This document shows positions 1 to 64,000 of a stretch of 64,000 nt of DNA, in pieces (the stretch's first letter is position 1; every line of letters begins with the position of its first letter). The DNA lies in the NCBI RefSeq assembly GCF_005144715.1, contig NZ_SWKR01000002.1, positions 682,001 through 746,000 on the forward strand. Reading direction: 5' to 3'. The notes under the pieces are model-generated. The model saw nothing but the letters and a program-made list of their open reading frames with translations. It did not search any database and had not been told where the DNA came from. The translations under genes were made by a program, and so were the position numbers. The DNA comes from Sphingomonas baiyangensis (lineage in GTDB: Bacteria > Pseudomonadota > Alphaproteobacteria > Sphingomonadales > Sphingomonadaceae).

Positions 1-43
1 TGGCGCACGGGCAACGCGCATCGCACTCCCGGAAACCCGGATA

Positions 44-340
44 TCAGGCGGCGCGCGCCTGCGTGGTCGAAAGCCAGGCGCGTGCGGCCTTTTGCGCTTC
101 GGCGATCTCGCGTGCGGTCATGTCCTCGGCGATGTCGGCGCGGCACTGCTGCGCGTCGCGACGGCCGGTCATCGCGGCGATGTTGAACCATTTGTGCGCT
201 TCGATCAGGTCGACCGACATGCCCTCGGCCCCGCTCGAGAACACCATGCCGAGATCATATGCGGCATTGGCATCGCCGCGCACGGCATCCATCAATCGGC
301 TCTCGACGAGGAAACGCGCGCTTTTCAGACTGCTTCCCAT
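44..340 (-). CDS. Sel1-like repeat protein, short
   Basis: A 98-residue protein with one clear Sel1/TPR-type repeat: AAYDLGMVFSSG is followed by EAHKWFNIAAMTG, the alternating Ala/Gly/aromatic pattern of Sel1 helices. Such repeats serve protein-protein interaction; the partner is not indicated here. There is no signal peptide or membrane segment, so a cytosolic location is inferred. The gene stands alone, downstream of panC on the same strand with a 74-base gap. A TTAACCAT half-site lies about 60 bases before the ATG and may be a CtrA site. The family is fairly certain, the function unknown. Confidence 0.75.
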   Translation of the reverse strand: MGSSLKSARFLVESRLMDAVRGDANAAYDLGMVFSSGAEGMSVDLIEAHKWFNIAAMTGRRDAQQCRADIAEDMTAREIAEAQKAARAWLSTTQARAA

Positions 341-401
341 GAAACCAAACCCCCATTTGCCCTTTTGGCATGACTGGGTTCTGCCGGCTTGGTTTCAACA
401 A

Positions 402-409
402 ATGGTTAA
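402..409 (-). promoter_or_regulatory. possible CtrA half-site (TTAACCAT)
   Basis: The minus strand reads TTAACCAT, the half-site recognised by the alphaproteobacterial cell-cycle regulator CtrA. It lies about 62 bases upstream of the Sel1-like gene. A second TTAA lies 5 bases away (415-418), whereas the full CtrA box needs 7, so this is a half-site only. Function is inferred from the motif. Confidence 0.3.
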
Positions 410-414
410 CGCGA

Positions 415-1263
415 TTAACCCTGTTGGTCGGGTGCTACCGCGACATTGTCGATCAGCCGCGTCTGCCCGATTCGTGCGGCTGCGAGCAGGCGGCGCGGGC
501 GGCCGGGCAGCGGATCGCCCAGCGTCTCGGCATCGACCAGCGCGACATAGTCGACGCTGAAGCCGGCGTTGGCTAGCGCCTCGCGCGCGGTGGCCAGCGC
601 TTCCTCGACAGTTATGCCCGATTCGATGCTGCGCGTGGCGACGCCCAGCGCGCGCGGCAGGGCGACCGCCGCGGCGCGTTCGGCAGGGTTGAGATAGATG
701 TTGCGCGACGACAGTGCGAGGCCATCGTCGTCGCGCTGTGTCGGCACGCTAACAATCTCGATCGCAAGATCGAGATCGGTGACGAGTCGGCGGATGACGG
801 CGAGCTGCTGGAAATCCTTCTCGCCGAACAGCGCGACGTGCGGTCGCACCTGGCCGAACAGCTTGGTGACGACGGTGGCTACGCCATCGAAATGCCCCGG
901 CCGCGCCGCACCGTCGAACCGTTCGCTTACTCCCGATACCGAGATCACGCTGGCGAACCCCGGCGGATACATCGCCTCGGGCGAGGGCAGCCAGAGAATG
1001 TCGACACCCGCGTCGGCGAGCATCCGCGAATCGGCCTGCTCGCGCCGCGGATAGCGCGCCAGATCCTCGCCCGCGCCGAACTGCATGGGATTGACGAAGA
1101 TCGACACGACGACGCGGTCGGCATGGCGGCGTGCCGCCTCGACCAGCGCCATGTGCCCGTCGTGCAGCGCGCCCATCGTCGGCACAAGCGCAACGCGCTC
1201 TCCCGCTGCCGTGAACGTGCCGATGGCAGCACGCAGCGATGCGATGTCCCGGATGGTTTGCAC
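415..1263 (-). CDS. panC: pantoate--beta-alanine ligase
   Basis: Joins pantoate and beta-alanine using ATP, the last step of pantothenate (vitamin B5) synthesis, in the cytosol. The PTMGALHDGH segment (residues about 28-37) is the HIGH-type nucleotide-binding motif of the family; FGEKDFQQ and LSSRNIYL are also typical PanC signatures. The length of 282 residues is normal. A GTG at 1263 gives the usual beginning VQTIRDI and has an AAGG ribosome site 8 bases upstream. The GTG at 1272 overlaps that site and is unlikely. The gene is divergent from mipZ with about 100 bases between them, which must hold both promoters. Confidence 0.95.
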   Translation of the reverse strand: MQTIRDIASLRAAIGTFTAAGERVALVPTMGALHDGHMALVEAARRHADRVVVSIFVNPMQFGAGEDLARYPRREQADSRMLADAGVDILWLPSPEAMYPPGFASVISVSGVSERFDGAARPGHFDGVATVVTKLFGQVRPHVALFGEKDFQQLAVIRRLVTDLDLAIEIVSVPTQRDDDGLALSSRNIYLNPAERAAAVALPRALGVATRSIESGITVEEALATAREALANAGFSVDYVALVDAETLGDPLPGRPRRLLAAARIGQTRLIDNVAVAPDQQG

Positions 1264-1366
1264 GACGAACACCTTGATAGACGGGCCGCTGCGGCGATAC
1301 AGACCGGCATGGCGGGGGCGCTCCTATGAGCGCGCTGCTCCGCGTTCGACAAGGGAAAAGCGCATC

Positions 1367-2164
1367 TTGGCCAGCATCGCCGACGGTCTGCACGTCATCG
1401 TCTTCGCCAACGAGAAGGGCGGGACGGGCAAGTCCACGACCGCGGTGCACACTGCGATCGCGCTGGCGGCGCGCGGGGCGCGCGTCGCGTGCCTCGATCT
1501 CGATCATCGCCAGCGCACGCTGGGCCGCTATCTCGACAATCGCGCGCAAACGGTGCGGCGCACGGGGCGTGAGCTGCCGATGCCGCGCCACGAAACGCAT
1601 GACGGCGAGAGCATGGAGCGATTTGCGCAGCTCATGGCGAGCCTCGCCAAGGGCAGCGACTATCTGGTGATCGACACGCCGGGCCGCGACGATCCGTTCG
1701 CGCGGATCGCGGTGCAGCAGGCCGATACGCTGGTGACGCCGATGAACGACAGCTTCGTCGATTTTGACCTGATCGGCCAGGTCGACCCCGACAGCTTCAA
1801 GGTAACGCGCCCGAGCTTCTATTCCGAACTGATCTGGGAATCGCGCAAGCGCCGCGCACGCGAGGACGGCTCGACGATCGACTGGGTGGTGCTGCGCAAT
1901 CGGCTCCAGCATATCGAGGCCAAGAACATGCGGCGCGTCGCCGAGGCGATGACGCAGCTTGCCAAGCGCGTGGGCTTCCGTGTGATTCCGGGACTTTCCG
2001 AGCGCGTCATCTACCGCGAGCTGTTTCCGCAGGGGCTGACGATGCTCGATTCGCGCGAATTCGGCGAAATGGGGCTGAGCCACGTCGCCGCGCGTCAGGA
2101 GCTGCGCGAGATGATGGCGGGGCTGCAACTGCCCGAGCGCAGCGCACAGCCCGCGTTCGCCTGA
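1367..2164 (+). CDS. mipZ: division-plane positioning ATPase MipZ
   Basis: A 265-residue ParA/MinD-superfamily ATPase. The deviant Walker A KGGTGKST lies at residues 17-24 and the protein opens with the MipZ-like HVIVFANEKGG strand. In Caulobacter and other alphaproteobacteria MipZ forms a gradient from the chromosome poles and inhibits FtsZ, placing the septum at midcell. The size matches MipZ (about 270) and the sequence carries the family's long DPDSFKVTRPSFYSELIWE region. A TTG start at 1367 is chosen because AAGGGA lies 10 bases upstream and because earlier in-frame starts fall inside the divergent panC. The stop overlaps the start of the J-domain gene by one base, so the two are probably cotranscribed. 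Confidence 0.93.
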   Translation: MASIADGLHVIVFANEKGGTGKSTTAVHTAIALAARGARVACLDLDHRQRTLGRYLDNRAQTVRRTGRELPMPRHETHDGESMERFAQLMASLAKGSDYLVIDTPGRDDPFARIAVQQADTLVTPMNDSFVDFDLIGQVDPDSFKVTRPSFYSELIWESRKRRAREDGSTIDWVVLRNRLQHIEAKNMRRVAEAMTQLAKRVGFRVIPGLSERVIYRELFPQGLTMLDSREFGEMGLSHVAARQELREMMAGLQLPERSAQPAFA

Positions 2165-2418
2165 TGGGCAAGCTCATTTTTGCGCTGGTGCTGATGGCGC
2201 TGGTCGCATGGTTCGTGTTCGGCAAGAAGCGCCGTCCTGGGCTTTCGGAGCGCGAGGCGCGCGACGTACTGGGCGTCGGCGCCGACGCCGATGCAGACGC
2301 CATCCGTGCCGCGCATCGCCGGCTGGCGAACGCGGTGCACCCCGACAAGGGCGGATCGGGCGACCTCACGCGCCGCATCAACGCCGCGCGCGACGTTTTG
2401 TTGAAGCGGGTCCGCTGA
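2164..2418 (+). CDS. membrane-anchored J-domain protein
   Basis: An 84-residue protein with a single N-terminal membrane helix (about residues 3-20, LIFALVLMALVAWFVFG), a short basic linker, and a minimal J domain with the invariant HPD at residues 59-61 followed by KGG. J domains stimulate the ATPase of DnaK-type Hsp70 chaperones, so this should recruit DnaK to the membrane. The order of one helix followed by a C-terminal J domain resembles mitochondrial Pam18/Tim14. The start overlaps the mipZ stop (TGATG), which implies translational coupling. A role in division or export is inference. Confidence 0.82.
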   Translation: MGKLIFALVLMALVAWFVFGKKRRPGLSEREARDVLGVGADADADAIRAAHRRLANAVHPDKGGSGDLTRRINAARDVLLKRVR

Positions 2419-2505
2419 CGACGGGGTTGCATCGCCCGGCCCGCCATTGAACTTTTCTGGCGCCCGAACGATGGAGCGCCGACATCACTTCCGGGAGGGA
2501 ACCAC

Positions 2506-3888
2506 ATGACGCACCGTTTCGACCCCACTTCGCTGCGCGAATACGACATCCGCGGGATCGTGGGGAAGACGCTGGGGGCCGACGATGCCCGCGCGATCGG
2601 TCGCGGGTTCGGCAGCCGGGTGCGCCGCGCGGGCGGCACGCGCGTGGCGGTGGGGCGTGACGGGCGCCATTCGTCGCGCGAGATGGAAGCCGCGCTGGTC
2701 GAAGGACTGACGGCGAGCGGCATCGACGTAGTGCGGATCGGCCTCGGGCCGACGCCGATGCTCTATTATGCCGAGGCGACGCTAGAGGTGGACGGCGGCA
2801 TCCAGATAACCGGCAGCCACAATCCCGCCGAGTATAACGGCTTCAAGATGGTGCTTCAGCACAAGCCCTTCTTCGGCGAGGACATTCGCGATCTGGGCCG
2901 GCTGGCCGAGAATGGCGACTGGGAGGAAGGCGAGGGGACCGTTTCGGACCACGACATCGTCGACGATTATGTCGGGCGTCTGATGGCGGGCTATGCGGGC
3001 GGCGCCTATCGCATCGGCTGGGACGCCGGCAACGGCGCCGCCGGCCCGGTGATCGAGAAGCTCGTCAAGCTGCTGCCGGGTGAGCATCATCTGCTCTTCA
3101 CCGACGTGGACGGCGATTTTCCCAACCATCATCCCGATCCTACCGAGGAGAAGAACCTCACCGATCTGAAGCGCCTCGTCGCCGAGAAGCAGCTCGATTT
3201 CGGACTGGCCTTCGATGGCGACGGCGACCGGATCGGCGCGATCGACGGCGAGGGCCGCGTGATCTGGGGCGACCAGCTTCTGTCCATATTGGCCGAGCCC
3301 GTGCTGCGGGAGGAGCCGGGCGCCACGATCATCGCCGATGTGAAGGCGAGCCAGGCGCTCTACGACCGGATCGCCGAGCTGGGCGGCGAGCCGCTGATGT
3401 GGAAGACCGGCCACAGCCTCATCAAGACCAAGATGAAGGAAACGGGCGCGCCGCTTGCCGGCGAGATGAGCGGCCACATCTTCTTCGCGCACGACTATTA
3501 CGGGTTCGACGACGCGCAATATGCCGCCGTCCGGCTGATCCGCGCGGTCCACATGATCGGCAAGTCGATGACCGAATTGCGCAGCGCGATGCCCGCGATG
3601 GTCAACACGCCCGAAATGCGCTTCCAGGTCGACGAAAGCCGCAAGTTCGCGGTGATCGATGAGGTGCTCGATCGGCTCGAGGCCGAGGGCGCCGACGTCA
3701 ACCGCACCGATGGTGCGCGCGTCAACACGCCCGACGGCTGGTGGCTGCTGCGCGCATCGAACACGCAGGACGTGCTGGTGGCGCGCGCCGAAGCCAAGGA
3801 TCAGGCTTCGCTCGATCGGCTGCTGGCGATGATCGACGCGCAGCTGGCGGCGAGTGGTCTGGAGCGGGGGCCGCAGGCGGCGCATTAA
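2506..3888 (+). CDS. pgmG: phosphomannomutase/phosphoglucomutase
   Basis: A 460-residue alpha-D-phosphohexomutase that interconverts hexose 1- and 6-phosphates and feeds nucleotide-sugar and exopolysaccharide synthesis. All four family elements are present: the phosphoserine loop [11 protein letters not shown] with Ser104, the Mg2+ loop DGDGDRIG near residues 237-244, the sugar-specificity segment GEMSGHIFF, and a C-terminal phosphate-binding loop RASNTQ. A strong GGAGGGA ribosome site lies 7 bases before the ATG. The symbol follows the bifunctional enzyme of sphingan-producing Sphingomonas; dual glucose/mannose specificity is a family inference. The gene appears monocistronic or leads the exonuclease gene 31 bases downstream. 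Confidence 0.93.
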
Positions 3889-3919
3889 CATCGGCTCGCA
3901 ATCGGGCGCCGGAATTGCC

Positions 3920-4696
3920 ATGTACCGGTCAATGGCTTCCGAACGCGACCTGCAGATCATCCGTGTCATCGATCTAGAGACGACGGGCAATGCGCCACCG
4001 GCGCATGCCGTGTGCGAAATCGGCTGGCAGGACGTGGCACTGGGCCCCGACGGGCGGTGGGACCTGCATGGCGAGGGCGGCGCGCGGCTGGTCAACCCCG
4101 GCCGGCCGATCCCGCCGATCACCCAGGCAGTGCACCACATCCTCGACGAGCAAGTGGCCGATGCGCCGTGGTTCCATGATGTTGCCCGGCCGATCCTCGA
4201 TCCATGGCCGCGCCGGGTGGCGCTGGCGGCGCATCGCGCGACCTTCGAGCAACAGTTCTGCACGCCGGCGATGACACGTGGGGCGGAGTGGATCTGCACC
4301 TGGAAATGCGCCCTGCGGCTATGGCCCGACAGCCCGAGCTTTTCGAACCAGGTGCTGCGCTACTGGCGCAAGCCCGCGGGGCTCGACCATGCGCGCGGCC
4401 TGCCGATCCATCGCGCATTCCCCGATTCCTACGTTACCGCGCATCACCTGCGCGACATGTTGAACGAAGCGAGCGTCGCGCAGCTCATCGCTTGGTCGAA
4501 CGAGCCGGGGCTGCTCCCGCGCGTGCGCTACGGCCCCGATCGCGGCAAGGAATGGCGCGAAATCGACAATGAATCGCTCGCGCGCTTCCTGGGCGATCGC
4601 GACGAGGACGTGCGCCACACCGCGCGTACCGAGCTCAAGCGGCGGCAGGGCGGCGGCGCGGTGGGCCATGACACCGCCGACTGGCTGCTGCTCTAG
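3920..4696 (+). CDS. DEDDh-family 3'-5' exonuclease
   Basis: A 258-residue protein with the exonuclease fold of DNA polymerase III epsilon and RNase T. Exo I is VIDLETTG (D18, E20). Exo II is AAHRATFEQQF. Exo III is HRAFPDSYVTAHHL, with the His and Asp of the DEDDh class. It should remove nucleotides from 3' ends of DNA or RNA. In Exo II the usual FD is FE, a Glu for Asp change. The C-terminal part (about residues 185-258) has no motif I recognise. The start could also be ATG 3932 (MASERD). It is not the replicative epsilon subunit, which would be shorter at the N-terminus and carry a polymerase-binding tail; the substrate is unknown. Confidence 0.78.
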   Translation: MYRSMASERDLQIIRVIDLETTGNAPPAHAVCEIGWQDVALGPDGRWDLHGEGGARLVNPGRPIPPITQAVHHILDEQVADAPWFHDVARPILDPWPRRVALAAHRATFEQQFCTPAMTRGAEWICTWKCALRLWPDSPSFSNQVLRYWRKPAGLDHARGLPIHRAFPDSYVTAHHLRDMLNEASVAQLIAWSNEPGLLPRVRYGPDRGKEWREIDNESLARFLGDRDEDVRHTARTELKRRQGGGAVGHDTADWLLL

Positions 4697-4729
4697 TCAT
4701 TTCGCCGGGGCTGACCTAGAGCGCGCGCC

Positions 4730-6289
4730 ATGTCCGAACGCTACACCATCACCACCGCGATCCATTATCCCAATGGTCGCCCGCATATCGGCCACGCCTA
4801 TGAGATGATCGCGGCCGACGCGATCGCGCGCTTCCAGCGGCAGGCGGGGCGCGAGGTGTTCTTCCAGACGGGAACCGACGAGCATGGGCTGAAGATGGTG
4901 CAGACCGCGCGCGACAAGGGCGTATCGGTACGCGCGCTGGCCGACGAGATGTCTAGCTATTTCAGCCAGATGGCCGACGGCCTGAACATCTCGTGCGATC
5001 GTTTCATTCGCACCGTCGAGCCTCAGCACTATCGCGCGAGCCAGGCGATCTGGGAAGCGATGGCGGCGGCGGGCGACCTCTATCTCGATCGCTACGAAGG
5101 CTGGTATTCGGTCCGCGACGAAGCATTCTACGAAGAAAAGGAACTGACCGAGGGGGAAGGGGGCGCCAGGCTTTCGCCGCAAGGCACGCCCGTTACCTGG
5201 ACCGCCGAGGAAACCTGGTTCTTCCGCCTGTCTAAATACCAGCAGCCGCTGCTCGATCATTATGCCGCCAACCCCGATTTCATACGTCCTGAAAGCCGGC
5301 GCAACGAAGTGCTGCGCTTCGTCGAGGGCGGGCTGGTCGATCTGTCGGTCAGCCGCACCAGTTTCGACTGGGGCGTGCCGGTGCCGGGCAGCGACGGGCA
5401 TGTTATGTATGTGTGGGTCGACGCGCTCACCAATTACCTGACCGGCGCGGGCTATCCCGACGATCACGAGCGGATGGCGCGCTACTGGCCCGCCGATTGC
5501 CATGTGATCGGCAAGGATATCGTGCGCTTCCACGCGGTCTACTGGCCGGCATTCCTGATGTCGGCGGGCATCGAATTGCCGCGGCAGGTGTTCGGCCACG
5601 GCTTCGTGCTCAATCGCGGCGAGAAGATGTCGAAGTCGGTGGGCAATGTCGTTGATCCGATGGATCTGGCGAATGCCTTCGGTGTCGATGCGCTGCGCTA
5701 TTTCCTGCTGCGCGACATCAACTGGGGGCAGGACGGCAGCTACAGCCCGCGCGCAATCGCGCTCCGGGCCAATGCAGATCTGTCGAACAGCTTCGGCAAT
5801 CTGGCGCAGCGCACGCTGGCGTTCATCGCGAAGAATCTGGAGGGCGCGCTGCCCGAGGCGGGGCGCACCGAGCCCGCTGATGCGGCGCTGCTCGCGATGG
5901 TCGAAGCCGCTAACGCCGAGTTTCGCGCGCTGTTCGCCGATCAGGCGCTGACGCCGGCGATTGAGGCGTGGATGCGCGGCGTGTTCGCGTGCAACCAGTA
6001 TATCGACGCGCAGGCACCTTGGGGGCTGCGCAAGACCGATCCCGAGCGAATGCACGCCGTGCTCGGCACGCTGGTGCGCGCGATACGGCTGCTGGCGATC
6101 ACGATCCTGCCGGTCATCCCCGAGGCCGCAGGGCGCCTGCTCGATCAGATAGGCGCCGAAGCGCGCGACCATGCCGCACTGGCGGATGACGGCTGGTATG
6201 CGCGGCTGGCCGAGCAGGGCTTTCGCATCGCCGCGCCCGTACCCATCTTCCCGCGCATCGAAGTGCCTGACGAGGAGGACGCCGCCTGA
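4730..6289 (+). CDS. metG: methionine--tRNA ligase
   Basis: Charges tRNA-Met for initiation and elongation. The class I signatures HIGH (residues 19-22, in RPHIGHAYE) and KMSKS (GEKMSKSVGN, near residue 300) are present. The connective insertion (YEGWYSVRDEAFYEEKELTE and following) contains no cysteine knuckle, so this is the short zinc-free MetRS type, and there is no C-terminal EMAP/Trbp111 domain. At 519 residues it is normal for that type. The stop overlaps the start of the tatD-family gene (TGATG), so metG heads a run of overlapping genes. Confidence 0.96.
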   Translation: MSERYTITTAIHYPNGRPHIGHAYEMIAADAIARFQRQAGREVFFQTGTDEHGLKMVQTARDKGVSVRALADEMSSYFSQMADGLNISCDRFIRTVEPQHYRASQAIWEAMAAAGDLYLDRYEGWYSVRDEAFYEEKELTEGEGGARLSPQGTPVTWTAEETWFFRLSKYQQPLLDHYAANPDFIRPESRRNEVLRFVEGGLVDLSVSRTSFDWGVPVPGSDGHVMYVWVDALTNYLTGAGYPDDHERMARYWPADCHVIGKDIVRFHAVYWPAFLMSAGIELPRQVFGHGFVLNRGEKMSKSVGNVVDPMDLANAFGVDALRYFLLRDINWGQDGSYSPRAIALRANADLSNSFGNLAQRTLAFIAKNLEGALPEAGRTEPADAALLAMVEAANAEFRALFADQALTPAIEAWMRGVFACNQYIDAQAPWGLRKTDPERMHAVLGTLVRAIRLLAITILPVIPEAAGRLLDQIGAEARDHAALADDGWYARLAEQGFRIAAPVPIFPRIEVPDEEDAA

Positions 6290-7065
6290 TGCTGGCCGAC
6301 AGCCATTGTCACCTGAATTACAAGGGGTTGGCCGAGGATCAGCAGGCCGTGCTCGAACGCGCGCGCGCGCGCGGCGTCACCGCGATGCTCAACATCGCGA
6401 CGCGCGAGAGCGAGTGGGACGCGGTGCTCGCCACTGCCGAGCGCGAGGCCGATGTGTGGGCGACGGTGGGCATCCACCCGCACGAGGCCGATCAGCACGC
6501 ACATATCGATACCGCGAAGCTCGTCGAGCGCGCGGCGCATCCGCGCGTGGTCGGGCTCGGCGAATGCGGGCTCGACTATCATTACGACCATTCGGATCGC
6601 GACGCGCAGGCGCGCAGTTTTCGCGCGCATTGCGCAGCGGCGCGCGAGACCGGGCTGCCGATCATCGTGCATACGCGTGATGCCGAGGACGATACTGCCG
6701 CGATACTGGCAGACGAACTGGGGAAGGGGGCGTTCGGCGGGGTGATTCACTGCTTCACCGGTACGCGGGCCTTTGCCGAACAAGCACTTGCGATGGGTTT
6801 CTACATCTCGATCTCGGGGATCGTCACGTTCAAGAACGCGCGCGACCTTCAGGCGATCGCCGCGAACCTGCCGGCCGAGCGCCTGCTGATCGAAACCGAC
6901 GCGCCGTTCCTCGCGCCGGTGCCGCATCGCGGAAAGACGGGCGAGCCCGCCTTCGTGGCGGACACCTGCGCATTCGTCGCGGGGCTGCGCGGCGAGGAGC
7001 CAGAAGTGCTCGCCGCCAAAACCGCCGACAACTTCCATCGCCTCTTCGCGAAAACAGGCAGGTGA
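6289..7065 (+). CDS. TatD-family metal-dependent hydrolase
   Basis: A 258-residue TIM-barrel amidohydrolase of the TatD DNase/YcfH group. Metal ligands and signatures are in place: DSHCHLNY at the N-terminus, GECGLDYHYDHSDR in the middle, IHCFTG and ETDAPFLAP near the end. Family members have 3'-5' DNase or deacylase activity; some quality-control D-aminoacyl-tRNA. The gene starts on the last base of metG and ends with a 4-base GTGA overlap with the next gene. A gene directly after metG is a common bacterial arrangement for this family. The exact substrate is not shown. Confidence 0.92.
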   Translation: MLADSHCHLNYKGLAEDQQAVLERARARGVTAMLNIATRESEWDAVLATAEREADVWATVGIHPHEADQHAHIDTAKLVERAAHPRVVGLGECGLDYHYDHSDRDAQARSFRAHCAAARETGLPIIVHTRDAEDDTAAILADELGKGAFGGVIHCFTGTRAFAEQALAMGFYISISGIVTFKNARDLQAIAANLPAERLLIETDAPFLAPVPHRGKTGEPAFVADTCAFVAGLRGEEPEVLAAKTADNFHRLFAKTGR

Positions 7066-7826
7066 AACTGCGCATCCTGGGCTGCGGCACGTCAAGCGGC
7101 GTGCCTCGGATCGGCAATGACTGGGGATCGTGCGATCCGGCCGATCCGCGCAATCGGCGGCTGCGCGCATCGGCGCTGATCGAGACCGCGCGCACGCGCA
7201 TCCTGATTGATACCGGACCCGACATGCGCGAGCAGCTGCTGGCCGCCGGCGTCGGCGATGTCGATGCCATAATCTGGACGCACGATCATGGCGACCATAC
7301 GCACGGCATCGACGATGTGCGCCAGCTGATGCAGAATCGGCGCGCGCCGGTCACGGGCTTTGCGCGACCCCTGACGCGCGCCGCGCTCGAAGCGCGGTTC
7401 GGCTATGTCTTCGCGGGCACCGAGTTCTATCGGCCGACGATACGCATCGCCGATCTGCCCGACCGGCTGACGATCGGCGACTTGTCGATCAGTGTGGTCG
7501 ATCAGCCGCATGGCGCGATCACGAGCGCGGGACTCCGTTTCGGCCAAGGGAGCCGTTCGATCGTCTATTCGACCGATTTCCACGACTTGTCCGATGAAAT
7601 GGCCAGCATGTTCGAAGGCACCGATATATGGGTACTCGATGCGTTACGGCGTGAGCCGCACCCGTCGCATGCGCATCTTTCGGCCGCGCTGGCGTTCATC
7701 GAGCGTGTCGCGCCGCGGCGGGCGGTCCTGACGCACATGGACAACAGCATGGATTACCGCACGCTGTGCGACACGCTGCCGCCAGTCGTTGAGCCGGGAT
7801 ATGACGGCATGGAGCTGACGCCATGA
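7062..7826 (+). CDS. metallo-beta-lactamase-fold hydrolase (PhnP-like)
   Basis: A 254-residue MBL-fold protein. THDHGDHTHG carries the zinc motif HxHxDH with H74, H76, D78 and H79; an N-terminal LGCGTSSGVPRIG and a late LTHMDNSMDY are typical of the PhnP/YcbX-like phosphodiesterase group. Members cleave cyclic phosphodiesters or related substrates. It starts at a GTG that overlaps the tatD stop by four bases and ends overlapping the next ATG, so its translation is coupled to both neighbours. There is no phn operon here, so a phosphonate role is not supported; a nucleotide or RNA phosphodiesterase role is more likely but unproven. Confidence 0.88.
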   Translation: MKLRILGCGTSSGVPRIGNDWGSCDPADPRNRRLRASALIETARTRILIDTGPDMREQLLAAGVGDVDAIIWTHDHGDHTHGIDDVRQLMQNRRAPVTGFARPLTRAALEARFGYVFAGTEFYRPTIRIADLPDRLTIGDLSISVVDQPHGAITSAGLRFGQGSRSIVYSTDFHDLSDEMASMFEGTDIWVLDALRREPHPSHAHLSAALAFIERVAPRRAVLTHMDNSMDYRTLCDTLPPVVEPGYDGMELTP

Positions 7827-8428
7827 GCGGCGACGACATGGTGCGCCTGTTGATGGGTGTTGGCGTGCTCGTGCTGGCGCTGAGCGCGCTCAGCCTGCGG
7901 CGCATGTCGTTCGGCATGATCGTCCGATCGGTACTCGGCTGGGTGGCGATCATCGCCATCGTCTATGCGGCGGTGCTGCACCGCGACGCGATCGAAGCCG
8001 TGCTGACCGATCTGGGCGATCGTGCGGGCCTGTCGGATCAGGAAATGGTCGGCGATACGGTGCGGATCCGCCAGTCGCCCAACGGGCATTTCTACGCGCG
8101 CGTCACGATCAACGGCGTCGAGCAGCGCATGTTGGTCGACAGCGGCGCGACGATCACCGCCTTGTCCGAGGCGACGGCCCGGGCGGCGGGGATCGACACC
8201 AGCGGCGGCTTTCCGGTGTTGCTGACGACGGCGAACGGGACGATCGCAGCGCAACGCGGCATCGCCGAGCGCGTGACCGTGGGGTCGCTGGCGACCGAGG
8301 ACTTGCCAGTGGTGGTGTCGGCCAATTTTGGCGACGTGAACGTGATCGGCATGAACTTCCTGTCGCGGCTGGGGTCGTGGCGGGTCGAGGGGCGAACGCT
8401 CATCCTTGAACCGCCTACCGCGAGATAA
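7823..8428 (+). CDS. membrane-anchored retropepsin-like aspartic protease
   Basis: A 201-residue protein of the TIGR02281-type clan AA family. Two N-terminal hydrophobic segments (about 6-25 and 34-52) are followed by a retropepsin-like domain with the catalytic MLVDSGAT (D106-S107-G108) and a second hydrophobic strand ending in GMNFLSRL. One such domain provides one Asp, so the active form should be a dimer, as in retropepsins. The protease domain probably faces the periplasm. The ATG overlaps the MBL gene (ATGA). Targets of this alphaproteobacterial family are unknown. Confidence 0.85.
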   Translation: MSGDDMVRLLMGVGVLVLALSALSLRRMSFGMIVRSVLGWVAIIAIVYAAVLHRDAIEAVLTDLGDRAGLSDQEMVGDTVRIRQSPNGHFYARVTINGVEQRMLVDSGATITALSEATARAAGIDTSGGFPVLLTTANGTIAAQRGIAERVTVGSLATEDLPVVVSANFGDVNVIGMNFLSRLGSWRVEGRTLILEPPTAR

Positions 8429-8441
8429 CGCGTCATTTAAC

Positions 8442-8455
8442 ATAATATATATTAT
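8442..8455. repeat. 14-bp AT-only palindrome before mazG
   Basis: ATAATATATATTAT is a perfect palindrome in a GC-rich region, 20 bases before the mazG start. It may be an operator or part of an AT-rich promoter. No well-spaced -35/-10 pair could be fitted around it, so a function is inference only. Confidence 0.4.
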
Positions 8456-8474
8456 CGACTTGGAGTTTGTCAGG

Positions 8475-9206
8475 ATGGTGGATCGGCTGGTGGCGATCAT
8501 GGCGAGGCTGCGCGACCCCGAACATGGCTGCGAATGGGATCGCGCGCAGGATTTCGCCTCGATCGCGCCGTACACGATCGAGGAAGCCTATGAGGTCGCA
8601 GACGCGATCGATCGTGGCGACCTGGACGACCTGAAGGACGAACTTGGCGACCTTCTGCTGCAGGTCGTGTTCCACAGCCGGATCGCCGAGGAAGCCGGCG
8701 CCTTCGCGTTCAGCGATGTGGTGGCGGCGATCAGCGATAAGATGGAACGGCGCCACCCGCATATCTTCGGCGATGCCGCCGCCTCTCCCGGTTGGGAACA
8801 AATCAAGGCCGCCGAGCGGGGCGCCATGGCGAAGCGCGGCGCGCTCGACGGCGTTGCGCTGGGATTGCCGGCGCTGCTGCGCGCCGAAAAGCTCCAGAAG
8901 CGTGCGGCGCGCACGGGGTTCGACTGGCCCGATGCCGATGGTCCGCGTGCCAAGATCAACGAGGAACTGGCCGAAGTCGAGCATGCCGGGCCCGATGCGA
9001 TCGAGGAGGAGATCGGCGACCTGCTGTTCTCGGTGGTCAACTGGGCGCGCCACCTTGGCGTCGATGCCGAGGCCGCTCTGCGCGGCGCCAACGCCAAGTT
9101 CGAACGCCGCTTCAGCGTGATGGAGCAAATGGCGGGCAGTGCGTTCGAGGCGCTCTCGCTCGACGACAAGGAGAGCCTGTGGGCCGCCGCCAAGCGATCA
9201 GGCTGA
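8475..9206 (+). CDS. mazG: nucleoside triphosphate pyrophosphohydrolase MazG
   Basis: A 243-residue enzyme that hydrolyses NTPs and dNTPs to monophosphate and pyrophosphate, sanitising the pool and modulating (p)ppGpp in some bacteria. It has two MazG domains. The N-terminal one opens with MARLRDPEHGCEWDRAQ and carries the metal site EEAYEVADAI with LKDELGDLLLQVVFHS. The C-terminal one carries KINEELAEVEHA with EEEIGDLLFSVVN. The ATG at 8475 matches the family N-terminus. It has AGG directly before it and GGAG farther up; longer in-frame starts lack homology. The gene converges on hflX with a 9-base overlap of the 3' ends. Confidence 0.95.
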   Translation: MVDRLVAIMARLRDPEHGCEWDRAQDFASIAPYTIEEAYEVADAIDRGDLDDLKDELGDLLLQVVFHSRIAEEAGAFAFSDVVAAISDKMERRHPHIFGDAAASPGWEQIKAAERGAMAKRGALDGVALGLPALLRAEKLQKRAARTGFDWPDADGPRAKINEELAEVEHAGPDAIEEEIGDLLFSVVNWARHLGVDAEAALRGANAKFERRFSVMEQMAGSAFEALSLDDKESLWAAAKRSG

Positions 9207-10490
9207 TCGCGTGACGAAGCGCTCATAGTCGCGCGGCGCCATGCGCGCGTCGTAGTGCGCGACGCCGTCCTCGACCCAGTGATCGAGCACTTCGCCATGC
9301 TGGTGGAGCCACGCGGCGCCCGCGCCATCGGCGGGATCGAGCGCGACATGGTAGCGGCGATGGCCCGAAGTGAGCAGCCGCGAGGCTGCGCCGATCAGGT
9401 CTGCGACCCCCTCCCAGCGCAACGCCGATACGAGTACGACATCGTCGCGCACCGCGACTTCCTCGGCCAGCACCGCGCGCGCATCGTCGTCGAGCAGATC
9501 GAGCTTGTTCCATGCCTCGATGCGCGGCGTCGCCTCGTCGACGCCGATCTCGGCGAGCACGGCCTCGACATCGTCGCGCTGCGCCTCGCTATCGGGGTGC
9601 GCGACATCGCGGACGTGGATGAGCAGATCGGCCGAGATGACTTCCTCAAGCGTCGCCTTGAACGCAGCAACGAGTTGCGTCGGCAGTTCGGAGACGAAAC
9701 CCACGGTGTCCGACAGGATCGCCTTGTCGATGCCCGGTAGCGACACCTGACGGAGCGTGGGGTCGAGCGTGGCAAACAGCAGATTCTCCGCCATGACGTC
9801 AGCACCCGTCAGGCGGTTGAACAGCGTCGACTTGCCGGCATTGGTATAGCCGACCAGGGCGATGACCGGCCATGGCGCGCGCTGCCGCCGATCGCGGTGC
9901 AGCGTGCGCGTGCGGCTCACCTGATCGAGCTCGCGCCGCAGCCGCGCCATGCGATCGCGGATCATCCGCCGATCGGCCTCGATCTGCGTCTCGCCGGGGC
10001 CGCCGAGAAAGCCGAAGCCGCCGCGCTGGCGCTCGAGATGCGTCCAGCTGCGCACCAGCCGGCCCGCCTGATAATCGAGATGCGCGAGTTCGACCTGCAA
10101 CCGGCCCTCGGCGGTGCGCGCGCGCTCGCCGAAGATCTCGAGGATCAGCCCGGTACGGTCGATCACCTTGCAGCCGAGCGCAGTCTCGAGATTGCGCTGC
10201 TGTACGGGCGTGAGGGCTGCGTCGAACACCGCAAGCCCGGCCTCCTCGGCGGCGACACGCTCGGCGATCGCCTCCACCTGCCCGCCGCCGATGAGCGTCG
10301 CCGGGCGCGGGGTGCGCACGCGCACCGCGATGCGATCGCGCACCTCGACGCCGATCGCGGCGGCAAGGCCGGCGGTTTCCTCAAGCCGAGCATCGGCGTC
10401 ACGCGAAGCGCCGCCCTGATCGGGCAGCACGATCACCGCGCGCGCGCCGCGTGCGAACTCCTCGGCGTCGCGATCGAAGCCGGTGCTCAA
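9198..10490 (-). CDS. hflX: ribosome-associated GTPase HflX
   Basis: A 430-residue GTPase that binds the 50S subunit and splits stalled ribosomes, notably after heat stress. The N-terminal HflX domain contains [10 protein letters not shown] and the conserved [18 protein letters not shown]. The G domain has P-loop GYTNAGKS (residues 214-221), DTVGF and NKLD. It is the last gene of the dusB-ntr-hfq operon and overlaps the hfq stop by four bases (ATGA), the coupling seen in many proteobacteria. The hfq-hflX order is conserved. Confidence 0.96.
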
Positions 10491-10978
10491 TCGGCGTCGC
10501 TCTGTGCCTGCTCGTCGGCGAGGTTGAGCGGGTTGGCGGGCTGGATCGTCGAGACGGCGTGCTTGTAGACGAGCTGCGACATGCCGTCGCGCTGGAGCAG
10601 CATGCAGAACAGGTCGAACGCCGCGATCTGGCCTTGCAGCATCACGCCGTTGACGAGGAACATCGTCACATGCTCATGCTGGCGACGCACGGCGCTGAGG
10701 AATATCTCCTGCAATCCCGGTGACTTCGACGCGCTTTCGGAAACGCTTTCGATGATCGGCGCGAGATCGATCTGTCCCGATGGCATGATCGTCGAGATCG
10801 CGTGCTTGTAGATCAGCTGCGACTGGCCGTCGCGGCGCAGCAGCACCGAGAAATTGTCGAACCAGGTGACGATTCCCTGGAGCTTGACACCTTTGACGAG
10901 GAACATCGTAACCGGCGTCTTCGAGCGTCGGAGCGCATTCAGGAACTGGTCCTGAAGCGATGTCTGCTTGTCGGCCAT
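10487..10978 (-). CDS. hfq: RNA chaperone Hfq with two tandem Sm domains
   Basis: At 163 residues this is about twice the length of a usual Hfq core, because it holds two complete Hfq domains in one chain. Domain 1 (about 7-66) has [17 protein letters not shown] and YKHAIST (Y57-H59). Domain 2 (about 87-146) has [17 protein letters not shown] and YKHAVST (Y138-H140). The acidic/serine linker lies near 70-86. Hfq rings have six domains, so three chains should make a pseudo-hexamer with alternating faces. Domain 2 replaces the proximal-site Lys of KLQG with Met and the Asp of LQD with Glu; both keep the rim arginine pair. The role is pairing small RNAs with mRNAs. A 123-base gap from ntrX may hold its own promoter. 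Confidence 0.96.
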
Positions 10979-11101
10979 GCGTGCCTTTCCATATTCTTGG
11001 CGGCTTGCTGGCCGCGATGCGCCGGTCCCGGCGTCGGTCGCACCCCGAGGGATGCTTTCCGCAAGATAGGAAGCGGGCCGGCGCCCGTCCAGCCGCGCGG
11101 A

Positions 11102-12481
11102 TCAGTCGTCGCGCGTTTCGGTGATGCCGAGGAGCTTGAGCTTGCGGTGCAGCGCCGAGCGTTCCATGCCGATGAAGCTGGCGGTACGGCTGATATTGCC
11201 CGAGAAGCGTCGGATCTGGACGCGCAGATATTCGCGCTCGAAGGTCTCGCGCGCTTCGCGAAGCGGCGTGCCCATGATCGCCCCCGCCCCCATCGCGCCG
11301 TCACTGCCGCCGCCGGTGCCGAGTACCTCGCGCGGCAGCAGGTCGATGTCGATGCGGCCGATGCGGTTGCCCGGCGTCAGGATGACGGTACGTTCGACGA
11401 CGTTGCGCAGCTGGCGGACGTTGCCCGGCCAGTCATAGCTTTGCAGCGCGACCATCGCATCGCCGGCGATCTCGGGCGTCGGCACGCGGCGTTCGGCGGC
11501 GTAATGCGCGACATAATGTTCGACTAGCGGAGGGATGTCCTCGCGCCGCTCGGTAAGCGCGGGGATCGCGACGGGCACCACGTTGAGGCGATAATAGAGA
11601 TCCTCGCGGAAGCGGCCCTCGGCAATCTCCTCGTTCAGGTCACGCGCGGTCGCCGAAACGACGCGCACATCGACTTTGACGGTGCGCGTGCCGCCGATGC
11701 GGCTGAAGCTCTGGTCGGTGAGCACGCGCAGGATGCGGGCCTGCGTCGCGATCGGCATGTCGGCGATCTCGTCGAGGAACAGCGTACCGCCATGCGCCTG
11801 CTCGAGGAGGCCGGGCCGCACGAGATCGCCGCCTTCCTCGACGCCGAACAGCTCCTCCTCGACGCGCTCGGGCGTCATCCGCGCGGCGCTGACGACGACG
11901 AACGGCGCCTCCGCCCGCTGGCTCCAGCCATGCAGCAGGCGCGCGGCGACTTCCTTGCCCACCCCTGCCCCGCCCGAGATGAGCACGCGGCTGCCGGTCG
12001 AGGCGACGCGCTTCAGCGTCGCGCGAACGGTGTTGATCGCACCCGAATTGCCCGTGAGGTCGGTATCGCGCCCGGCCGAGGCACGCAGTGCCGCGACTTC
12101 GCGCTTGAGACGCTCGGTCTCGGTCGCGCGCTGGACCATCAGCAGCAGGCGTTCGGCCTCGAACGGCTTTTCGATGAAATCGGCAGCCCCGCGGCGGATG
12201 GCGGCGACGGCGGTATCGATATTGCCATGGCCCGAAATCACCAGCACGGGCACCGAAGGATCACGGCGTTTGATCTCCTCAAGCAGTTCGAGCCCGTCGA
12301 GCCTCGATCCGTGCAGCCAGACGTCGAGCAGCACGAGGCTGGGGCGGCGCTGGGCGATCGCCTCGAGCGCCGAATCGCTGTCGGCAGCGGCGCGCGTGGC
12401 ATAGCCCTCGTCCTCGAGGACGCCGGCGACCAGTTCGCGAATATCCTGCTCGTCGTCGACGACGAGAATGTCGAGGCTCAT
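11102..12481 (-). CDS. ntrX: nitrogen/redox response regulator NtrX
   Basis: A 459-residue partner of NtrY with receiver (VVDDEQDIRE, phospho-acceptor in LVLLDVWLHG), AAA+ and Fis-type helix-turn-helix domains (NISRTASFIGMERSALHRKL at the C-terminus). The AAA+ part keeps the Walker [14 protein letters not shown]. The Walker A-like loop is SGGAGVGKE, and the sigma-54-contacting GAFTGA loop is missing: the sequence runs FGVEEGGDLVRPGLLE. It should therefore act by DNA binding rather than classical sigma-54 activation, as proposed for other alphaproteobacterial NtrX. Its start overlaps the ntrY stop by four bases. Confidence 0.94.
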   Translation of the reverse strand: MSLDILVVDDEQDIRELVAGVLEDEGYATRAAADSDSALEAIAQRRPSLVLLDVWLHGSRLDGLELLEEIKRRDPSVPVLVISGHGNIDTAVAAIRRGAADFIEKPFEAERLLLMVQRATETERLKREVAALRASAGRDTDLTGNSGAINTVRATLKRVASTGSRVLISGGAGVGKEVAARLLHGWSQRAEAPFVVVSAARMTPERVEEELFGVEEGGDLVRPGLLEQAHGGTLFLDEIADMPIATQARILRVLTDQSFSRIGGTRTVKVDVRVVSATARDLNEEIAEGRFREDLYYRLNVVPVAIPALTERREDIPPLVEHYVAHYAAERRVPTPEIAGDAMVALQSYDWPGNVRQLRNVVERTVILTPGNRIGRIDIDLLPREVLGTGGGSDGAMGAGAIMGTPLREARETFEREYLRVQIRRFSGNISRTASFIGMERSALHRKLKLLGITETRDD

Positions 12482-14724
12482 GCGGTTGGTGTCCGATTGC
12501 GAGTGAGAATGGGTGCGCGGTCTTCGGCGAGTGCGGCGCCGCCTTCGTCCTGCTGTCGCAGCGTCGAAAGGAGCTGCGCGTCGAAGCGCATAGTCACGCG
12601 CGTGCCGCCATCGGGACGGTCGGCGAAGGCGATGGTGCCGAAATGCTCCTCTACGATCTTCTTGACGATCGCGAGGCCCAGGCCAGTGCCGCGGCTGCGT
12701 GTCGTCATATAGGGCTCGACGATGCGATCGCGCTCGACGGGCAGGCCGATGCCGTTGTCCTCGATGCAGAGCGCCACATGGCGTTCGTCCTCGGCGTCGA
12801 GCGTCAGGATCACGCGCCCCTTGGTCAGAGCTTCGCCGCTACGCGCCTCGATCGCCTCGATCGCGTTCTTGAGCACGTTGGTAAGCGCCTGTCCCAGCTG
12901 GCGTCGATCGCACACCAGCGTCGGCACGTCCTCGCCGAACGCCAGCTCGAAGCCGATCTCGGGATGCGCGACTTCCTGAAGGAACAGCGCCTGCCGTGCG
13001 AGATCGACCAGCGACTCATTGCGGAACACGGGCTTGGGCATGCGCGCAAACGACGAGAATTCGTCGACCATGCGGCGCAGGTCGCCGACCTGCCGCACGA
13101 TCGTTTCGGTCAGCCGCGCGAAGGTGCCGTCGGCGGGATCGACGGTCTTGCCGTAGCGGCGTTGCAGGCGCTCGGCGGCGAGCTGGATCGGCGTCAGCGG
13201 GTTCTTGATCTCGTGTGCGATGCGGCGCGCGACGTCGGACCAGGCGGCGCGGCGCTGGTCGATCAACTGCTGCGTGATGTCGTCGAAGGTGAGGATGTGC
13301 CCGCTATCGTCGCGCGCGATCTTCACCGCCAGCGTCTTGGCCTCGCCGCCGGGCGTGACCTGGACGATCGCCTCGCGCTCCTGCCCGTCGAGCAACGCAT
13401 CGAGCTCGGGCGCGACGCTGGCGAGCGGGCGGCCGACGGGGCTCTGCTCTCCGGTCTTGAGCAGCTGGCCGGCACTGGCGTTGACCAGCCGCACCGAGCG
13501 GTCGCCACCGACCGAGATCACGCCCGCCGACACGCCCGACATCACTGCCTCGATCAGTGCGCGGCGGCTCTCGATCTGCGCGTTGGCGGTGACGAGCGCG
13601 TTGGTCTGTTCGGAAAGCTGCTCGGTCATGCGGTTGAACGCGCTGGCGAGCGTGCCGACCTCGTCCTCGGACTTGGGCTTCGCGACGCGCACGTCGAGGT
13701 CGCCGCCCGCTACGCGGCGCGCGGCATCGACCAGCTCGCCCACCGGCCGCACCAGCCGATCGGCCACCGCGAGCGCGACGAACACCGCAAGTGCCACGAT
13801 CGCGAGTGAAATGCCGAGCAGCGCGAGGTTGAAGCGCAATTGCAGCGAACGCGACCGCTCGCGCAACGCGCGATAATCGGCGACGACCGACTGCGCGCGC
13901 TGCAACCGCTGCACCAGTTCGCGCGTGCCGACCACGCGGCTCGACGCGACGAAATACTCGGTGCCGGGCACCGCCGCGATCGACTGCACGCGATCGCCGC
14001 TGACGCTCACGATGCTGCGCTGCCCGGCACGCAGCTTGCGCACGTCGTCGAGGTTGATGTCGTCGACCAAGCCCGTCTCGTACGGATCGATCAGCGCGAA
14101 GGTGAGGATCTCCCCGTCAGGCGCGAGCTTGAAGACGATCGATTCCGCAAGGCTGCGGATGAGAATGCTTTCGGAATAGATGCTGATGAACTCGGGCGAG
14201 TCGAAATCATAGCCCGCCTCGAGCACGTTCGCGACGTCCTGCCCCACGGCTACATTGGACGAATCGATCCACTCGGTCGTCGCGGTGTAGGATTCATTGG
14301 CCAGCGTCGCCGCTCGCTCGATCATGTCGCGCGCGCGATCGGAGTACCAGAATTCGACGCCGTACTGGAACAGGAGAGAGGCCACGATGGTGACGAGGAT
14401 CAGCGGCACGCTGGCGAGCACCGAGAAGATCGCCACCAGCCGAACGTGCAGCTGACCGTTGCCGCCGATCGGCGACTTGGCCGCGCGCGCGCGCGCGACC
14501 CGCCTGCCGATGAGCACCAGCAGCGCCATCGCCGGCACGAGGTTGGCGACGAGCAGCGTCGCGATCAGCGGCGGGCTTAGCGGCTGTACCTCGCCCGGAT
14601 TGCTGGTGATGACGAAATAGGTGACGATGCCGATCGCGATCGCCGCGCCGAGCACCAGCAGCTCGATCAGCGCGCCCGGCGCCGGCAGCCGCCAGCGTCG
14701 CGGCGGCGTCTCGACCTCGGGCAT
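12478..14724 (-). CDS. ntrY: sensor histidine kinase NtrY
   Basis: A transmembrane kinase of about 748 residues. Three hydrophobic helices lie near the N-terminus (LIELLVLGAAIAIGIVTYF and two following), then a periplasmic sensor region. A further helix (LALLGISLAIVALAVFVAL) leads into a HAMP domain (VADRLVRPVGELVDAARRVA). Next come a PAS-like segment and the H-box [19 protein letters not shown] with ATP-binding motifs IEDNGIGLP and GTGLGLAIVKKIVEEHFG. It phosphorylates NtrX and may respond to nitrogen or redox state. The start is uncertain: ATG 14724 is chosen, with ATG 14745 and GTG 14784 as alternatives; none has a strong ribosome site. It overlaps ntrX by four bases. Confidence 0.94.
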   Translation of the reverse strand: MPEVETPPRRWRLPAPGALIELLVLGAAIAIGIVTYFVITSNPGEVQPLSPPLIATLLVANLVPAMALLVLIGRRVARARAAKSPIGGNGQLHVRLVAIFSVLASVPLILVTIVASLLFQYGVEFWYSDRARDMIERAATLANESYTATTEWIDSSNVAVGQDVANVLEAGYDFDSPEFISIYSESILIRSLAESIVFKLAPDGEILTFALIDPYETGLVDDINLDDVRKLRAGQRSIVSVSGDRVQSIAAVPGTEYFVASSRVVGTRELVQRLQRAQSVVADYRALRERSRSLQLRFNLALLGISLAIVALAVFVALAVADRLVRPVGELVDAARRVAGGDLDVRVAKPKSEDEVGTLASAFNRMTEQLSEQTNALVTANAQIESRRALIEAVMSGVSAGVISVGGDRSVRLVNASAGQLLKTGEQSPVGRPLASVAPELDALLDGQEREAIVQVTPGGEAKTLAVKIARDDSGHILTFDDITQQLIDQRRAAWSDVARRIAHEIKNPLTPIQLAAERLQRRYGKTVDPADGTFARLTETIVRQVGDLRRMVDEFSSFARMPKPVFRNESLVDLARQALFLQEVAHPEIGFELAFGEDVPTLVCDRRQLGQALTNVLKNAIEAIEARSGEALTKGRVILTLDAEDERHVALCIEDNGIGLPVERDRIVEPYMTTRSRGTGLGLAIVKKIVEEHFGTIAFADRPDGGTRVTMRFDAQLLSTLRQQDEGGAALAEDRAPILTRNRTPTA

Positions 14725-14805
14725 GGACGTCACGCGGACCTGCATCGTTGCAGCGATACAACATCGGCGTTGCCCGCCAAACACATAATCGGGTGCGACC
14801 TGCCG

Positions 14806-16238
<1,433 letters not shown>

Positions 16239-16242
<4 letters not shown>

Positions 16243-17330
16243 CCGCGCGCTCGCGGCAACATCAGGCGCAGCACGGTCCATGGCGGTTCCCCCTCACGCG
16301 AATAGCCGACGAGGCCGCCCATGTCGGTCATTAGCTTCTCGACGAGCGGCAGGCCGAGCCCCTGCCCTTCGGGCTTGCCTGAGACGAAGGGCTCGAAAAG
16401 ATGCTGCGCGATATCCGCCGGCGCGCCGGGACCGTTGTCGAGCACGCAGATCTCGATCGGCAGCGGCTGGCGTGGGCGGCCGGGCGCGCTCGATGCCGAC
16501 ATGCCGTGGCGATAGGCGGTGGTGACGACGATGCGCGCATCGGCCCGGTCGCGCACCGCCTCGGCGGCGTTCTTTAGCAGGTTGACCACGATCTGGAGGA
16601 AGCGACCGCCGTCGATCAGCGCGGGCGGCAGCGAGGGATCGAAGCGTTCCTCGATCGGCAGCCCGCGCGCGAAGCCCGCCTCGGCAACGCGGCGGGCATG
16701 GCCGAGCAAGGGGTAGATGTTGGCGGGCGCGAGCGTGGCGGCGCGCGTATCGGTGAAGTCCTGCATCCGGTCGATCAACGCGGCGACGCGATCGACTTCG
16801 GTGGTGATGAGCGCGGTGAGCTCGCCATCGGCGCCGCTGTCACCCAAGAGCTGCGCGGCACCGCGGATGCCCGACAGCGGGTTCTTGATTTCGTGCGCGA
16901 GCATCGCCGCGGCGCCCATCGCTGCCCGCGCGCCGCCGCCGCGATCGCCGCCGCCATGCCGCCGTGCGCGATCGTGCAGCGCCACCACGCGCCAGCCGGG
17001 ATGATCGACGAGCGTCGCCTCGCTCAGATCGACGCGCACGCGATGGCCGCGCTGCGTTGCAAGCTCGGTATCGAATAGCGTGACTCCGCCGCGCTCGCGC
17101 CGCTCGGCATAGTCGGCGGGCAGCTTGAAGACCTGATGGAAGCCCAGCCCGCGCATCGATCGCTCGGACTGGTTGAGCAGCAGTTCGCAAGCGCCATTGG
17201 CGAACACGATGCCGTCGCCGTCATCGAGCACGAGCACCGCCGCCGGCAGGGCGGCGAACAGCTCGGCCCAGCCGGGTACGCGCGCGTCGCCGGTGGCGGG
17301 GCCGTTCAGGCCGCCGCGCGGCTGCGCCAC
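16239..17330 (-). CDS. ntrB: nitrogen sensor histidine kinase NtrB
   Basis: A soluble 363-residue kinase/phosphatase for NtrC. A PAS domain ([20 protein letters not shown], then [16 protein letters not shown]) precedes the H-box [21 protein letters not shown] and the ATP-lid motifs [10 protein letters not shown] and [13 protein letters not shown]. In enteric models PII (GlnB) sets its kinase/phosphatase balance; the same is assumed here. It overlaps the end of dusB by 25 bases and the start of ntrC by four, so the three are one operon. An Ala/Gly/Arg-rich linker ([17 protein letters not shown]) between PAS and H-box is less conserved. Confidence 0.94.
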
Positions 17331-18304
17331 GGCGCGTAGAACTCGGCGAGCATGGCTTTCACCACGCGCGGATCGGCCTGCTGGTTCACCTTGTTGCGAA
17401 AATCGGCCGAGCCGTGCAGGCCGCGCGTGTACCAGCCGATATGCTTGCGCGCGAGGTTGACGCCGGTGACGGTGCCGTAGTGCGAAAGCATGGCGTCATA
17501 TTGCTCGACCAGCATCTCGTACTGCGCCTCGACGCTTGGGTCGGGCACGCGGCCGCGCCCGGCGAAATGCGCCATCACCTGCCCCAGCAGCCACGGCCGG
17601 CCATAGGCGCCGCGGCCGATCATCACGCCGTCGGCACCCGATTGCGCCAGCGCCGCCTCGGCATCCTCGATCGAGCAGATGTCGCCATTGGCGATCACCG
17701 GGATCGACACGGCATCCTTGACCCTGCGGATGAACGCCCAGTCAGCGCTGCCCTTGTACATCTGGTTGCGCGTGCGGCCGTGAACGGTAATGAGCCGCGC
17801 GCCGAGATCCTCGGCGATGCGCGCAAGTTCGGGCGCGTTGAGGCTGGCATGATCCCAGCCCATGCGCATCTTGACGGTGACGGGCACGTCGACCGCCTTG
17901 ACCGTTGCGGCGATGAGGCTCGCGGCCAGCGGCAGGTCGCGCATCAGCGCAGACCCGGCATCACCGTTGACGATCTTCTTGACCGGGCAGCCCATGTTGA
18001 TGTCGATGATCGCAGCACCACGATCGGCGTTGAGCTTGGCGGCCTCCGCCATCTCGTGCGGCGTGCAGCCGGCGAGCTGCATCGACACCGGCTCCTCGCT
18101 CGGGTGCCACGCCGCCTTCTGCTCGGATTGGCGCGTCTCTCGGATCATCGCCTGGCTGGCGATCATCTCGGTGACGTTGAGCCCCGAGCCGAAGCGGCGC
18201 ACCAGCGTGCGGAACGGCATGTCGGTCACGCCGGTCATCGGTGCGAGCAGCACCGGGCTTTCGATCCGCACGGGACCGATCTGGATGGGAGCGAGCGTCT
18301 GCAT
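17306..18304 (-). CDS. dusB: tRNA-dihydrouridine synthase
   Basis: A 332-residue FMN enzyme that reduces uridines in the tRNA D-loop. The TIM barrel shows [12 protein letters not shown], the catalytic-Cys segment [27 protein letters not shown] and IPVIANGDI. It is the nifR3-type gene that precedes ntrBC in alphaproteobacteria. Start ATG 18304 ([11 protein letters not shown]) matches the family. A hairpin with a five-T loop lies only four bases before this ATG and may control translation of the operon. The gene is divergent from ispDF with 96 bases between. Confidence 0.95.
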
Positions 18305-18308
18305 GGGT

Positions 18309-18327
18309 CTGCCTGAAAAACAGGCAG
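18309..18327 (-). promoter_or_regulatory. hairpin with U5 loop at the dusB start
   Basis: On the minus strand CTGCCTG, a TTTTT loop and CAGGCAG form a perfect 7-bp stem. The stem ends four bases before the dusB ATG and its right arm includes the only purine-rich stretch that could serve as a ribosome site. Folding would hide the start region. It is not followed by a T-run, so it is not a simple terminator. Translational control, possibly by an RNA-binding protein at the U loop, is inference. Confidence 0.45.
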
Positions 18328-18400
18328 CGCCTAGCCGAATCGACCGCGGCTGACAAGGCGGGCTGGCGGGCGCACGCACCATGCGCTAGGCGCTCGCGCA

Positions 18401-19558
18401 ATGTCGCAGCATCGAACCGCCGCCCTCATCGTCGCCGCCGGACAGGGTGCGCGCTTTGGCGATGCGCTGCCCAAGCAATTCCTGCCGCTCGCCGGCCGGC
18501 CGCTGGTAGCGCATGCGCATGCCGCGTTCGCCGGGCACCCCGATATCGATGCCGTGCTGGTCGTTACCGCGCCCGAGCAGGCGGCGATGCTCGAACAGGC
18601 GGTGCCTGGCGCGCGGCGATGCGATGGCGGCGTGACGCGGCGCGAATCGGTCGCCAACGGGCTGGCGGTGCTCGCAGCCGAGGGTTTTGATCGCGTGCTC
18701 GTGCACGACGCGGCGCGCCCGCTCGTGCCTTCGGCCGTCATCGACGCGCTGGTCGCCGCGCTCGACACCTGTCCGGGCGCGGTGCCGGTGCTGCGCGTCG
18801 CCGACACCCTGGCGCGCGCCGATGGCCGGCTGGGCGAGGTCGTGCCGCGCGATGCGCTGGTGCGCGTGCAGACGCCGCAGGCGTTCCGCCTCGCCGATCT
18901 GGTGGCGGCGCATCGTGGTTGGCCGGCCGATGCCGAGGCGACCGACGACGCGCAGATGCTGCGCGCCGCGGGCGCTACGGTCGCGACGATCGAAGGAAGC
19001 ACGATGCTCGACAAGATCACCTATCCCGCCGATCTGGCGACGGCCGAGGCGCTGCTCGCCGGCCGCATGGTCAGTCGCTCGGCAACCGGCTTCGACGTCC
19101 ACCGGCTCGAAGCCGGCGAGGAATTGTGGCTGGGCGGCGTGCTGGTGCCGCACGATCGCGGGCTGTCGGGCCACAGCGACGCCGATGTCGCGCTGCATGC
19201 GATTACCGACGCGCTGCTCGGCACGATTGCGGCGGGCGATATCGGCCAGCATTTCCCGCCGAGCGATCCGCAATGGAAGGGCGCGGCGTCGGCACAGTTC
19301 CTCGAACATGCCGTGGAACTTGTGAAGGGCGCGGGAGGCGTCATCGATTTCGTCGACCTCACGCTCATCTGCGAGGCGCCAAAGATCGGCCCGCATCGCG
19401 ATGCGATGCGCGAGCGCATCGCGGCGTTGTTGCAGGTCGCGCCCGCCAAAGTTAGCGTCAAGGCGACGACGACCGAGCGCCTGGGCTTTGCCGGGCGCGG
19501 CGAAGGCATCGCCGCACAGGCGATCGCCACGATACGGATACCGGATTGGAACCCATGA
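18401..19558 (+). CDS. ispDF: bifunctional IspD-IspF isoprenoid enzyme
   Basis: A 385-residue fusion catalysing two steps of the non-mevalonate (MEP) isoprenoid pathway. Residues about 1-220 are 2-C-methyl-D-erythritol 4-phosphate cytidylyltransferase (ALIVAAGQGARFGD, PKQFLPLAGRP, VLVHDAARPLV). The rest is 2-C-methyl-D-erythritol 2,4-cyclodiphosphate synthase (TGFDVHRLEAG with the metal Asp/His, GHSDADVALHAI, and the C-terminal KATTTERLGFAGRGEGIA). The missing middle enzyme IspE is encoded elsewhere. This fusion is common in alphaproteobacteria and some epsilonproteobacteria. The stop overlaps the next gene start by four bases. Confidence 0.97.
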   Translation: MSQHRTAALIVAAGQGARFGDALPKQFLPLAGRPLVAHAHAAFAGHPDIDAVLVVTAPEQAAMLEQAVPGARRCDGGVTRRESVANGLAVLAAEGFDRVLVHDAARPLVPSAVIDALVAALDTCPGAVPVLRVADTLARADGRLGEVVPRDALVRVQTPQAFRLADLVAAHRGWPADAEATDDAQMLRAAGATVATIEGSTMLDKITYPADLATAEALLAGRMVSRSATGFDVHRLEAGEELWLGGVLVPHDRGLSGHSDADVALHAITDALLGTIAAGDIGQHFPPSDPQWKGAASAQFLEHAVELVKGAGGVIDFVDLTLICEAPKIGPHRDAMRERIAALLQVAPAKVSVKATTTERLGFAGRGEGIAAQAIATIRIPDWNP

Positions 19559-20109
19559 CCGAGTTGCGTTCGATCGCCCGCAAGGGTGCCCTGTTTCTCG
19601 CCGCGCTGGCGTTGCCTGCCACGGCGTCGGCGCAGACCTGCGTCAGCCAGCGCGAGGCCGAAGCGCTGTTCCTCTATGTCGCGCCCGAGCTGATCCGCGA
19701 GGCGGGGCGCGTATGCGCGCCGTCGCTGCCGGCGGCATCGCCGCTGCGCCAGCCTTCGGGCGCGCTGATCGCGAAATACCGGGCCGAGGCCGACGGCGCT
19801 TGGCCGCTGGCGAAATCGGCCTTCGCCAAGCTGTCGGGCGCGGGCGCCAGCGAGCTGGGCGGGCTGGCGCAATTGCTCGATTCGCAGTTCGCGCGCCCGG
19901 CGGCAGCGCCGATGATGGCGCAGATGATCGCCGCGGGCATACGCGCCGACGACTGCCCGCTCATCGACCGCGCGATGACGCTGATCGAGCCGTTGCCGGC
20001 GCGCAACGCCGCCGGGCTGGCCGCGATCGCCTTCGATCTGGCGGGCCGCGAGGATCGCGGGCGGGCGATGGCGGTGCGCATCTGTCCGGCGCCGCGAGCC
20101 GCGCGATGA
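19555..20109 (+). CDS. small exported protein of unknown function
   Basis: A 184-residue protein with a signal peptide (KGALFLAALALPATASAQT, cleavage probably after ASA). The mature part is alpha-helical in appearance, contains four cysteines (ATCVS-type at its start, RVCAPS, DDCPL, RICPAP) that could form two disulfides, and has no domain I recognise. The ATG at 19555 overlaps the ispDF stop (ATGA) and its own stop overlaps cinA by four bases, so it is translated with them. A periplasmic location is inferred; function unknown. Confidence 0.75.
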   Translation: MTELRSIARKGALFLAALALPATASAQTCVSQREAEALFLYVAPELIREAGRVCAPSLPAASPLRQPSGALIAKYRAEADGAWPLAKSAFAKLSGAGASELGGLAQLLDSQFARPAAAPMMAQMIAAGIRADDCPLIDRAMTLIEPLPARNAAGLAAIAFDLAGREDRGRAMAVRICPAPRAAR

Positions 20110-20657
20110 GCGAGATTCGCGACACGCTGCTGCCGCAGATTCTGGTCGACAAGGCGATCGAGGTGATCGAGGCCAATCGCCGCGCCGGTCGCCGCATTGC
20201 CACGGCCGAGAGCTGCACCGCCGGGCTCGTCACGACCGCGCTGACCGAGATCGCCGGATCGTCGGACGTGGTCGAAGCGGGGTTCGTGACCTATTCAAAC
20301 GAAGCCAAGCGCGCGATCCTCGGCGTGAGCGGCGACGTGCTCGAAACCTTCGGCGCGGTATCGGTGGCGGTGGCGTGGCAGATGGCGCAGGCGGCGCTCG
20401 CGAAATCGGGTGCCGATGTCGCGGTCGCGATCACCGGCATCGCCGGCCCTGGCGGTGGGAGCGAGAAGAAACCCGTGGGCCGCGTGGTGTTCGCGCTCGC
20501 CGAGCGCGGTGCCGACCCCAAGCGCGTCATCGCCGACGCGCGCGACTTCGAGAATAACGGCCGTGGCGGGGTGCGGCTTCAGGCGGCGCTGTGTGCGCTC
20601 GAACTGCTGCTCCCGTCGTCCGAGTTGCCGGCTGCCGTTCCCGCGCCGGCGCCGTAG
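20106..20657 (+). CDS. CinA-type nicotinamide-nucleotide amidase
   Basis: A 183-residue protein equal to the C-terminal domain of CinA (PncC). It converts NMN to nicotinate mononucleotide and ammonia in pyridine-nucleotide salvage. ATAESCTAGLVTTALTEI, VTYSNEAKRAILGV and ITGIAGPGGGSEKKPVGRVVF are the family signatures, with the catalytic Ser in AESCTAG. The N-terminal MoCF-like domain of full CinA is absent, as in E. coli YgaD/PncC. The last 79 bases overlap the 3' end of the convergent ratA gene on the other strand. Confidence 0.92.
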   Translation: MSEIRDTLLPQILVDKAIEVIEANRRAGRRIATAESCTAGLVTTALTEIAGSSDVVEAGFVTYSNEAKRAILGVSGDVLETFGAVSVAVAWQMAQAALAKSGADVAVAITGIAGPGGGSEKKPVGRVVFALAERGADPKRVIADARDFENNGRGGVRLQAALCALELLLPSSELPAAVPAPAP

Positions 20658-21079
20658 AGGGCGGCCGCACGCGTCTCGAACGCGCCGATCATCTTGCGCA
20701 ACGCGCGATCGAACACCTGGCCCGCCAGCATCTCGAACATGCGGCTCTTGAACTGGAAGTCGACGCAAAAATCGACATGGCAGCCGCCCTTGCCGTCGGG
20801 CCGGAAGCGCCAGTCGTTGTTGAGATACTTGAGCGGGCCGTCGAGATAGTCGACGCGGATATGGTCGGGCCGCTCCTTCTGCACCTTCGAGGTGAAGGTC
20901 TCGCGCAGCCCCTTGAAACCGACGATCATGTCGGCGACCATCTCGCTCTGGCTGTTCGATCGCACGCGTATCGCACTGACCCAGGGGAGGAATTCGGGAT
21001 AGCGCGCGACATCGGCAACCAGATCGAACATCTGCTCGGGCGAATAGGGCAGATCGCGCGTTTCGGTATGCTTGGGCAT
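20579..21079 (-). CDS. RatA/COQ10-type START-domain protein
   Basis: A 166-residue polyketide-cyclase/START-fold protein. YSPEQMFDLVADVARYPEFLPWV and LKYLNNDWRFRPD followed by VDFCVDFQFKS are diagnostic for the RatA/COQ10 group. In mitochondria Coq10 binds ubiquinone and supports respiration; RatA of E. coli was described as blocking 70S association. In alphaproteobacteria the ubiquinone-binding role is more likely. The ATG is 8 bases after the lipA stop, so it is cotranscribed with lipA. The C-terminal Ser-rich tail overlaps cinA on the opposite strand. Confidence 0.88.
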   Translation of the reverse strand: MPKHTETRDLPYSPEQMFDLVADVARYPEFLPWVSAIRVRSNSQSEMVADMIVGFKGLRETFTSKVQKERPDHIRVDYLDGPLKYLNNDWRFRPDGKGGCHVDFCVDFQFKSRMFEMLAGQVFDRALRKMIGAFETRAAALYGAGAGTAAGNSDDGSSSSSAHSAA

Positions 21080-21087
21080 GGCGGGCC

Positions 21088-22005
21088 TTAACGCGCGGCG
21101 GCGAGCCGCGTTTCGCGGGCGGTACGCAGGCGGGCGAAATCCTCGCCGGCATGATAGCTCGAGCGCGTGAGCGGCGAGGACGCGACGAGCAGAAAGCCCT
21201 TGGCGCGCGCAATCGCGGCATAGGCATCGAATGCCTGCGGCGTCACGAAATCCTCGACCTTCGCGTGGCGCGGCGTGGGTTGCAGATACTGGCCCATGGT
21301 GAGGAAATCGACATCGGCCGAGCGCATGTCGTCCATCACCTGATGCACTTCGAGCCGCTGCTCGCCCAGCCCCATCATCACGCCCGACTTGGTAAAGATC
21401 GACGGGTCGTGGCGCTTGACGCTCTCGAGCAGGCGCAGCGACGCGTAATAGCGCGCGCCCGGACGGATGGTGGGATAAAGGCGCGGCACCGTTTCGAGAT
21501 TGTGGTTGTACACATCGGGTCGCGCCGCGACAATCGCCTCGATCGCGGCCTGCGCCTTGTTGCGGAAATCGGGCGTCAGGATCTCGATCGTGGTAGCGGG
21601 CGTGGTACGGCGCAGCGCCTCGATCACTTTGACGAACTGGCTCGCACCGCCATCGGGCAGATCGTCGCGGTCGACCGAAGTGATGACGATATGCTCGAGC
21701 CCGAGCTCGGCGGCCGCGTCGGCGGTATGCTGCGGTTCGAGCGGATCGACCTTGCGCGGCATGCCCGTCTTGACGTTGCAGAAGGCGCAGGCTCGGGTGC
21801 AGACGTCGCCCAGGATCATCACCGTCGCGTGCTTCTTGGTCCAGCACTCGCCGATATTGGGACAGGCCGCTTCCTCGCATACGGTCGCAAGGTTGAGCCG
21901 GCGCATCAGCGCCTTCGTTTCGGCAAAGCCCGTCGATGTCGGGGCCTTCACCCGGATCCAGTCAGGCTTGCGGGTACGTGGAGGGCGGGCGAGCGCATCG
22001 GTCAT
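21088..22005 (-). CDS. lipA: lipoyl synthase
   Basis: A 305-residue radical-SAM enzyme that inserts two sulfurs into octanoyl chains on lipoate-dependent proteins. The auxiliary [4Fe-4S] cysteines lie in [12 protein letters not shown] and the SAM cluster in [20 protein letters not shown] near the C-terminus supplies the conserved serine ligand. The ATG at 22005 ([16 protein letters not shown]) is chosen; a longer frame has a non-homologous leader. It is divergent from the carbonic anhydrase gene with about 127 bases between. Confidence 0.96.
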
Positions 22006-22046
22006 GGCTGGCAGATAGCTGCGCGGGTGCCGCGAAACAACCGGGG

Positions 22047-22071
22047 GGAACCAAAGCGCTTGATCTGGGTT
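22047..22071 (+). promoter_or_regulatory. candidate EcfG (general stress) promoter
   Basis: GGAAC at 22047-22051 and GTT at 22069-22071 are separated by 17 bases. This fits the alphaproteobacterial EcfG consensus GGAAC-N16-CGTT, except that the base before GTT is G instead of C. It would give a transcript starting about 55 bases upstream of the carbonic anhydrase GTG. Assignment is by motif only. Confidence 0.35.
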
Positions 22072-22132
22072 AGCAACGCTGGCGAGGCGCGACGTGCGCG
22101 CCGGCGCCCTGACCTTAATCACAGGAGAGATC

Positions 22133-22783
22133 GTGACCTATTTCAGCGACCTTGTCGACGGATACCACCGGTTCCGCACCGCCGACCTGCGCCGCCAGCG
22201 CGAACGTTGGGAGCAGCTTCGCGAGGGGCAGAGCCCCAAGGTGATGGTCATCGCCTGCTCGGACAGCCGCGTCGAGCCCGCACAGATATTCGACACGCTG
22301 CCGGGCGAAATCTTCGTCGTGCGCAACGTCGCCAACCTTGTCCCGCCGTTCGATGCGGGCGGTGGTCTGCATGGTGTGTCGGCGGCGCTCGAATTCGCGG
22401 TGACCAAGCTCAACGTCGAAGAGATCGTCGTGATGGGCCATGGCAAGTGCGGCGGCGCCCATGCGGCACTTACCGAAATGTTCCACGACGCGCCGCACGG
22501 CGAAGGCGGCTTCGTGCACGACTGGGTGAGCATCCTCGACGAAGCGCGCGATCGCGTGAAGGCCAAGTGCGGCGACGGCCCCGAGGCGAGCCGCGAGATG
22601 GAGCTCGAAACCGTGCGCACCTCGATCGCCAATCTGCGCACTTTCCCGTTCATCCCGCCGCGCGAGAGCAGCGGTGCGCTCAAGCTGCACGGCGCCTACT
22701 TCTCGATCGCCGAAGGCGTGCTCGAGGTAATGGGCGAGGACGGCGAGTTCGCGCCCGCGCAGCCTGCAATGGCCGAGGCCTGA
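22133..22783 (+). CDS. beta-class carbonic anhydrase
   Basis: A 216-residue zinc enzyme that interconverts CO2 and bicarbonate. Zinc ligands are C42 in ACSDSR (with the Asp/Arg dyad) and H103/C106 in MGHGKCGG. The GTG at 22133 is chosen because AGGAGAG sits 3 to 5 bases upstream; the in-frame ATG at 22094 has no comparable site. A candidate stress promoter precedes it and a strong hairpin follows it, suggesting a single-gene transcript. It has no signal peptide, so it is cytosolic. Confidence 0.93.
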
Positions 22784-22789
22784 TCCTTT

Positions 22790-22824
22790 CGCGGCGGCGA
22801 GCCATTCGGCCTGCCGCCGCGTTT
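22790..22824 (+). terminator. likely terminator of the carbonic anhydrase gene
   Basis: CGCGGCGGC (22790-22798) and GCCGCCGCG (22813-22821) form a perfect 9-bp stem with a 14-base loop, followed by TTT. It begins six bases after the stop codon. The T-run is short, so termination may be partial. Confidence 0.55.
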
Positions 22825-22857
22825 CGCCCATTGTCGCGGCGCCGCGCGGGCGGGTAG

Positions 22858-23637
22858 ATGCAGGGCATGACCGGTTTGCCCGCACTGCTGCAACAGGCCC
22901 GCTCCGAAGGCGATCGCCTGCATTTCGATATTCCCGCCGACTGGATGCAGGGCCGTACCGCATTCGGCGGCCTCTCTAGCGCGCTCGCATTGCGCGCAGC
23001 GCTTGCCGCTTCTCCCGAGCTCCCACCGCTGCGATCGGCGCAGATCGCCTTCGTCGGTCCGCTCGCGGGGGCGGTGACGGTAGAGGCACGGCTGCTGCGG
23101 CGGGGGCGCAACGTGGCGTTCGTCGAGGCCGACCTTAGCGGCGAAGCGGGGCTGGGGCTGCGGGCGACGTTCGTGTTTATGGCGCCGCTCGCCTCGTCGA
23201 TCATGCATGACAGCGCCCCGCAGGCGCCGCGCTCCGTACCGCCGACCGACGCGTCGCTCTATGTCGGTCCACCGGGCTTCTTCACGCATAATTTCGAGTT
23301 TCATGACGACAAGGCGGTTCTGGAGCCTGCCGAATGGCTGCGCTGGGCTCGGTTGCGCGAGCGTGAGGACCTTGATCCGCCGATGGAGTTGCTCGCAGTG
23401 GGCGATGCGCTGCCGCCTGCGGCATTCCGCCTGCTGCCCGAACCGCGGCCGTTGAGCTCGCTCACCTGGCAGTTGAACCTGCTGACGGCAGCGCCTAGCA
23501 CGCGCGATGGCTGGTGGCTGCTCCACGCGCACGCCGATCATGCGCGCGACGGTCATTCGAGCCAGCGGATGCGCATCTGGAATGCTGATGGCGTGCTCGT
23601 CGCCGAGGCGATGCAGAGTGTGGCGATCTTCGGCTGA
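22858..23637 (+). CDS. acyl-CoA thioesterase, TesB-like double hotdog
   Basis: A 259-residue protein with two hotdog-fold halves. The first half contains DWMQGRTAFGGLSSALALRAA and LRSAQIAFVGPL; the second contains PLSSLTWQLNLL and HAHADHARDGHSSQRMRIW. This matches the thioesterase family of TesB-like acyl-CoA hydrolases, which release free fatty acids from CoA. The ATG at 22858 is used; ATG 22867 is possible. It sits alone between two transcriptional hairpins. The acyl specificity cannot be told. Confidence 0.83.
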   Translation: MQGMTGLPALLQQARSEGDRLHFDIPADWMQGRTAFGGLSSALALRAALAASPELPPLRSAQIAFVGPLAGAVTVEARLLRRGRNVAFVEADLSGEAGLGLRATFVFMAPLASSIMHDSAPQAPRSVPPTDASLYVGPPGFFTHNFEFHDDKAVLEPAEWLRWARLREREDLDPPMELLAVGDALPPAAFRLLPEPRPLSSLTWQLNLLTAAPSTRDGWWLLHAHADHARDGHSSQRMRIWNADGVLVAEAMQSVAIFG

Positions 23638-23747
23638 TACATGTTGCGACAAGTTCGTGCCGGCATGACAAACCGGCGCGACAGGTGGCGTGCAGACAGG
23701 ATGTCGAAGCCGGGATAGGCCCGGTCCAACCGACAGGAACGCCCCCC

Positions 23748-24263
23748 ATGAAGAAGCTCATTCTCTCCGCAACGCTTGCCGCCACCGCGCTCACCGGCGC
23801 AGCCTTCGCCGCGCAGACCGCGTCGGCAGGCACGCCGCAGGCGCAGAAGCAGCGCCCCGCCCCGCCCGCGACGCGCGCCGAAGTGATCGCGCGGGCCGAC
23901 GCGCGGTTCGCGCGTATCGACGCCGACGGCAACGGCCAGATCACGACCGCCGAGCGTAGCGCGATGCGCGAAAAGCGCGCCGAGCGCCGTGAAGCGCGCG
24001 GCAAGGCGATGCGTCGCGGCGGCGAACGCATGATGCAGCGCATGATGGCGCGCATCGACACCAATGGCGACGGCCAGATCAGCCGCGAGGAGCATCGCCA
24101 GGCAGCGTTGACGCGCTTCGCGCGGATCGATACCGATGGTGACGGCACCGTCAGCGCCGCCGAGCGCGAGACGATCAAGGTCAAGCGCGCCGAGCGCCGC
24201 GAGCGCTGGGCCGAGCGCCGCGCTGCACGTCAGGCGCAGCAGCAGCCCGCCCAGTCGAACTAA
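23748..24263 (+). CDS. exported EF-hand calcium-binding protein
   Basis: A 171-residue secreted protein. A signal peptide (MKKLILSATLAATALTGAAF, cleavage near AFAAQ) is followed by three canonical EF-hand loops: DADGNGQITTAE, DTNGDGQISREE and DTDGDGTVSAAE. Between them are very basic Arg/Glu-rich helices with repeats of AERR. A full EF-hand pair plus an odd third is common in bacterial calcium-binding proteins. A role in calcium buffering or sensing at the cell surface is inferred. The ATG follows AGGAA by 9 bases. A strong terminator hairpin lies just after the stop. Confidence 0.88.
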   Translation: MKKLILSATLAATALTGAAFAAQTASAGTPQAQKQRPAPPATRAEVIARADARFARIDADGNGQITTAERSAMREKRAERREARGKAMRRGGERMMQRMMARIDTNGDGQISREEHRQAALTRFARIDTDGDGTVSAAERETIKVKRAERRERWAERRAARQAQQQPAQSN

Positions 24264-24276
24264 GCCGTCAAGTGGT

Positions 24277-24303
24277 GCCGGGCGGGTCCCCTTCCCGCCC
24301 GGC
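24277..24303 (+). terminator. strong terminator hairpin after the EF-hand gene
   Basis: GCCGGGCGGG (24277-24286) and CCCGCCCGGC (24294-24303) make a perfect 10-bp stem with a 7-base loop, 13 bases after the stop codon, followed by GCATTTG. It separates the EF-hand gene from the two-component operon. Confidence 0.7.
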
Positions 24304-24307
24304 GCAT

Positions 24308-24338
24308 TTGACGCTGGCGCTGCCAAACAAGGTATAGT
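24308..24338 (+). promoter_or_regulatory. candidate sigma-70 promoter of the two-component pair
   Basis: TTGACG at 24308-24313 and TATAGT at 24333-24338 are good -35 and -10 matches but the spacer is 19 bases, longer than ideal. The -10 box ends two bases before the ATG at 24341, so transcription would begin near that ATG and a start at ATG 24350 would be nearly leaderless. Confidence 0.4.
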
Positions 24339-24340
24339 CT

Positions 24341-25069
24341 ATGGCCGACATGGCCGACATTCCCCATCTGTTGCTGGTCGATGACGAACGCTCGATCCGC
24401 GAGCCGCTGGCGCAGTATCTGACCAAGCAGGGCTTTCGCGTGACGCAGGCCGGCGACGCCGAAGGCGCGCGTGCGCGCCTTGCCGCCTATGCGATCGACC
24501 TCGCCATTCTCGACATCATGATGCCCGGCGAAGACGGCCTCAGCCTGTGCCGCCACATCCGCGAGACGGGCGATACGCCGGTGATTCTGCTGACGGCGCG
24601 CAGCGAGGAGACCGACCGGATCGTGGGCCTCGAGATGGGCGCCGACGACTATGTCGTGAAGCCCTTCTCGCCGCGCGAGCTGCTGGCACGCATCAAGGTG
24701 ATCCTGCGGCGCGTCGCCGCCGGCGGCGTGCGGCAGCATGCGCCCGATGCCGGCGCCTATGCCTTTGCCGGCTGGGTGCTCAAGACGGGCGAGCGCGCGC
24801 TGGTCGATCGCGAAGGCGTATCGGTGCCGCTGTCGACGGGTGAATACAACCTGCTCCACGCGCTCGTCACGCGCCCGCGCCAGGTGCTGACGCGCGACCA
24901 GCTGCTCGATCTCACGCAAGGCCGCGAAGCCGCCGCCTTCGATCGCGCGATCGACAACCAGGTGAGCCGGCTGCGCAAGAAGATCGAGGCCGATCCGCGC
25001 AATCCCGCGCTCATCAAGACGGTGTGGGGCGGCGGCTACACCTTGGCGAGCGAAGTCACTCGGCTGTGA
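24341..25069 (+). CDS. OmpR/PhoB-family response regulator
   Basis: A 242-residue regulator: receiver domain with acidic pocket VDDE, phospho-acceptor D58 (LAILDIMMPGEDG) and VVKPFSPREL, then a winged-helix DNA-binding domain (LVTRPRQVLTRDQLLDL, then FDRAIDNQVSRLRKKIE, and a C-terminal GGYTL). The paired kinase follows with a 4-base overlap. Two ATGs nine bases apart lie in the repeat ATGGCCGAC; either may be used. The stimulus and targets are not evident from the neighbours. Confidence 0.94.
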   Translation: MADMADIPHLLLVDDERSIREPLAQYLTKQGFRVTQAGDAEGARARLAAYAIDLAILDIMMPGEDGLSLCRHIRETGDTPVILLTARSEETDRIVGLEMGADDYVVKPFSPRELLARIKVILRRVAAGGVRQHAPDAGAYAFAGWVLKTGERALVDREGVSVPLSTGEYNLLHALVTRPRQVLTRDQLLDLTQGREAAAFDRAIDNQVSRLRKKIEADPRNPALIKTVWGGGYTLASEVTRL

Positions 25070-26442
25070 CGTCGGCGGCGGCAGCGCGGCGGGGCGGCTG
25101 GCCGCGCAGCCTTTCGGGGCAGATCGCGCTGCTCGTCGCGCTCGCGTTGCTTGTCGCGCAGCTCATCAATTTCGGACTGTTGTGGCGAGAGCGACGCGAA
25201 GCGCGCTTCGCGCAGGTCACGGTGCCTGCGATTACGCGGATAGTCGACGCCGCCGAGCGGCTTGCGGCGGGCCGTGGCGCGATGCTCGAGCGGCAGCGGC
25301 CGCGCGGGCGCGTGCGGCTGATCTCCGTCAACCCGGTGCCGACGGGCTTGCCGCGCGCCGCCGACGTCGAGACGGGCATCGCTGCGGGACTTGCCGAAGC
25401 GGGTGTCGAGCATGGTGCCATCGTGAGCGGTATTCGCCGTTTTGATCCTGACGATCCGCGGCTTACGGCGATGCGCCCGCGCCGTGCCGAGCGACTGGCG
25501 AACCTTGGCGGCGAGCTTGTCGTCGCGGTAGAGCTTCCCGGGCGTGGCTGGCTCACCCTGCGCGCGCCGTGGCCGCGCAGCGAGCGCGCGTTGATCGCCC
25601 GGCTGATCGCGCAGACGCTGATCCTCTATGCCGTGGTGCTGCTCCCCGTCCTTTGGATCGGCAGGCGGGTGACGCGCCCGCTGGCCGAGCTGACCGAGCG
25701 CGCGAGGAGCTTCGCCCCCGGCAGCACGCCCGAACCGATGCCCGAACGCGGCCCTCCCGACGTGCGCGCGCTCATCGGCGCATACAACGGACTGTCCGAG
25801 CGCGTGACCGCGATGCTCGACGAGAAGGACCGGATGCTCGGCGCGATCGGCCATGATCTGCGCACGCCGCTGGCGGCGCTGCGCGTCCGCATCGAATCGG
25901 TCGACGACGACACCGATCGCACGCGCATGGCCGACATCATCGAAGACATGAACCGCATGCTCGAGGACATCCTGTCCTTGGCACGGCTCGGACGGCCAAG
26001 CGAAGCCGCCACCGAGACCGATCTGGGCGCGCTGGTCGACGCCGTGGTCGAGGATTTCCGCGATCTGGGCCATGACGTGCGCTTCGACGAGCCGCCGCGC
26101 ATCGCGATGCGCGTGCGCCCCACGCTGATGCGGCGCGCGGTTCGCAACCTCATCGAGAATGCGGTGAAATATGCCGGTGCCGCCGAGGTTGAGATAATTG
26201 CGGCCGCCGGTCGCGTCGCGATCGAGATAGGCGATCGGGGTCCGGGCCTGCCCGATGACCGGCTAGAGGCGATGTTCGACCCGTTCGTCCGCCACGAAGG
26301 CTCGCGCAACCGCGATACCGGCGGCATCGGACTGGGGCTGGCGCTGACGCGCGCGATCGTGCGCGATGCGGGCGGCGGCGTAACGCTCGCCAATCGCGAC
26401 GGCGGTGGGCTGGTGGCGCGGATCGAGCTGCCGCGCGGATGA
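25066..26442 (+). CDS. HAMP sensor histidine kinase
   Basis: A 458-residue membrane kinase paired with the preceding regulator. An N-terminal helix (GQIALLVALALLVAQLINFG), a periplasmic sensor of roughly 150 residues, a second helix (ILYAVVLLPVLWIG) and a HAMP region (RRVTRPLAELTERARSF) lead to the H-box IGHDLRTPLAALRVRIES (H263) and an ATP domain with IGDRGPGLPDD and GGIGLGLALTRAIV. The GTG at 25066 overlaps the regulator stop (GTGA). Architecture resembles EnvZ/PrrB-like kinases, but the signal is unknown. Confidence 0.93.
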   Translation: MTSAAAARRGGWPRSLSGQIALLVALALLVAQLINFGLLWRERREARFAQVTVPAITRIVDAAERLAAGRGAMLERQRPRGRVRLISVNPVPTGLPRAADVETGIAAGLAEAGVEHGAIVSGIRRFDPDDPRLTAMRPRRAERLANLGGELVVAVELPGRGWLTLRAPWPRSERALIARLIAQTLILYAVVLLPVLWIGRRVTRPLAELTERARSFAPGSTPEPMPERGPPDVRALIGAYNGLSERVTAMLDEKDRMLGAIGHDLRTPLAALRVRIESVDDDTDRTRMADIIEDMNRMLEDILSLARLGRPSEAATETDLGALVDAVVEDFRDLGHDVRFDEPPRIAMRVRPTLMRRAVRNLIENAVKYAGAAEVEIIAAAGRVAIEIGDRGPGLPDDRLEAMFDPFVRHEGSRNRDTGGIGLGLALTRAIVRDAGGGVTLANRDGGGLVARIELPRG

Positions 26443-27200
26443 CGGAACCCGCCGGGCGCGCGACGCATTGCATCACCCTACCCTCTCCGGATGCCGTCGC
26501 TCCCCGCATGCTCAAGGTCGCCAGCTACAATATGCGCAAGGCCGTTGGCACCGATCGGCGGCGTCGCCCCGAGCGAACGCTCGAAGTGCTGCGCGAGATC
26601 GATGCCGATATCGTCGCCTTGCAGGAGGCCGATCGCCGGTTCGGCGCGCGCGCCGCAGTGCTGAGCACGCATCTGCTTGCCGAGCACAGCGACTATATGG
26701 CCGCGCCCGTCGCGATGCGGGCAGCGAGCATGGGCTGGCACGGCAATGTGCTGCTCGTGCGCCGCGATGCCGAGATCGTCGATTGCGAAGCGATCCATCT
26801 CCCCGCGCTCGAGCCGCGCGGCGCCATCTCGGCCGATATACGGATCGGCACGCGGATGCTGCGCGTCGTCGGCATGCACCTCGACCTTTCGGGATTGTGG
26901 CGGCGGCGGCAGGCCAACGCCATTCTTGCGCATCTGGAAGCGAACGCGCACCCGATGCCGACGGTCCTGATGGGCGACCTCAACGAATGGCGACCGACGG
27001 CGGGGTGCCTCCAGGACTTCTGTCGCAGCTTCACGCTCGCCGAGACGGGGCCGAGCTTCCATGCGCGCCGGCCGGTGGGCAGGCTCGACCGCATCCTCGT
27101 CAGTCGCGAGCTGCGCGTGGTGGCGAGCGGCGTGCACAGCAGTGCGGCGGCACGCACCGCATCGGATCACCTGCCGATCTGGGCCGAGCTCGCTTCCTGA
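26439..27200 (+). CDS. endonuclease/exonuclease/phosphatase-family protein
   Basis: A 253-residue EEP-fold (DNase I-like) hydrolase. The family's metal and catalytic motifs are in order: VASYNMRK, LQEAD, MHLDLSG, GDLNEW and ASDHLPIWAEL. Members cleave phosphodiester or phosphomonoester bonds in nucleic acids, inositol phosphates or sphingolipids. No signal peptide is clear from ATG 26439, which overlaps the kinase stop (ATGA). Starting at ATG 26508 (MLKVASYNMRK) would give only the catalytic core. Its stop overlaps the patatin gene by one base. A phospholipid/sphingolipid-related role next to a patatin is tempting but unproven. Confidence 0.85.
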   Translation: MTEPAGRATHCITLPSPDAVAPRMLKVASYNMRKAVGTDRRRRPERTLEVLREIDADIVALQEADRRFGARAAVLSTHLLAEHSDYMAAPVAMRAASMGWHGNVLLVRRDAEIVDCEAIHLPALEPRGAISADIRIGTRMLRVVGMHLDLSGLWRRRQANAILAHLEANAHPMPTVLMGDLNEWRPTAGCLQDFCRSFTLAETGPSFHARRPVGRLDRILVSRELRVVASGVHSSAAARTASDHLPIWAELAS

Positions 27201-29488
27201 TGCGCGACAAGGAACTGCGGCTCGCGCTCATCTGCTATGGCGGCATCAGCCTTGCCGTGTACATGCACGGTATTTCCAAGGAAATCTGGCGGCTGACGCG
27301 CGCCAGCCGCGCGTTCGGCGACGGCGATCCGCCGGCCGAAGGCAGCCAGGGCGTGTACCGCCGGCTGTTCGAGGAAATCGCCGAGGCGACGGGGATTCGC
27401 CTGCGCGTGCTCGTCGACATCATCGCAGGCGCGAGCGCGGGCGGGATCAACGGCGTGTTCATGGCGCAGGCGATCAGCAGCGGGCAGAGTCTCGATCCGC
27501 TAACCGACCTGTGGCTCGAAATGGCCGATGTCGAACAGCTCATCGCGCCCGACCAGGGGCCGGCATCGGCGCTCACCAAATTCTGGGCACGCCCGCTCGC
27601 ATGGATGGTGGGCGGCGGCAAGACCGTCGACGAAAGCGTCGAGGCCGCGGCACGCGAGGAAGTGCGTGCGCGGCTCGACCTGTTTGTCCGTTCGCGCTGG
27701 TTCGAGCCGCCCTTCGGCGGCGAGCGGATGCTCGGGATGCTGCTCGACGCGTTCGATGCGATGGCGAAGGCGCCCAAGGGCCCGCGGCTGCTGCCGCCGG
27801 GGCAGCCGCTCGACCTGTTCGTGACCGTCACCGATTTTGCCGGCCATCCGGAGCGGCTGCGGCTCAATTCGCCGCCCGAGGTGGTCGAAACCGAGCACCG
27901 GCTCGTGCTGTCGTTCAGCGACGGCGGCGCGGCCGGCGACTCGCTGGGCGCAGCGTCGGAACTGAGTTTCGCCGCGCGGGCGACATCGAGCTTTCCCGGC
28001 GCGTTCCCGCCCTTCACGGTGGGCGAGCTCGATCGCGTGCTTGCCGATCGCGGCGTCGAATGGCCGGGTCGCGACGCCTTCCTGCGTCGCGTGCTGCCGC
28101 GCCAGATGGCGGTGAATGCGGCCGAGAAGGCGGCGCTGATCGACGGCTCGGTACTTGCCAACGCCCCCTTCCGCCCCGCGATCGAGGCATTGCGCAACCG
28201 GCCCGCGCGCCGGCAGATCGACCGGCGCTTCGTGTTCATCGACCCCTGGCCCGGCCTCAAGTTCGGGATCGGCGGCAAGGGCGACGGGCCGCCGGGCTTC
28301 TTCCACACGCTGATCGGCGCGCTTTCGGAGATTCCGCGACAGCAACCGATCCGCGACAATCTGGAAGCGATCGCCGATCGATCGGACACGATCGAGCGGA
28401 TGGTGTCGATCCTCGATCGGCTGCGCGGCGAAGTCGAGCAGCAGGTCGAAGCGCTGTTCGGCTACACGCTGTTCCTCGACTACCCGACGGCCAAGCGACT
28501 GGCGGCATGGCGCCGGCGCGCGCAGGCCGCCGCGGCGGACAAGGCGGGCTATGGTCATGCGGGGTACGCGCTGCTCAAGATCGAGGGCATCCTGGATCGC
28601 ATCGCGACCCTGCTGCATGCCGTGGGCGACCAACCGGGCCAGGAGCGGTGGCGGCGCATCCGCGAGTCGATCGCGCGCGCGGTGGACGCGCGCGGCGCGA
28701 TGGCGGTGGGCGCGGGACATGCGACCGGCGCCAGCGCCGCTGCCATCGATTTTCTTCGCGGTTTCGACATCGCTTTTCGCATCCGGCGGCTGCGCCTCCT
28801 TATCCGCCGCATCGTCGAGATGGACCATGACGCCGGCGATTCGACGCTCAACGAGATGCGCGAGGCGGCCTATGGCGCGCTGGCGGCCTATCTCGAGTGC
28901 CAACGCAGCGACCGGCACGCCGATCTGCGTGATGCGGTGCGCGCGCTGCCGCAGGATGCCGATACCGTGCTCGACCGGTTGGCAGCCACGCTCGCACTAC
29001 CGCTGCTCGATGCGCGGACCGACGCGGCCATCGCGACGGCGCTCAGCCGGCTGGCGCGCGAGCAGCGTCGTCCGTTGCTGCTCGCCTATCTGGGCTTCCC
29101 CTTCTTCGACCTCGCGACCTTGCCGCTGCTGCAAGGCGAAGGGCTTGATGAGTTCGACCCGATCCGCGTCGATCGCATCGCGCCCGACGATGCCACCGCT
29201 ATCCGCGCAGGCGGCGCTGGCGCCTGCCTGAAAGGCATACAGTTCAACAGCTTCGGCGCGTTTTTCAGCAGGGCCTATCGCGAGAACGACTATCTGTGGG
29301 GGCGGCTGCACGGCGCCGATCGGCTGGTCGACATCATCCTCTCGACATTGCCGGCAGAGGCGCGGCTGGGGCCGGGCCGCGCGACTGCGACCAAGCGCGC
29401 GCTGTTCCACGCGATCCTCGACGAAGAGGCCGAGCGCCTCAAGGCGGTTCCCGGCCTCATCGACGAATTGCGCGCCGAAATCGGCTGA
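27200..29488 (+). CDS. large patatin-like lipid hydrolase
   Basis: A 762-residue protein of the patatin-related (TIGR03607-type) family. The N-terminal half holds the catalytic dyad: nucleophile elbow AGASAGGING (S79) after the oxyanion-hole region ALICYGGISLAVYMHG, and the Asp D315 in ALIDGSVLANAP. Patatins are lipid acyl hydrolases. The C-terminal half (about 400-762) is helical and of unknown function, rich in Arg and Asp. The second motif is DGS where classical patatins have DGG/DGA. The ATG overlaps the preceding stop (TGATG). There is no signal peptide. Confidence 0.86.
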   Translation: MRDKELRLALICYGGISLAVYMHGISKEIWRLTRASRAFGDGDPPAEGSQGVYRRLFEEIAEATGIRLRVLVDIIAGASAGGINGVFMAQAISSGQSLDPLTDLWLEMADVEQLIAPDQGPASALTKFWARPLAWMVGGGKTVDESVEAAAREEVRARLDLFVRSRWFEPPFGGERMLGMLLDAFDAMAKAPKGPRLLPPGQPLDLFVTVTDFAGHPERLRLNSPPEVVETEHRLVLSFSDGGAAGDSLGAASELSFAARATSSFPGAFPPFTVGELDRVLADRGVEWPGRDAFLRRVLPRQMAVNAAEKAALIDGSVLANAPFRPAIEALRNRPARRQIDRRFVFIDPWPGLKFGIGGKGDGPPGFFHTLIGALSEIPRQQPIRDNLEAIADRSDTIERMVSILDRLRGEVEQQVEALFGYTLFLDYPTAKRLAAWRRRAQAAAADKAGYGHAGYALLKIEGILDRIATLLHAVGDQPGQERWRRIRESIARAVDARGAMAVGAGHATGASAAAIDFLRGFDIAFRIRRLRLLIRRIVEMDHDAGDSTLNEMREAAYGALAAYLECQRSDRHADLRDAVRALPQDADTVLDRLAATLALPLLDARTDAAIATALSRLAREQRRPLLLAYLGFPFFDLATLPLLQGEGLDEFDPIRVDRIAPDDATAIRAGGAGACLKGIQFNSFGAFFSRAYRENDYLWGRLHGADRLVDIILSTLPAEARLGPGRATATKRALFHAILDEEAERLKAVPGLIDELRAEIG

Positions 29489-29511
29489 TCGCATGCCGCG
29501 GCGTTGATGCG

Positions 29512-29519
29512 TTAACCAT
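29512..29519 (+). promoter_or_regulatory. possible CtrA half-site (TTAACCAT)
   Basis: TTAACCAT, identical to the CtrA half-site, lies 48 bases before the small membrane-protein gene and 24 bases after the patatin stop. It is intergenic and in promoter position, but motif evidence alone is weak. Confidence 0.3.
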
Positions 29520-29566
29520 TTGCGGTTACGAACCGGGCGGCTTCAAACGCGACGGATGACTGCCGA

Positions 29567-29794
29567 ATGCTTGATATCGCACTGTTTCTTTACGGACTGA
29601 TCGCCGGCTGCGTGCTGTTGATGGCCGAGCGCAACCAGCGTGCCGCGCGCCCGCACCCCGCGCTGGTGCAGGCGGTTGGCTGGGGCGTGATGTCGATGTC
29701 CTCGATCCTGTCGGTGCTGTTCCTTGCGCTCGCCGTTGCGATGGCGATGGGCGCCACGGGTCCGTTGATCGAGGCTGCGACCACGACCTTCTGA
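29567..29794 (+). CDS. small two-helix membrane protein
   Basis: A 75-residue protein with two hydrophobic helices: LDIALFLYGLIAGCVLLMA near the N-terminus and SSILSVLFLALAVAMAMG near the C-terminus, joined by a basic loop (ERNQRAARPHP). I do not recognise the family. It has an intergenic TTAACCAT upstream and is followed 28 bases later by a flavoprotein gene. Coding is supported by the clean membrane pattern and lack of overlap with other genes, but not by homology I can name. Confidence 0.5.
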   Translation: MLDIALFLYGLIAGCVLLMAERNQRAARPHPALVQAVGWGVMSMSSILSVLFLALAVAMAMGATGPLIEAATTTF

Positions 29795-29822
29795 CCCGCT
29801 GGACAGCCATATCCGTTGCGCT

Positions 29823-30794
29823 ATGAAACGGAGCATGGCCCTTCCCCCGCTCTTCGATCGCCTGGCGCTGCCGATCATCGGATCGCCGCTGTTCATCATC
29901 TCGGTGCCCGATCTGGTCATCGCGCAATGCAAGGCGGGGATCGTCGGCTCGTTTCCCGCGCTCAATGCGCGACCGCAGACGCTGCTCGACGAATGGCTGC
30001 ATCGCATCACCGAGGAACTGGCGGCGCACGACCGCGATCACCCCGATCGCCCCTCGGCGCCGTTCGCGGTCAACCAAATCGTCCACAAATCGAACGACCG
30101 GCTCGAGGCCGATCTGGCGACATGCGCGAAGTGGAAGGTGCCGATCGTCATCACGTCACTGGGTGCGCGCGAGGAACTGAATACCGCCGTGCACGGCTGG
30201 GGCGGCATCACGCTGCACGACGTGATCGACGACCGTTTCGCGCACAAGGCGGTGGAAAAGGGCGCCGACGGGCTCATCCTGGTGTGCGCGGGTGCGGGCG
30301 GCCATGCCGGAACGCTCAACCCGATGGCGTTCACGCAGGAAGTGCGAAGCTGGTTCGACGGCCCAGTCGCGCTCTCGGGTGCCATCGCCAATGGCGGGGC
30401 GGTGCTGGCGGCGCAGGCGATGGGCGCCGATCTCGCCTATATCGGCTCACCTTTCATCGCGACTGCCGAAGCGGGCGCGCCCGAGGAATACAAGGCGGCG
30501 ATCGTCGCCGGGCGCGCACGCGACATCGTGTACACCAACCTCTTCACCGGCGTGCACGGCAACTATCTGCGCGGATCGATCGAGGCGGCCGGGTTAGACC
30601 CCGACGACCTGCCGGTCAGCGATCCGTCGAAGATGAACTTCGGCTCGGGCGGTGGCGCCAAGTCGAAGGCGTGGCGCGACATCTGGGGATCGGGCCAGGG
30701 CATCGGCGCGGTCGACACGGTCGAGCCCGTCGCGGCGCGCGTCGAGCGGCTGGCACGCGAATATGCTGCCGCACGCGCGCGCCTGCTGGGCTGA
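29823..30794 (+). CDS. nitronate monooxygenase (flavoprotein)
   Basis: A 323-residue FMN TIM-barrel oxygenase of the nitronate monooxygenase/2-nitropropane dioxygenase family. PIIGSPLFIISVPDLVIAQC starts the barrel; GAGGHAGTLNPMAFTQEV, SGAIANGGAVLAAQAMGAD and GSPFIATAEA are FMN-binding signatures, the His in GGHAG being the typical catalytic residue. It would detoxify propionate-3-nitronate or reduce quinone-like compounds. ATG 29823 is used; ATG 29835 (MALPPL) is equally close to homologues. It converges with the next gene, only 9 bases apart. Confidence 0.88.
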   Translation: MKRSMALPPLFDRLALPIIGSPLFIISVPDLVIAQCKAGIVGSFPALNARPQTLLDEWLHRITEELAAHDRDHPDRPSAPFAVNQIVHKSNDRLEADLATCAKWKVPIVITSLGAREELNTAVHGWGGITLHDVIDDRFAHKAVEKGADGLILVCAGAGGHAGTLNPMAFTQEVRSWFDGPVALSGAIANGGAVLAAQAMGADLAYIGSPFIATAEAGAPEEYKAAIVAGRARDIVYTNLFTGVHGNYLRGSIEAAGLDPDDLPVSDPSKMNFGSGGGAKSKAWRDIWGSGQGIGAVDTVEPVAARVERLAREYAAARARLLG

Positions 30795-30803
30795 GGGCGG
30801 CGG

Positions 30804-32207
30804 TCAGTCGCCCGTCAGGATGCGGTCGACTAGCTGCTTCACCGTCGGCACGAAGCCGTTCGAATAGAAGGGATCACGCTTGAAATTATAGGCGTTGTGC
30901 CCGGCGAACATCAGGTTCTGGTCGACGGGGCCGCCATGCGCGATGTCCTGCAACGTCTTCTGGATACAGAAGCTGCGCGGATCGGCGAGCCGGCCGGTCG
31001 AATTGGTCTCGCTGTCCTTCCACGACGAAAACGCGCAGTGGCTGAGGCAGCCCATGCAATCGGCTTGGTCCTTGCGGATTTCGGCCTTCTCAGCGGGCGT
31101 GACGAACACCAGCGTATTGTCGGGCGTCTTGAGCGCATCGGTATAGCCGAGGCCGAACCATTCGCGCGCGCGCAGCAGATCGTTGCGCGTAACCCAGAAA
31201 TTGCGCCCCTTCACGCCGACGTCGAGCTGATGCGTATGGTCGCCTGCCGTCTGCGCCGAAAAGGCGATCTGCCGTTCGGACCGCGCCTCGAGCGCGCGCA
31301 GGAAGGGATTGCGCACCGCCGACGAATAGAAGCCCGTCGGCGAGAAGCGGTGCAGCAGCACGTCGCCTTGCTCGAGCTCGGTCAGCCGGTTCTTCCATTC
31401 GTCGGGAATCGGGCTTTCGCGCGTCAGCAGCGGGCGCGTGCCGTACTGGAAGGCGATCGAGCCGAGCTCGTCATTGTCGATCCAGTCGTCCCAGTCGCGC
31501 AGATACCAGACGCCGCCCGCCATCACGATCGGCGTGCTGTCGGGAATGCCGCCGGCGCGCATCACGTCGCGCAGCGCCTTGACGCGCGGATAGGGATTCT
31601 GGGGCGCCAGCGGGTCCTCGGCGTTCGAGAGGCCGTTATGGCCACCGGCGAGCCACGGGTCCTCGTACACCACGGCTGCAAGCCATTCCGCCGCCTTCGA
31701 ATAGGCGCGCTTCCACAGCGCGTTGAACGCGCGGCCCGAGCTGACGATCGGCAGATAATGGACATTGTACGACGCCGCGATCTCGGAGAGCTTGTACGGC
31801 ATGCCCGCGCCGCAGGTGACGCCCGCCACCAGCCCGCGCGTACGTTCGAGCACGCCATGCAGGATGCGCTGCGCGCCACCCATTTCCCACAGCACGTTGA
31901 TGTTGATCGCGCCATTGCCGCCGGCGATGTCCCACGCACGCTGGACCTGCTGCACCGCGCCTTCGATGGCGTATTCGATCAGCTCCTCGTGGCGCTCGCG
32001 TCGCGTCAGCGCGCGATAGACCTGCGGGATGATGCGGCCTTCGGGATCGTAGCTGTCGGCGTTGACTGCGCTGACCGTGCCGATACCGCCCGCTGCGGCC
32101 CACGCCCCGGCCGAGGCATGGTTGGTCGCCGCGACTCCCTTGCCGCCTTCGACCAGCGGCCAGACTTCACGGCCATTATAGGTGATGGGCGACAGGCCTT
32201 TGAACAA
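30804..32207 (-). CDS. nitronate-monooxygenase-type flavoprotein with Cys cluster
   Basis: A 467-residue relative of the 2-nitropropane dioxygenase family, about 130 residues longer than its convergent neighbour. The barrel shows GGIGTVSAVNADSY, VTCGAGMPYKLSEIA and PIVMAGGVWYLRDW. Near residues 383-390 the C-terminal extension has CMGCLSHC, and another Cys follows near 414 (FCIQK). That CxxCxxxC...C pattern could hold an iron-sulfur cluster or zinc, as in redox flavoproteins. The usual GGHAG loop becomes AGGHNG (ending AGGHNGLSN). Substrate unknown; an electron-transfer role is inference. Confidence 0.83.
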   Translation of the reverse strand: MFKGLSPITYNGREVWPLVEGGKGVAATNHASAGAWAAAGGIGTVSAVNADSYDPEGRIIPQVYRALTRRERHEELIEYAIEGAVQQVQRAWDIAGGNGAININVLWEMGGAQRILHGVLERTRGLVAGVTCGAGMPYKLSEIAASYNVHYLPIVSSGRAFNALWKRAYSKAAEWLAAVVYEDPWLAGGHNGLSNAEDPLAPQNPYPRVKALRDVMRAGGIPDSTPIVMAGGVWYLRDWDDWIDNDELGSIAFQYGTRPLLTRESPIPDEWKNRLTELEQGDVLLHRFSPTGFYSSAVRNPFLRALEARSERQIAFSAQTAGDHTHQLDVGVKGRNFWVTRNDLLRAREWFGLGYTDALKTPDNTLVFVTPAEKAEIRKDQADCMGCLSHCAFSSWKDSETNSTGRLADPRSFCIQKTLQDIAHGGPVDQNLMFAGHNAYNFKRDPFYSNGFVPTVKQLVDRILTGD

Positions 32208-32224
32208 CGCATCCTCCGGGATCG

Positions 32225-32269
32225 AAAAACTGCGCTCGCGCTAGCGGCAATCGCGTGGCGGTGCGAGCG
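32225..32269 (-). terminator. terminator after the glycosyltransferase gene
   Basis: On the minus strand CGCTCGC (32269-32263) and GCGAGCG (32239-32233) form a 7-bp stem with a 23-base loop. Three bases later come five T residues (32229-32225). It lies directly after the glycosyltransferase stop and ends that transcript. Confidence 0.55.
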
Positions 32270-32273
32270 AAAG

Positions 32274-33407
32274 TTAGTCCTGTAGCACGCCTGGCCGCCC
32301 CATCGCACCCTCGTACAAGGTACGATAGCGCTCGATCATCGCCGATTCGTCGAACAGCGCGGCCGCGCGCGCGCGATTGGCAGCACCGATCGCCGCGCGC
32401 AGGTCAGGGCGTTCGATCAGCCCCGTCAGGCGGTCGCGCAGATGCACTTCGTGGCGATCGGGGCAGATGAAGGGCAGGTTCTCGGGCGCGACCATCGCCT
32501 TCACATCGCCGACATCGGGCGCGACGACGGGGAGCCCCGCGGCCATCGCCTCGATCACTGCAATCGGCTGCTGCTCGCTTTCGGACGTCAGCGCGAAGAT
32601 GTCGAACAGGCCCATCACGCGATGCGGCTCGGGCAGGAAGCCGGGTAGGTGCACGCGATCGGACACGAACATGCGCGCTGCCGCCGCCTCGATCGCGGCG
32701 CGCTCGGGCCCCTCGCCGACGATGACGAGATCGGTGTCGCGCGGGATGCCGCCCACCGCGCGCACGAGCAGCGGCAGGTCCTTGACCGCGCGCAGCCCCG
32801 CGATGGTGCCGACCACGGGCCGCTTGCCGCGGCGGAAGCCGGGGATGGCGTTGGGCTTGGGCTTGGCCGCGTAACGATCGACCGCGATGCCGTTGGCGAT
32901 GCGGTGCACGCGTGAAACCGGCTGTTTCCAGACAGTTCTGGCGATATCCTCGAGCCGGTGCGACGGTACGACGAGCGCGTGCGCCGCGCCCAGGGCCATG
33001 CGGCGATAGGCGTTGCGCAACGGATTGAGGCGCACCGCCTCGTCGCTGTTGAACCCGTCTTCGTGATGGATGACCGGCGGCGCATCCTTGCCGAAAACGC
33101 GGCGCGCCATCACCCCGTCGATCGCGCCCCAGTTATAGGTGAGCACCAGATCGAAGCCGCGCATGAAGCGCGCGATCGCCTCGTAGCGCGCGACCGAGGG
33201 CTTGCCGGTGAGCGGCGGCGGATCCTGCGCGATCTCATAGGCGATGCCGGGCGCGATCGCCGCACGCGCGCCCAGCGCATCGTGAACCCCCGATACGATG
33301 ACGTGGCGCGCGGCCTTGCCGAACGCGTTCATCAGCCGCACCGCGCGCGCCTCCTTTCCGCCAAGCGAAAAGGACGAATGCAGGTGCAGGATGCGGACGG
33401 GCTTCAC
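32274..33407 (-). CDS. family-4-type glycosyltransferase
   Basis: A 377-residue GT-B glycosyltransferase. An N-terminal ILHLHSSFSLGGKEARAVRL is the acceptor-side Rossmann start; VVGTIAGLRAVKDLPLLVRA, LVIVGEGPERAAIEAAA and the donor-site SESEQQPIAVIEAMAAGLPV with the E-x7-E pattern identify group 1/GT4. It adds a sugar from a nucleotide donor to a surface polysaccharide or lipid. The GTG at 33407 overlaps the stop of the upstream hydrolase gene by four bases, so the two are cotranscribed. The acceptor is unknown. A terminator follows. Confidence 0.9.
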   Translation of the reverse strand: MKPVRILHLHSSFSLGGKEARAVRLMNAFGKAARHVIVSGVHDALGARAAIAPGIAYEIAQDPPPLTGKPSVARYEAIARFMRGFDLVLTYNWGAIDGVMARRVFGKDAPPVIHHEDGFNSDEAVRLNPLRNAYRRMALGAAHALVVPSHRLEDIARTVWKQPVSRVHRIANGIAVDRYAAKPKPNAIPGFRRGKRPVVGTIAGLRAVKDLPLLVRAVGGIPRDTDLVIVGEGPERAAIEAAAARMFVSDRVHLPGFLPEPHRVMGLFDIFALTSESEQQPIAVIEAMAAGLPVVAPDVGDVKAMVAPENLPFICPDRHEVHLRDRLTGLIERPDLRAAIGAANRARAAALFDESAMIERYRTLYEGAMGRPGVLQD

Positions 33408-34288
33408 GCCGCCGCGGCAACGCGTGCGAGCAGCCGATCGATGGCGGCCGCCGCTTTGGGCTCGTCGAGCGTCGGGGCATGGCCGGTGGCCGGCACGACC
33501 ACCAGCTCGGCACCGGGCAGTTCGGCCTGCATCCGCTCGGCGGTGCGCGGCGAGAGAATGTCCGACTGCTCGCCACGCACGATCAGCGTCGGGATACCGG
33601 CCAGCGCCTGCAACGCGCGCCACATGTCCGGCCCCGCCTCGTTGCCGGGCAGGCGGAAAGGCTCGGCGATGCGCATGTCGTAATCGGCGACGATGCGGCC
33701 AGTCGAACTCAGCTTGTAGAGGCGCTTCGCCATGGCGAGCCAGTCTTCGACCCCGTAGCCCGGATAGACGTCGGCATTCGTATCGGCGAGCGCGCGCGCG
33801 GCGTGCATCCACGTCGGATACTGAACCGCCTTGCCGACATAACCGCGAATCCGCGCCAGACCCGTCGGGTCGAGATCGGGCCCCACGTCGTTGAGCAGCG
33901 CGCCGGCGATCCGGTGTCGCCCCGTCGACCCCAGCAGCATCGCCAGAATGCCGCCGAGCGAAGTGCCGAACAGCACCGCCGATTCGATCGACAGGTCGTC
34001 GAGCAGTCGTTCGACATCCTGCAGATAGGTGAGCGGCACGTAACTCATCGGATCGCGCGCATAGCCGCTTTCGCCGCGCCCGCGGAGCTCGACCACCACC
34101 ACGCGCCAGGTGCCGGCGAGCCGCTCGGCGGTCTGCGCGAAGTCGCGCGCGTTGCGCGTGAGGCCCGGCAGGCAGACGATGGGCGGGCGGGTGCGATCGC
34201 CGGCATAGTCGCGGTAATGCAGGCGCAGCCCGTCATTGGACCACCAATAGCCGTCGGAAAAGGCCGTCGGGTTGCGCTGCGTCGCCAT
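33404..34288 (-). CDS. alpha/beta-fold hydrolase
   Basis: A 294-residue hydrolase. The strand-turn PPIVCLPGLTRNARDFAQTA carries the oxyanion region, ALFGTSLGGILAML-type sequence (VLFGTSLGGILAMLLGS) supplies the GxSxG nucleophile, and PATGHAPTLDEP the catalytic His; the acid is likely in IVRGEQSDIL. The fold covers esterases, dehalogenases and C-C hydrolases, so the reaction is unknown. The ATG at 34288 (MATQRNPTAF) is chosen; a longer frame would run into the divergent selO gene. Only 18 bases separate the two divergent starts, so their promoters must overlap the coding ends. Confidence 0.87.
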   Translation of the reverse strand: MATQRNPTAFSDGYWWSNDGLRLHYRDYAGDRTRPPIVCLPGLTRNARDFAQTAERLAGTWRVVVVELRGRGESGYARDPMSYVPLTYLQDVERLLDDLSIESAVLFGTSLGGILAMLLGSTGRHRIAGALLNDVGPDLDPTGLARIRGYVGKAVQYPTWMHAARALADTNADVYPGYGVEDWLAMAKRLYKLSSTGRIVADYDMRIAEPFRLPGNEAGPDMWRALQALAGIPTLIVRGEQSDILSPRTAERMQAELPGAELVVVPATGHAPTLDEPKAAAAIDRLLARVAAAA

Positions 34289-34306
34289 CGCGACCCATAT
34301 CGCTGC

Positions 34307-35701
34307 ATGGCCGACAACGTGCAAGCACCCGCCCTCGCCGCCTTCAAGGGCGAAACCGCGATCCTCGAACTGCCCGACAGCCTCTATGACGAGGTGACGC
34401 CGGCGCAGTTTCCGCAATCGGTGCTGCGCTGGCGCAACGACCGCGCCGCGCACCAGATCGGCCTCGCGAACCTCGATGACGCGCGATGGATCGCGCATTT
34501 CGCGCGGTTCGAGCCGCTGCCGGGCAGCCTCGCGACCCCGCTGGCGCTGCGCTATCACGGCCACCAGTTCCGCACCTACAACCCCGATATCGGCGATGGC
34601 CGTGGATTTCTGTACGCGCAGATGCGCGACGGGGCCGGACGGCTGATGGATTTCGGCACCAAGGGCTCGGGCCGAACGCCGTGGAGCCGCTTCGGCGATG
34701 GTCGGCTGACGCTGAAGGGCGCGGTTCGCGAGATCCTTGCCACCGAGATGCTCGAGGCGCTCGGCGTCGAAACCTCACGCAGCTTGTCGGTCATCGAGAC
34801 GGGCGAGGCGCTCGAACGCGGCGACGAGCCCTCGCCCACGCGCAGCGCCGTGCTGGTGCGGCTCAGCCACGGTCATATCCGCATCGGCACCTTCCAGCGC
34901 CTTGCCTATCTGCGCGATTCCGAGACGATGCAGGCGGTCGTCGCCTATGTGCTCAGGCACTTCTATGGCGAGGATGCCGGCGACGATGCACCTGCGCGGC
35001 TGCTCGATCACGTCGTGGCGCGCACCGCGCGGCTGGCGGCATCGTACATGGCCGCGGGCTTCGTGCACGGCGTGCTCAATACCGACAACATCAACGTGAC
35101 GGGCGAAAGCTTCGACTATGGCCCATGGCGCTTCACGCCGCGCTGGGACCCGGCCTTCACTGCCGCCTATTTCGACCATGGCGGGCTGTACGCCTTTGGT
35201 CGACAGCCCGAGGCGATGCACTGGAACTGCATGCAACTCGCAGTGGCGCTGCGCACCGTCAGCGAGGCACCGCCGCTGATCGAGGTGCTAGATCGCTTCG
35301 CCGAACGCTATCAGGCCGAGGTTACGCAAGCGCTGTTGTGGCGGCTTGGCGTCATCCCGCTGGGAGGCGAGCAGGACCGCGGCGTGATCGAGGCGATCGA
35401 GCGCGGCTTGGGGACGACGGCGATGCCGATCGATCGCTTCTTCCACGAGGCGTTCGGCGGAAGCGCGCCTGCGGGCTTCGACGATCTGCGCGCGCTGCTT
35501 GCGGCGTACCGTCCCCGCCGCGCGCGCGACCATGCGCACTGGAACGGTCCGGTGTGCGGCATGGCGATCGATGAAGTCGAGGCGATATGGTCCCCCATTG
35601 CCGAGCGCGACGACTGGGCGCCGTTCCACGCCAAGATCGCGGCCGTTCGCGCGTTGGGCGAGGCGCTGGGGCCGCGGACCGAGCCGGCTGGAATCGCCTG
35701 A
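34307..35701 (+). CDS. selO: protein adenylyltransferase SelO (YdiU family)
   Basis: A 464-residue pseudokinase-fold enzyme that transfers AMP to Ser/Thr/Tyr of target proteins and protects against oxidative stress in E. coli. Signatures are YHGHQFRTYNP, GTKGSGRTPWSR (about 117-128), the metal residue region HGVLNTDNINV (D260, N261) and FDYGPW (D270). It ends with EAIWSPIAERDDWAPFHAK and lacks the C-terminal cysteine found in the redox pair of E. coli SelO. The ATG at 34307 begins MADNVQAPAL. It is divergent from the hydrolase with 18 bases between. Confidence 0.92.
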   Translation: MADNVQAPALAAFKGETAILELPDSLYDEVTPAQFPQSVLRWRNDRAAHQIGLANLDDARWIAHFARFEPLPGSLATPLALRYHGHQFRTYNPDIGDGRGFLYAQMRDGAGRLMDFGTKGSGRTPWSRFGDGRLTLKGAVREILATEMLEALGVETSRSLSVIETGEALERGDEPSPTRSAVLVRLSHGHIRIGTFQRLAYLRDSETMQAVVAYVLRHFYGEDAGDDAPARLLDHVVARTARLAASYMAAGFVHGVLNTDNINVTGESFDYGPWRFTPRWDPAFTAAYFDHGGLYAFGRQPEAMHWNCMQLAVALRTVSEAPPLIEVLDRFAERYQAEVTQALLWRLGVIPLGGEQDRGVIEAIERGLGTTAMPIDRFFHEAFGGSAPAGFDDLRALLAAYRPRRARDHAHWNGPVCGMAIDEVEAIWSPIAERDDWAPFHAKIAAVRALGEALGPRTEPAGIA

Positions 35702-35749
35702 GGAAATCGGGCACAAGCCAGGTCCGGGGCTTCACGCAGAAAGAGATTT

Positions 35750-37165
35750 GTGAGCGGACACGACCTGATTTCGCATGAGCCGGCAACCGGCGCCGAGCTG
35801 TGGCGCGGGACGTCTGGCGATGCCGATGCCGAAGTGGCGGCCGCGCGCGAAGGGTGGAGCGAATGGGCGGCGCGCCCGCTTGCGGTGCGTATCGAGACGT
35901 TGCGCCGCTTCGCCAATGTCGTGCGATCGAAGGCCGATGCCTTTGCCGATCTGATCGCGCGCGAGACGGGCAAGCCATTATGGGAAGCGCGCTCCGAGGT
36001 CGACACCGTGATCGGCAAGGTCGACATTTCGGTGACGGCGTTTTCCGAGCGCACCGGCCAGCGTCGCATCGAGGCACCGATGGGCGCACGGCTGGCGCTG
36101 CGGCACAAGCCGCACGGCGTGCTGGCGGTGCTTGGGCCGTACAACTTTCCGGCGCACCTTCCCAACGGGCATATCGTCCCGGCGCTGCTGGCGGGCAATG
36201 CGGTGGTGTTCAAGCCCTCGGAGAAAACGCCGGCAACCGGCGCGTTTCTGGTCGAATGCTACCATGCCGCCGGCGTGCCGCCCGCCTCAGTGCGGCTGCT
36301 GCTCGGCGGACCCGATGAAGGGCGGGCGCTCGCGGGGCATGCCGATATCGACGGACTGCTGTTCACCGGATCGGCGCATACCGGCCTCGCGCTCAACCGC
36401 GCGTTCGCCGACAAGCCCGAGAAGATTCTCGCGCTCGAAATGGGGGGCAACAACCCGATCGTGGTGTGGTCGACGCCCGATATCTATTCGGCGGCGGTCG
36501 TCGTCGTCCAGTCGGCGTTCACCAGCGCCGGCCAGCGTTGCACCGCGGCGCGGCGCCTGATCGTAGAGGAACGGCTGTACGAGCCGCTGGTCGAGCAAGT
36601 GGCGAAACTCGCGGGCCGGCTCATCATCGGCGACCCGCACGCCGATCCCGCGCCGTTCATGGGTCCGGTGATCGACAACGAGACCGCCGACATGCTCACC
36701 GAGAGCTTCCTTGAACTCTCGACGCGCGGCGGCCGGCCGATCCGCTATCTCGAAAGACCGATCGAGGGCCGTCCCTTCCTGACCCCCGGCATCATCGACA
36801 TGACCGGCGTGCACGACCGGCCCGATGTCGAACTGTTCGGCCCAATCCTCCAGGTTTCCAAGGCGGCGAGCTTCGAGGATGCGATCGCGCAGGCGAACGA
36901 CACGCGATACGGACTGTCGGCCAGCCTCATCAGCCAGGAACCGCGGCTGTACGACCAGTTCTGGGCGAATATCCGCGCCGGGATCGTCAATTGGAACCGC
37001 CCGACCAACGGCGCAAGCTCGGCGGCTCCCTTCGGCGGGATCGGCTGGTCGGGCAATCACCGCCCGAGCGCCTATTACGCGGCCGATTATTGCGCGTTTC
37101 CCGTCGTCTCCAGCGAGGCCGAGCAGGCGCGTGCTAGCATCGGCATCGGCCTGCGCGAGCAATAG
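35750..37165 (+). CDS. astD: succinylglutamate-semialdehyde dehydrogenase-like
   Basis: A 471-residue NAD-dependent aldehyde dehydrogenase closest in pattern to AstD, the fourth step of arginine catabolism by the succinyltransferase route. The NAD fold and catalytic residues appear: GPYNFPAHLPNGHIVPALLA, FKPSEKTP, the general base Glu in LALEMGGNNP, and the nucleophile Cys in SAGQRCTAARR. The GTG at 35750 has AGAAAGAG upstream. No astA, astB, astC or astE lies nearby, so the pathway assignment rests on sequence alone; another semialdehyde is possible. Confidence 0.82.
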   Translation: MSGHDLISHEPATGAELWRGTSGDADAEVAAAREGWSEWAARPLAVRIETLRRFANVVRSKADAFADLIARETGKPLWEARSEVDTVIGKVDISVTAFSERTGQRRIEAPMGARLALRHKPHGVLAVLGPYNFPAHLPNGHIVPALLAGNAVVFKPSEKTPATGAFLVECYHAAGVPPASVRLLLGGPDEGRALAGHADIDGLLFTGSAHTGLALNRAFADKPEKILALEMGGNNPIVVWSTPDIYSAAVVVVQSAFTSAGQRCTAARRLIVEERLYEPLVEQVAKLAGRLIIGDPHADPAPFMGPVIDNETADMLTESFLELSTRGGRPIRYLERPIEGRPFLTPGIIDMTGVHDRPDVELFGPILQVSKAASFEDAIAQANDTRYGLSASLISQEPRLYDQFWANIRAGIVNWNRPTNGASSAAPFGGIGWSGNHRPSAYYAADYCAFPVVSSEAEQARASIGIGLREQ

Positions 37166-37173
37166 CCGTACCG

Positions 37174-37479
37174 TCAGCGCAGCAGCTTGGGCGCCTCGCG
37201 CTGCAACTTGGCCCGCAATTTATCAGCGAACAGCGCCAGAAACGGCGGCAGGTCGATCGTGGCGCGCGCCCTGCCCTCGAGCAGCTCGATCCGCGCGGCC
37301 ACGCGCTGCCCGAGCGCGGCGACTGTGAATTCGAACACATCGTCGCTCGCCCACCGATGCTCGGTGATGCTGCCGCCGGGAAACATCTCCGCCAGCTTGC
37401 CCGTGCCGCCGTCGATCCGACGGCGAACCTCGGCATTGTCGAGATTGTGGGGAATGTCGACGGTGATCGGATCGGTCAT
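37174..37479 (-). CDS. polyhydroxyalkanoic acid system family protein
   Basis: A 101-residue protein with the start [20 protein letters not shown] and an [18 protein letters not shown] tail that matches the PHA-granule-region family (PF09650 type). Such proteins occur with polyhydroxyalkanoate genes and may bind granules or acyl chains, but no reaction is known. It overlaps the VOC gene stop by four bases, at the end of the phoH operon. A phasin gene lies 3 kb upstream, which supports a PHA context. Confidence 0.75.
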
Positions 37480-37901
37480 GTCGCGAACAGCATCGAATCG
37501 TCGGCGAACGCCTTGAACTCCAACGCGTTGCCCGATGGATCCTGGAAGAACATCGTAGCCTGCTCGCCCGGCTGGCCTTCGAATCGGATATGCGGCGCGA
37601 TGCCGAAGGCGATGCCCGCCGACTTCACACGTTGTGCGAGCTCCTGCCACGCGTCCATCGTCAGCACGATGCCGAAATGCGGCACCGGCACGTCATGCCC
37701 GTCGACGGCATTGTGATGCGCCGCCGGCCGCATCGCGGGATCGAGATGCGCGACGATCTGGTGGCCCTGGAAATCGAAATCGATCCAGTGCGCGCTGCTG
37801 CGTCCCTCGGCACACCCCAGCACGTCGCGGTAGAAGTGCCTCGCAGCCTCCAGATCATGCACCGGAAACGCGAGGTGGAAAGGCCGCAGTCCGGCCATCA
37901 A
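37476..37901 (-). CDS. VOC-family (glyoxalase-fold) protein
   Basis: A 141-residue vicinal-oxygen-chelate protein: [22 protein letters not shown] forms the first module and [18 protein letters not shown] with [18 protein letters not shown] the second, with candidate metal residues His and Glu (LEFKAF). The fold includes glyoxalase I, fosfomycin-resistance and dioxygenase enzymes; the substrate cannot be inferred. The start overlaps the corC stop by four bases and the stop overlaps the next gene by four, so it is translated within the phoH operon. Confidence 0.87.
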
Positions 37902-38809
37902 TGCGCCTCCGACGCCATTGGCGGATGCAGCCGCAGCCGCGATACGCGGCGGGTATCGGCCTCGAGTATCTCGAGCGTCCAGCCGCTGTCATGTTCGAGC
38001 CGCTCGCCCACTTCGGGCACATGCCCGGCGAGCACGAAGGCCAGACCGCCGAGCGTCTCGACATCCTCCTCTACGTTCGCCAGCCGTGCATCGATCCGCT
38101 CGGCGACGTCCTCGAGTTCGGCGCGCGCGTCGGCCTCCCAGACGCCGCCATCGACGGGCGACATCAGCACATTGGGCGCGTCGTCATGCTCGTCCTCGAT
38201 CGCGCCGACGATCTCCTCGATGAGGTCCTCGATGGTGATGAGCCCTTCGGTGCCGGTATATTCGTCGAGCACCACGGCCAGATGCGTGCGGCTCGTCTGC
38301 ATCTGGAGCAGCAGGTCGATGGCACCCATCGATTGCGGCACGAACAGCGGCTGGCGGATGAGCTCGCTCACGCTGGCAGGCGGTGGCGCGCCGGCGGCTA
38401 GGATGTTGAACACGTCCTTGATGTGCACCATGCCGATCACGTCGTCGAGGCTCTCGCGATAGACGAGCAGGCGGCTATGGCCTTCGGTCGCGAAGCACTG
38501 GACGAGATCGGCGAAGGCGATCTTTTCCTCGACCGCGACGATATCGGCGCGCGGTACGCCGAGGTCGCCCGCATCGCGCTCGCCGAAATGCAGCAGGTTG
38601 CGGACCATCTGTCGCTCGACGGGCGCCAGATCGCCCGCAATCGGGCGCTCAGCCTCGTCCTCATGCGTGGCGATGACTTCCTCGAGCCGCTCGCGCAGCG
38701 TCTCGTGCGCCTCCTCGCCGAACAGAAAGGCGCGCAGGCCGCGCCATATTCCACCCGAATCGCCGCTGCTGTTGCCGGCAGCGGCGCTGCTACTGGAGCC
38801 TTCTTGCAT
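37898..38809 (-). CDS. CorC/HlyC-type CBS-domain protein
   Basis: A 303-residue cytosolic protein with two CBS domains ([19 protein letters not shown] and [20 protein letters not shown], the latter continuing into [21 protein letters not shown]) and a C-terminal CorC_HlyC domain ([31 protein letters not shown]). It lacks the DUF21 membrane domain of full hemolysin-like exporters. CorC-type proteins are linked to magnesium/cobalt efflux. An N-terminal Ser/Gly/Ala-rich tail of about 20 residues is unusual but short. It follows ybeY by nine bases, a conserved order. Confidence 0.92.
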
Positions 38810-38818
38810 TGGGGGTCG

Positions 38819-39328
38819 TCAGTCCTCTGTCACGGGATAGGGGTCGTGCAGGCCGAGTGCCGCGAGCGCATCGCGCTCGATCGCCTCCATCGCCTCCGCT
38901 TCCGCGTCTCCCTGATGGTCATATCCTAGCAGATGGAGGCAGCCATGGACAATCAGGTGCGCGGCATGATCGGCGAGCGGAATGTCGCGATCGGCGGCTT
39001 CGGCCGCGCACACGCCATGCGCCAGCACGATATCGCCCAGCAGCACCTCGCCGTCGTCGCTGTTCTGCGTCACGGTATCGAGCAGGTCGGGCTGGATCAT
39101 CGGAAACGAGAGCACGTTGGTGGGCTTGTCCTTTGCGCGATACTGGCCGTTCAGCTGCTGCACCTCCGCGTCGGACGTCAGGCGCACGGCGACTTCGACA
39201 TGCACCGGCGCGCTTGCCCAGCCGGCCTGTGCGGTGCGCGCCAGTGCCGCCTGCATCGCGCGTTCGGCGAGCGCTTCCCATTCGTCATCGGGCCACGGCG
39301 CCTCAACGAGGACCGCGACATCAAGCAT
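38819..39328 (-). CDS. ybeY: endoribonuclease YbeY
   Basis: A 169-residue zinc RNase that matures 16S rRNA and takes part in ribosome quality control. The zinc motif HGCLHLLGYDH (HxxxHxxxxxH) and the upstream RAKDKPTNVLSFPM are diagnostic. ATG 39328 (MLDVAVLVEAPW) overlaps the phoH end by eight bases; a longer in-frame start has no homology. PhoH-YbeY-CorC is the classical gene order. Confidence 0.95.
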   Translation of the reverse strand: MLDVAVLVEAPWPDDEWEALAERAMQAALARTAQAGWASAPVHVEVAVRLTSDAEVQQLNGQYRAKDKPTNVLSFPMIQPDLLDTVTQNSDDGEVLLGDIVLAHGVCAAEAADRDIPLADHAAHLIVHGCLHLLGYDHQGDAEAEAMEAIERDALAALGLHDPYPVTED

Positions 39329-40319
39329 TGCCGCCCTCATAGGCGTCGACGATCCGGCCGACGATCGGGTGTCGCACGACATCGGCCGTGGTGAAGCGGA
39401 CGATCGACAGGCCGGGAATGGCCTCGAGCCGCGTCACCGCATCGTTGAGGCCCGACGCGCCGACGCCGCCCGGCAGATCGACCTGTTTCGGGTCGCCGCA
39501 CACCACCATGCGACTGTTCTGGCCGAAGCGCGTAAGAAACATCTTCATCTGCATCGGCGTGGTATTCTGCGCCTCGTCGAGGATGACGAACGCGTCGGCC
39601 AGCGTGCGCCCGCGCATGAAGGCGATCGGCGCGATCTCGATCTCGCCCGAGGCGATGCGCCGTTCGACCTGCTCGGCGGGGAGGCAATCGTACAGCGCGT
39701 CGTACAGCGGACGCAGATAGGGATCGACCTTGTCCTTCATGTCGCCGGGCAGGAAGCCCAGCCGCTCGCCCGCCTCGACGGCAGGGCGCGAGAGGATGAG
39801 TCGCTGCACCGAGCCGGTGATGAGCTGCGCCACCGCCTGCGCGACCGCGAGATAGGTCTTGCCCGTGCCCGCCGGCCCCAGCGCGAAGATGATGTCGTTC
39901 GAGATCAGCTCGCGCATATAGTGCGCCTGCGCCGCCGAGCGCGGCACGATCGTCTTCTTGCGCGTGCGGATCATGATCGGCGGCGGCGCCGAAGGATCTC
40001 GCGCGATGATGCCGTCGAGCGTAGGTTCGGAGGCCATCGCGATCACCGCATCAACGAGGCCGGGATCGATCTGCTGCCCCTGAAGCAGTCGCGCATTGAG
40101 ATCGCGCAGCGCATCGCGCGCCAGTGCCACTGCTTCGGCCGAACCCTCGATGGCGACCCGATCGCCGCGCGCGGTGATGTATACGCCGAGCCGGTTCTCA
40201 AGCGCGACGAGGTTGGTATCGTATTCGCCGAACAGCTGCGGCAGCAGTTCGGGACGATCGAAGTTGAGTTCGGCGCGCGATCGTTCGCCCGCACGCGCGG
40301 GTACCGGCTTGCGGCTCAT
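39321..40319 (-). CDS. phoH: PhoH-family ATPase
   Basis: A 332-residue PhoH-like protein with Walker A FALGPAGTGKTYLAVAQA and Walker B AFVILDEAQNTTP, as in the PhoH/KH-PhoH RNA-helicase-related family. It has a short N-terminal segment with a KH-like SAEAVALARDAL helix. It probably acts in RNA processing together with YbeY. It heads the phoH-ybeY-corC-VOC-PHA operon. The usual upstream gene miaB is not here: the 150 bases before it hold no gene that I can see. Confidence 0.94.
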   Translation of the reverse strand: MSRKPVPARAGERSRAELNFDRPELLPQLFGEYDTNLVALENRLGVYITARGDRVAIEGSAEAVALARDALRDLNARLLQGQQIDPGLVDAVIAMASEPTLDGIIARDPSAPPPIMIRTRKKTIVPRSAAQAHYMRELISNDIIFALGPAGTGKTYLAVAQAVAQLITGSVQRLILSRPAVEAGERLGFLPGDMKDKVDPYLRPLYDALYDCLPAEQVERRIASGEIEIAPIAFMRGRTLADAFVILDEAQNTTPMQMKMFLTRFGQNSRMVVCGDPKQVDLPGGVGASGLNDAVTRLEAIPGLSIVRFTTADVVRHPIVGRIVDAYEGGNA

Positions 40320-40469
40320 GCAGTCCCTTCGGGCAAATATGCCGCTGCCGCAGCGATGTCGGCATCTCGGCCGAGCCGGACGACATCACGCATGCGAAGC
40401 GGGCATTTCATGCATGTCACCTTGCCAGACGCCAGCTGACGCGCACAGCCCTAATCGCCGTGATGCGGA

Positions 40470-40832
40470 TCAACCGCGGCCAGTGAACTGGCCCATCGCC
40501 GAACGGCCGAAGCCGGCGATGATCTCGCCGATCTCGCGCGCCTGCGACACCGATCGCGAACCCTGGTCGCGCATATAGTCGGTCTGGATACGCATCACTT
40601 CGCTCAAGTCGCTGGCCTGTGCGGCGGCGCGCATCGCGGCGAAGGCCTCGCGCGTATTGAGCTCGGCTTGTTCGAGCATCGTCAGCCCGAGCTTCGCGCC
40701 CTGATCCTGCATGGCCTCGCCAGCAGCGCCCATGCGATCGGCGGTCTCGCGCATCTCGTCGCCCGCCTGCGACGCTGCCTTCGCGGCGCCCTCGACGGTT
40801 TCACGCGCTGCATCCTGCGGGTTCCTGGCCAT
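40470..40832 (-). CDS. phasin-like protein
   Basis: A 120-residue helical protein, Ala/Gln/Met-rich, with TMLEQAELNTREAFAAMRAAA and EVMRIQTDYMRDQGSRSVSQA, which fits the Phasin_2 pattern. Phasins coat polyhydroxyalkanoate granules. AAGGA five to six bases before the ATG is a good ribosome site. It lies between lepA and the phoH operon on the same strand, with 150 bases separating it from phoH. Confidence 0.8.
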   Translation of the reverse strand: MARNPQDAARETVEGAAKAASQAGDEMRETADRMGAAGEAMQDQGAKLGLTMLEQAELNTREAFAAMRAAAQASDLSEVMRIQTDYMRDQGSRSVSQAREIGEIIAGFGRSAMGQFTGRG

Positions 40833-40889
40833 GCGATATCCTTAGCTGACTGGTTGCGCGATGGACGCGCGAGCAGGCGGCAGGTTCCG

Positions 40890-42686
40890 TCAGCTATCGT
40901 CGCCCATGCGCAGCGCCGCGATGAACGCCTCCTGCGGGATCTGCACGCTGCCATATTCGCGCATCCGCTTCTTGCCTTCCTTCTGCTTGTCGAGCAGCTT
41001 GCGCTTGCGGCTGATGTCGCCGCCATAGCATTTGGCGGTGACGTCCTTGCGCATCGCGGCGATCGTCTCGCGCGCGATCACCTTGCCGCCGATCGCCGCC
41101 TGGATGGGAATCTTGAACAGGTGGCGCGGGATCAGGTCCTTCAGCCGCTCGCACATGCCGCGCCCGCGGCTCTCGGCGGTCGAGCGGTGGACGATCATGC
41201 TCAGCGCATCGACGGGCTCGGCATTGACCAGCACGCTCATCTTGACGAGGTCGCCCTCGCGATAGCCGATCTGGTGATAGTCGAAGCTCGCATAGCCGCG
41301 GCTGATCGACTTCAGCCGGTCGTAGAAGTCGAACACCACTTCGTTGAGCGGCAGCTCGTACGTGGCCTGCGCGCGCCCGCTCACATAGGTGAGGTTCTTC
41401 TGAATGCCGCGCCGATCCTGGCAGAGCTTGAGGATACTGCCCAGATACTCGTCGGGCACATAGATCGTCGCCTCGATCCACGGCTCGGCGATGCTTTCGA
41501 TCTTGTTGGGGTCGGGCATGTCGGCGGGATTGTGCAGCTCGATATGGCCGCCGCCATGCGTCAGCTCGATCTGATAGACCACCGAGGGCGCGGTGGTGAT
41601 GAGATCGAGGTCATATTCGCGCGTCAGCCGCTCCTGAATGATCTCGAGATGCAGCAGCCCCAGAAAGCCGCAGCGATAGCCGAAGCCGAGCGCGGCCGAG
41701 GTTTCCATCTCGAAGCTGAACGATGCGTCGTTGAGCCGCAGCTTGCTGATCGATTCGCGCAGCTTCTCGAAGTCGTTGGCGTCGACCGGGAACAGGCCGC
41801 AGAACACCACGGGCTGCACTTCTTTGAAGCCTTCGAGCGGTTCGGCGGCGGAGCGCTTGGCGTCGGTCAGCGTATCGCCGACGCGCGCCTGCGCGATTTC
41901 CTTGATCTGCGCGGTGATGAAGCCGATCTCGCCGGGGCCGAGGTCGGGCAATTGCTCGATCTTGGGCCGGAAGCAGCCGACACGGTCGATGAGATGCGTC
42001 GTGCCCGCCTGCATGAACTTGATCTGCTGACCGCGCTTGAGCGTCCCCTCCATCACGCGCACGAGAATGACGACGCCCAGATACGGGTCGTACCAGCTGT
42101 CGACCAGCATCGCCTTGAGCGGCGCGTCGGCATCGCCCTTGGGTGCGGGAATGCGCTCGACGATGGCGTCGAGGATCTCGTCGATACCGATGCCCGATTT
42201 CGCGCTTGCGAGCACGGCGTTCGACGCATCAAGGCCGATCACGTCCTCGATTTCGGCGCGGACCTTTTCGGGTTCGGCGGCGGGCAGATCGATCTTGTTG
42301 ATGACGGGCACGATCTCGTGGTCATGCTCGATCGACTGGTAGACATTGGCGAGCGTCTGCGCCTCGACGCCCTGCGCGGCATCGACCACCAACAGCGCAC
42401 CTTCGCACGCCGCCAGGCTGCGCGAGACTTCATAGGCGAAGTCGACATGCCCCGGCGTGTCCATGAGATTGAGCACATGGCCCTTCCATTCGAGGCGGAC
42501 GGTCTGCGCCTTGATGGTGATGCCGCGTTCCTTCTCGATCTCCATGTTGTCGAGGACCTGCGCCGACATCTCGCGTTCGGTCAGGCCGCCGGTGCGCTGG
42601 ATGAGGCGATCGGCCAGCGTCGACTTGCCGTGGTCGATATGCGCGATGATCGAGAAGTTGCGGATCTTGGAGATATCGGTGCTCAT
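40890..42686 (-). CDS. lepA: elongation factor 4
   Basis: A 598-residue translational GTPase that promotes back-translocation or helps initiation under ionic stress. GTPase motifs are [17 protein letters not shown] and NKIDLP. The EF4-specific C-terminal domain is present ([21 protein letters not shown] at the end). The ATG at 42686 ([12 protein letters not shown]) is the family start. No neighbouring lepB is seen, so the usual lepA-lepB pair is broken here. Confidence 0.96.
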
Positions 42687-42875
42687 GATGCGCGGCGCGT
42701 TAGCACCGAACCCGGCACTTGCCAAAGCGCCGTTGGACCGGGGGTGCGCGCTGTGCAGGCGTGCGCCGCGTTCGCCGGAAAACTTACCGGATTCGTCACA
42801 ATCTGACGCTGTTCGTCATTATTCGCATGGCCGTGCCGCCGTTACGCTCTCGCCCATCAACCAAGGGGAGCGACC

Positions 42876-43667
42876 ATGGCACGGAAAGCAGGCGGAACGA
42901 TCGGATTGGTGGCGGCAGCGGCGTTGCTGGCGAGCGCGGCGACGCCGGCCCATGCGCAGAAAAAGGGCAAGAAGGACGCCGAAGTCGCGCTGGCGACCTG
43001 CCCGGCGAGCCTCGGCACCATCGCTGTCGTCGATGGCGACACGCAAGGGTGGACCAAATACGGGCTCGGCAGCCCGCGCGGGCTGATCGTGGCGATGGCG
43101 CAGCAATCGGGCTGCTTCACGCTCCACGATGCGGCATCGGGCAAGCCAGCCGACTTTCTCGTCAACGCGATCGCGGGCGACAAGGAGGAGATTGACGAGG
43201 CCGTCAACATGGCCAAATCGGCGGTGATGCAGGGCGCATTGCAATCGGGCGCGCTCAGCGCAGTGAGCCGCGTTCCGATGCTCGGCAGCGTGATGGGAAT
43301 GTTTGGCGGGTTCGGCGGCAAGAAGAAGACGGTGGCCGCCGGCCTGCGCGTCCTCAATCCTGCCACGGGGCAGACGGTGGTTGCCGGCAGCGGCACCGCA
43401 TCCAAATCGACGTTCAGCTTCGGCAATGCCGGGCTTCCGGTGGGCGTGATGGCGAACAACGCCTATGCCGCCGCCGCACGGCAGCAGATCGCGGCGAACG
43501 GCTATGGTGAATATGTCGGCTACACCGAATCGAAGGACGGCAAGCTGCTCGCCTCGGCCTTCGCGATGGCCTTCAATGAAATCGTCGGGCAATCCGCGGC
43601 GCTGGCGGCGGTGCGGCCGCAGCCGGCCGCGGCACCGGCGACGGCTGCCACGCCAGCGGGCAAATAG
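42876..43667 (+). CDS. exported CsgG-like protein
   Basis: A 263-residue secreted protein. A signal peptide (GTIGLVAAAALLASAATPAHA, cut before QKKGK) is followed by a lysine-rich start and a domain resembling CsgG/HfaB: LGTIAVVDGDTQGWTKYGLG, VAMAQQSGCFTLHD, and a later NPATGQTVVAGSGTA. The resemblance is in the pattern of first strand, helix and small-residue loop, not a certain match. An Ala/Pro-rich tail follows. No lipobox cysteine was seen. GGGGAG five bases upstream is a good ribosome site. Function unknown. Confidence 0.6.
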   Translation: MARKAGGTIGLVAAAALLASAATPAHAQKKGKKDAEVALATCPASLGTIAVVDGDTQGWTKYGLGSPRGLIVAMAQQSGCFTLHDAASGKPADFLVNAIAGDKEEIDEAVNMAKSAVMQGALQSGALSAVSRVPMLGSVMGMFGGFGGKKKTVAAGLRVLNPATGQTVVAGSGTASKSTFSFGNAGLPVGVMANNAYAAAARQQIAANGYGEYVGYTESKDGKLLASAFAMAFNEIVGQSAALAAVRPQPAAAPATAATPAGK

Positions 43668-43715
43668 GGCGAGCGGGTAACACGGCTTGGCATATGGCCG
43701 GCCGGCGAGCATGGT

Positions 43716-44705
43716 GTGGCGATGATATCGCGCACGCTGCTCGCCGGCCTTGCCGCCATGGCCTTCTCGACGCCCGCCGCCGCCCAGACGCTGCTGGTCG
43801 GCAACAAGGGCGAGAACTCGCTCAGCCTGATCGATCTCGGCAACGGGCGAGAGTTGCGGCGGCTCGAAACCGGGCCCGCGCCGCACGAGATCGCGATTTC
43901 GCCCGACGGGCGCACCGCCGCGATCGTCCATTATGGCGGCAGCGGCATCGATCTGTTCGATGTGGCCAGCGCGACACTGATCGAGCGGATCGACATCGCG
44001 CCCAATCAGCGGCCGCACGGGCTGGTCTGGCTGCCCGACGGACGGCTGGTCGCCACTGCCGAAGGCAGCGACAGTCTGGCCATCGTCCGCGTCGCGCACA
44101 CGGGCGACGGGCCGCGCGTTCGCCAGGTGCCGACGGGGCAGCAGGGCAGCCACATGGTCGCCGTCTCGCGTGACGGCGCGCGCGCCTATGTGGTCAACAT
44201 GCGCTCGGCCAGCGTCAGCGTGATCGATCTGGCACGCGGCGCCAAGCTGCGCGACATTCGCGTCGGGCGCGAGCCCGAGGGGATAGCGCTTTCGCCCAAG
44301 GGCGACCGGCTGTGGATCGCCGACCGGGGCGGTGCTCGGCTGCATGTGTTCGATACCGCGACGATGCGCGAGGTCGGCTCGGTCGGCGTAGGCGCAGTAC
44401 CGATCCGCGTCGCGATCAGCCCGGATGGCCGCCATGCCGTCACGTCCAATTTCGGGGACGGCACGCTGACGGTGGTCGACACGCAGACGCTTCAACCCGC
44501 GCGCACGATCCGCGTCAGCGGCGACAAGGCGTTCGAGCAGGTGACGATCCTGTTCGATGCGAATGGAGAGCGACTATATGTCGCCGAGACGGGCATCGAT
44601 CGGATTGCCGAAGTCGATTTCGCGAGCGGCCGCGTGCTCGGCCGCCTGCCCGCTGGCAGACAGGGCGACGGGCTGGCGATCTCGCCCGTTTCCGTGCGGC
44701 GCTAG
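43716..44705 (+). CDS. exported beta-propeller (YVTN-repeat) protein
   Basis: A 329-residue secreted protein: signal peptide LAGLAAMAFSTPAAAQ, then about seven blades of the YVTN/YncE type, each near 40 residues with an IDL/FDVAS strand and a PDGRTA or SPKGDRL turn. Examples are LSLIDLGNGRELRRLETG and VSVIDLARGAKLRDIRVG. Such propellers bind partners or act as surface-layer proteins; the activity is unknown. The first GTG (43716) or the ATG at 43722 may be the start. It converges with holB. Confidence 0.85.
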   Translation: MAMISRTLLAGLAAMAFSTPAAAQTLLVGNKGENSLSLIDLGNGRELRRLETGPAPHEIAISPDGRTAAIVHYGGSGIDLFDVASATLIERIDIAPNQRPHGLVWLPDGRLVATAEGSDSLAIVRVAHTGDGPRVRQVPTGQQGSHMVAVSRDGARAYVVNMRSASVSVIDLARGAKLRDIRVGREPEGIALSPKGDRLWIADRGGARLHVFDTATMREVGSVGVGAVPIRVAISPDGRHAVTSNFGDGTLTVVDTQTLQPARTIRVSGDKAFEQVTILFDANGERLYVAETGIDRIAEVDFASGRVLGRLPAGRQGDGLAISPVSVRR

Positions 44706-44736
44706 AACTGCCCACCGCGCAAGGCAGACGCTAGCC

Positions 44737-45681
44737 CTACCGTGCCAGGCGCGTGACGATAGTCGCGAGCTCGAACGTGGCGGTGCCTGCATCCTGTGAC
44801 AGTCGGAGCGCCGCACCGCCCGCCTCGCGCGCCGCGGCATAGGCATCGAGCGCGCTGCGCAGCCGCTCGCCGCTGCGCGAGGCAGCATGCGCGGCGATGA
44901 AGCTCGGCACGCGCTCGACAAAGGCAGCGAAGCGCGGCTGCGCCGTCTTGGCCGCCATCGCCTTGGCGAGCCGGCTGCGGACGCTGTTGTCGGGATCGCC
45001 CTTTTCGGCGAGCGATTCGAGATCGGCCTCGATCGCCGCCAGATCGAGGCCGGCGAAGCGCAGTGCACGTCCCGGCGCCCCTGCCCCGGCCCGCAGCATC
45101 GCCGCGAGGTCGGCTTCCGACGCATCGGGCGTTGCCGCCCGCAACGCCGCTGCCATATCGGCATCGTCGAGCGCGGCGAACCGGAGCACGCGACAGCGCG
45201 AGCGGATCGTCGGCAGCAGTCGCCCGGGCGCGTGACTGACGAGCAGGAACACCGCACCCGCCGGCGGCTCCTCGAGATTCTTGAGCAGCGCATTTGCGGC
45301 GGGCGCTTCCAGATCGTCGGCGCTGTCGATCACGATCACGCGACGCTCGCCAGGCTCGACGGTGCGCGCGAGCAGCGTCTGAAGCCCCCTCACCTGATCG
45401 ACGCTGATGTTGCGGCGCTGGCCCTGTTCGGGCTTCTCGGGATCCTTGGGCAGTCGCTCGAGCACGCGCAGACGGGGGTGCGAACCCGCCGCCACCTGTT
45501 GCGCGGTCATTTCGTCGGCACACGCATGGTCGGCGAGCAGCCGCACCGCCACCTCGCGCGCGAAGCTGGCCTTGCCCACGCCTTCGGGCCCCGCAAGCAG
45601 CCAGGCGTGATGCAGCGTACCCGACGCGAGCGCCGCTTCGAGCGCGCCGCGTGCCGCGGCGTTGCCGCGGACCGGCGTCAT
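44737..45681 (-). CDS. holB: DNA polymerase III delta' subunit
   Basis: A 314-residue clamp-loader subunit. It has a Walker-A-like loop (GPEGVGKASFAREV) and the SRC sensor (IRSRCRVLRF), with no zinc-finger cysteines, as in many alphaproteobacterial delta'. It assembles with gamma/tau and delta to load the beta clamp. It overlaps the tmk stop by four bases, the conserved tmk-holB pair. Confidence 0.93.
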   Translation of the reverse strand: MTPVRGNAAARGALEAALASGTLHHAWLLAGPEGVGKASFAREVAVRLLADHACADEMTAQQVAAGSHPRLRVLERLPKDPEKPEQGQRRNISVDQVRGLQTLLARTVEPGERRVIVIDSADDLEAPAANALLKNLEEPPAGAVFLLVSHAPGRLLPTIRSRCRVLRFAALDDADMAAALRAATPDASEADLAAMLRAGAGAPGRALRFAGLDLAAIEADLESLAEKGDPDNSVRSRLAKAMAAKTAQPRFAAFVERVPSFIAAHAASRSGERLRSALDAYAAAREAGGAALRLSQDAGTATFELATIVTRLAR

Positions 45682-46298
45682 GGCAGCAGGTCGCGCAGTT
45701 CGGCGATGAGCGTCGCGGTCACTGCTTCGGGCGCCCGCTCGGCGTCGATGCGCCGGACCCGATCGGGTTCGGTATCGGCGATGCGATCGAATATGGCGGC
45801 GACCGAGCCGTGGAACGTGCCGTCCCGCGTCTCGAAACGATCATTGGCGGCACCACGCGCAGCGAGCCGCGCCTCGCCGACATTTCGCGGCAAAGTGAGC
45901 AGAAAGGTGCGGTCGGGCAGCAGGCCCTTCGAACCGAAACCATGCAGCGCCAGGATCGCGGCATCGTCGATCCCCTGTGCGCCCTGATAGGCGCGCGTCG
46001 AATCGATGAATCGGTCGCAGATCACCCAGCTGCCGCTCTCGAGCGCGGGGCGGATGCGCTTCTCGACATGATCGGCGCGCGCGGCGGCGAACAGTAGCGC
46101 CTCGCCATGCGCCGACCAGCGCGCGACATCGCCCTGCATCAGCAGCGCGCGGATCGCCTCGGCGCCTTCGCTGCCGCCGGGTTCGCGCGTCACGACGACA
46201 GGCACGCCGCGCGCTTCGATCGCCTCGGCGAGCCGTGCCGCCTGTGTCGACTTGCCCGCGCCCTCGCCGCCCTCGATCGAGAGGAAGCGGCCGCGCAT
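45678..46298 (-). CDS. tmk: thymidylate kinase
   Basis: A 206-residue kinase that makes dTDP from dTMP. P-loop EGGEGAGKSTQAA, the DR motif DRFIDSTRAYQGAQG and the LID region (ARLAARGAANDRFET) are present. The ATG overlaps the dacC stop by one base (46298), so dacC-tmk-holB is one operon. Confidence 0.95.
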   Translation of the reverse strand: MRGRFLSIEGGEGAGKSTQAARLAEAIEARGVPVVVTREPGGSEGAEAIRALLMQGDVARWSAHGEALLFAAARADHVEKRIRPALESGSWVICDRFIDSTRAYQGAQGIDDAAILALHGFGSKGLLPDRTFLLTLPRNVGEARLAARGAANDRFETRDGTFHGSVAAIFDRIADTEPDRVRRIDAERAPEAVTATLIAELRDLLP

Positions 46299-47461
46299 CA
46301 AGCGCCGAACAGCGCCATCAGCCCCGCCCAGGCGCGACCGAAGAAGCCGGCTTCCTCGACCGCCGCCTCGGCGACGAGCGGCACGCGCTGCTCGCCGACG
46401 CCGGGCGTCGTCACCACCAGATCGGCGACATGCTGGCCCGCGGCGATTGGCGCCTTGAGCGGCCCCTGATACACAACCTTGGCCGTCAGATTGCCGATGG
46501 TGCCGGCAGGCAACGTGACCGAAAGGTCGCGCGGTGCGATCAGCCCGACGCTGTCCTCGCTGCCGAGCTGCACCTCGGCGCTCTCGACGCGCTTGCCCTT
46601 CTTGACGATCGGCTGCGCGCGCCACGCGCGGAAGCCCCAGTCCATGAAGCGCACCGATTCGGTGACGCGCTGGTTGAAGCTGTCGAGCCCCGCGACGACC
46701 ATCACCAGCCGGCGGCCATTCTGCTCGGCCGAGCCGGTGAAGCCATAGCCGGCCTCCTCGGTATGGCCTGTCTTGAGCCCGTCGGCACCGTCGACGCGGC
46801 CAAGCAGCGGATCGCGATTGGCTTGCGTGATCGCGGCGCCGCCCATCGTCTGGCCCCAGGTGAACTCTCGGCGGGTGTAGAATTTGCGATAGAGCTGCGG
46901 ATGCTCCTCGATCGTCGCCTTGGCGAGCGTCGCGAGGTCGCGTGCCGTCACATAGGTGCGCCCTTCGTCGGGCCAGCCGTTCGAATTGCCGAAGCGGCTG
47001 TTGCGCAGCCCGAGCGCCGCCGCGCGCTGATTCATGAGATTGGCGAAGGCTTCCTCGGTGCCCGCGATATGCTCGGCGAGCACCACGCAGGCATCGTTGC
47101 CCGAGAGCACGACGATGCCGTAAAGCAGATTCTCGACGCTCACCTGCTCGCCTGGTGAGAGAAACATCGTCGATCCGGCCTGCGGGCCGTGCCAGCGTTC
47201 CCATGTCTCGGGCCGCACCGTCACCATCGTGTCGAGCTTGAGCTCGCCTTTGCGGATGAGGTCGAACGCCACATAGGCGGTCATCATCTTGGCCATCGAC
47301 GCCGGCGGCATCCGCCGACCGGCATCCTTGGCATAGAGCACCGCACCCGAGGACAGATCCTCGAGATAGGCGACGGGCGCGGGCGTCTCGTAGGGCGGGC
47401 GCTGCGCCGATGCGGGGGCGATCAGCGCGATCAGGGCGGGGACGACAAGCAGCTTCTTCAT
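46298..47461 (-). CDS. dacC: D-alanyl-D-alanine carboxypeptidase (PBP5-type)
   Basis: A 387-residue low-molecular-weight penicillin-binding protein that trims pentapeptides in the periplasm. A signal peptide (KLLVVPALIALIAPASAQ) precedes the serine-transferase motifs PPASMAKMM (SxxK), SGND (SxN) and GLKTGHTEEAG (KTG). A C-terminal beta domain and a last segment FFGRAWAGLMALFGA, likely an amphipathic membrane anchor, complete it. Start MKKLL at 47461 gives a proper signal peptide; longer in-frame starts have none. The gene leads the tmk-holB run. The exact PBP5/6 paralogue is not resolved. Confidence 0.93.
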   Translation of the reverse strand: MKKLLVVPALIALIAPASAQRPPYETPAPVAYLEDLSSGAVLYAKDAGRRMPPASMAKMMTAYVAFDLIRKGELKLDTMVTVRPETWERWHGPQAGSTMFLSPGEQVSVENLLYGIVVLSGNDACVVLAEHIAGTEEAFANLMNQRAAALGLRNSRFGNSNGWPDEGRTYVTARDLATLAKATIEEHPQLYRKFYTRREFTWGQTMGGAAITQANRDPLLGRVDGADGLKTGHTEEAGYGFTGSAEQNGRRLVMVVAGLDSFNQRVTESVRFMDWGFRAWRAQPIVKKGKRVESAEVQLGSEDSVGLIAPRDLSVTLPAGTIGNLTAKVVYQGPLKAPIAAGQHVADLVVTTPGVGEQRVPLVAEAAVEEAGFFGRAWAGLMALFGA

Positions 47462-47495
47462 GACGCGAACAAGTTCCGGTAGTTCGAGGTGAGGA

Positions 47496-48407
47496 TTATT
47501 TGACCTGATAGGCCCGCGCGTCGCGATAGCCGCGCTTCGCGGCATTTGCACGCGCCGCATCGGCGCCCGCGCGATCGCCATATGGCCCCATGCGCACGCG
47601 CCAGAAGCGACCCGCGGCGACGCTGCTGCCGCCCAGATCGGCCGCGAGCGCCTTGGCGCGCGCGGCATCGGACAGCGTGGCGACCTGCACGAACCAGCCC
47701 TTGTCGGGATCGACGCCGGCGCGCGGCGGCGTGCGGCCGATGCTCTCGGGCGGGTCGATCAGACGGTTGGTCGCTTGCGAAGGCGCCGCCGGCGCTGCCG
47801 CCGGCATGGGCTTGGGCACAGCTGGAGGGGCTGAGACGGGCTTTGGCGCGACAGCGGCGGGTGCCGGCTTGGCACTGTCGGTCGCCGGCTTCCTGGGCGC
47901 CGGGGTGGCTGGCGGACGGTCGGGCATCGGCATCGCTCCACGCGGCGGAAGGTCCTTGCGCAGCCCGGTGAGCAGCACGGGAGGGGCATCGAGCCGCTGC
48001 ACCGCTTCGCCGCGACGGGCTGCCGCCATATCGGGCGCGGGCGGCGTCACCGCGCGCACGCGCACGGCGGCCATCGGCTGCGTCAGGCCGAGCGCAGTAC
48101 GCGCGGCGGGCGACAATGCGACGATCGCGGGCGCGGCGAGCGGCGCCTGTTGCGTCACCGCAAGCAGCACCGTGCGGCCACTGTCGAGCGCCGTCACTTC
48201 GACATGGCTGTCGATGGGCAGCGTGGGGTGCGCAACGCCCGCCTCGGCGCGATCGGCGGCATAGCCCACCGCGTCGTAGCGCGCCGCCTCGCCCGAAGTG
48301 GCGCGCGGTCCCTCGCCTGCCGGCAGTTCGGGCGGCGGCGTGGCGGGAGGCGTTGCGGCCTGTTGCGGCGCCATCAGCACCGCGACAATCTCAACGAGCG
48401 ACTTCAT
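47496..48407 (-). CDS. degenerate RlpA-like protein with SPOR domain
   Basis: A 303-residue protein. The first half resembles the double-psi beta-barrel of RlpA (VAHPTLPIDSHVEVTALDSG, then APAIVALSPAARTALGL). The RlpA catalytic positions are lost: the NDRGP loop reads TQQAP and the IIDLS aspartate is IVALS. A long Pro/Ala-rich linker (PKPVSAPPAVPKPMPAAAPA) leads to a C-terminal SPOR domain (GWFVQVATLSDAARAKALAA, ending VRMGPYGDRAGADAARANAA). SPOR domains bind denuded glycan at the division septum. It could be a non-enzymatic septal protein. The N-terminal signal is short and the exact start uncertain; it overlaps mltB by 17 bases. Confidence 0.75.
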   Translation of the reverse strand: MKSLVEIVAVLMAPQQAATPPATPPPELPAGEGPRATSGEAARYDAVGYAADRAEAGVAHPTLPIDSHVEVTALDSGRTVLLAVTQQAPLAAPAIVALSPAARTALGLTQPMAAVRVRAVTPPAPDMAAARRGEAVQRLDAPPVLLTGLRKDLPPRGAMPMPDRPPATPAPRKPATDSAKPAPAAVAPKPVSAPPAVPKPMPAAAPAAPSQATNRLIDPPESIGRTPPRAGVDPDKGWFVQVATLSDAARAKALAADLGGSSVAAGRFWRVRMGPYGDRAGADAARANAAKRGYRDARAYQVK

Positions 48408-49419
48408 CGGCGAGCAACCCCACGGACAGCGCGTAAAAGTTCGAGCAATTGTAATCGAGTATCACACGATAATTCGACGTGAGCAGATAGGCGGTCTGCC
48501 CCGGCCCATCGGGCTCGAGCAATACTGCCTGCACATCGTCGGCGGGCCACGCGCCGCCCTGCGGCGTCACGCCGAGCGCGCGCCATTCGCGCATCGTGCG
48601 CCACTGGCTGTGCCGCTCGAACACGCGCGGACAGCGCGGCGACACGGTGCGCGTGTCGAGACTGCCGCGCGCGAGGCTGCCGGGCACCGAGACCGCGAAG
48701 CCCCAGGGCTGACCGCGTCGCCAGCCGGCGTTGCGCAGGTAATTGGCGATCGACGCGAGCGCATCGGTCTCGTTGTTCCAGATGTCGGCGCGACCGTCGC
48801 CGTCGCCGTCCTTGGCGAGACGCAGATACACCGACGGCAGGAACTGCGGATGCCCCATGGCGCCGGCCCAGCTGCCCTTCAATTGCTCGCGCGGGGTACC
48901 CTGATCGATGATCTTGAGCAGCGCGATGAACTCGCCCGCGAACAGCGGACGGCGCCGGCCTTCATAGGCGAGCGTGGCGAGCGAGCGCGCGAGATCGAAA
49001 TCGCCCTTGTAGCCGCCGTAATTGGTCTCGTGCCCCCAGATCGCGACGAGAATCTTGGCGGGCACGCCGCTATCGGCCTCGATCGCGCGGAGGCGGCCGA
49101 GATTGGCGGCGAAGGCGCGGCGCCCCCGGCCGATGCGCGCGGCATCGACATGCCGCTCGCGATAAGGGGCGAAGCGGGGGACGGGGGCGTTGGGCCGCGT
49201 ATCGCCGGGCTGGCCGCGATCGAGTTCGATGACGCGCGGGTTCATCGTCAGCGTCGGCAGCACTGCATCGGCGGTGCGCGCACTGACGCCCGCGCGCAGC
49301 GCATCGGCCCGCAGCGTCCGCAGATAGGCCTGGAAGCCCGCCTCGTCCTGCGCCGCCGCGCCGCCCACCAATCCGAACGCCGCCAATCCACCCAGAATGG
49401 CCGCACCAACGATACGCAT
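48391..49419 (-). CDS. mltB: lytic murein transglycosylase, MltB-type
   Basis: A 342-residue periplasmic muramidase-like enzyme. Signal peptide (VGAAILGGLAAFGLVGGAAA), MltB-family core with catalytic Glu in KILVAIWGHETNYGG, then GSWAGAMGHPQFLPSVYL and KDGDGDGRADIWNNETDALA. It cleaves glycan strands to 1,6-anhydro products. No lipobox and no peptidoglycan-binding domain are seen, so it is a soluble MltB rather than a lipoprotein. ATG 49419 (MRIVGAAIL) fits the signal peptide. It is divergent from the polysaccharide-polymerase-like gene. Confidence 0.92.
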   Translation of the reverse strand: MRIVGAAILGGLAAFGLVGGAAAQDEAGFQAYLRTLRADALRAGVSARTADAVLPTLTMNPRVIELDRGQPGDTRPNAPVPRFAPYRERHVDAARIGRGRRAFAANLGRLRAIEADSGVPAKILVAIWGHETNYGGYKGDFDLARSLATLAYEGRRRPLFAGEFIALLKIIDQGTPREQLKGSWAGAMGHPQFLPSVYLRLAKDGDGDGRADIWNNETDALASIANYLRNAGWRRGQPWGFAVSVPGSLARGSLDTRTVSPRCPRVFERHSQWRTMREWRALGVTPQGGAWPADDVQAVLLEPDGPGQTAYLLTSNYRVILDYNCSNFYALSVGLLADEVAR

Positions 49420-49592
49420 CACGCTACTAGTCCCCGGCATGGCGGCGTTGTGGCACATAATCCCGCAGCCATGCACCCCCCTTTCGCGCCGCGCGGCGGG
49501 AATATGGCCGCGCGACCCAACGTTCGAGCGCAGCGCTTGGCGCTCGCCGCAGGACGCGCTAGGGCACGCACGAACGCCTGGGTGGAGCCGCG

Positions 49593-50837
49593 ATGCATCT
49601 GACTGCGCATGAGCGCCTCGAACGTGCGGCTCAGGGCATGCGCCCGGCGCTGCGGGCGCCGGCGCGGATGAAGGCCGCGCGTGCGCCGTCGGACCGGCTG
49701 GGGCTCCTCGCGGTGCTGACGATCGGCGCCTATCTGTTCGCCAAGCAATTCTATTTCTTCAGCGGCGGCAGCATTCAGCCCGCCGACGGGCTTATTACCG
49801 CAATGGCGCTGTTCGTCGTCGGCCCGCGCGGGCTTGCGCAGTTTCTGCGCCAGCAGCCGCTGCTGACGGCGATGACAATCTGGATTGCGCTGGTGAATTT
49901 CACCTGGTTCGCGATCTCGGGCGTCAGCGACTATGTGGTCACGACGCTCTATTACGTCTTCAACCTGTTCGTCGTCGTCGCGGTGTTCAGCACACGGCTC
50001 GACCGGCCCGAGGCGTTCGACCGGATCGTGCCGTGGTTCATCTTCGCGGCGATCCTCGCGCAGTTCGCGGTGGTCTATTATATCGGCGACAGTGCGGGGC
50101 TGCGCAGCAAGGGCACGTTCCGCAATCCCAACCAGCTTGCCTATTGGGGCGTGTGCCTCTTCAGCCTGTTGATGATCCTGCGCAGCAACAAGCCAAAGCC
50201 GATCGACCTGCCGTTCCTGCTGATGATCCTGTATTGCGAGGCGATGTCGGCATCGCGCGCCGGTGTGGTGGCGACCGCGCTGCTGATGCTCATCTGGCTC
50301 TATTTTGCGTTGCGCACGCCGGCGCTTCGTATGGTCGGCGCGGCGGCGGGAGTAGTCGCGGCATGTCTGCTGATGGTTGCCGGTGCCGTCAGCACCGATC
50401 GCATCGTGTCCGACGACCGCGTCCGTATTCGCCTCAACGACAATCGCGAGGGTCAGATCGAAGAACGCAACTACGACCGTATTGTCGACAATTACGAATA
50501 TATCGTGGTCGGCGCGGGTGAAGGCGACCTTGAGCGGTGGGGCAGCGGCGACGAGTTCGCGATGGAAATCCACTCGTCGTTCGGTACGATGCTGTTCTCC
50601 TACGGTCTGCCCGGCCTGGCGCTGTTTGTCGCGTTTCTCGCGGCGGCGACGCTCCGCGCTCCGTTCGGGCTCGCAATCTATCTGCTCCCGCCGATCCTTT
50701 ACGGCGTCACCCATCAAGGCCTGCGCTTCTCGTTTTTCTGGATCGTGATCGGCGTGCTGCTGGCGATTGGCGAAGCCGCCCGCCGCCGCCGTGTGTCACA
50801 GCGACCGCTCTATACGGGGCGCCGCCTCGCCTTTTGA
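49593..50837 (+). CDS. O-antigen ligase/polymerase-like membrane protein
   Basis: A 414-residue protein with about ten hydrophobic segments (for example LGLLAVLTIGAYLFAKQFYF and LLTAMTIWIALVNFTWF) and the NPNQLAYWGVCLFSLLMIL motif typical of the O-antigen ligase/Wzy_C family. A large hydrophilic loop (about residues 270-320) with ERNYDRIVDNYEYI follows. It should join polysaccharide repeats at the inner membrane. GGAG five bases before the ATG supports the start. An acyltransferase reading frame follows 29 bases later, suggesting one surface-polysaccharide operon. Confidence 0.82.
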   Translation: MHLTAHERLERAAQGMRPALRAPARMKAARAPSDRLGLLAVLTIGAYLFAKQFYFFSGGSIQPADGLITAMALFVVGPRGLAQFLRQQPLLTAMTIWIALVNFTWFAISGVSDYVVTTLYYVFNLFVVVAVFSTRLDRPEAFDRIVPWFIFAAILAQFAVVYYIGDSAGLRSKGTFRNPNQLAYWGVCLFSLLMILRSNKPKPIDLPFLLMILYCEAMSASRAGVVATALLMLIWLYFALRTPALRMVGAAAGVVAACLLMVAGAVSTDRIVSDDRVRIRLNDNREGQIEERNYDRIVDNYEYIVVGAGEGDLERWGSGDEFAMEIHSSFGTMLFSYGLPGLALFVAFLAAATLRAPFGLAIYLLPPILYGVTHQGLRFSFFWIVIGVLLAIGEAARRRRVSQRPLYTGRRLAF

Positions 50838-50866
50838 ACGTTCGGGTAAGTGATCGAGGTGGGCGC

Positions 50867-51994
50867 ATGGCATCGCACAAGTTCGTCGCGCTCGATTCGT
50901 GGCGCGGGATCGCCGCGCTCACGGTTGCGTTCGGCCATCTGAAGACGTCGGGCTTCCTTTCGACGCTGCCGGTTGCGAGCGGTTCCTATCGCTTCGTCGA
51001 CTTCTTCTTCGTGCTGTCGGGCTTCGTCATCGCGCATTCGAGCGGCGTTCGCATCGCCTCAAAACGCGGCGAGATCTGGCCGTTCTTCATCCGCCGGATC
51101 GCCCGGCTGTGGCCGCTCCATCTTTTCGTTCTCGGTCTTTTCGCGGCTTATCGCGTGCTGCTCGCCATTGCGAAGATTTTGGGCCTCCGGGCAGGTTCCG
51201 CTGCCTTTGAGGGTGAATTTGCGCTCGCCTGGCTGCCCGCCAACCTGACGATGACGCAGGCCTGGGGTTTCCTGCCGATGGCGACGTGGAACGAGCCGGC
51301 TTGGTCTATCAGCGCCGAGTTCGCCGCCTATATCACTTTCGCACTGTGCCATGCCGCTTTCGGGGCGCGCGGATGGATCGCGCTGGCGGTCATCGGCGCG
51401 CTGGCGGCGATGTTCACGCTGCTGCATCCGCGGGTGATGCAGGCGACCTATGATCTGGCGCTGGTGCGCTGCCTGCTGAGCTTTTCGGCCGGCGTGCTGG
51501 CCTATATCGCCTGACCGCGCGTCGCGGCGGCGCGATTGCCCGCCCCGACGTTGACCGAGGCCGTGTTTGCGGCAGCGGTATTCGCGGCGGTCGCGCTGCT
51601 GCCGCACGACCTGAACATCCTGTGCGTGCCGCTATTCGCCGCGACCGTGCTGGTGTTCGCGCGCGAGCAGGGGCGGCTCTCGCGGCTGTTGCGCCACCCC
51701 TGGTTCGAGGGGCTCGGGCGGCGCTCCTACTCGATCTACCTCGTCCACGCCTTCGTCGCCGTGGGCCTGCTGTCGGCCGCCGCAGTGGCGAGCGTGCTCG
51801 ACCTGCCGCTGATCGGTTTCGGCGAGGCGCAGCCGGGCCAGAAAGGCATCGTCGCGCCGCCGCTGCTGGCCGATGCGATCATCGTCGCGTTCCTCGTGCT
51901 GATCGTCCAGCTTTCGAAGCTCAGCTATCGCTTCGTCGAGCTGCCCGGCAGCGCCCTGGGAGCGCGACTGCTCCGCAAGGCGCCCCCGGGCTAG
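50867..51994 (+). pseudogene. acyltransferase-3 gene with in-frame TGA
   Basis: A membrane acyltransferase (acyltransferase_3/OafA type) is split by one stop codon. The first part (50867-51514) has LDSWRGIAALTVAFGHL and FFVLSGFVIAHSS and ends AGVLAYIA-TGA at 51512-51514. The sequence continues in the same frame to 51994: PRVAARLPAPTLTEAVF, later WFEGLGRRSYSIYLVHAFVA, which is the normal C-terminal half of this family. No frame change is needed, so one base change (for example TGG or CGA to TGA) explains the break. It would O-acylate a surface polysaccharide. It may be a true pseudogene, a sequencing error, or a read-through product. Confidence 0.8.
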
Positions 51995-51997
51995 GCG

Positions 51998-52765
51998 CTA
52001 TTCGGGCTTGGCCATCTTCGCGTGCTGCTTCGCCAGCACCGTATCGGGCGTGAGGTGCGAGAGCGCGGCCTGGATCTTGTTCTTGGCGCCCGAGACGACA
52101 TGCGCCGATCCATCGATCATCGCCTTCCAGCCGTTGCGCGCGGTGTCGGCGGGGTCTTCCTTGCCGTCGTCCTTGCCCACCGGCGTGTCGAGCATGTTGG
52201 CGCGCCGGAAGAAATCGGTGTCGGTGGGGCCGGGCATCAGCACCGTCACGCCGACGCCGGTGTCCGAAAGTTCCTCACGCAACGCGTAGGCGAAGCTGTC
52301 GAGATATGCCTTGGTCCCGTTGTACACCGCCTGATAGCTGCCGGGAATAAGCCCCGCGATCGATCCGACGATGAGGATGCGGCCCTCGCCGCGCGTGACC
52401 ATCGTCTGCGCAACCTTCTGGATCAGATAGGTCGTGCCGGTGACGTTGGTGTCGATCACGCGTCGCCAATCGGCCGGCGCCTGCTCGACGAAGGCGTGGC
52501 CCAGGCCGCGGCCCGCATTGGCGATGAGTATGTCGATCGGGCGGCCATCGACGGCATCGATCAGCCGGTCATTGCCCTCGAACGTCGCGAGATCGGCCTC
52601 GACCGCCTCTACGCGCACGCCGCCGGTACGCAATTCGCCCGCTGCGGCATCGATCTGCGGCTCGTCGGCGACGAGCAGCAGGTCGTAGCCCTCGCTCGCC
52701 GCGATCTTCGCCAGTTCGCGCCCGATACCAGTCGAGGCGCCGGTGATGACTGCCAGCTTGCCCAT
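51998..52765 (-). CDS. short-chain dehydrogenase/reductase
   Basis: A 255-residue SDR: cofactor loop TGASTGIGRELA, NAGRGLGHAF, and active-site VGSIAG with YNGTKAYLDSF (Ser, Tyr, Lys). It oxidises or reduces an alcohol/ketone with NAD(P). ATG 52765 (MGKLAVITGAS) is the family start, one base after the ADH stop. It is the last gene of an SRPBCC-ADH-SDR set. The C-terminal NKIQAALSHLTPDTVLAKQH is not specific. Substrate unknown. Confidence 0.9.
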   Translation of the reverse strand: MGKLAVITGASTGIGRELAKIAASEGYDLLLVADEPQIDAAAGELRTGGVRVEAVEADLATFEGNDRLIDAVDGRPIDILIANAGRGLGHAFVEQAPADWRRVIDTNVTGTTYLIQKVAQTMVTRGEGRILIVGSIAGLIPGSYQAVYNGTKAYLDSFAYALREELSDTGVGVTVLMPGPTDTDFFRRANMLDTPVGKDDGKEDPADTARNGWKAMIDGSAHVVSGAKNKIQAALSHLTPDTVLAKQHAKMAKPE

Positions 52766-52766
52766 G

Positions 52767-53951
52767 TCAGCTCTCCATGCCGGGTTTGAGGACGATCTTG
52801 GTGTAGTCGTCCTGATGGTTCTTGAAGTTCGCATAGCCTTCAGCCGCCGCTTCGAGCGGCAGGCGGTGCGAGATGAGGAAGGTCGTGTCGATCTTGCCCT
52901 CGGCGATCATCGCCAGCAGCTTGTTGGTGTATTTCTGCACATGCGTCTGACCGGTCCTGAGCGTTATGCCCTTTTCCATCAGCGCGCCGAGCGGAAACTT
53001 GTCGGTCATGCCGCCATAAACGCCCGGGATCGAAAGCCGCCCGCCCTTGCGCACCGCGAGGATCGCCTGCTTGAGCGCCGATGCGCGATCAGCGCCGATG
53101 CCGACCTTCTGCTTGGCAATGTCGAGCATGTTGTCGACCGAGAAGCCATGCGCTTCCATGCCGACGGCATCGATCACCGCATCGGGGCCGCGACCGCCCG
53201 ACATTTCGAGCAGCGCCTCGCGCACATCGGTTTCGCGGAAGTTGACGATCTCGGCGCCAAGCCCCTTGGCCAGCGCGAGCCGGTGCGGGTAATGATCGAT
53301 GACGATCACGCGCGCGGCACCCATGATGAGCGCGCTCTGTGCGGCGAACAGGCCGACCGGACCGGCGCCCCAGACGGCGACCACGTCGCCGCTCTCGATC
53401 TCGGCATTCTCCGCCGCCATCCAGCCGGTGGGCAGGATGTCCGACAGGAACAGCACCTTGTCGTCATCGAGACCGTCGTCCTCGATCACCACGGGACCGA
53501 CATCGCTGAACGGCACGCGGACATATTCGGCCTGGCCACCGGCATAGCCGCCGGTCAGGTGCGAATAGCCGAACAGCCCGGCCATCGGGCTGCCGTACAG
53601 CGTCTCGGACATCTCCTGCTTGTCGACGGGGTTCGAATTGTCGCAGGCGCTGAACTGCTGCTTGCCGCAGAAATAGCAGGCGCCGCATGCGATGACGAAC
53701 GGCACCACTACGCGCTGGCCCTTGCGCAGCGTTGAATGCGGGCCGGTTTCCACCACGCGGCCCATGAACTCGTGGCCGAGCACATCGCCCGGTGCGACAG
53801 CGGGGATCACCCCGTCATACAGATGCAGGTCCGATCCGCAGATCGCCGTCGAGGTGATCTGGATGATCGCATCGCGCGGATTGACGATCTCGGGATCGGG
53901 CACGGTATCGACGCGGACGTCCTGCTTGCCGTGATAGCACAAGGCGCGCAT
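52767..53951 (-). CDS. zinc-dependent alcohol dehydrogenase
   Basis: A 394-residue medium-chain dehydrogenase near the glutathione-independent formaldehyde-dehydrogenase group. Catalytic zinc Cys is C38 (STAICGSDLHLYDG) with GHEFMGRVVETG; the structural zinc lobe is CGACYFCGKQQFSAC (C89, C92, C95, C103). The NAD fold has VVAVWGAGPVGLFAAQSA. It may detoxify aldehydes in the general stress context suggested by its neighbours. ATG 53951 shares one base with the SRPBCC stop. Confidence 0.92.
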   Translation of the reverse strand: MRALCYHGKQDVRVDTVPDPEIVNPRDAIIQITSTAICGSDLHLYDGVIPAVAPGDVLGHEFMGRVVETGPHSTLRKGQRVVVPFVIACGACYFCGKQQFSACDNSNPVDKQEMSETLYGSPMAGLFGYSHLTGGYAGGQAEYVRVPFSDVGPVVIEDDGLDDDKVLFLSDILPTGWMAAENAEIESGDVVAVWGAGPVGLFAAQSALIMGAARVIVIDHYPHRLALAKGLGAEIVNFRETDVREALLEMSGGRGPDAVIDAVGMEAHGFSVDNMLDIAKQKVGIGADRASALKQAILAVRKGGRLSIPGVYGGMTDKFPLGALMEKGITLRTGQTHVQKYTNKLLAMIAEGKIDTTFLISHRLPLEAAAEGYANFKNHQDDYTKIVLKPGMES

Positions 53952-54577
53952 CAGGCTTTCTCCTCGGTTTCGAGCCGGCGCTCGGATGTGGCGATCTCGC
54001 CCGTTTCCATCAGCATGCGAAAGCGCCGCAGGTCGCGGCGCGCCTGGATGGCGGGCTCGCGTTGCAGCAATTTGGCCACCGCCTGACCGGCGCGACCGAA
54101 GGGCGGGATATAGGCGATCACCAGTTCGACCTCGGTGCCGCCGCCCGGCGCATCGCTGAAGCGCACGCGCCCTTCGGTATCGATGTCCGATCCTTCGACC
54201 GACCGCCAGGCGATGATCCTGCCCGGCTTCTCCTCGGCGATGCGCGTCTCGACCGAGACGGTGCCGCCGCCGGGCGCCCTGATCGTCCAGCGCGAGCGAT
54301 CGTCGCCGAGTAGTTCGACCATGTCGAGATTGTCCATGAACGCCGGCAGGTTGGTGAAGTCGCGCCAGAACGCGAACAGCTCGTCGCGCGACGGCTTCAT
54401 GATCGTCACCGTCTTGCCGACGACGGCATAGTCGCCGAAGCGAGAACGCCGCGCGGTGCGGCCAGGTGCGTCGTCCGCCGCGCCGTGCGGACGCGACGAG
54501 CGGGCGAGCAGCAGCCCGCCGCCGATCGCGAGCAGTGCCGCCGCTCCGCCGGCTGCAGAAAGCGTCTTTCGTTGCAT
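53951..54577 (-). CDS. SRPBCC-family membrane-anchored protein
   Basis: A 208-residue protein with one N-terminal helix (GGAAALLAIGGGLLLARSS) and a START/polyketide-cyclase domain beginning VGKTVTIMKPSRDELFAFWR, with GGTEVELVIAYIPPF in the beta sheet. The family binds hydrophobic ligands. ATG 54577 follows CGGAGG closely; the longer frame start has no support. A TTCCGC-CAA-GCGGAA inverted repeat lies 46-60 bases upstream. It heads the ADH-SDR operon. Confidence 0.85.
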   Translation of the reverse strand: MQRKTLSAAGGAAALLAIGGGLLLARSSRPHGAADDAPGRTARRSRFGDYAVVGKTVTIMKPSRDELFAFWRDFTNLPAFMDNLDMVELLGDDRSRWTIRAPGGGTVSVETRIAEEKPGRIIAWRSVEGSDIDTEGRVRFSDAPGGGTEVELVIAYIPPFGRAGQAVAKLLQREPAIQARRDLRRFRMLMETGEIATSERRLETEEKA

Positions 54578-54622
54578 GTTGGCCTCCGTTCGGAATGCCA
54601 AGCGCGCAAAGCAGCTTTACTG

Positions 54623-54637
54623 TTCCGCCAAGCGGAA
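54623..54637. repeat. inverted repeat upstream of the SRPBCC gene
   Basis: TTCCGC (54623-54628), CAA, GCGGAA (54632-54637): perfect 6-bp arms with a 3-base spacer, 46 to 60 bases before the SRPBCC start. It may be a repressor site; an RNA hairpin is equally possible. Confidence 0.4.
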
Positions 54638-54697
54638 GATCAATGCGAATTATCGAGCATATGACGACCGATGCTGATGCAGATCAATATTAGCGGT

Positions 54698-57600
54698 CTA
54701 TTCGACCGCAACCAGATTGTCGTCGCCGTTACGATCGACATATTTGTTGTACGGATCGATGCCGGCGAACGCGGGCCGCCGATCGGTGACCAAGCGTATC
54801 TGCTGGCGACCGCTGCGCACCGGGCGGCGCTCCATGAACAGCACGTCGGCGCGGTCGAACGCGCCGATGCCGGGGCGCGCGGTGAACAGGCCGATGTCGA
54901 TTTCGTCGGCCAGGGGTGCTGCGCGCTCGGCCCCCTGCCCATCGGCATAGGCCTTGCCCGCTTCGACCGTCAGCACCGTCTCGAACCGGCCGGGCGCCAC
55001 TTGCCGCGTCGACGCGGCCGTTGCCTTCAGGTCGTAGATGGTGATGCGTTCGAGCAGATCGGCGACGAGCTGGCGCTCGGCATCGTTGCGCGCGAGGCTG
55101 CGGAAGCCCTCGACCAGCTCGGTCGAGCGCGCATAGGGCTGGCTCTTGAAGCGGTAGCGCGCGAGCAGGTTGGCGAGCATGGCGTTGACGCGGTCCTCGC
55201 CCAGCCGGTCCTGCAACAGGTACATCGCCAGCGCGCCCTTGCGGTAATGGATATAGCCCTGATTCTCGACACGGTTGAGCGGCAGTTCCTCGATCGCCTC
55301 GCCGCCGCGTGAGCGCAGATAGTTGTCGAGCTCGTATTTCAGGAAGCGGCGGATGCGATCTTCGCCGTACAGCTCCTTCATCACCATCAGCGCACCATAT
55401 TGCGCCATCGTCTCGACCAGCATCGTGCCGCCCTGCATGTCGGCACTGATGAGCTGGTGCGCCCAATATTGGTGCGCCATCTCGTGTGCGGTGACGTAGG
55501 TCACGTAATCGATGGCGTCGGGATCGCGCGTGTCGGCGATGAAGCCGATCTTCTCCGAATAGGGGATGGTGCCGGCAAAGGCCTGCGCGAAGGTCGCGTA
55601 GCCGGGAAACTCGATGATGCGCGCATAGTCGAACTGATAGGGGCCGAAGGCGCGCTCGAAATAGGCGAGCGAGCGCTGCATCGCGGTCAGCATCTTGGGT
55701 ACGTTATAGTCGTGCGCGGGATGGTGATAGACGCTGAGCGCGACATCGCCCGCCTGCGCCTTCGCCTCGGCATAGCGCGCCGACTGAACCGAGAAGAAGG
55801 CGAGGATCGGCGCGCTCGACACGAAGCGTGCGGTGCGGCGGCCGTTGGCGGTTTCGTCCGACATGCGACTGCCGGGCGCGACGGGCGTCTGGTCGCTCGT
55901 TGAGACGGTGATGTCGGACATCACCCAGTCGGCATTGCCGATATAGTTGCGCCGCGTGGCGGCCAGATCCTCGAGCTTGGCGGGGCGCAGCTCGGCGGGC
56001 AGGCCGTATTTGCGTCGTTCGCTGCGATCGGTGAGCAGGCCGATGCGTTGCATGCCGATCTGCGGCGCGAACTCGGTATTGTTGAGGAAGCTACCATTGG
56101 CGACCAGCCGCGTGTCGTCGCCATTGGCGCGCAGCCCGCGCTGCTCGCGCCGCGTGGTGAAATCGAGCGTGGTGCGTGCACCCGGCGCGAGCGGCGTATC
56201 GAAGCGGTAGATGCGGTATTTGTGCAGCCGGTCTTCCATCGCCAGCGTGGCGTTGGGGAGGCCGAGGCCGGTAATTTCGGTGTTCGGATCGCCCATGCGG
56301 ACGTGCAGCGTCTCGATCGGCGCGTCGGTATCGTTGACGAGCGTGTAGCGCCCGCGCGCTTCCATGCGGCGCTCGGCCGGATAGAGATCGACGCGAACGC
56401 GCATCGCCGTCGCCGAGGGCTGCGCCACATTCTCGTATTTGAGGAAGCGCTTTTCATATTCGGCAAGCCGCGCATTGCGATCGTCACGCGTGCGATAGGT
56501 GTTGAGGACGTTCATGTTCCAGTAGAGGAACGCGCCGGTGCCCGCGAACACCAGCAGCGCCGCCGCGATGACGATGCCGGGGGTGCCGCGCAACCGCGCG
56601 GGCATGCGCCGCAGCCGCGCCTTCAACCGTGTCTCGGTGCCGCGCCGCCACAGCAGGTGCGCGAGCACCGCCAGCACGATGGCGAAGGCGCCCCAGTAGA
56701 GCCGCAGCCACCAGCCGAGCGGCCCGCCGACCTGATCGCCGTTGATGTCCGAAAGCTGAGGCGTGCCACTGGCGCCGTAGAGGTAGAGCGGATGCTCGAA
56801 GCCGACATTCGACAGCGTGATGGTGGCGACCAGATAGACGACCATCAGCGCCCAGCCGACATATTTGTTGGGGCTGAGCGCCTGGATGAACACCGCCAGC
56901 ACCGCGATCAGGACCATGTCGATGCCATAGGGCAGCAGATACCAGCCCAGATACTGACCCAGATCAATCGACGCGCCGCCGCGGATCGTCTGCACGAGGA
57001 TCGCGGCGACGACCGAGATGGCGAGCGTCGCGAACAGCACCAGCGATACCGCCAGCGTCTTGGGCAGCATATAGGCCCAGTTGGGCAGCGCCGTCGCATC
57101 GACGATCTCGTGCATCCGCCGGTCGCGATCGCGCCACACCACTTCGCCGGCATAATAGATCGCGATGATGATGGGGATGATGCCGAACGCGCCGAACAGC
57201 ACTTCGAGGATGGCGAAGGTAAGGGGCCGCGCGGGCGTGCCGTACAGCTCGTTCGAGCCGATCAGGCCGCCCACGGCATTGGCGAGACCGATGACGATGA
57301 GCACGAAGAAGGCTGGGCTCTTGACGAGCTGGCCGATCTCGAAGCGGCAACGACGCAACAACTGGCTGCGCCACGCCCGCTCGGGAGCGACGGGCGGCAG
57401 CGTCGCCACAAGCTCGGGCGCGACAGCACCGAGCTTCGCCGCGCTGCGCGCCTGCCGGCGCAGCTTGCGCTTCGAGATGCCACGCTCGGCGAAGCTGAAG
57501 CGCCAATAGGCGATGACCAGCGCAAGCAGCGCGACGCCGAGCACCAGGATACGATTAACGAGCAGGCGCCCCTCGAACGGCGCGATCAGCGTGTTCGATT

Positions 57601-58279
57601 CGCTCGCCGTCCAGTAGCGCGTGGCGTTGCCGAGCGCGGCGATGCCGAACGGCTCGAAATAGGCGACGGTATCGCGCCATTCGGGCTTCGAGGCAGTGAC
57701 GCCTACCAGCACGAAATAGGCGACGAGGAACACGACGACGCCGAGATAGCTGTACATCATCGAACGCGTCATGGTCGCGACCGCGAAGAAGATCGCCGCC
57801 GTGAGGACGAGGTTGGGCAACGCTAGCGCGGTGAAGGCGAAGGCATAGTCGCGCGCGCGATTGGGCCCCAGCGTCTCGGCATCGAGCCAAGGCATCAGCG
57901 ATCCGATCCACATCGCCAGCGGCACCGCGGCGAAGGCAATGACCGCTGCACCCAGCGCGCCGGCGAACCGGCCGATCAGATAATCGAACCTGGCGACGCG
58001 CGTGGAGCGCACCATCGGCCCGAAGCCGCTCTCGTCGTCGCGCACGATCACGTTCGCCACGAACGCGGTCGTGACGAACATGAAGAACACCGACATGATG
58101 AGGTGCGTCTGCGCGATCGCCGCGGGCGAATTGGCATGCACGTTGCCGCCGCTGCCGATCTGGATCTGGTCGATCGTCACGGCGCCGAAGGTCAGCAGGA
58201 AGAACAGGATCGCGACGACCCAGAAGACGGGGCTGCCGAGCTGGTAGCGGAGTTCGAAGCTGGCGATGCGGCCGAACAT
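54698..58279 (-). CDS. ABC permease fused to an M1-type metallopeptidase
   Basis: A 1193-residue protein. Two ABC2-type permease halves with about a dozen helices (for example FWVVAILFFLLTFGAVTI and LVLTAAIFFAVATM) occupy roughly residues 1-590. The remaining part is a periplasmic M1-like aminopeptidase with zinc motif HEMAHQYWAHQ (H932, E933, H936) and a downstream Glu E956 in LVETMAQYGALMVM. The Glu is 20 residues after the second His, one more than the usual HExxH-x18-E. The gene follows its ATPase gene by 18 bases. Together they could move a peptide or protein and cleave it, or sense one. Substrate unknown. Confidence 0.88.
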   Translation of the reverse strand: MFGRIASFELRYQLGSPVFWVVAILFFLLTFGAVTIDQIQIGSGGNVHANSPAAIAQTHLIMSVFFMFVTTAFVANVIVRDDESGFGPMVRSTRVARFDYLIGRFAGALGAAVIAFAAVPLAMWIGSLMPWLDAETLGPNRARDYAFAFTALALPNLVLTAAIFFAVATMTRSMMYSYLGVVVFLVAYFVLVGVTASKPEWRDTVAYFEPFGIAALGNATRYWTASESNTLIAPFEGRLLVNRILVLGVALLALVIAYWRFSFAERGISKRKLRRQARSAAKLGAVAPELVATLPPVAPERAWRSQLLRRCRFEIGQLVKSPAFFVLIVIGLANAVGGLIGSNELYGTPARPLTFAILEVLFGAFGIIPIIIAIYYAGEVVWRDRDRRMHEIVDATALPNWAYMLPKTLAVSLVLFATLAISVVAAILVQTIRGGASIDLGQYLGWYLLPYGIDMVLIAVLAVFIQALSPNKYVGWALMVVYLVATITLSNVGFEHPLYLYGASGTPQLSDINGDQVGGPLGWWLRLYWGAFAIVLAVLAHLLWRRGTETRLKARLRRMPARLRGTPGIVIAAALLVFAGTGAFLYWNMNVLNTYRTRDDRNARLAEYEKRFLKYENVAQPSATAMRVRVDLYPAERRMEARGRYTLVNDTDAPIETLHVRMGDPNTEITGLGLPNATLAMEDRLHKYRIYRFDTPLAPGARTTLDFTTRREQRGLRANGDDTRLVANGSFLNNTEFAPQIGMQRIGLLTDRSERRKYGLPAELRPAKLEDLAATRRNYIGNADWVMSDITVSTSDQTPVAPGSRMSDETANGRRTARFVSSAPILAFFSVQSARYAEAKAQAGDVALSVYHHPAHDYNVPKMLTAMQRSLAYFERAFGPYQFDYARIIEFPGYATFAQAFAGTIPYSEKIGFIADTRDPDAIDYVTYVTAHEMAHQYWAHQLISADMQGGTMLVETMAQYGALMVMKELYGEDRIRRFLKYELDNYLRSRGGEAIEELPLNRVENQGYIHYRKGALAMYLLQDRLGEDRVNAMLANLLARYRFKSQPYARSTELVEGFRSLARNDAERQLVADLLERITIYDLKATAASTRQVAPGRFETVLTVEAGKAYADGQGAERAAPLADEIDIGLFTARPGIGAFDRADVLFMERRPVRSGRQQIRLVTDRRPAFAGIDPYNKYVDRNGDDNLVAVE

Positions 58280-58296
58280 GGGTGTGCTCCCCCGGC

Positions 58297-59190
<894 letters not shown>

Positions 59191-59247
59191 CTGATTCCCC
59201 CCGGATTTGGCATCAGCCTATCCGGGTGTGCTGCAACAGTAAAGCAC

Positions 59248-60840
59248 CTATGCGGCCTGCAGGCTGTACCCCTTGTATTTCTCGCGCAGCGCGGTCTTGA
59301 GCAGCTTGCCCGTGGCGGTGTGCGGCAACTCGTCGACGAAATGGATTTCGTCGGGCAGCCACCATTTGGCGACCTGCCCGGCCAGATGCGCCTGGATCGC
59401 CTCGGGCGTCACGTCGCTGCCGGGCTTCTTCACCACCAGCAGGATCGGCCGCTCCTCCCAGCGCGGGTGATGCACGCCGATCGCCGCCGCCTCGGCGACG
59501 CCGGGGCAGCCCACCGCGGCATTCTCGAGATCGACCGAGCTGATCCACTCGCCGCCCGACTTGATGACGTCCTTGGCGCGATCGGTGATCTGCATCGTGT
59601 TGTCGGGGTGGATGACGGCGACGTCGCCAGTGTCGAACCAGCCATCAGCGTCGACGCAGGGCTGCTCTTCGCCGAAATATTGCTGGATGATCCATGGCCC
59701 GCGTACCTGCAACCGGCCCGAGCTCTGCCCGTCGCGCGGCTGCGGTTCGCCAGCATCGTTGACGATCCGCATCTCGACGCCGAAGGGCGCGCGGCCCTGC
59801 TTGCAGACCTGATCGACCTGCTGCTCGAAGCTAAGTTCGTCCCAGTCGTAGCTCTTGGCGCCGATGGTGCCGATCGGCGAAGTCTCGGTCATGCCCCAGG
59901 CGTGGTTGACGCGGATATCCATCTTCATCAGCCGCTCGATCATCGATCGCGGCGCCGCCGACCCGCCGATGGTGACGACTTGCAGATGCTTCGGCGCATC
60001 GCCCGTCGCGTCCATGTGCTGGAACATCGCGAACCATACGGTGGGCACTCCCGCCGAGTGCGTCACCTTCTCGCGATTCATCAGTTCGCACAGTATCTTG
60101 GGCTCGTTGACGCACGAAAAGACGAGCTTGAGACCGACGGCCGGCGAGGCGAAGGGCATGCCCCAGCCGACGGCATGGAACATCGGCACAATCGGCATCG
60201 CCACCGAGCGCGCCGAGAGATCGAACACCGAGGGCTGCAATTCGGCGAGCGCGTGGATCATCGACGAGCGGTGCGAATAGACCACGCCCTTCGGATTGCC
60301 CGTGGTGCCGCTGGTGTAGCACAGCATGCACGGCTCGCGTTCGGAACCCTCGACCCATGTATAGTCGCCATTCTCAGGCGCGATCAGCGCCTCGAAGCTG
60401 TTTTCGCCGTCGCCATCGAAGACGACGTAGTGCTCGATCGTCGTCCACTGGTCCTTCATCTTGTCGACCAGCGGCTGGAACATCCGGTCGTACATCAGCA
60501 CGCGATCTTCGGCGTGATTGGCGATATAGGCGAGCTGATCGGGAAACAGGCGCGGATTGATGGTATGGACGATCCCGCCCATGCCGATGGTGCCGTACCA
60601 CGCGACCAGATGGCGGGCATGGTTCATCGCGAGCGTGGCGACACGGTCGCCGGGCTTCAGCCCCAGCCGTTCGAGTGCCTGCGCCAGCCGGCGCGAATCA
60701 TGCGCGATCTCGCCCCAGTTGGTCACGCTCTCGCTGCCATCGGCCCAGCGCGTCAGGATCTCGCGCGTCGCATGCTCGCGCTCGGCATGTTCGATCAGCC
60801 GCGGGATGCGCAGCTCGAAATCCTGCATTCCACCAAGCAT
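59248..60840 (-). CDS. long-chain fatty-acid--CoA ligase
   Basis: A 530-residue AMP-forming acyl-CoA synthetase. P-loop [17 protein letters not shown], adenylation motifs [11 protein letters not shown] and [12 protein letters not shown], and the C-terminal-domain lysine near [13 protein letters not shown] are intact. It activates fatty acids for degradation or lipid synthesis. ATG 60840 ([14 protein letters not shown]) has ACGGAGAGG three bases upstream. It lies between dnaE and the ABC cluster on the same strand, with 57 bases before the ATPase gene. Confidence 0.92.
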
Positions 60841-60902
60841 CGACCTCTCCGTTTTTCTCGTTTCGGGTACGGAGAATAGCCGCTCGTGCGCGGGCGTCCA
60901 GC

Positions 60903-63900
60903 CTATCCGGCGAGTTGCAATTTGGGGCTCATCAGATCGCTCGATCGAATACCGGGCACGGCGTCGATCGCCGCCACCAGCTCATGGTCGAGCAGAAAGT
61001 CGTCGCCGAGCAATATCTCGGCCTCGGCGCCATCGCGCAAAGGCGTCAGGATGCGGACCCGGCCGCGCCCGCCGCGCTGGTCGCGCAGCATCGCGCCGAG
61101 CGGTACGAGCGCGGCGGCGTCGTCGACCCAGAGGCTCAGCACCAGCCGCGCGTTGTTCGAGAGCGTCTCGAATGCCTGCACGCTCTTGACGGTGACGCGC
61201 GCCGCATCCTCGCCGGCGCGGCGATCGAGCTCGATCTGAAGCAGCGCGCATCCGCCGGCACGCGCGGCTTCCTCGAGCGCATCGGCGGGGGCATCGTCGA
61301 AACAGGTCGCCACGGTCTGGCCGCTAGAGTCCGAAAGTGTCGCCATCATGTAGCGCTTGCCGCGCGCCGAGGTGCGCCAGCGCGCGTCCTCGACCAGCGC
61401 GGCGATCGTCGCACCGGCACGCGCGCCCTCCGCCACGTTGACTTCGGCCAGCGCCGCGATCGGACGGGCGGCGTGTACCCTGGCGAGATGCGCATAGCGA
61501 TCGAGCGGATGCGCCGAGAAATAGAAGCCGAACGCTTCCTTCTCGGCACCGATGCGCTGCGCCAGCGTCCAGCCGGCACTCGCGGGGAGGCGGATGGGCG
61601 GCTCGCTCGCCTCGCCGTCGCCGAACAGCCCCCCCTGCCCGCTCGCGCGGCCCGCATGGATGCGCTGCGCCGTTGCGAGGATCGTCTCGGCGGCGGCGTG
61701 CACGCCGGCGCGGTTGTCGGCGAGGCAATCGAACGCGCCGGCGGCGGCAAGCGTCTCGACCTGCCGCTTATTGAGCAGTCGCGGATCGACTCGGCGGGCG
61801 AAATCGTCGAGCGAGGTGAACGCGCCTTTCGCGCGCCGCTCCTCGACCACCAGCTCCATCGCGCGCTCGCCGACGCCCTTCAACGCCGCCAGCGCATAGC
61901 GCACCGCCAGCCCTTCGCCATGCGGCTGCACGTCGAACTCGGCCTCGCTCGCGTTCACGTCGGGCGGCAGGCAGGTGACGCCCAGCCGCTTCATGTCGTC
62001 GACGAAGATCGCGAGCTTGTCGGTCAGCGCGAGGTCGAAGCACATCGATGCCGCGAAGAACTCGTGGCGATAATGCGCCTTCAGCCAGGCCGTCTGATAG
62101 GCGAGCAGCGCGTAGGCGGCGGCATGGCTCTTGTTGAAGCCATAGCCCGCGAACTTGTCGATCAAATCGAACAGCTCGTTGGCCTTGGCGGCGGGAATCG
62201 CATGATGCTCGGCACAGCCCGCGACGAAGATCGCGCGCTGCGCGTCCATTTCGGCCTTCACCTTCTTGCCCATCGCGCGGCGCAGCAGATCGGCGCCGCC
62301 GAGCGAATAGCCCGCCAGCACCTGCGCGGCCTGCATCACCTGCTCCTGATAGACGAAGATGCCGTAGGTCTCGGCAAGGATCGGTTCGAGCAGCGGGTGC
62401 GGATAGGTGACGGGCTCGCGCCCGTTCTTGCGCGCGCCGAAACTCGGGATGTTGTCCATCGGCCCCGGCCGGTAGAGCGAAACGAGCGCGATGATGTCGC
62501 CGAAATTGGACGGACGCACCGCCGAGAGCGTGCGGCGCATCCCTTCGGATTCGAGCTGGAACACGCCCACCGTATCGCCGCGCTGGAGCAGCGCGTACAC
62601 GCCCTCATCGTCCCACGGCAGCGTGTCGAGATCGATCGCGATGCCGCGCTTGGCGAGCAGGTCGACGGCCTTGCGCAAGACGCTCAATGTCTTGAGGCCG
62701 AGAAAGTCGAACTTCACCAGTCCCGCGCCCTCGACATATTTCATGTCGAACTGCGTGACGGGCATGTCCGAGCGCGGATCGCGGTAGAGCGGTACGAGCT
62801 CGGCGAGCGGGCGGTCGCCGATCACCACGCCGGCGGCGTGCGTCGATGAATGGCGCGGCAGCCCTTCGAGCTGCTTGGCGAGGTCGAGCAGCCGGCGCAC
62901 ATCGTCCTCGCGCTCATAGGCGTGCGCGAGCTCGGATACGCCGTTGATCGCGCGTTCGAGCGTCCACGGGTCGGTGGGGTGGTTGGGCACCAGCTTGGCC
63001 AGCCGGTCGACCTGCCCGTAGCTCATCTGGAGGACGCGGCCGGTATCCTTCAGCACCGCGCGCGCCTTGAGCTTCCCGAAGGTGATGATCTGCGCGACAT
63101 GGTCGCCGCCATATTTGCGCTGCACGTAGCGGATGACCTCGCCGCGCCGCGTTTCGCAGAAGTCGATGTCGAAATCGGGCATCGACACGCGCTCGGGATT
63201 GAGGAAGCGCTCGAACAGCAGCCCCAGCTTGATGGGATCGAGATCGGTGATCGTCAGCGCCCAGGCGACGACCGAGCCCGCCCCCGATCCGCGACCCGGC
63301 CCCACCGGAATGTCGTTGTCCTTGGCCCATTTGATGAAGTCGGCGACGATGAGGAAATAGCCCGGAAACCCCATCTGGATGATGACGTCGAGCTCGAACT
63401 CTAGCCGCTCGCGATATTCGGTTTCCCAACCCTCGGCACGCTCGCTGCCCTCGAGCGCGGCGATCCGGTCGAGCCGCTCTTGCAAGCCTTGGCGCGCGGT
63501 TTCGCGCAGCATCGCCGCCTCGCCCTCGCGGTCGCCGGCGAGGCTCGGCAGGATCGGTTTGCGCTTGGGCGCGGCCACCGCGCAACGCTGCGCCACCACC
63601 AGCGTATTGGCGATCGCCTCAGGCAGATCGGCGAAGTCGCTGCGCATCGTGTCGGCGGGCTTGATCCATGCGTCGGGCGAACTGCGCTTGCGATCCTCGG
63701 ACATCACATAGGTCGAGTGCGCGATGCACAGCATGGCGTCGTGCGCGGCATGAAAGCCCGCATCGGCGAAGCAACTCGGATTAGTTGCGACCAGCGGCAG
63801 GTCATTGGCGTAAGCGAGATCGATGAGCGCCGCCTCGGCGCGCTGCTCGATCGCGTCGCCGCGCCGCGCCAGCTCGATATAGAGCCGGTCGCCGAACAGG

Positions 63901-64000
63901 TTCTGCAACCGGTCGAGATAGGCGGCGGCGTCGCGATGCTGGTCGTCGGCGAGCAGCCGCGCGAGTGCGCCCTCGCCGCCCGCCGTCAGGCACAGCAGGC
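60903..64000 (-). CDS. dnaE: DNA polymerase III alpha subunit, 5' end beyond window
   Basis: The catalytic replicase subunit; the window holds its C-terminal 1032 or so residues. The reading frame continues through the right edge (LLCLTAGGEGALARLLADD, then LFGDRLYIELARRGD). The palm has GPGRGSGAGSVVAWALTI and the catalytic Asp triad MPDFDIDFCETRRGEVI. The fingers and beta-binding region follow, then an OB domain near the end. The N-terminal PHP domain lies mostly outside. It is truncated only by the window edge; nothing suggests a broken gene. Confidence 0.96.
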   Translation of the reverse strand, partial: LLCLTAGGEGALARLLADDQHRDAAAYLDRLQNLFGDRLYIELARRGDAIEQRAEAALIDLAYANDLPLVATNPSCFADAGFHAAHDAMLCIAHSTYVMSEDRKRSSPDAWIKPADTMRSDFADLPEAIANTLVVAQRCAVAAPKRKPILPSLAGDREGEAAMLRETARQGLQERLDRIAALEGSERAEGWETEYRERLEFELDVIIQMGFPGYFLIVADFIKWAKDNDIPVGPGRGSGAGSVVAWALTITDLDPIKLGLLFERFLNPERVSMPDFDIDFCETRRGEVIRYVQRKYGGDHVAQIITFGKLKARAVLKDTGRVLQMSYGQVDRLAKLVPNHPTDPWTLERAINGVSELAHAYEREDDVRRLLDLAKQLEGLPRHSSTHAAGVVIGDRPLAELVPLYRDPRSDMPVTQFDMKYVEGAGLVKFDFLGLKTLSVLRKAVDLLAKRGIAIDLDTLPWDDEGVYALLQRGDTVGVFQLESEGMRRTLSAVRPSNFGDIIALVSLYRPGPMDNIPSFGARKNGREPVTYPHPLLEPILAETYGIFVYQEQVMQAAQVLAGYSLGGADLLRRAMGKKVKAEMDAQRAIFVAGCAEHHAIPAAKANELFDLIDKFAGYGFNKSHAAAYALLAYQTAWLKAHYRHEFFAASMCFDLALTDKLAIFVDDMKRLGVTCLPPDVNASEAEFDVQPHGEGLAVRYALAALKGVGERAMELVVEERRAKGAFTSLDDFARRVDPRLLNKRQVETLAAAGAFDCLADNRAGVHAAAETILATAQRIHAGRASGQGGLFGDGEASEPPIRLPASAGWTLAQRIGAEKEAFGFYFSAHPLDRYAHLARVHAARPIAALAEVNVAEGARAGATIAALVEDARWRTSARGKRYMMATLSDSSGQTVATCFDDAPADALEEAARAGGCALLQIELDRRAGEDAARVTVKSVQAFETLSNNARLVLSLWVDDAAALVPLGAMLRDQRGGRGRVRILTPLRDGAEAEILLGDDFLLDHELVAAIDAVPGIRSSDLMSPKLQLAG

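Follow-up and report, generated by a model that had tools for sequence, protein, structure and literature searches.

An M1-fold domain joined to an ABC exporter permease in Sphingomonas baiyangensis: altered zinc-site spacing and a changed GXMEN place

Introduction

Does a peptidase-like domain that shares one chain with an ABC permease still work as an M1 aminopeptidase, and what would it do on a transporter? This question is raised by a gene of Sphingomonas baiyangensis in the 64,000-nucleotide stretch of DNA analysed here (the window). The initial annotation proposed that an altered spacing of the zinc ligands marks the peptidase as a distinct lineage, which together with a dedicated ATPase could couple export of a peptide to its cleavage. 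The signature of the M1 aminopeptidases is GXMEN-X22-38-HEXXH-X18-E (PMC2241622). A literature search, mostly among papers free of subscription, found no publication on a permease-M1 fusion; the lineage described below is conserved yet apparently unstudied.

Sequences and alignments

For the survey of relatives, matches below 900 profile positions were dropped, duplicates were removed by a 200-residue core and split copies were kept unjoined, which left 138 distinct proteins. The alignments A2 (60 rows) and A3 (58 rows) were taken from 81 sequences (P0001 and 80 loci); L105 was left out of A2 on account of its stop codons. The second of two trees includes five x17 and one x16 stand-alone rows, and DG_L128, which has a very long branch, was left out of it.

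Architecture of the fusion protein

The frame of 1193 residues exists only on the minus strand, as the plus-strand frame at 54698-58279 is interrupted by stops. A permease and an M1-like peptidase are indeed joined in one chain, in the order of two exporter halves, a thirteenth transmembrane helix (TM13) and an M1-fold domain (Table 1).

Table 1. Features of the fusion gene and its partner, with positions in the window
Feature	Residues	Position	Strand	Basis or remark
ABC ATPase	297 aa	58297..59190	(-)	GPNGAGKST, SGGMRQR and DEPTAGLD motifs
Fusion protein	1193 aa	54698..58279	(-)	tandem ABC exporter permease, TM13 and M1-fold domain
First permease half	1-265	57485..58279	(-)	NosY match: VIA Z 20.0, rmsd 3.5, 238 aligned
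Second permease half	300-550	56630..57382	(-)	PmtD match: VIA Z 15.7, rmsd 3.3, 236 aligned
Predicted TM13	566-592	56504..56584	(-)	follows basic linker
M1-fold ectodomain, domains I-III	607-1193	54701..56461	(-)	structure matches
FAQAFAG, aligned with the M1 GXMEN motif	897-903	55571..55591	(-)	ERAP2, mixed M1 profile and ERAP-like M1 alignments
HEMAH zinc motif	932-936	55472..55486	(-)	conserved in relatives
E956, candidate third zinc ligand	956	55412..55414	(-)	E in 137/138; remaining row stops short of 956
Y1012, candidate catalytic tyrosine (YxKG)	1012	55244..55246	(-)	kept in 134/138 relatives

As defined in PMC8386196, the fold of a type V (ABC-2) transporter comprises 6+6 helices and elbow helices, and TM5 is connected to TM6 through short helices. 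The permease model has predicted elbow helices at residues 2-15 and 303-319 and predicted short helices in the TM5-TM6 region at 199-208, 213-219 and 225-230; the permease is thus predicted to have the type V fold. Residues 1-547 of the model matched a mycobacterial efflux pump (Z 17.8, rmsd 4.7, 457 aligned), and ABCG2 was likewise among the structure matches. The type VII (MacB/YbbAP) 4+4 fold was not among the matches listed for this model, which excludes nothing. The Pfam score of the permease for ABC2_membrane_3 was 23.2 bits, under the cut-off of 31.6.

The linker ahead of TM13 has 9 Lys or Arg among its 23 residues (543-565). By the positive-inside rule, this would place the ectodomain outside, that is, probably in the periplasm. 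The ectodomain model (about 604-1193) showed the M1 fold with VIA Z values of 25.7-31.7 among the matches listed, which include ERAP1/2, IRAP, EryP, PepN and LTA4H. Pfam Peptidase_M1 was matched at residues 866-1047 (36.7 bits; cut-off 27.7), and comparison of an M1 profile with the ectodomain gave a match probability of 99.2. The helical domain IV is absent in the model: strands and loops follow residue 1079, with short helical stretches only at 1143-1145 and 1185-1188. In the structure comparison, the ERAP1 alignments end at residues 587-640. A viral structure library searched at E up to 0.001 gave two matches, a Tupanvirus M1-like protein and an Indivirus M61 protein.

Zinc site and spacing

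H932, E933, H936 and E956 were found as initially annotated; E956 is at H936+20, that is, HEXXH-x19-E. HEXXH is present in 134 of the 138 relatives, the other four being degenerate, and x19 is found in all 134. Agreement of these 134 rejects a sequencing or frame error as the cause. Among 62 stand-alone M1-type proteins the spacing was x18 in 56 (30 PepN-type and 26 more), x17 in 5, x16 in 1 and x19 in none. The fusion therefore departs from the x18 of the M1 signature, and the stand-alone proteins are not uniformly x18 either; this means that the spacing marks the lineage, though it is variable outside too. In the profile alignment the extra residue sits in the loop linking the two helices, so that E956 aligns with the classical Glu. 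No other Glu occupies the canonical place: position 955 (n=138) is Val in 73, Ser in 47, Ile in 7, Thr in 4, Leu in 3, and Asp, Tyr and Pro in one each, with one gap. The sole acidic residue there, Asp in L143, is accompanied by E956. Judged from alignment and conservation, E956 is the probable third ligand, and zinc would be bound by H932, H936 and E956 together. The altered spacing is thus real, but as a functional novelty it is weak, because it reflects one loop residue and other spacings occur in stand-alone proteins.

Y1012 was lined up with the Tyr of other M1 profiles in five of five subtype comparisons, and it is retained by the same 134 relatives as HEXXH. By sequence, therefore, the peptidase does not look inactive across all homologues. 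In three of the four degenerate copies (L115, L116 and L128) Arg replaces both zinc His, and L178 has HDAVA where HEXXH is expected. The Tyr is lost in all four: residue 1012 is His in L115, Gln in L116, a gap in L178 and Leu in L128, the last read from a separate alignment, as the end of L128 is outside the matched stretch of the survey. Joint loss of HEXXH and Tyr fits a site kept for catalysis elsewhere. These copies keep the permease and the ATPase, the motifs of which are intact in L115, L116 and L128; transport may therefore not need cleavage, and a comparison with such naturally occurring copies could show how the peptidase contributes to the transporter.

The GXMEN place

The glutamate of GXMEN is the residue that grips the N-terminus of the substrate. 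At its place in the fusions, position 900, 111 relatives have Ala, 26 have Ser and one has Val (n=138), with no Glu. This placement comes from the ERAP2, mixed M1 profile and ERAP-like M1 alignments; the place was gapped in the LTA4H-type and PepN comparisons, and the L002-type set put another residue there. A fifth comparison, with VGGMEY rows (probability 24.98), ended short of it.

In the PepN profile comparison, which was weak (probability 72.97) and misplaced residue 956, E909 stood against the GAMEN Glu, so that a replacement anchor is possible. E909 is kept in 132 of the 138 relatives and absent from all six second-type fusions. Its counterpart in the ERAP2 and ERAP-like alignments is the YRE/YRD acid of ERAP-type enzymes. 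Since E909 also lies 21 residues after the Asn place, against the 22-38 of the signature, it is unlikely to be the GXMEN Glu. Replacement of this Glu and absence of domain IV make the name "aminopeptidase" doubtful, and these two departures, to which the initial annotation does not refer, matter more than the x19 spacing.

Lineage, distribution and neighbours

In the first tree, one branch (100/99) separated 36 fusion rows from 31 stand-alone rows. The second tree of 72 rows placed 35 fusions against 37 stand-alone proteins, with 99/96 for the fusion branch and 66/69 for the stand-alone x18 group. The suggestion of a distinct lineage is supported, since in each tree a single branch sets the fusions apart from the stand-alone rows. 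Fusion carriers span at least four phyla, for which abundance outside Pseudomonadota comes from plasmid records only. The distribution within the own genus is patchy (14 of 37 genomes), and some copies are on plasmids.

The ATPase gene is 17 nt upstream of the ATG of the fusion, and an ATPase precedes the fusion at all 137 distinct loci with more than 900 nt upstream. This position supports a dedicated ATPase and makes its pairing with the permease probable. Permease-only relatives, each with its own ATPase, also exist. Among ORFs of 100 aa or more at 80 loci, no other neighbour is conserved, each occurring in at most 6 other loci, and no substrate gene beside the module is common to the loci. 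The SRPBCC, alcohol dehydrogenase, SDR and CoA ligase genes adjoining the window gene were rejected as members of the system, being not conserved.

Proposed mechanism and alternatives

We tentatively favour, at close to an even chance, an ATP-driven exporter or membrane extractor that feeds a periplasmic M1-fold zinc hydrolase with non-classical cleavage. In this two-gene ABC machine, the ATPase, probably a dimer, would drive a chain of two ABC-2/type V halves, TM13 and the hydrolase. The substrate would be exported from the cytoplasm or extracted from the inner membrane and, on arrival, be cut by the zinc domain tethered to the permease, so that transport and cleavage might be coupled. With no Glu found where the N-terminus would be held, and with no lid-like domain IV, classical aminopeptidase trimming by one residue at a time is improbable; the enzyme would more likely cut internally, or remove a leader, in a peptide, a lipopeptide or a modified amino compound. 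Against the proposal stand the degenerate copies, the permease-only relatives, the possible replacement anchor E909 and the lack of a shared substrate gene among neighbouring ORFs of 100 aa or more. Transport direction and substrate are not readable from fold likeness. If the proposal is true, at least four phyla hold an ATP-powered machine in which inner-membrane transport is followed by a far-side cut by the same polypeptide, and the public name of the enzyme is misleading. A bolder form of it seems possible but somewhat unlikely: a separate lineage of M1-fold zinc enzymes, marked by the x19 zinc site and by the loss of both the N-terminus anchor and the lid domain, would have abandoned aminopeptidase chemistry and become the trans-side blade of a type V exporter, that is, a peptidase-containing ABC exporter with the protease outside, which also gave rise to pseudo-peptidase transporters.

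The permease might instead act on the domain itself. ATP hydrolysis would push the periplasmic M1 domain and open or press its active site, giving an ATP-gated peptidase with no substrate crossing the membrane. In M1 enzymes domain IV shifts between open and closed forms, as described in PMC10343166; with this mover missing, the permease could take over gating, and NosY, the closest half-permease among the matches listed, belongs to NosDFY by the entry titles. However, the match to a whole efflux pump across both halves and the kinship with permease-only modules speak for transport, and such mechanotransmission is considered unlikely. Expulsion and destruction of toxic or antimicrobial peptides by pump and zinc domain would suit the patchy, partly plasmid-borne spread and the two-component genes that adjoin copies on two Hymenobacter plasmids and one Pseudoalteromonas plasmid, but the lack of a neighbour common to more than 6 other loci among 80 leaves this detoxification distinctly unlikely.

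The four copies lacking HEXXH and Tyr would suggest that the M1-fold domain serves chiefly as a scaffold for binding or gating, with catalysis secondary; three of them have kept the ATPase motifs, and one (L128) has a TonB-type receptor beside it, together with two more ABC proteins. This is improbable in view of HEXXH, E956 and Y1012 in 134 of 138 relatives and of the rarity of close degenerate copies: with the L115 protein as query, 289 genomes of the class yielded no match above 34% identity, and the five full-length matches, at 26-27%, were ordinary fusions. The domain could also be a true aminopeptidase of the periplasm that is simply anchored to the exporter, which would agree with the retained zinc site and Tyr and with the name "M1 family aminopeptidase" given in plasmid records; E909 could then replace the anchor, as the PepN comparison would have it. 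The Ala, Ser or Val at the GXMEN Glu place in 138 of 138, together with the second-type fusions and the YRE/YRD alignment of E909, renders this very improbable.

Comparison with known systems

The fusion ectodomain shares domains I-III, HEXXH, the downstream Glu and Tyr-x-Lys-Gly with the M1 aminopeptidases (ERAP1/2, IRAP, PepN, EryP, LTA4H; PF01433), and differs in its x19, in the GXMEN place, in the absence of domain IV, in the attached permease and in its separate branch. The mycobacterial efflux pump (8k1m-8k1p) has a permease chain sized like both halves of the fusion, but the matched chain of 509-530 residues is too short to include an M1 ectodomain. The exporters NosDFY and PmtCD each share the fold of one half, and their permease chains are half-size. 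In C39 peptidase-containing bacteriocin exporters, a cytosolic N-terminal cysteine protease is fused to the ATPase. These likewise combine protease and exporter in one chain, whereas the fusion has a C-terminal zinc domain, predicted to be periplasmic, and a separate ATPase gene; no C39 domain was found in it by Pfam at E 0.01.

YbbAP-TesA offers a precedent for the proposed arrangement: in PMC12646458, the ABC transporter YbbAP is proposed to pass membrane-extracted substrates to the periplasmic hydrolase TesA. It differs in being a type VII transporter, and TesA is described there as a multifunctional esterase/thioesterase. Finally, five M1-like proteins counted as stand-alone (L212, L214, L215, L216 and L227) also depart from x18, and have no GXMEN in the usual stretch, where GMPSF, GMPGF or VAYPGF was seen by eye. 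They are the nearest stand-alone neighbours of the fusions in the second tree (94/73, not starred and with a long-branch warning), and differ from them in the shorter x17 spacing and in the active-site wording HEILHNWWGN.

Permease half and gene arrangement

In the model of the permease (residues 1-606; pLDDT 83.0, pTM 0.75), structure comparison matched residues 1-265 to NosY (Z 20.0, RMSD 3.5, 238 aligned), residues 300-550 to PmtD (Z 15.7, RMSD 3.3, 236 aligned), and residues 1-547 to a mycobacterial efflux pump (Z 17.8, RMSD 4.7, 457 aligned). Because of these matches, the predicted permease looks like two tandem ABC-2/type V halves. The permease of the window protein is below the Pfam cut-off, and ABC2_membrane_3 was matched at E 0.001 in 11 of 17 family members. 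A basic stretch (nine Lys/Arg in residues 543-565) is followed by a hydrophobic helix (566-592), after which the chain would be periplasmic by the positive-inside rule.

In all 137 loci having more than 900 nt of upstream sequence, the fusion is preceded on its own strand by an ATPase, at a distance within 100 nt in 135 of them; one further locus, with just 97 nt upstream, is outside this count. When another conserved neighbour was sought in 80 loci (ORFs of at least 100 aa), none was common to more than six other loci.

Two genomes in the same genus carry permease-only relatives next to an ATPase (assigned by motif, read by eye). This means that the ectodomain was gained or lost as a separable unit. 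Downstream of one such module (L118), a protein has repeats resembling, by eye, calcium-binding ones. At L121, L125, and L175, the permease and peptidase parts are in two separate reading frames, and these copies may be either genuinely split or broken genes.

Locations of the fusion gene and of other features mentioned in the text
Feature	Location	Strand	Remarks
Fusion gene	58279 (ATG) to 54698 (stop)	minus	1193 residues
ABC ATPase	58297-59190	minus	Walker A, signature, and Walker B motifs; 17-nt gap to fusion start
Reading frame opposite a 1001-aa frame	60675-62849	plus	724 aa
Third M1-like protein, own genome (L002)	G000:C2:787943-788266		585 aa; GMEH replacing GXMEN; x18
Permease-only relative	L118:2827-8364		next to ATPase
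Permease-only relative	L117:2451-4918		next to ATPase
Second-type fusion and stand-alone M1 aminopeptidase	L162:1373-8418		opposite strands
Gene row with degenerate fusion, Zymomonas plasmid	L128:520-10214		

M1-fold ectodomain

In the full-length model (pLDDT 86.9, pTM 0.81), residues 607-1193 adopt the M1 fold. Among the 50 matches listed, which include ERAP1, ERAP2, IRAP, EryP, PepN, and LTA4H, the Z scores were 25.7-31.7 and the RMSD values 3.2-5.7 (400-499 aligned). The HEXXH motif is within the helix 925-939 and E956 is close to the start of the helix 953-971; mean pLDDT was 89-92 for three blocks spanning residues 931-960. Beyond residue 1079, the model contains strands and loops with two short helical stretches. 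Therefore, the helical domain IV, which M1 enzymes possess, is missing from the fusion model.

Candidate zinc site and aligned place of the substrate anchor

PMC2241622 gives the M1 signature as GXMEN-X22-38-HEXXH-X18-E. The initial annotation had placed the candidate zinc ligands at H932, H936, and E956; these positions, together with E933 and with E956 at H936+20, were borne out. HEXXH is present in 134 of the 138 distinct fusion sequences covering at least 900 profile positions, and the spacing to the downstream Glu is x19 in all 134. Among 62 stand-alone M1-type proteins, x19 was found in none: 56 have x18 (30 of the PepN type and 26 more), five x17, and one x16, the last six being L212, L214, L215, L216, L227, and L228. 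Thus x19 marks the fusions, yet other M1-like proteins also vary in their spacing. Profile alignment with ERAP-type M1 (probability 99.23) put a single added residue in the loop near 949/950 and lined up E956 with the classical Glu. The same placement of E956 was obtained with the LTA4H-type (98.14), the L002-type (97.38), and the VGGMEY rows (24.98); the PepN comparison (72.97) disagrees.

The fusion stretch aligned with GXMEN is FAQAFAG. The Glu place, as fixed by the ERAP-like comparison only out of five subtype comparisons, is occupied by Ala in 111, Ser in 26, and Val in one of the 138 fusions; there the LTA4H-type and PepN comparisons were gapped, the L002-type gave another residue, and the fifth did not reach. 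Contact of this Glu with the substrate amino terminus is proposed in PMC10343166. E909, present in 132 of 138 fusions and absent from all six of the shorter second type, could possibly stand in for it. PMC2241622 also describes GXMEN as missing in Ap-O and in short actinobacterial proteins, the latter retaining the Glu, and the five x17 stand-alone rows have no GXMEN by eye; these cases give precedent for motif loss. Y1012 is retained in 134 of 138 fusions.

Degenerate copies

Four fusions (L115, L116, L128, and L178) lack HEXXH and the catalytic Tyr and keep the permease and upstream ATPase, as pseudo-peptidase transporters. The zinc motif and position 1012 read REIARQ and His in L115, REVARQ and Gln in L116, REMGRS and Leu in L128, and HDAVAQ and a gap in L178. 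The ATPase motifs are intact beside L115, L116, and L128. At the sequence level, joint loss of the zinc ligands and Tyr fits lost catalysis; by contrast, this supports catalysis in the remaining fusions. In the Zymomonas gene row, the L128 fusion and its ATPase come after a TonB-dependent receptor (88.7 bits, below the TIGR01783 cut-off of 223.5) and two MsbA-like ABC proteins, each below its own cut-off. The row hints at a system for small molecules or siderophores.

Lineage and distribution

The first tree, of 67 rows, has one branch (100/99) that parts 36 fusion rows (27 main type, six second type, three degenerate) from 31 stand-alone x18 rows. A second tree included the six x16/x17 rows and excluded L128; here a branch (99/96; present in 100% of 200 bootstrap trees) still set the 35 fusion rows apart from all others, and their nearest neighbours were the five x17 rows (94/73, not starred, with a long-branch warning). 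Both trees were midpoint rooted, and the split alone was used. The fusion is filed as an M1-fold lineage rather than an M1 aminopeptidase because it departs from tested signature features. A classical stand-alone M1 aminopeptidase (GAMEN, x18) adjoins the second-type fusion at L162.

A whole or split copy occurs in 14 of 37 genomes of the own genus, and 29 of 397 genomes in the phylum sample gave an almost full-length match at E=0. The best 80 of 421 pattern-found relatives, kept from the genome collection, belong to Sphingomonadales, Caulobacterales, Halieaceae, and others. Plasmid records (27 matching, six with at least 80% coverage) added Bacteroidota, Acidobacteriota, and Gemmatimonadota.

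Proposed function

On the best account, an exporter or extractor would supply a tethered, putative periplasmic zinc hydrolase. The closest working model is YbbAP-TesA, an ABC transporter proposed, in PMC12646458, to pass membrane-extracted substrates to a periplasmic hydrolase.

Elsewhere in the window, the 724-aa plus-strand frame is most likely a G+C-rich shadow frame; the 1001-aa frame antisense to it resembles, by eye, DNA polymerase III alpha.
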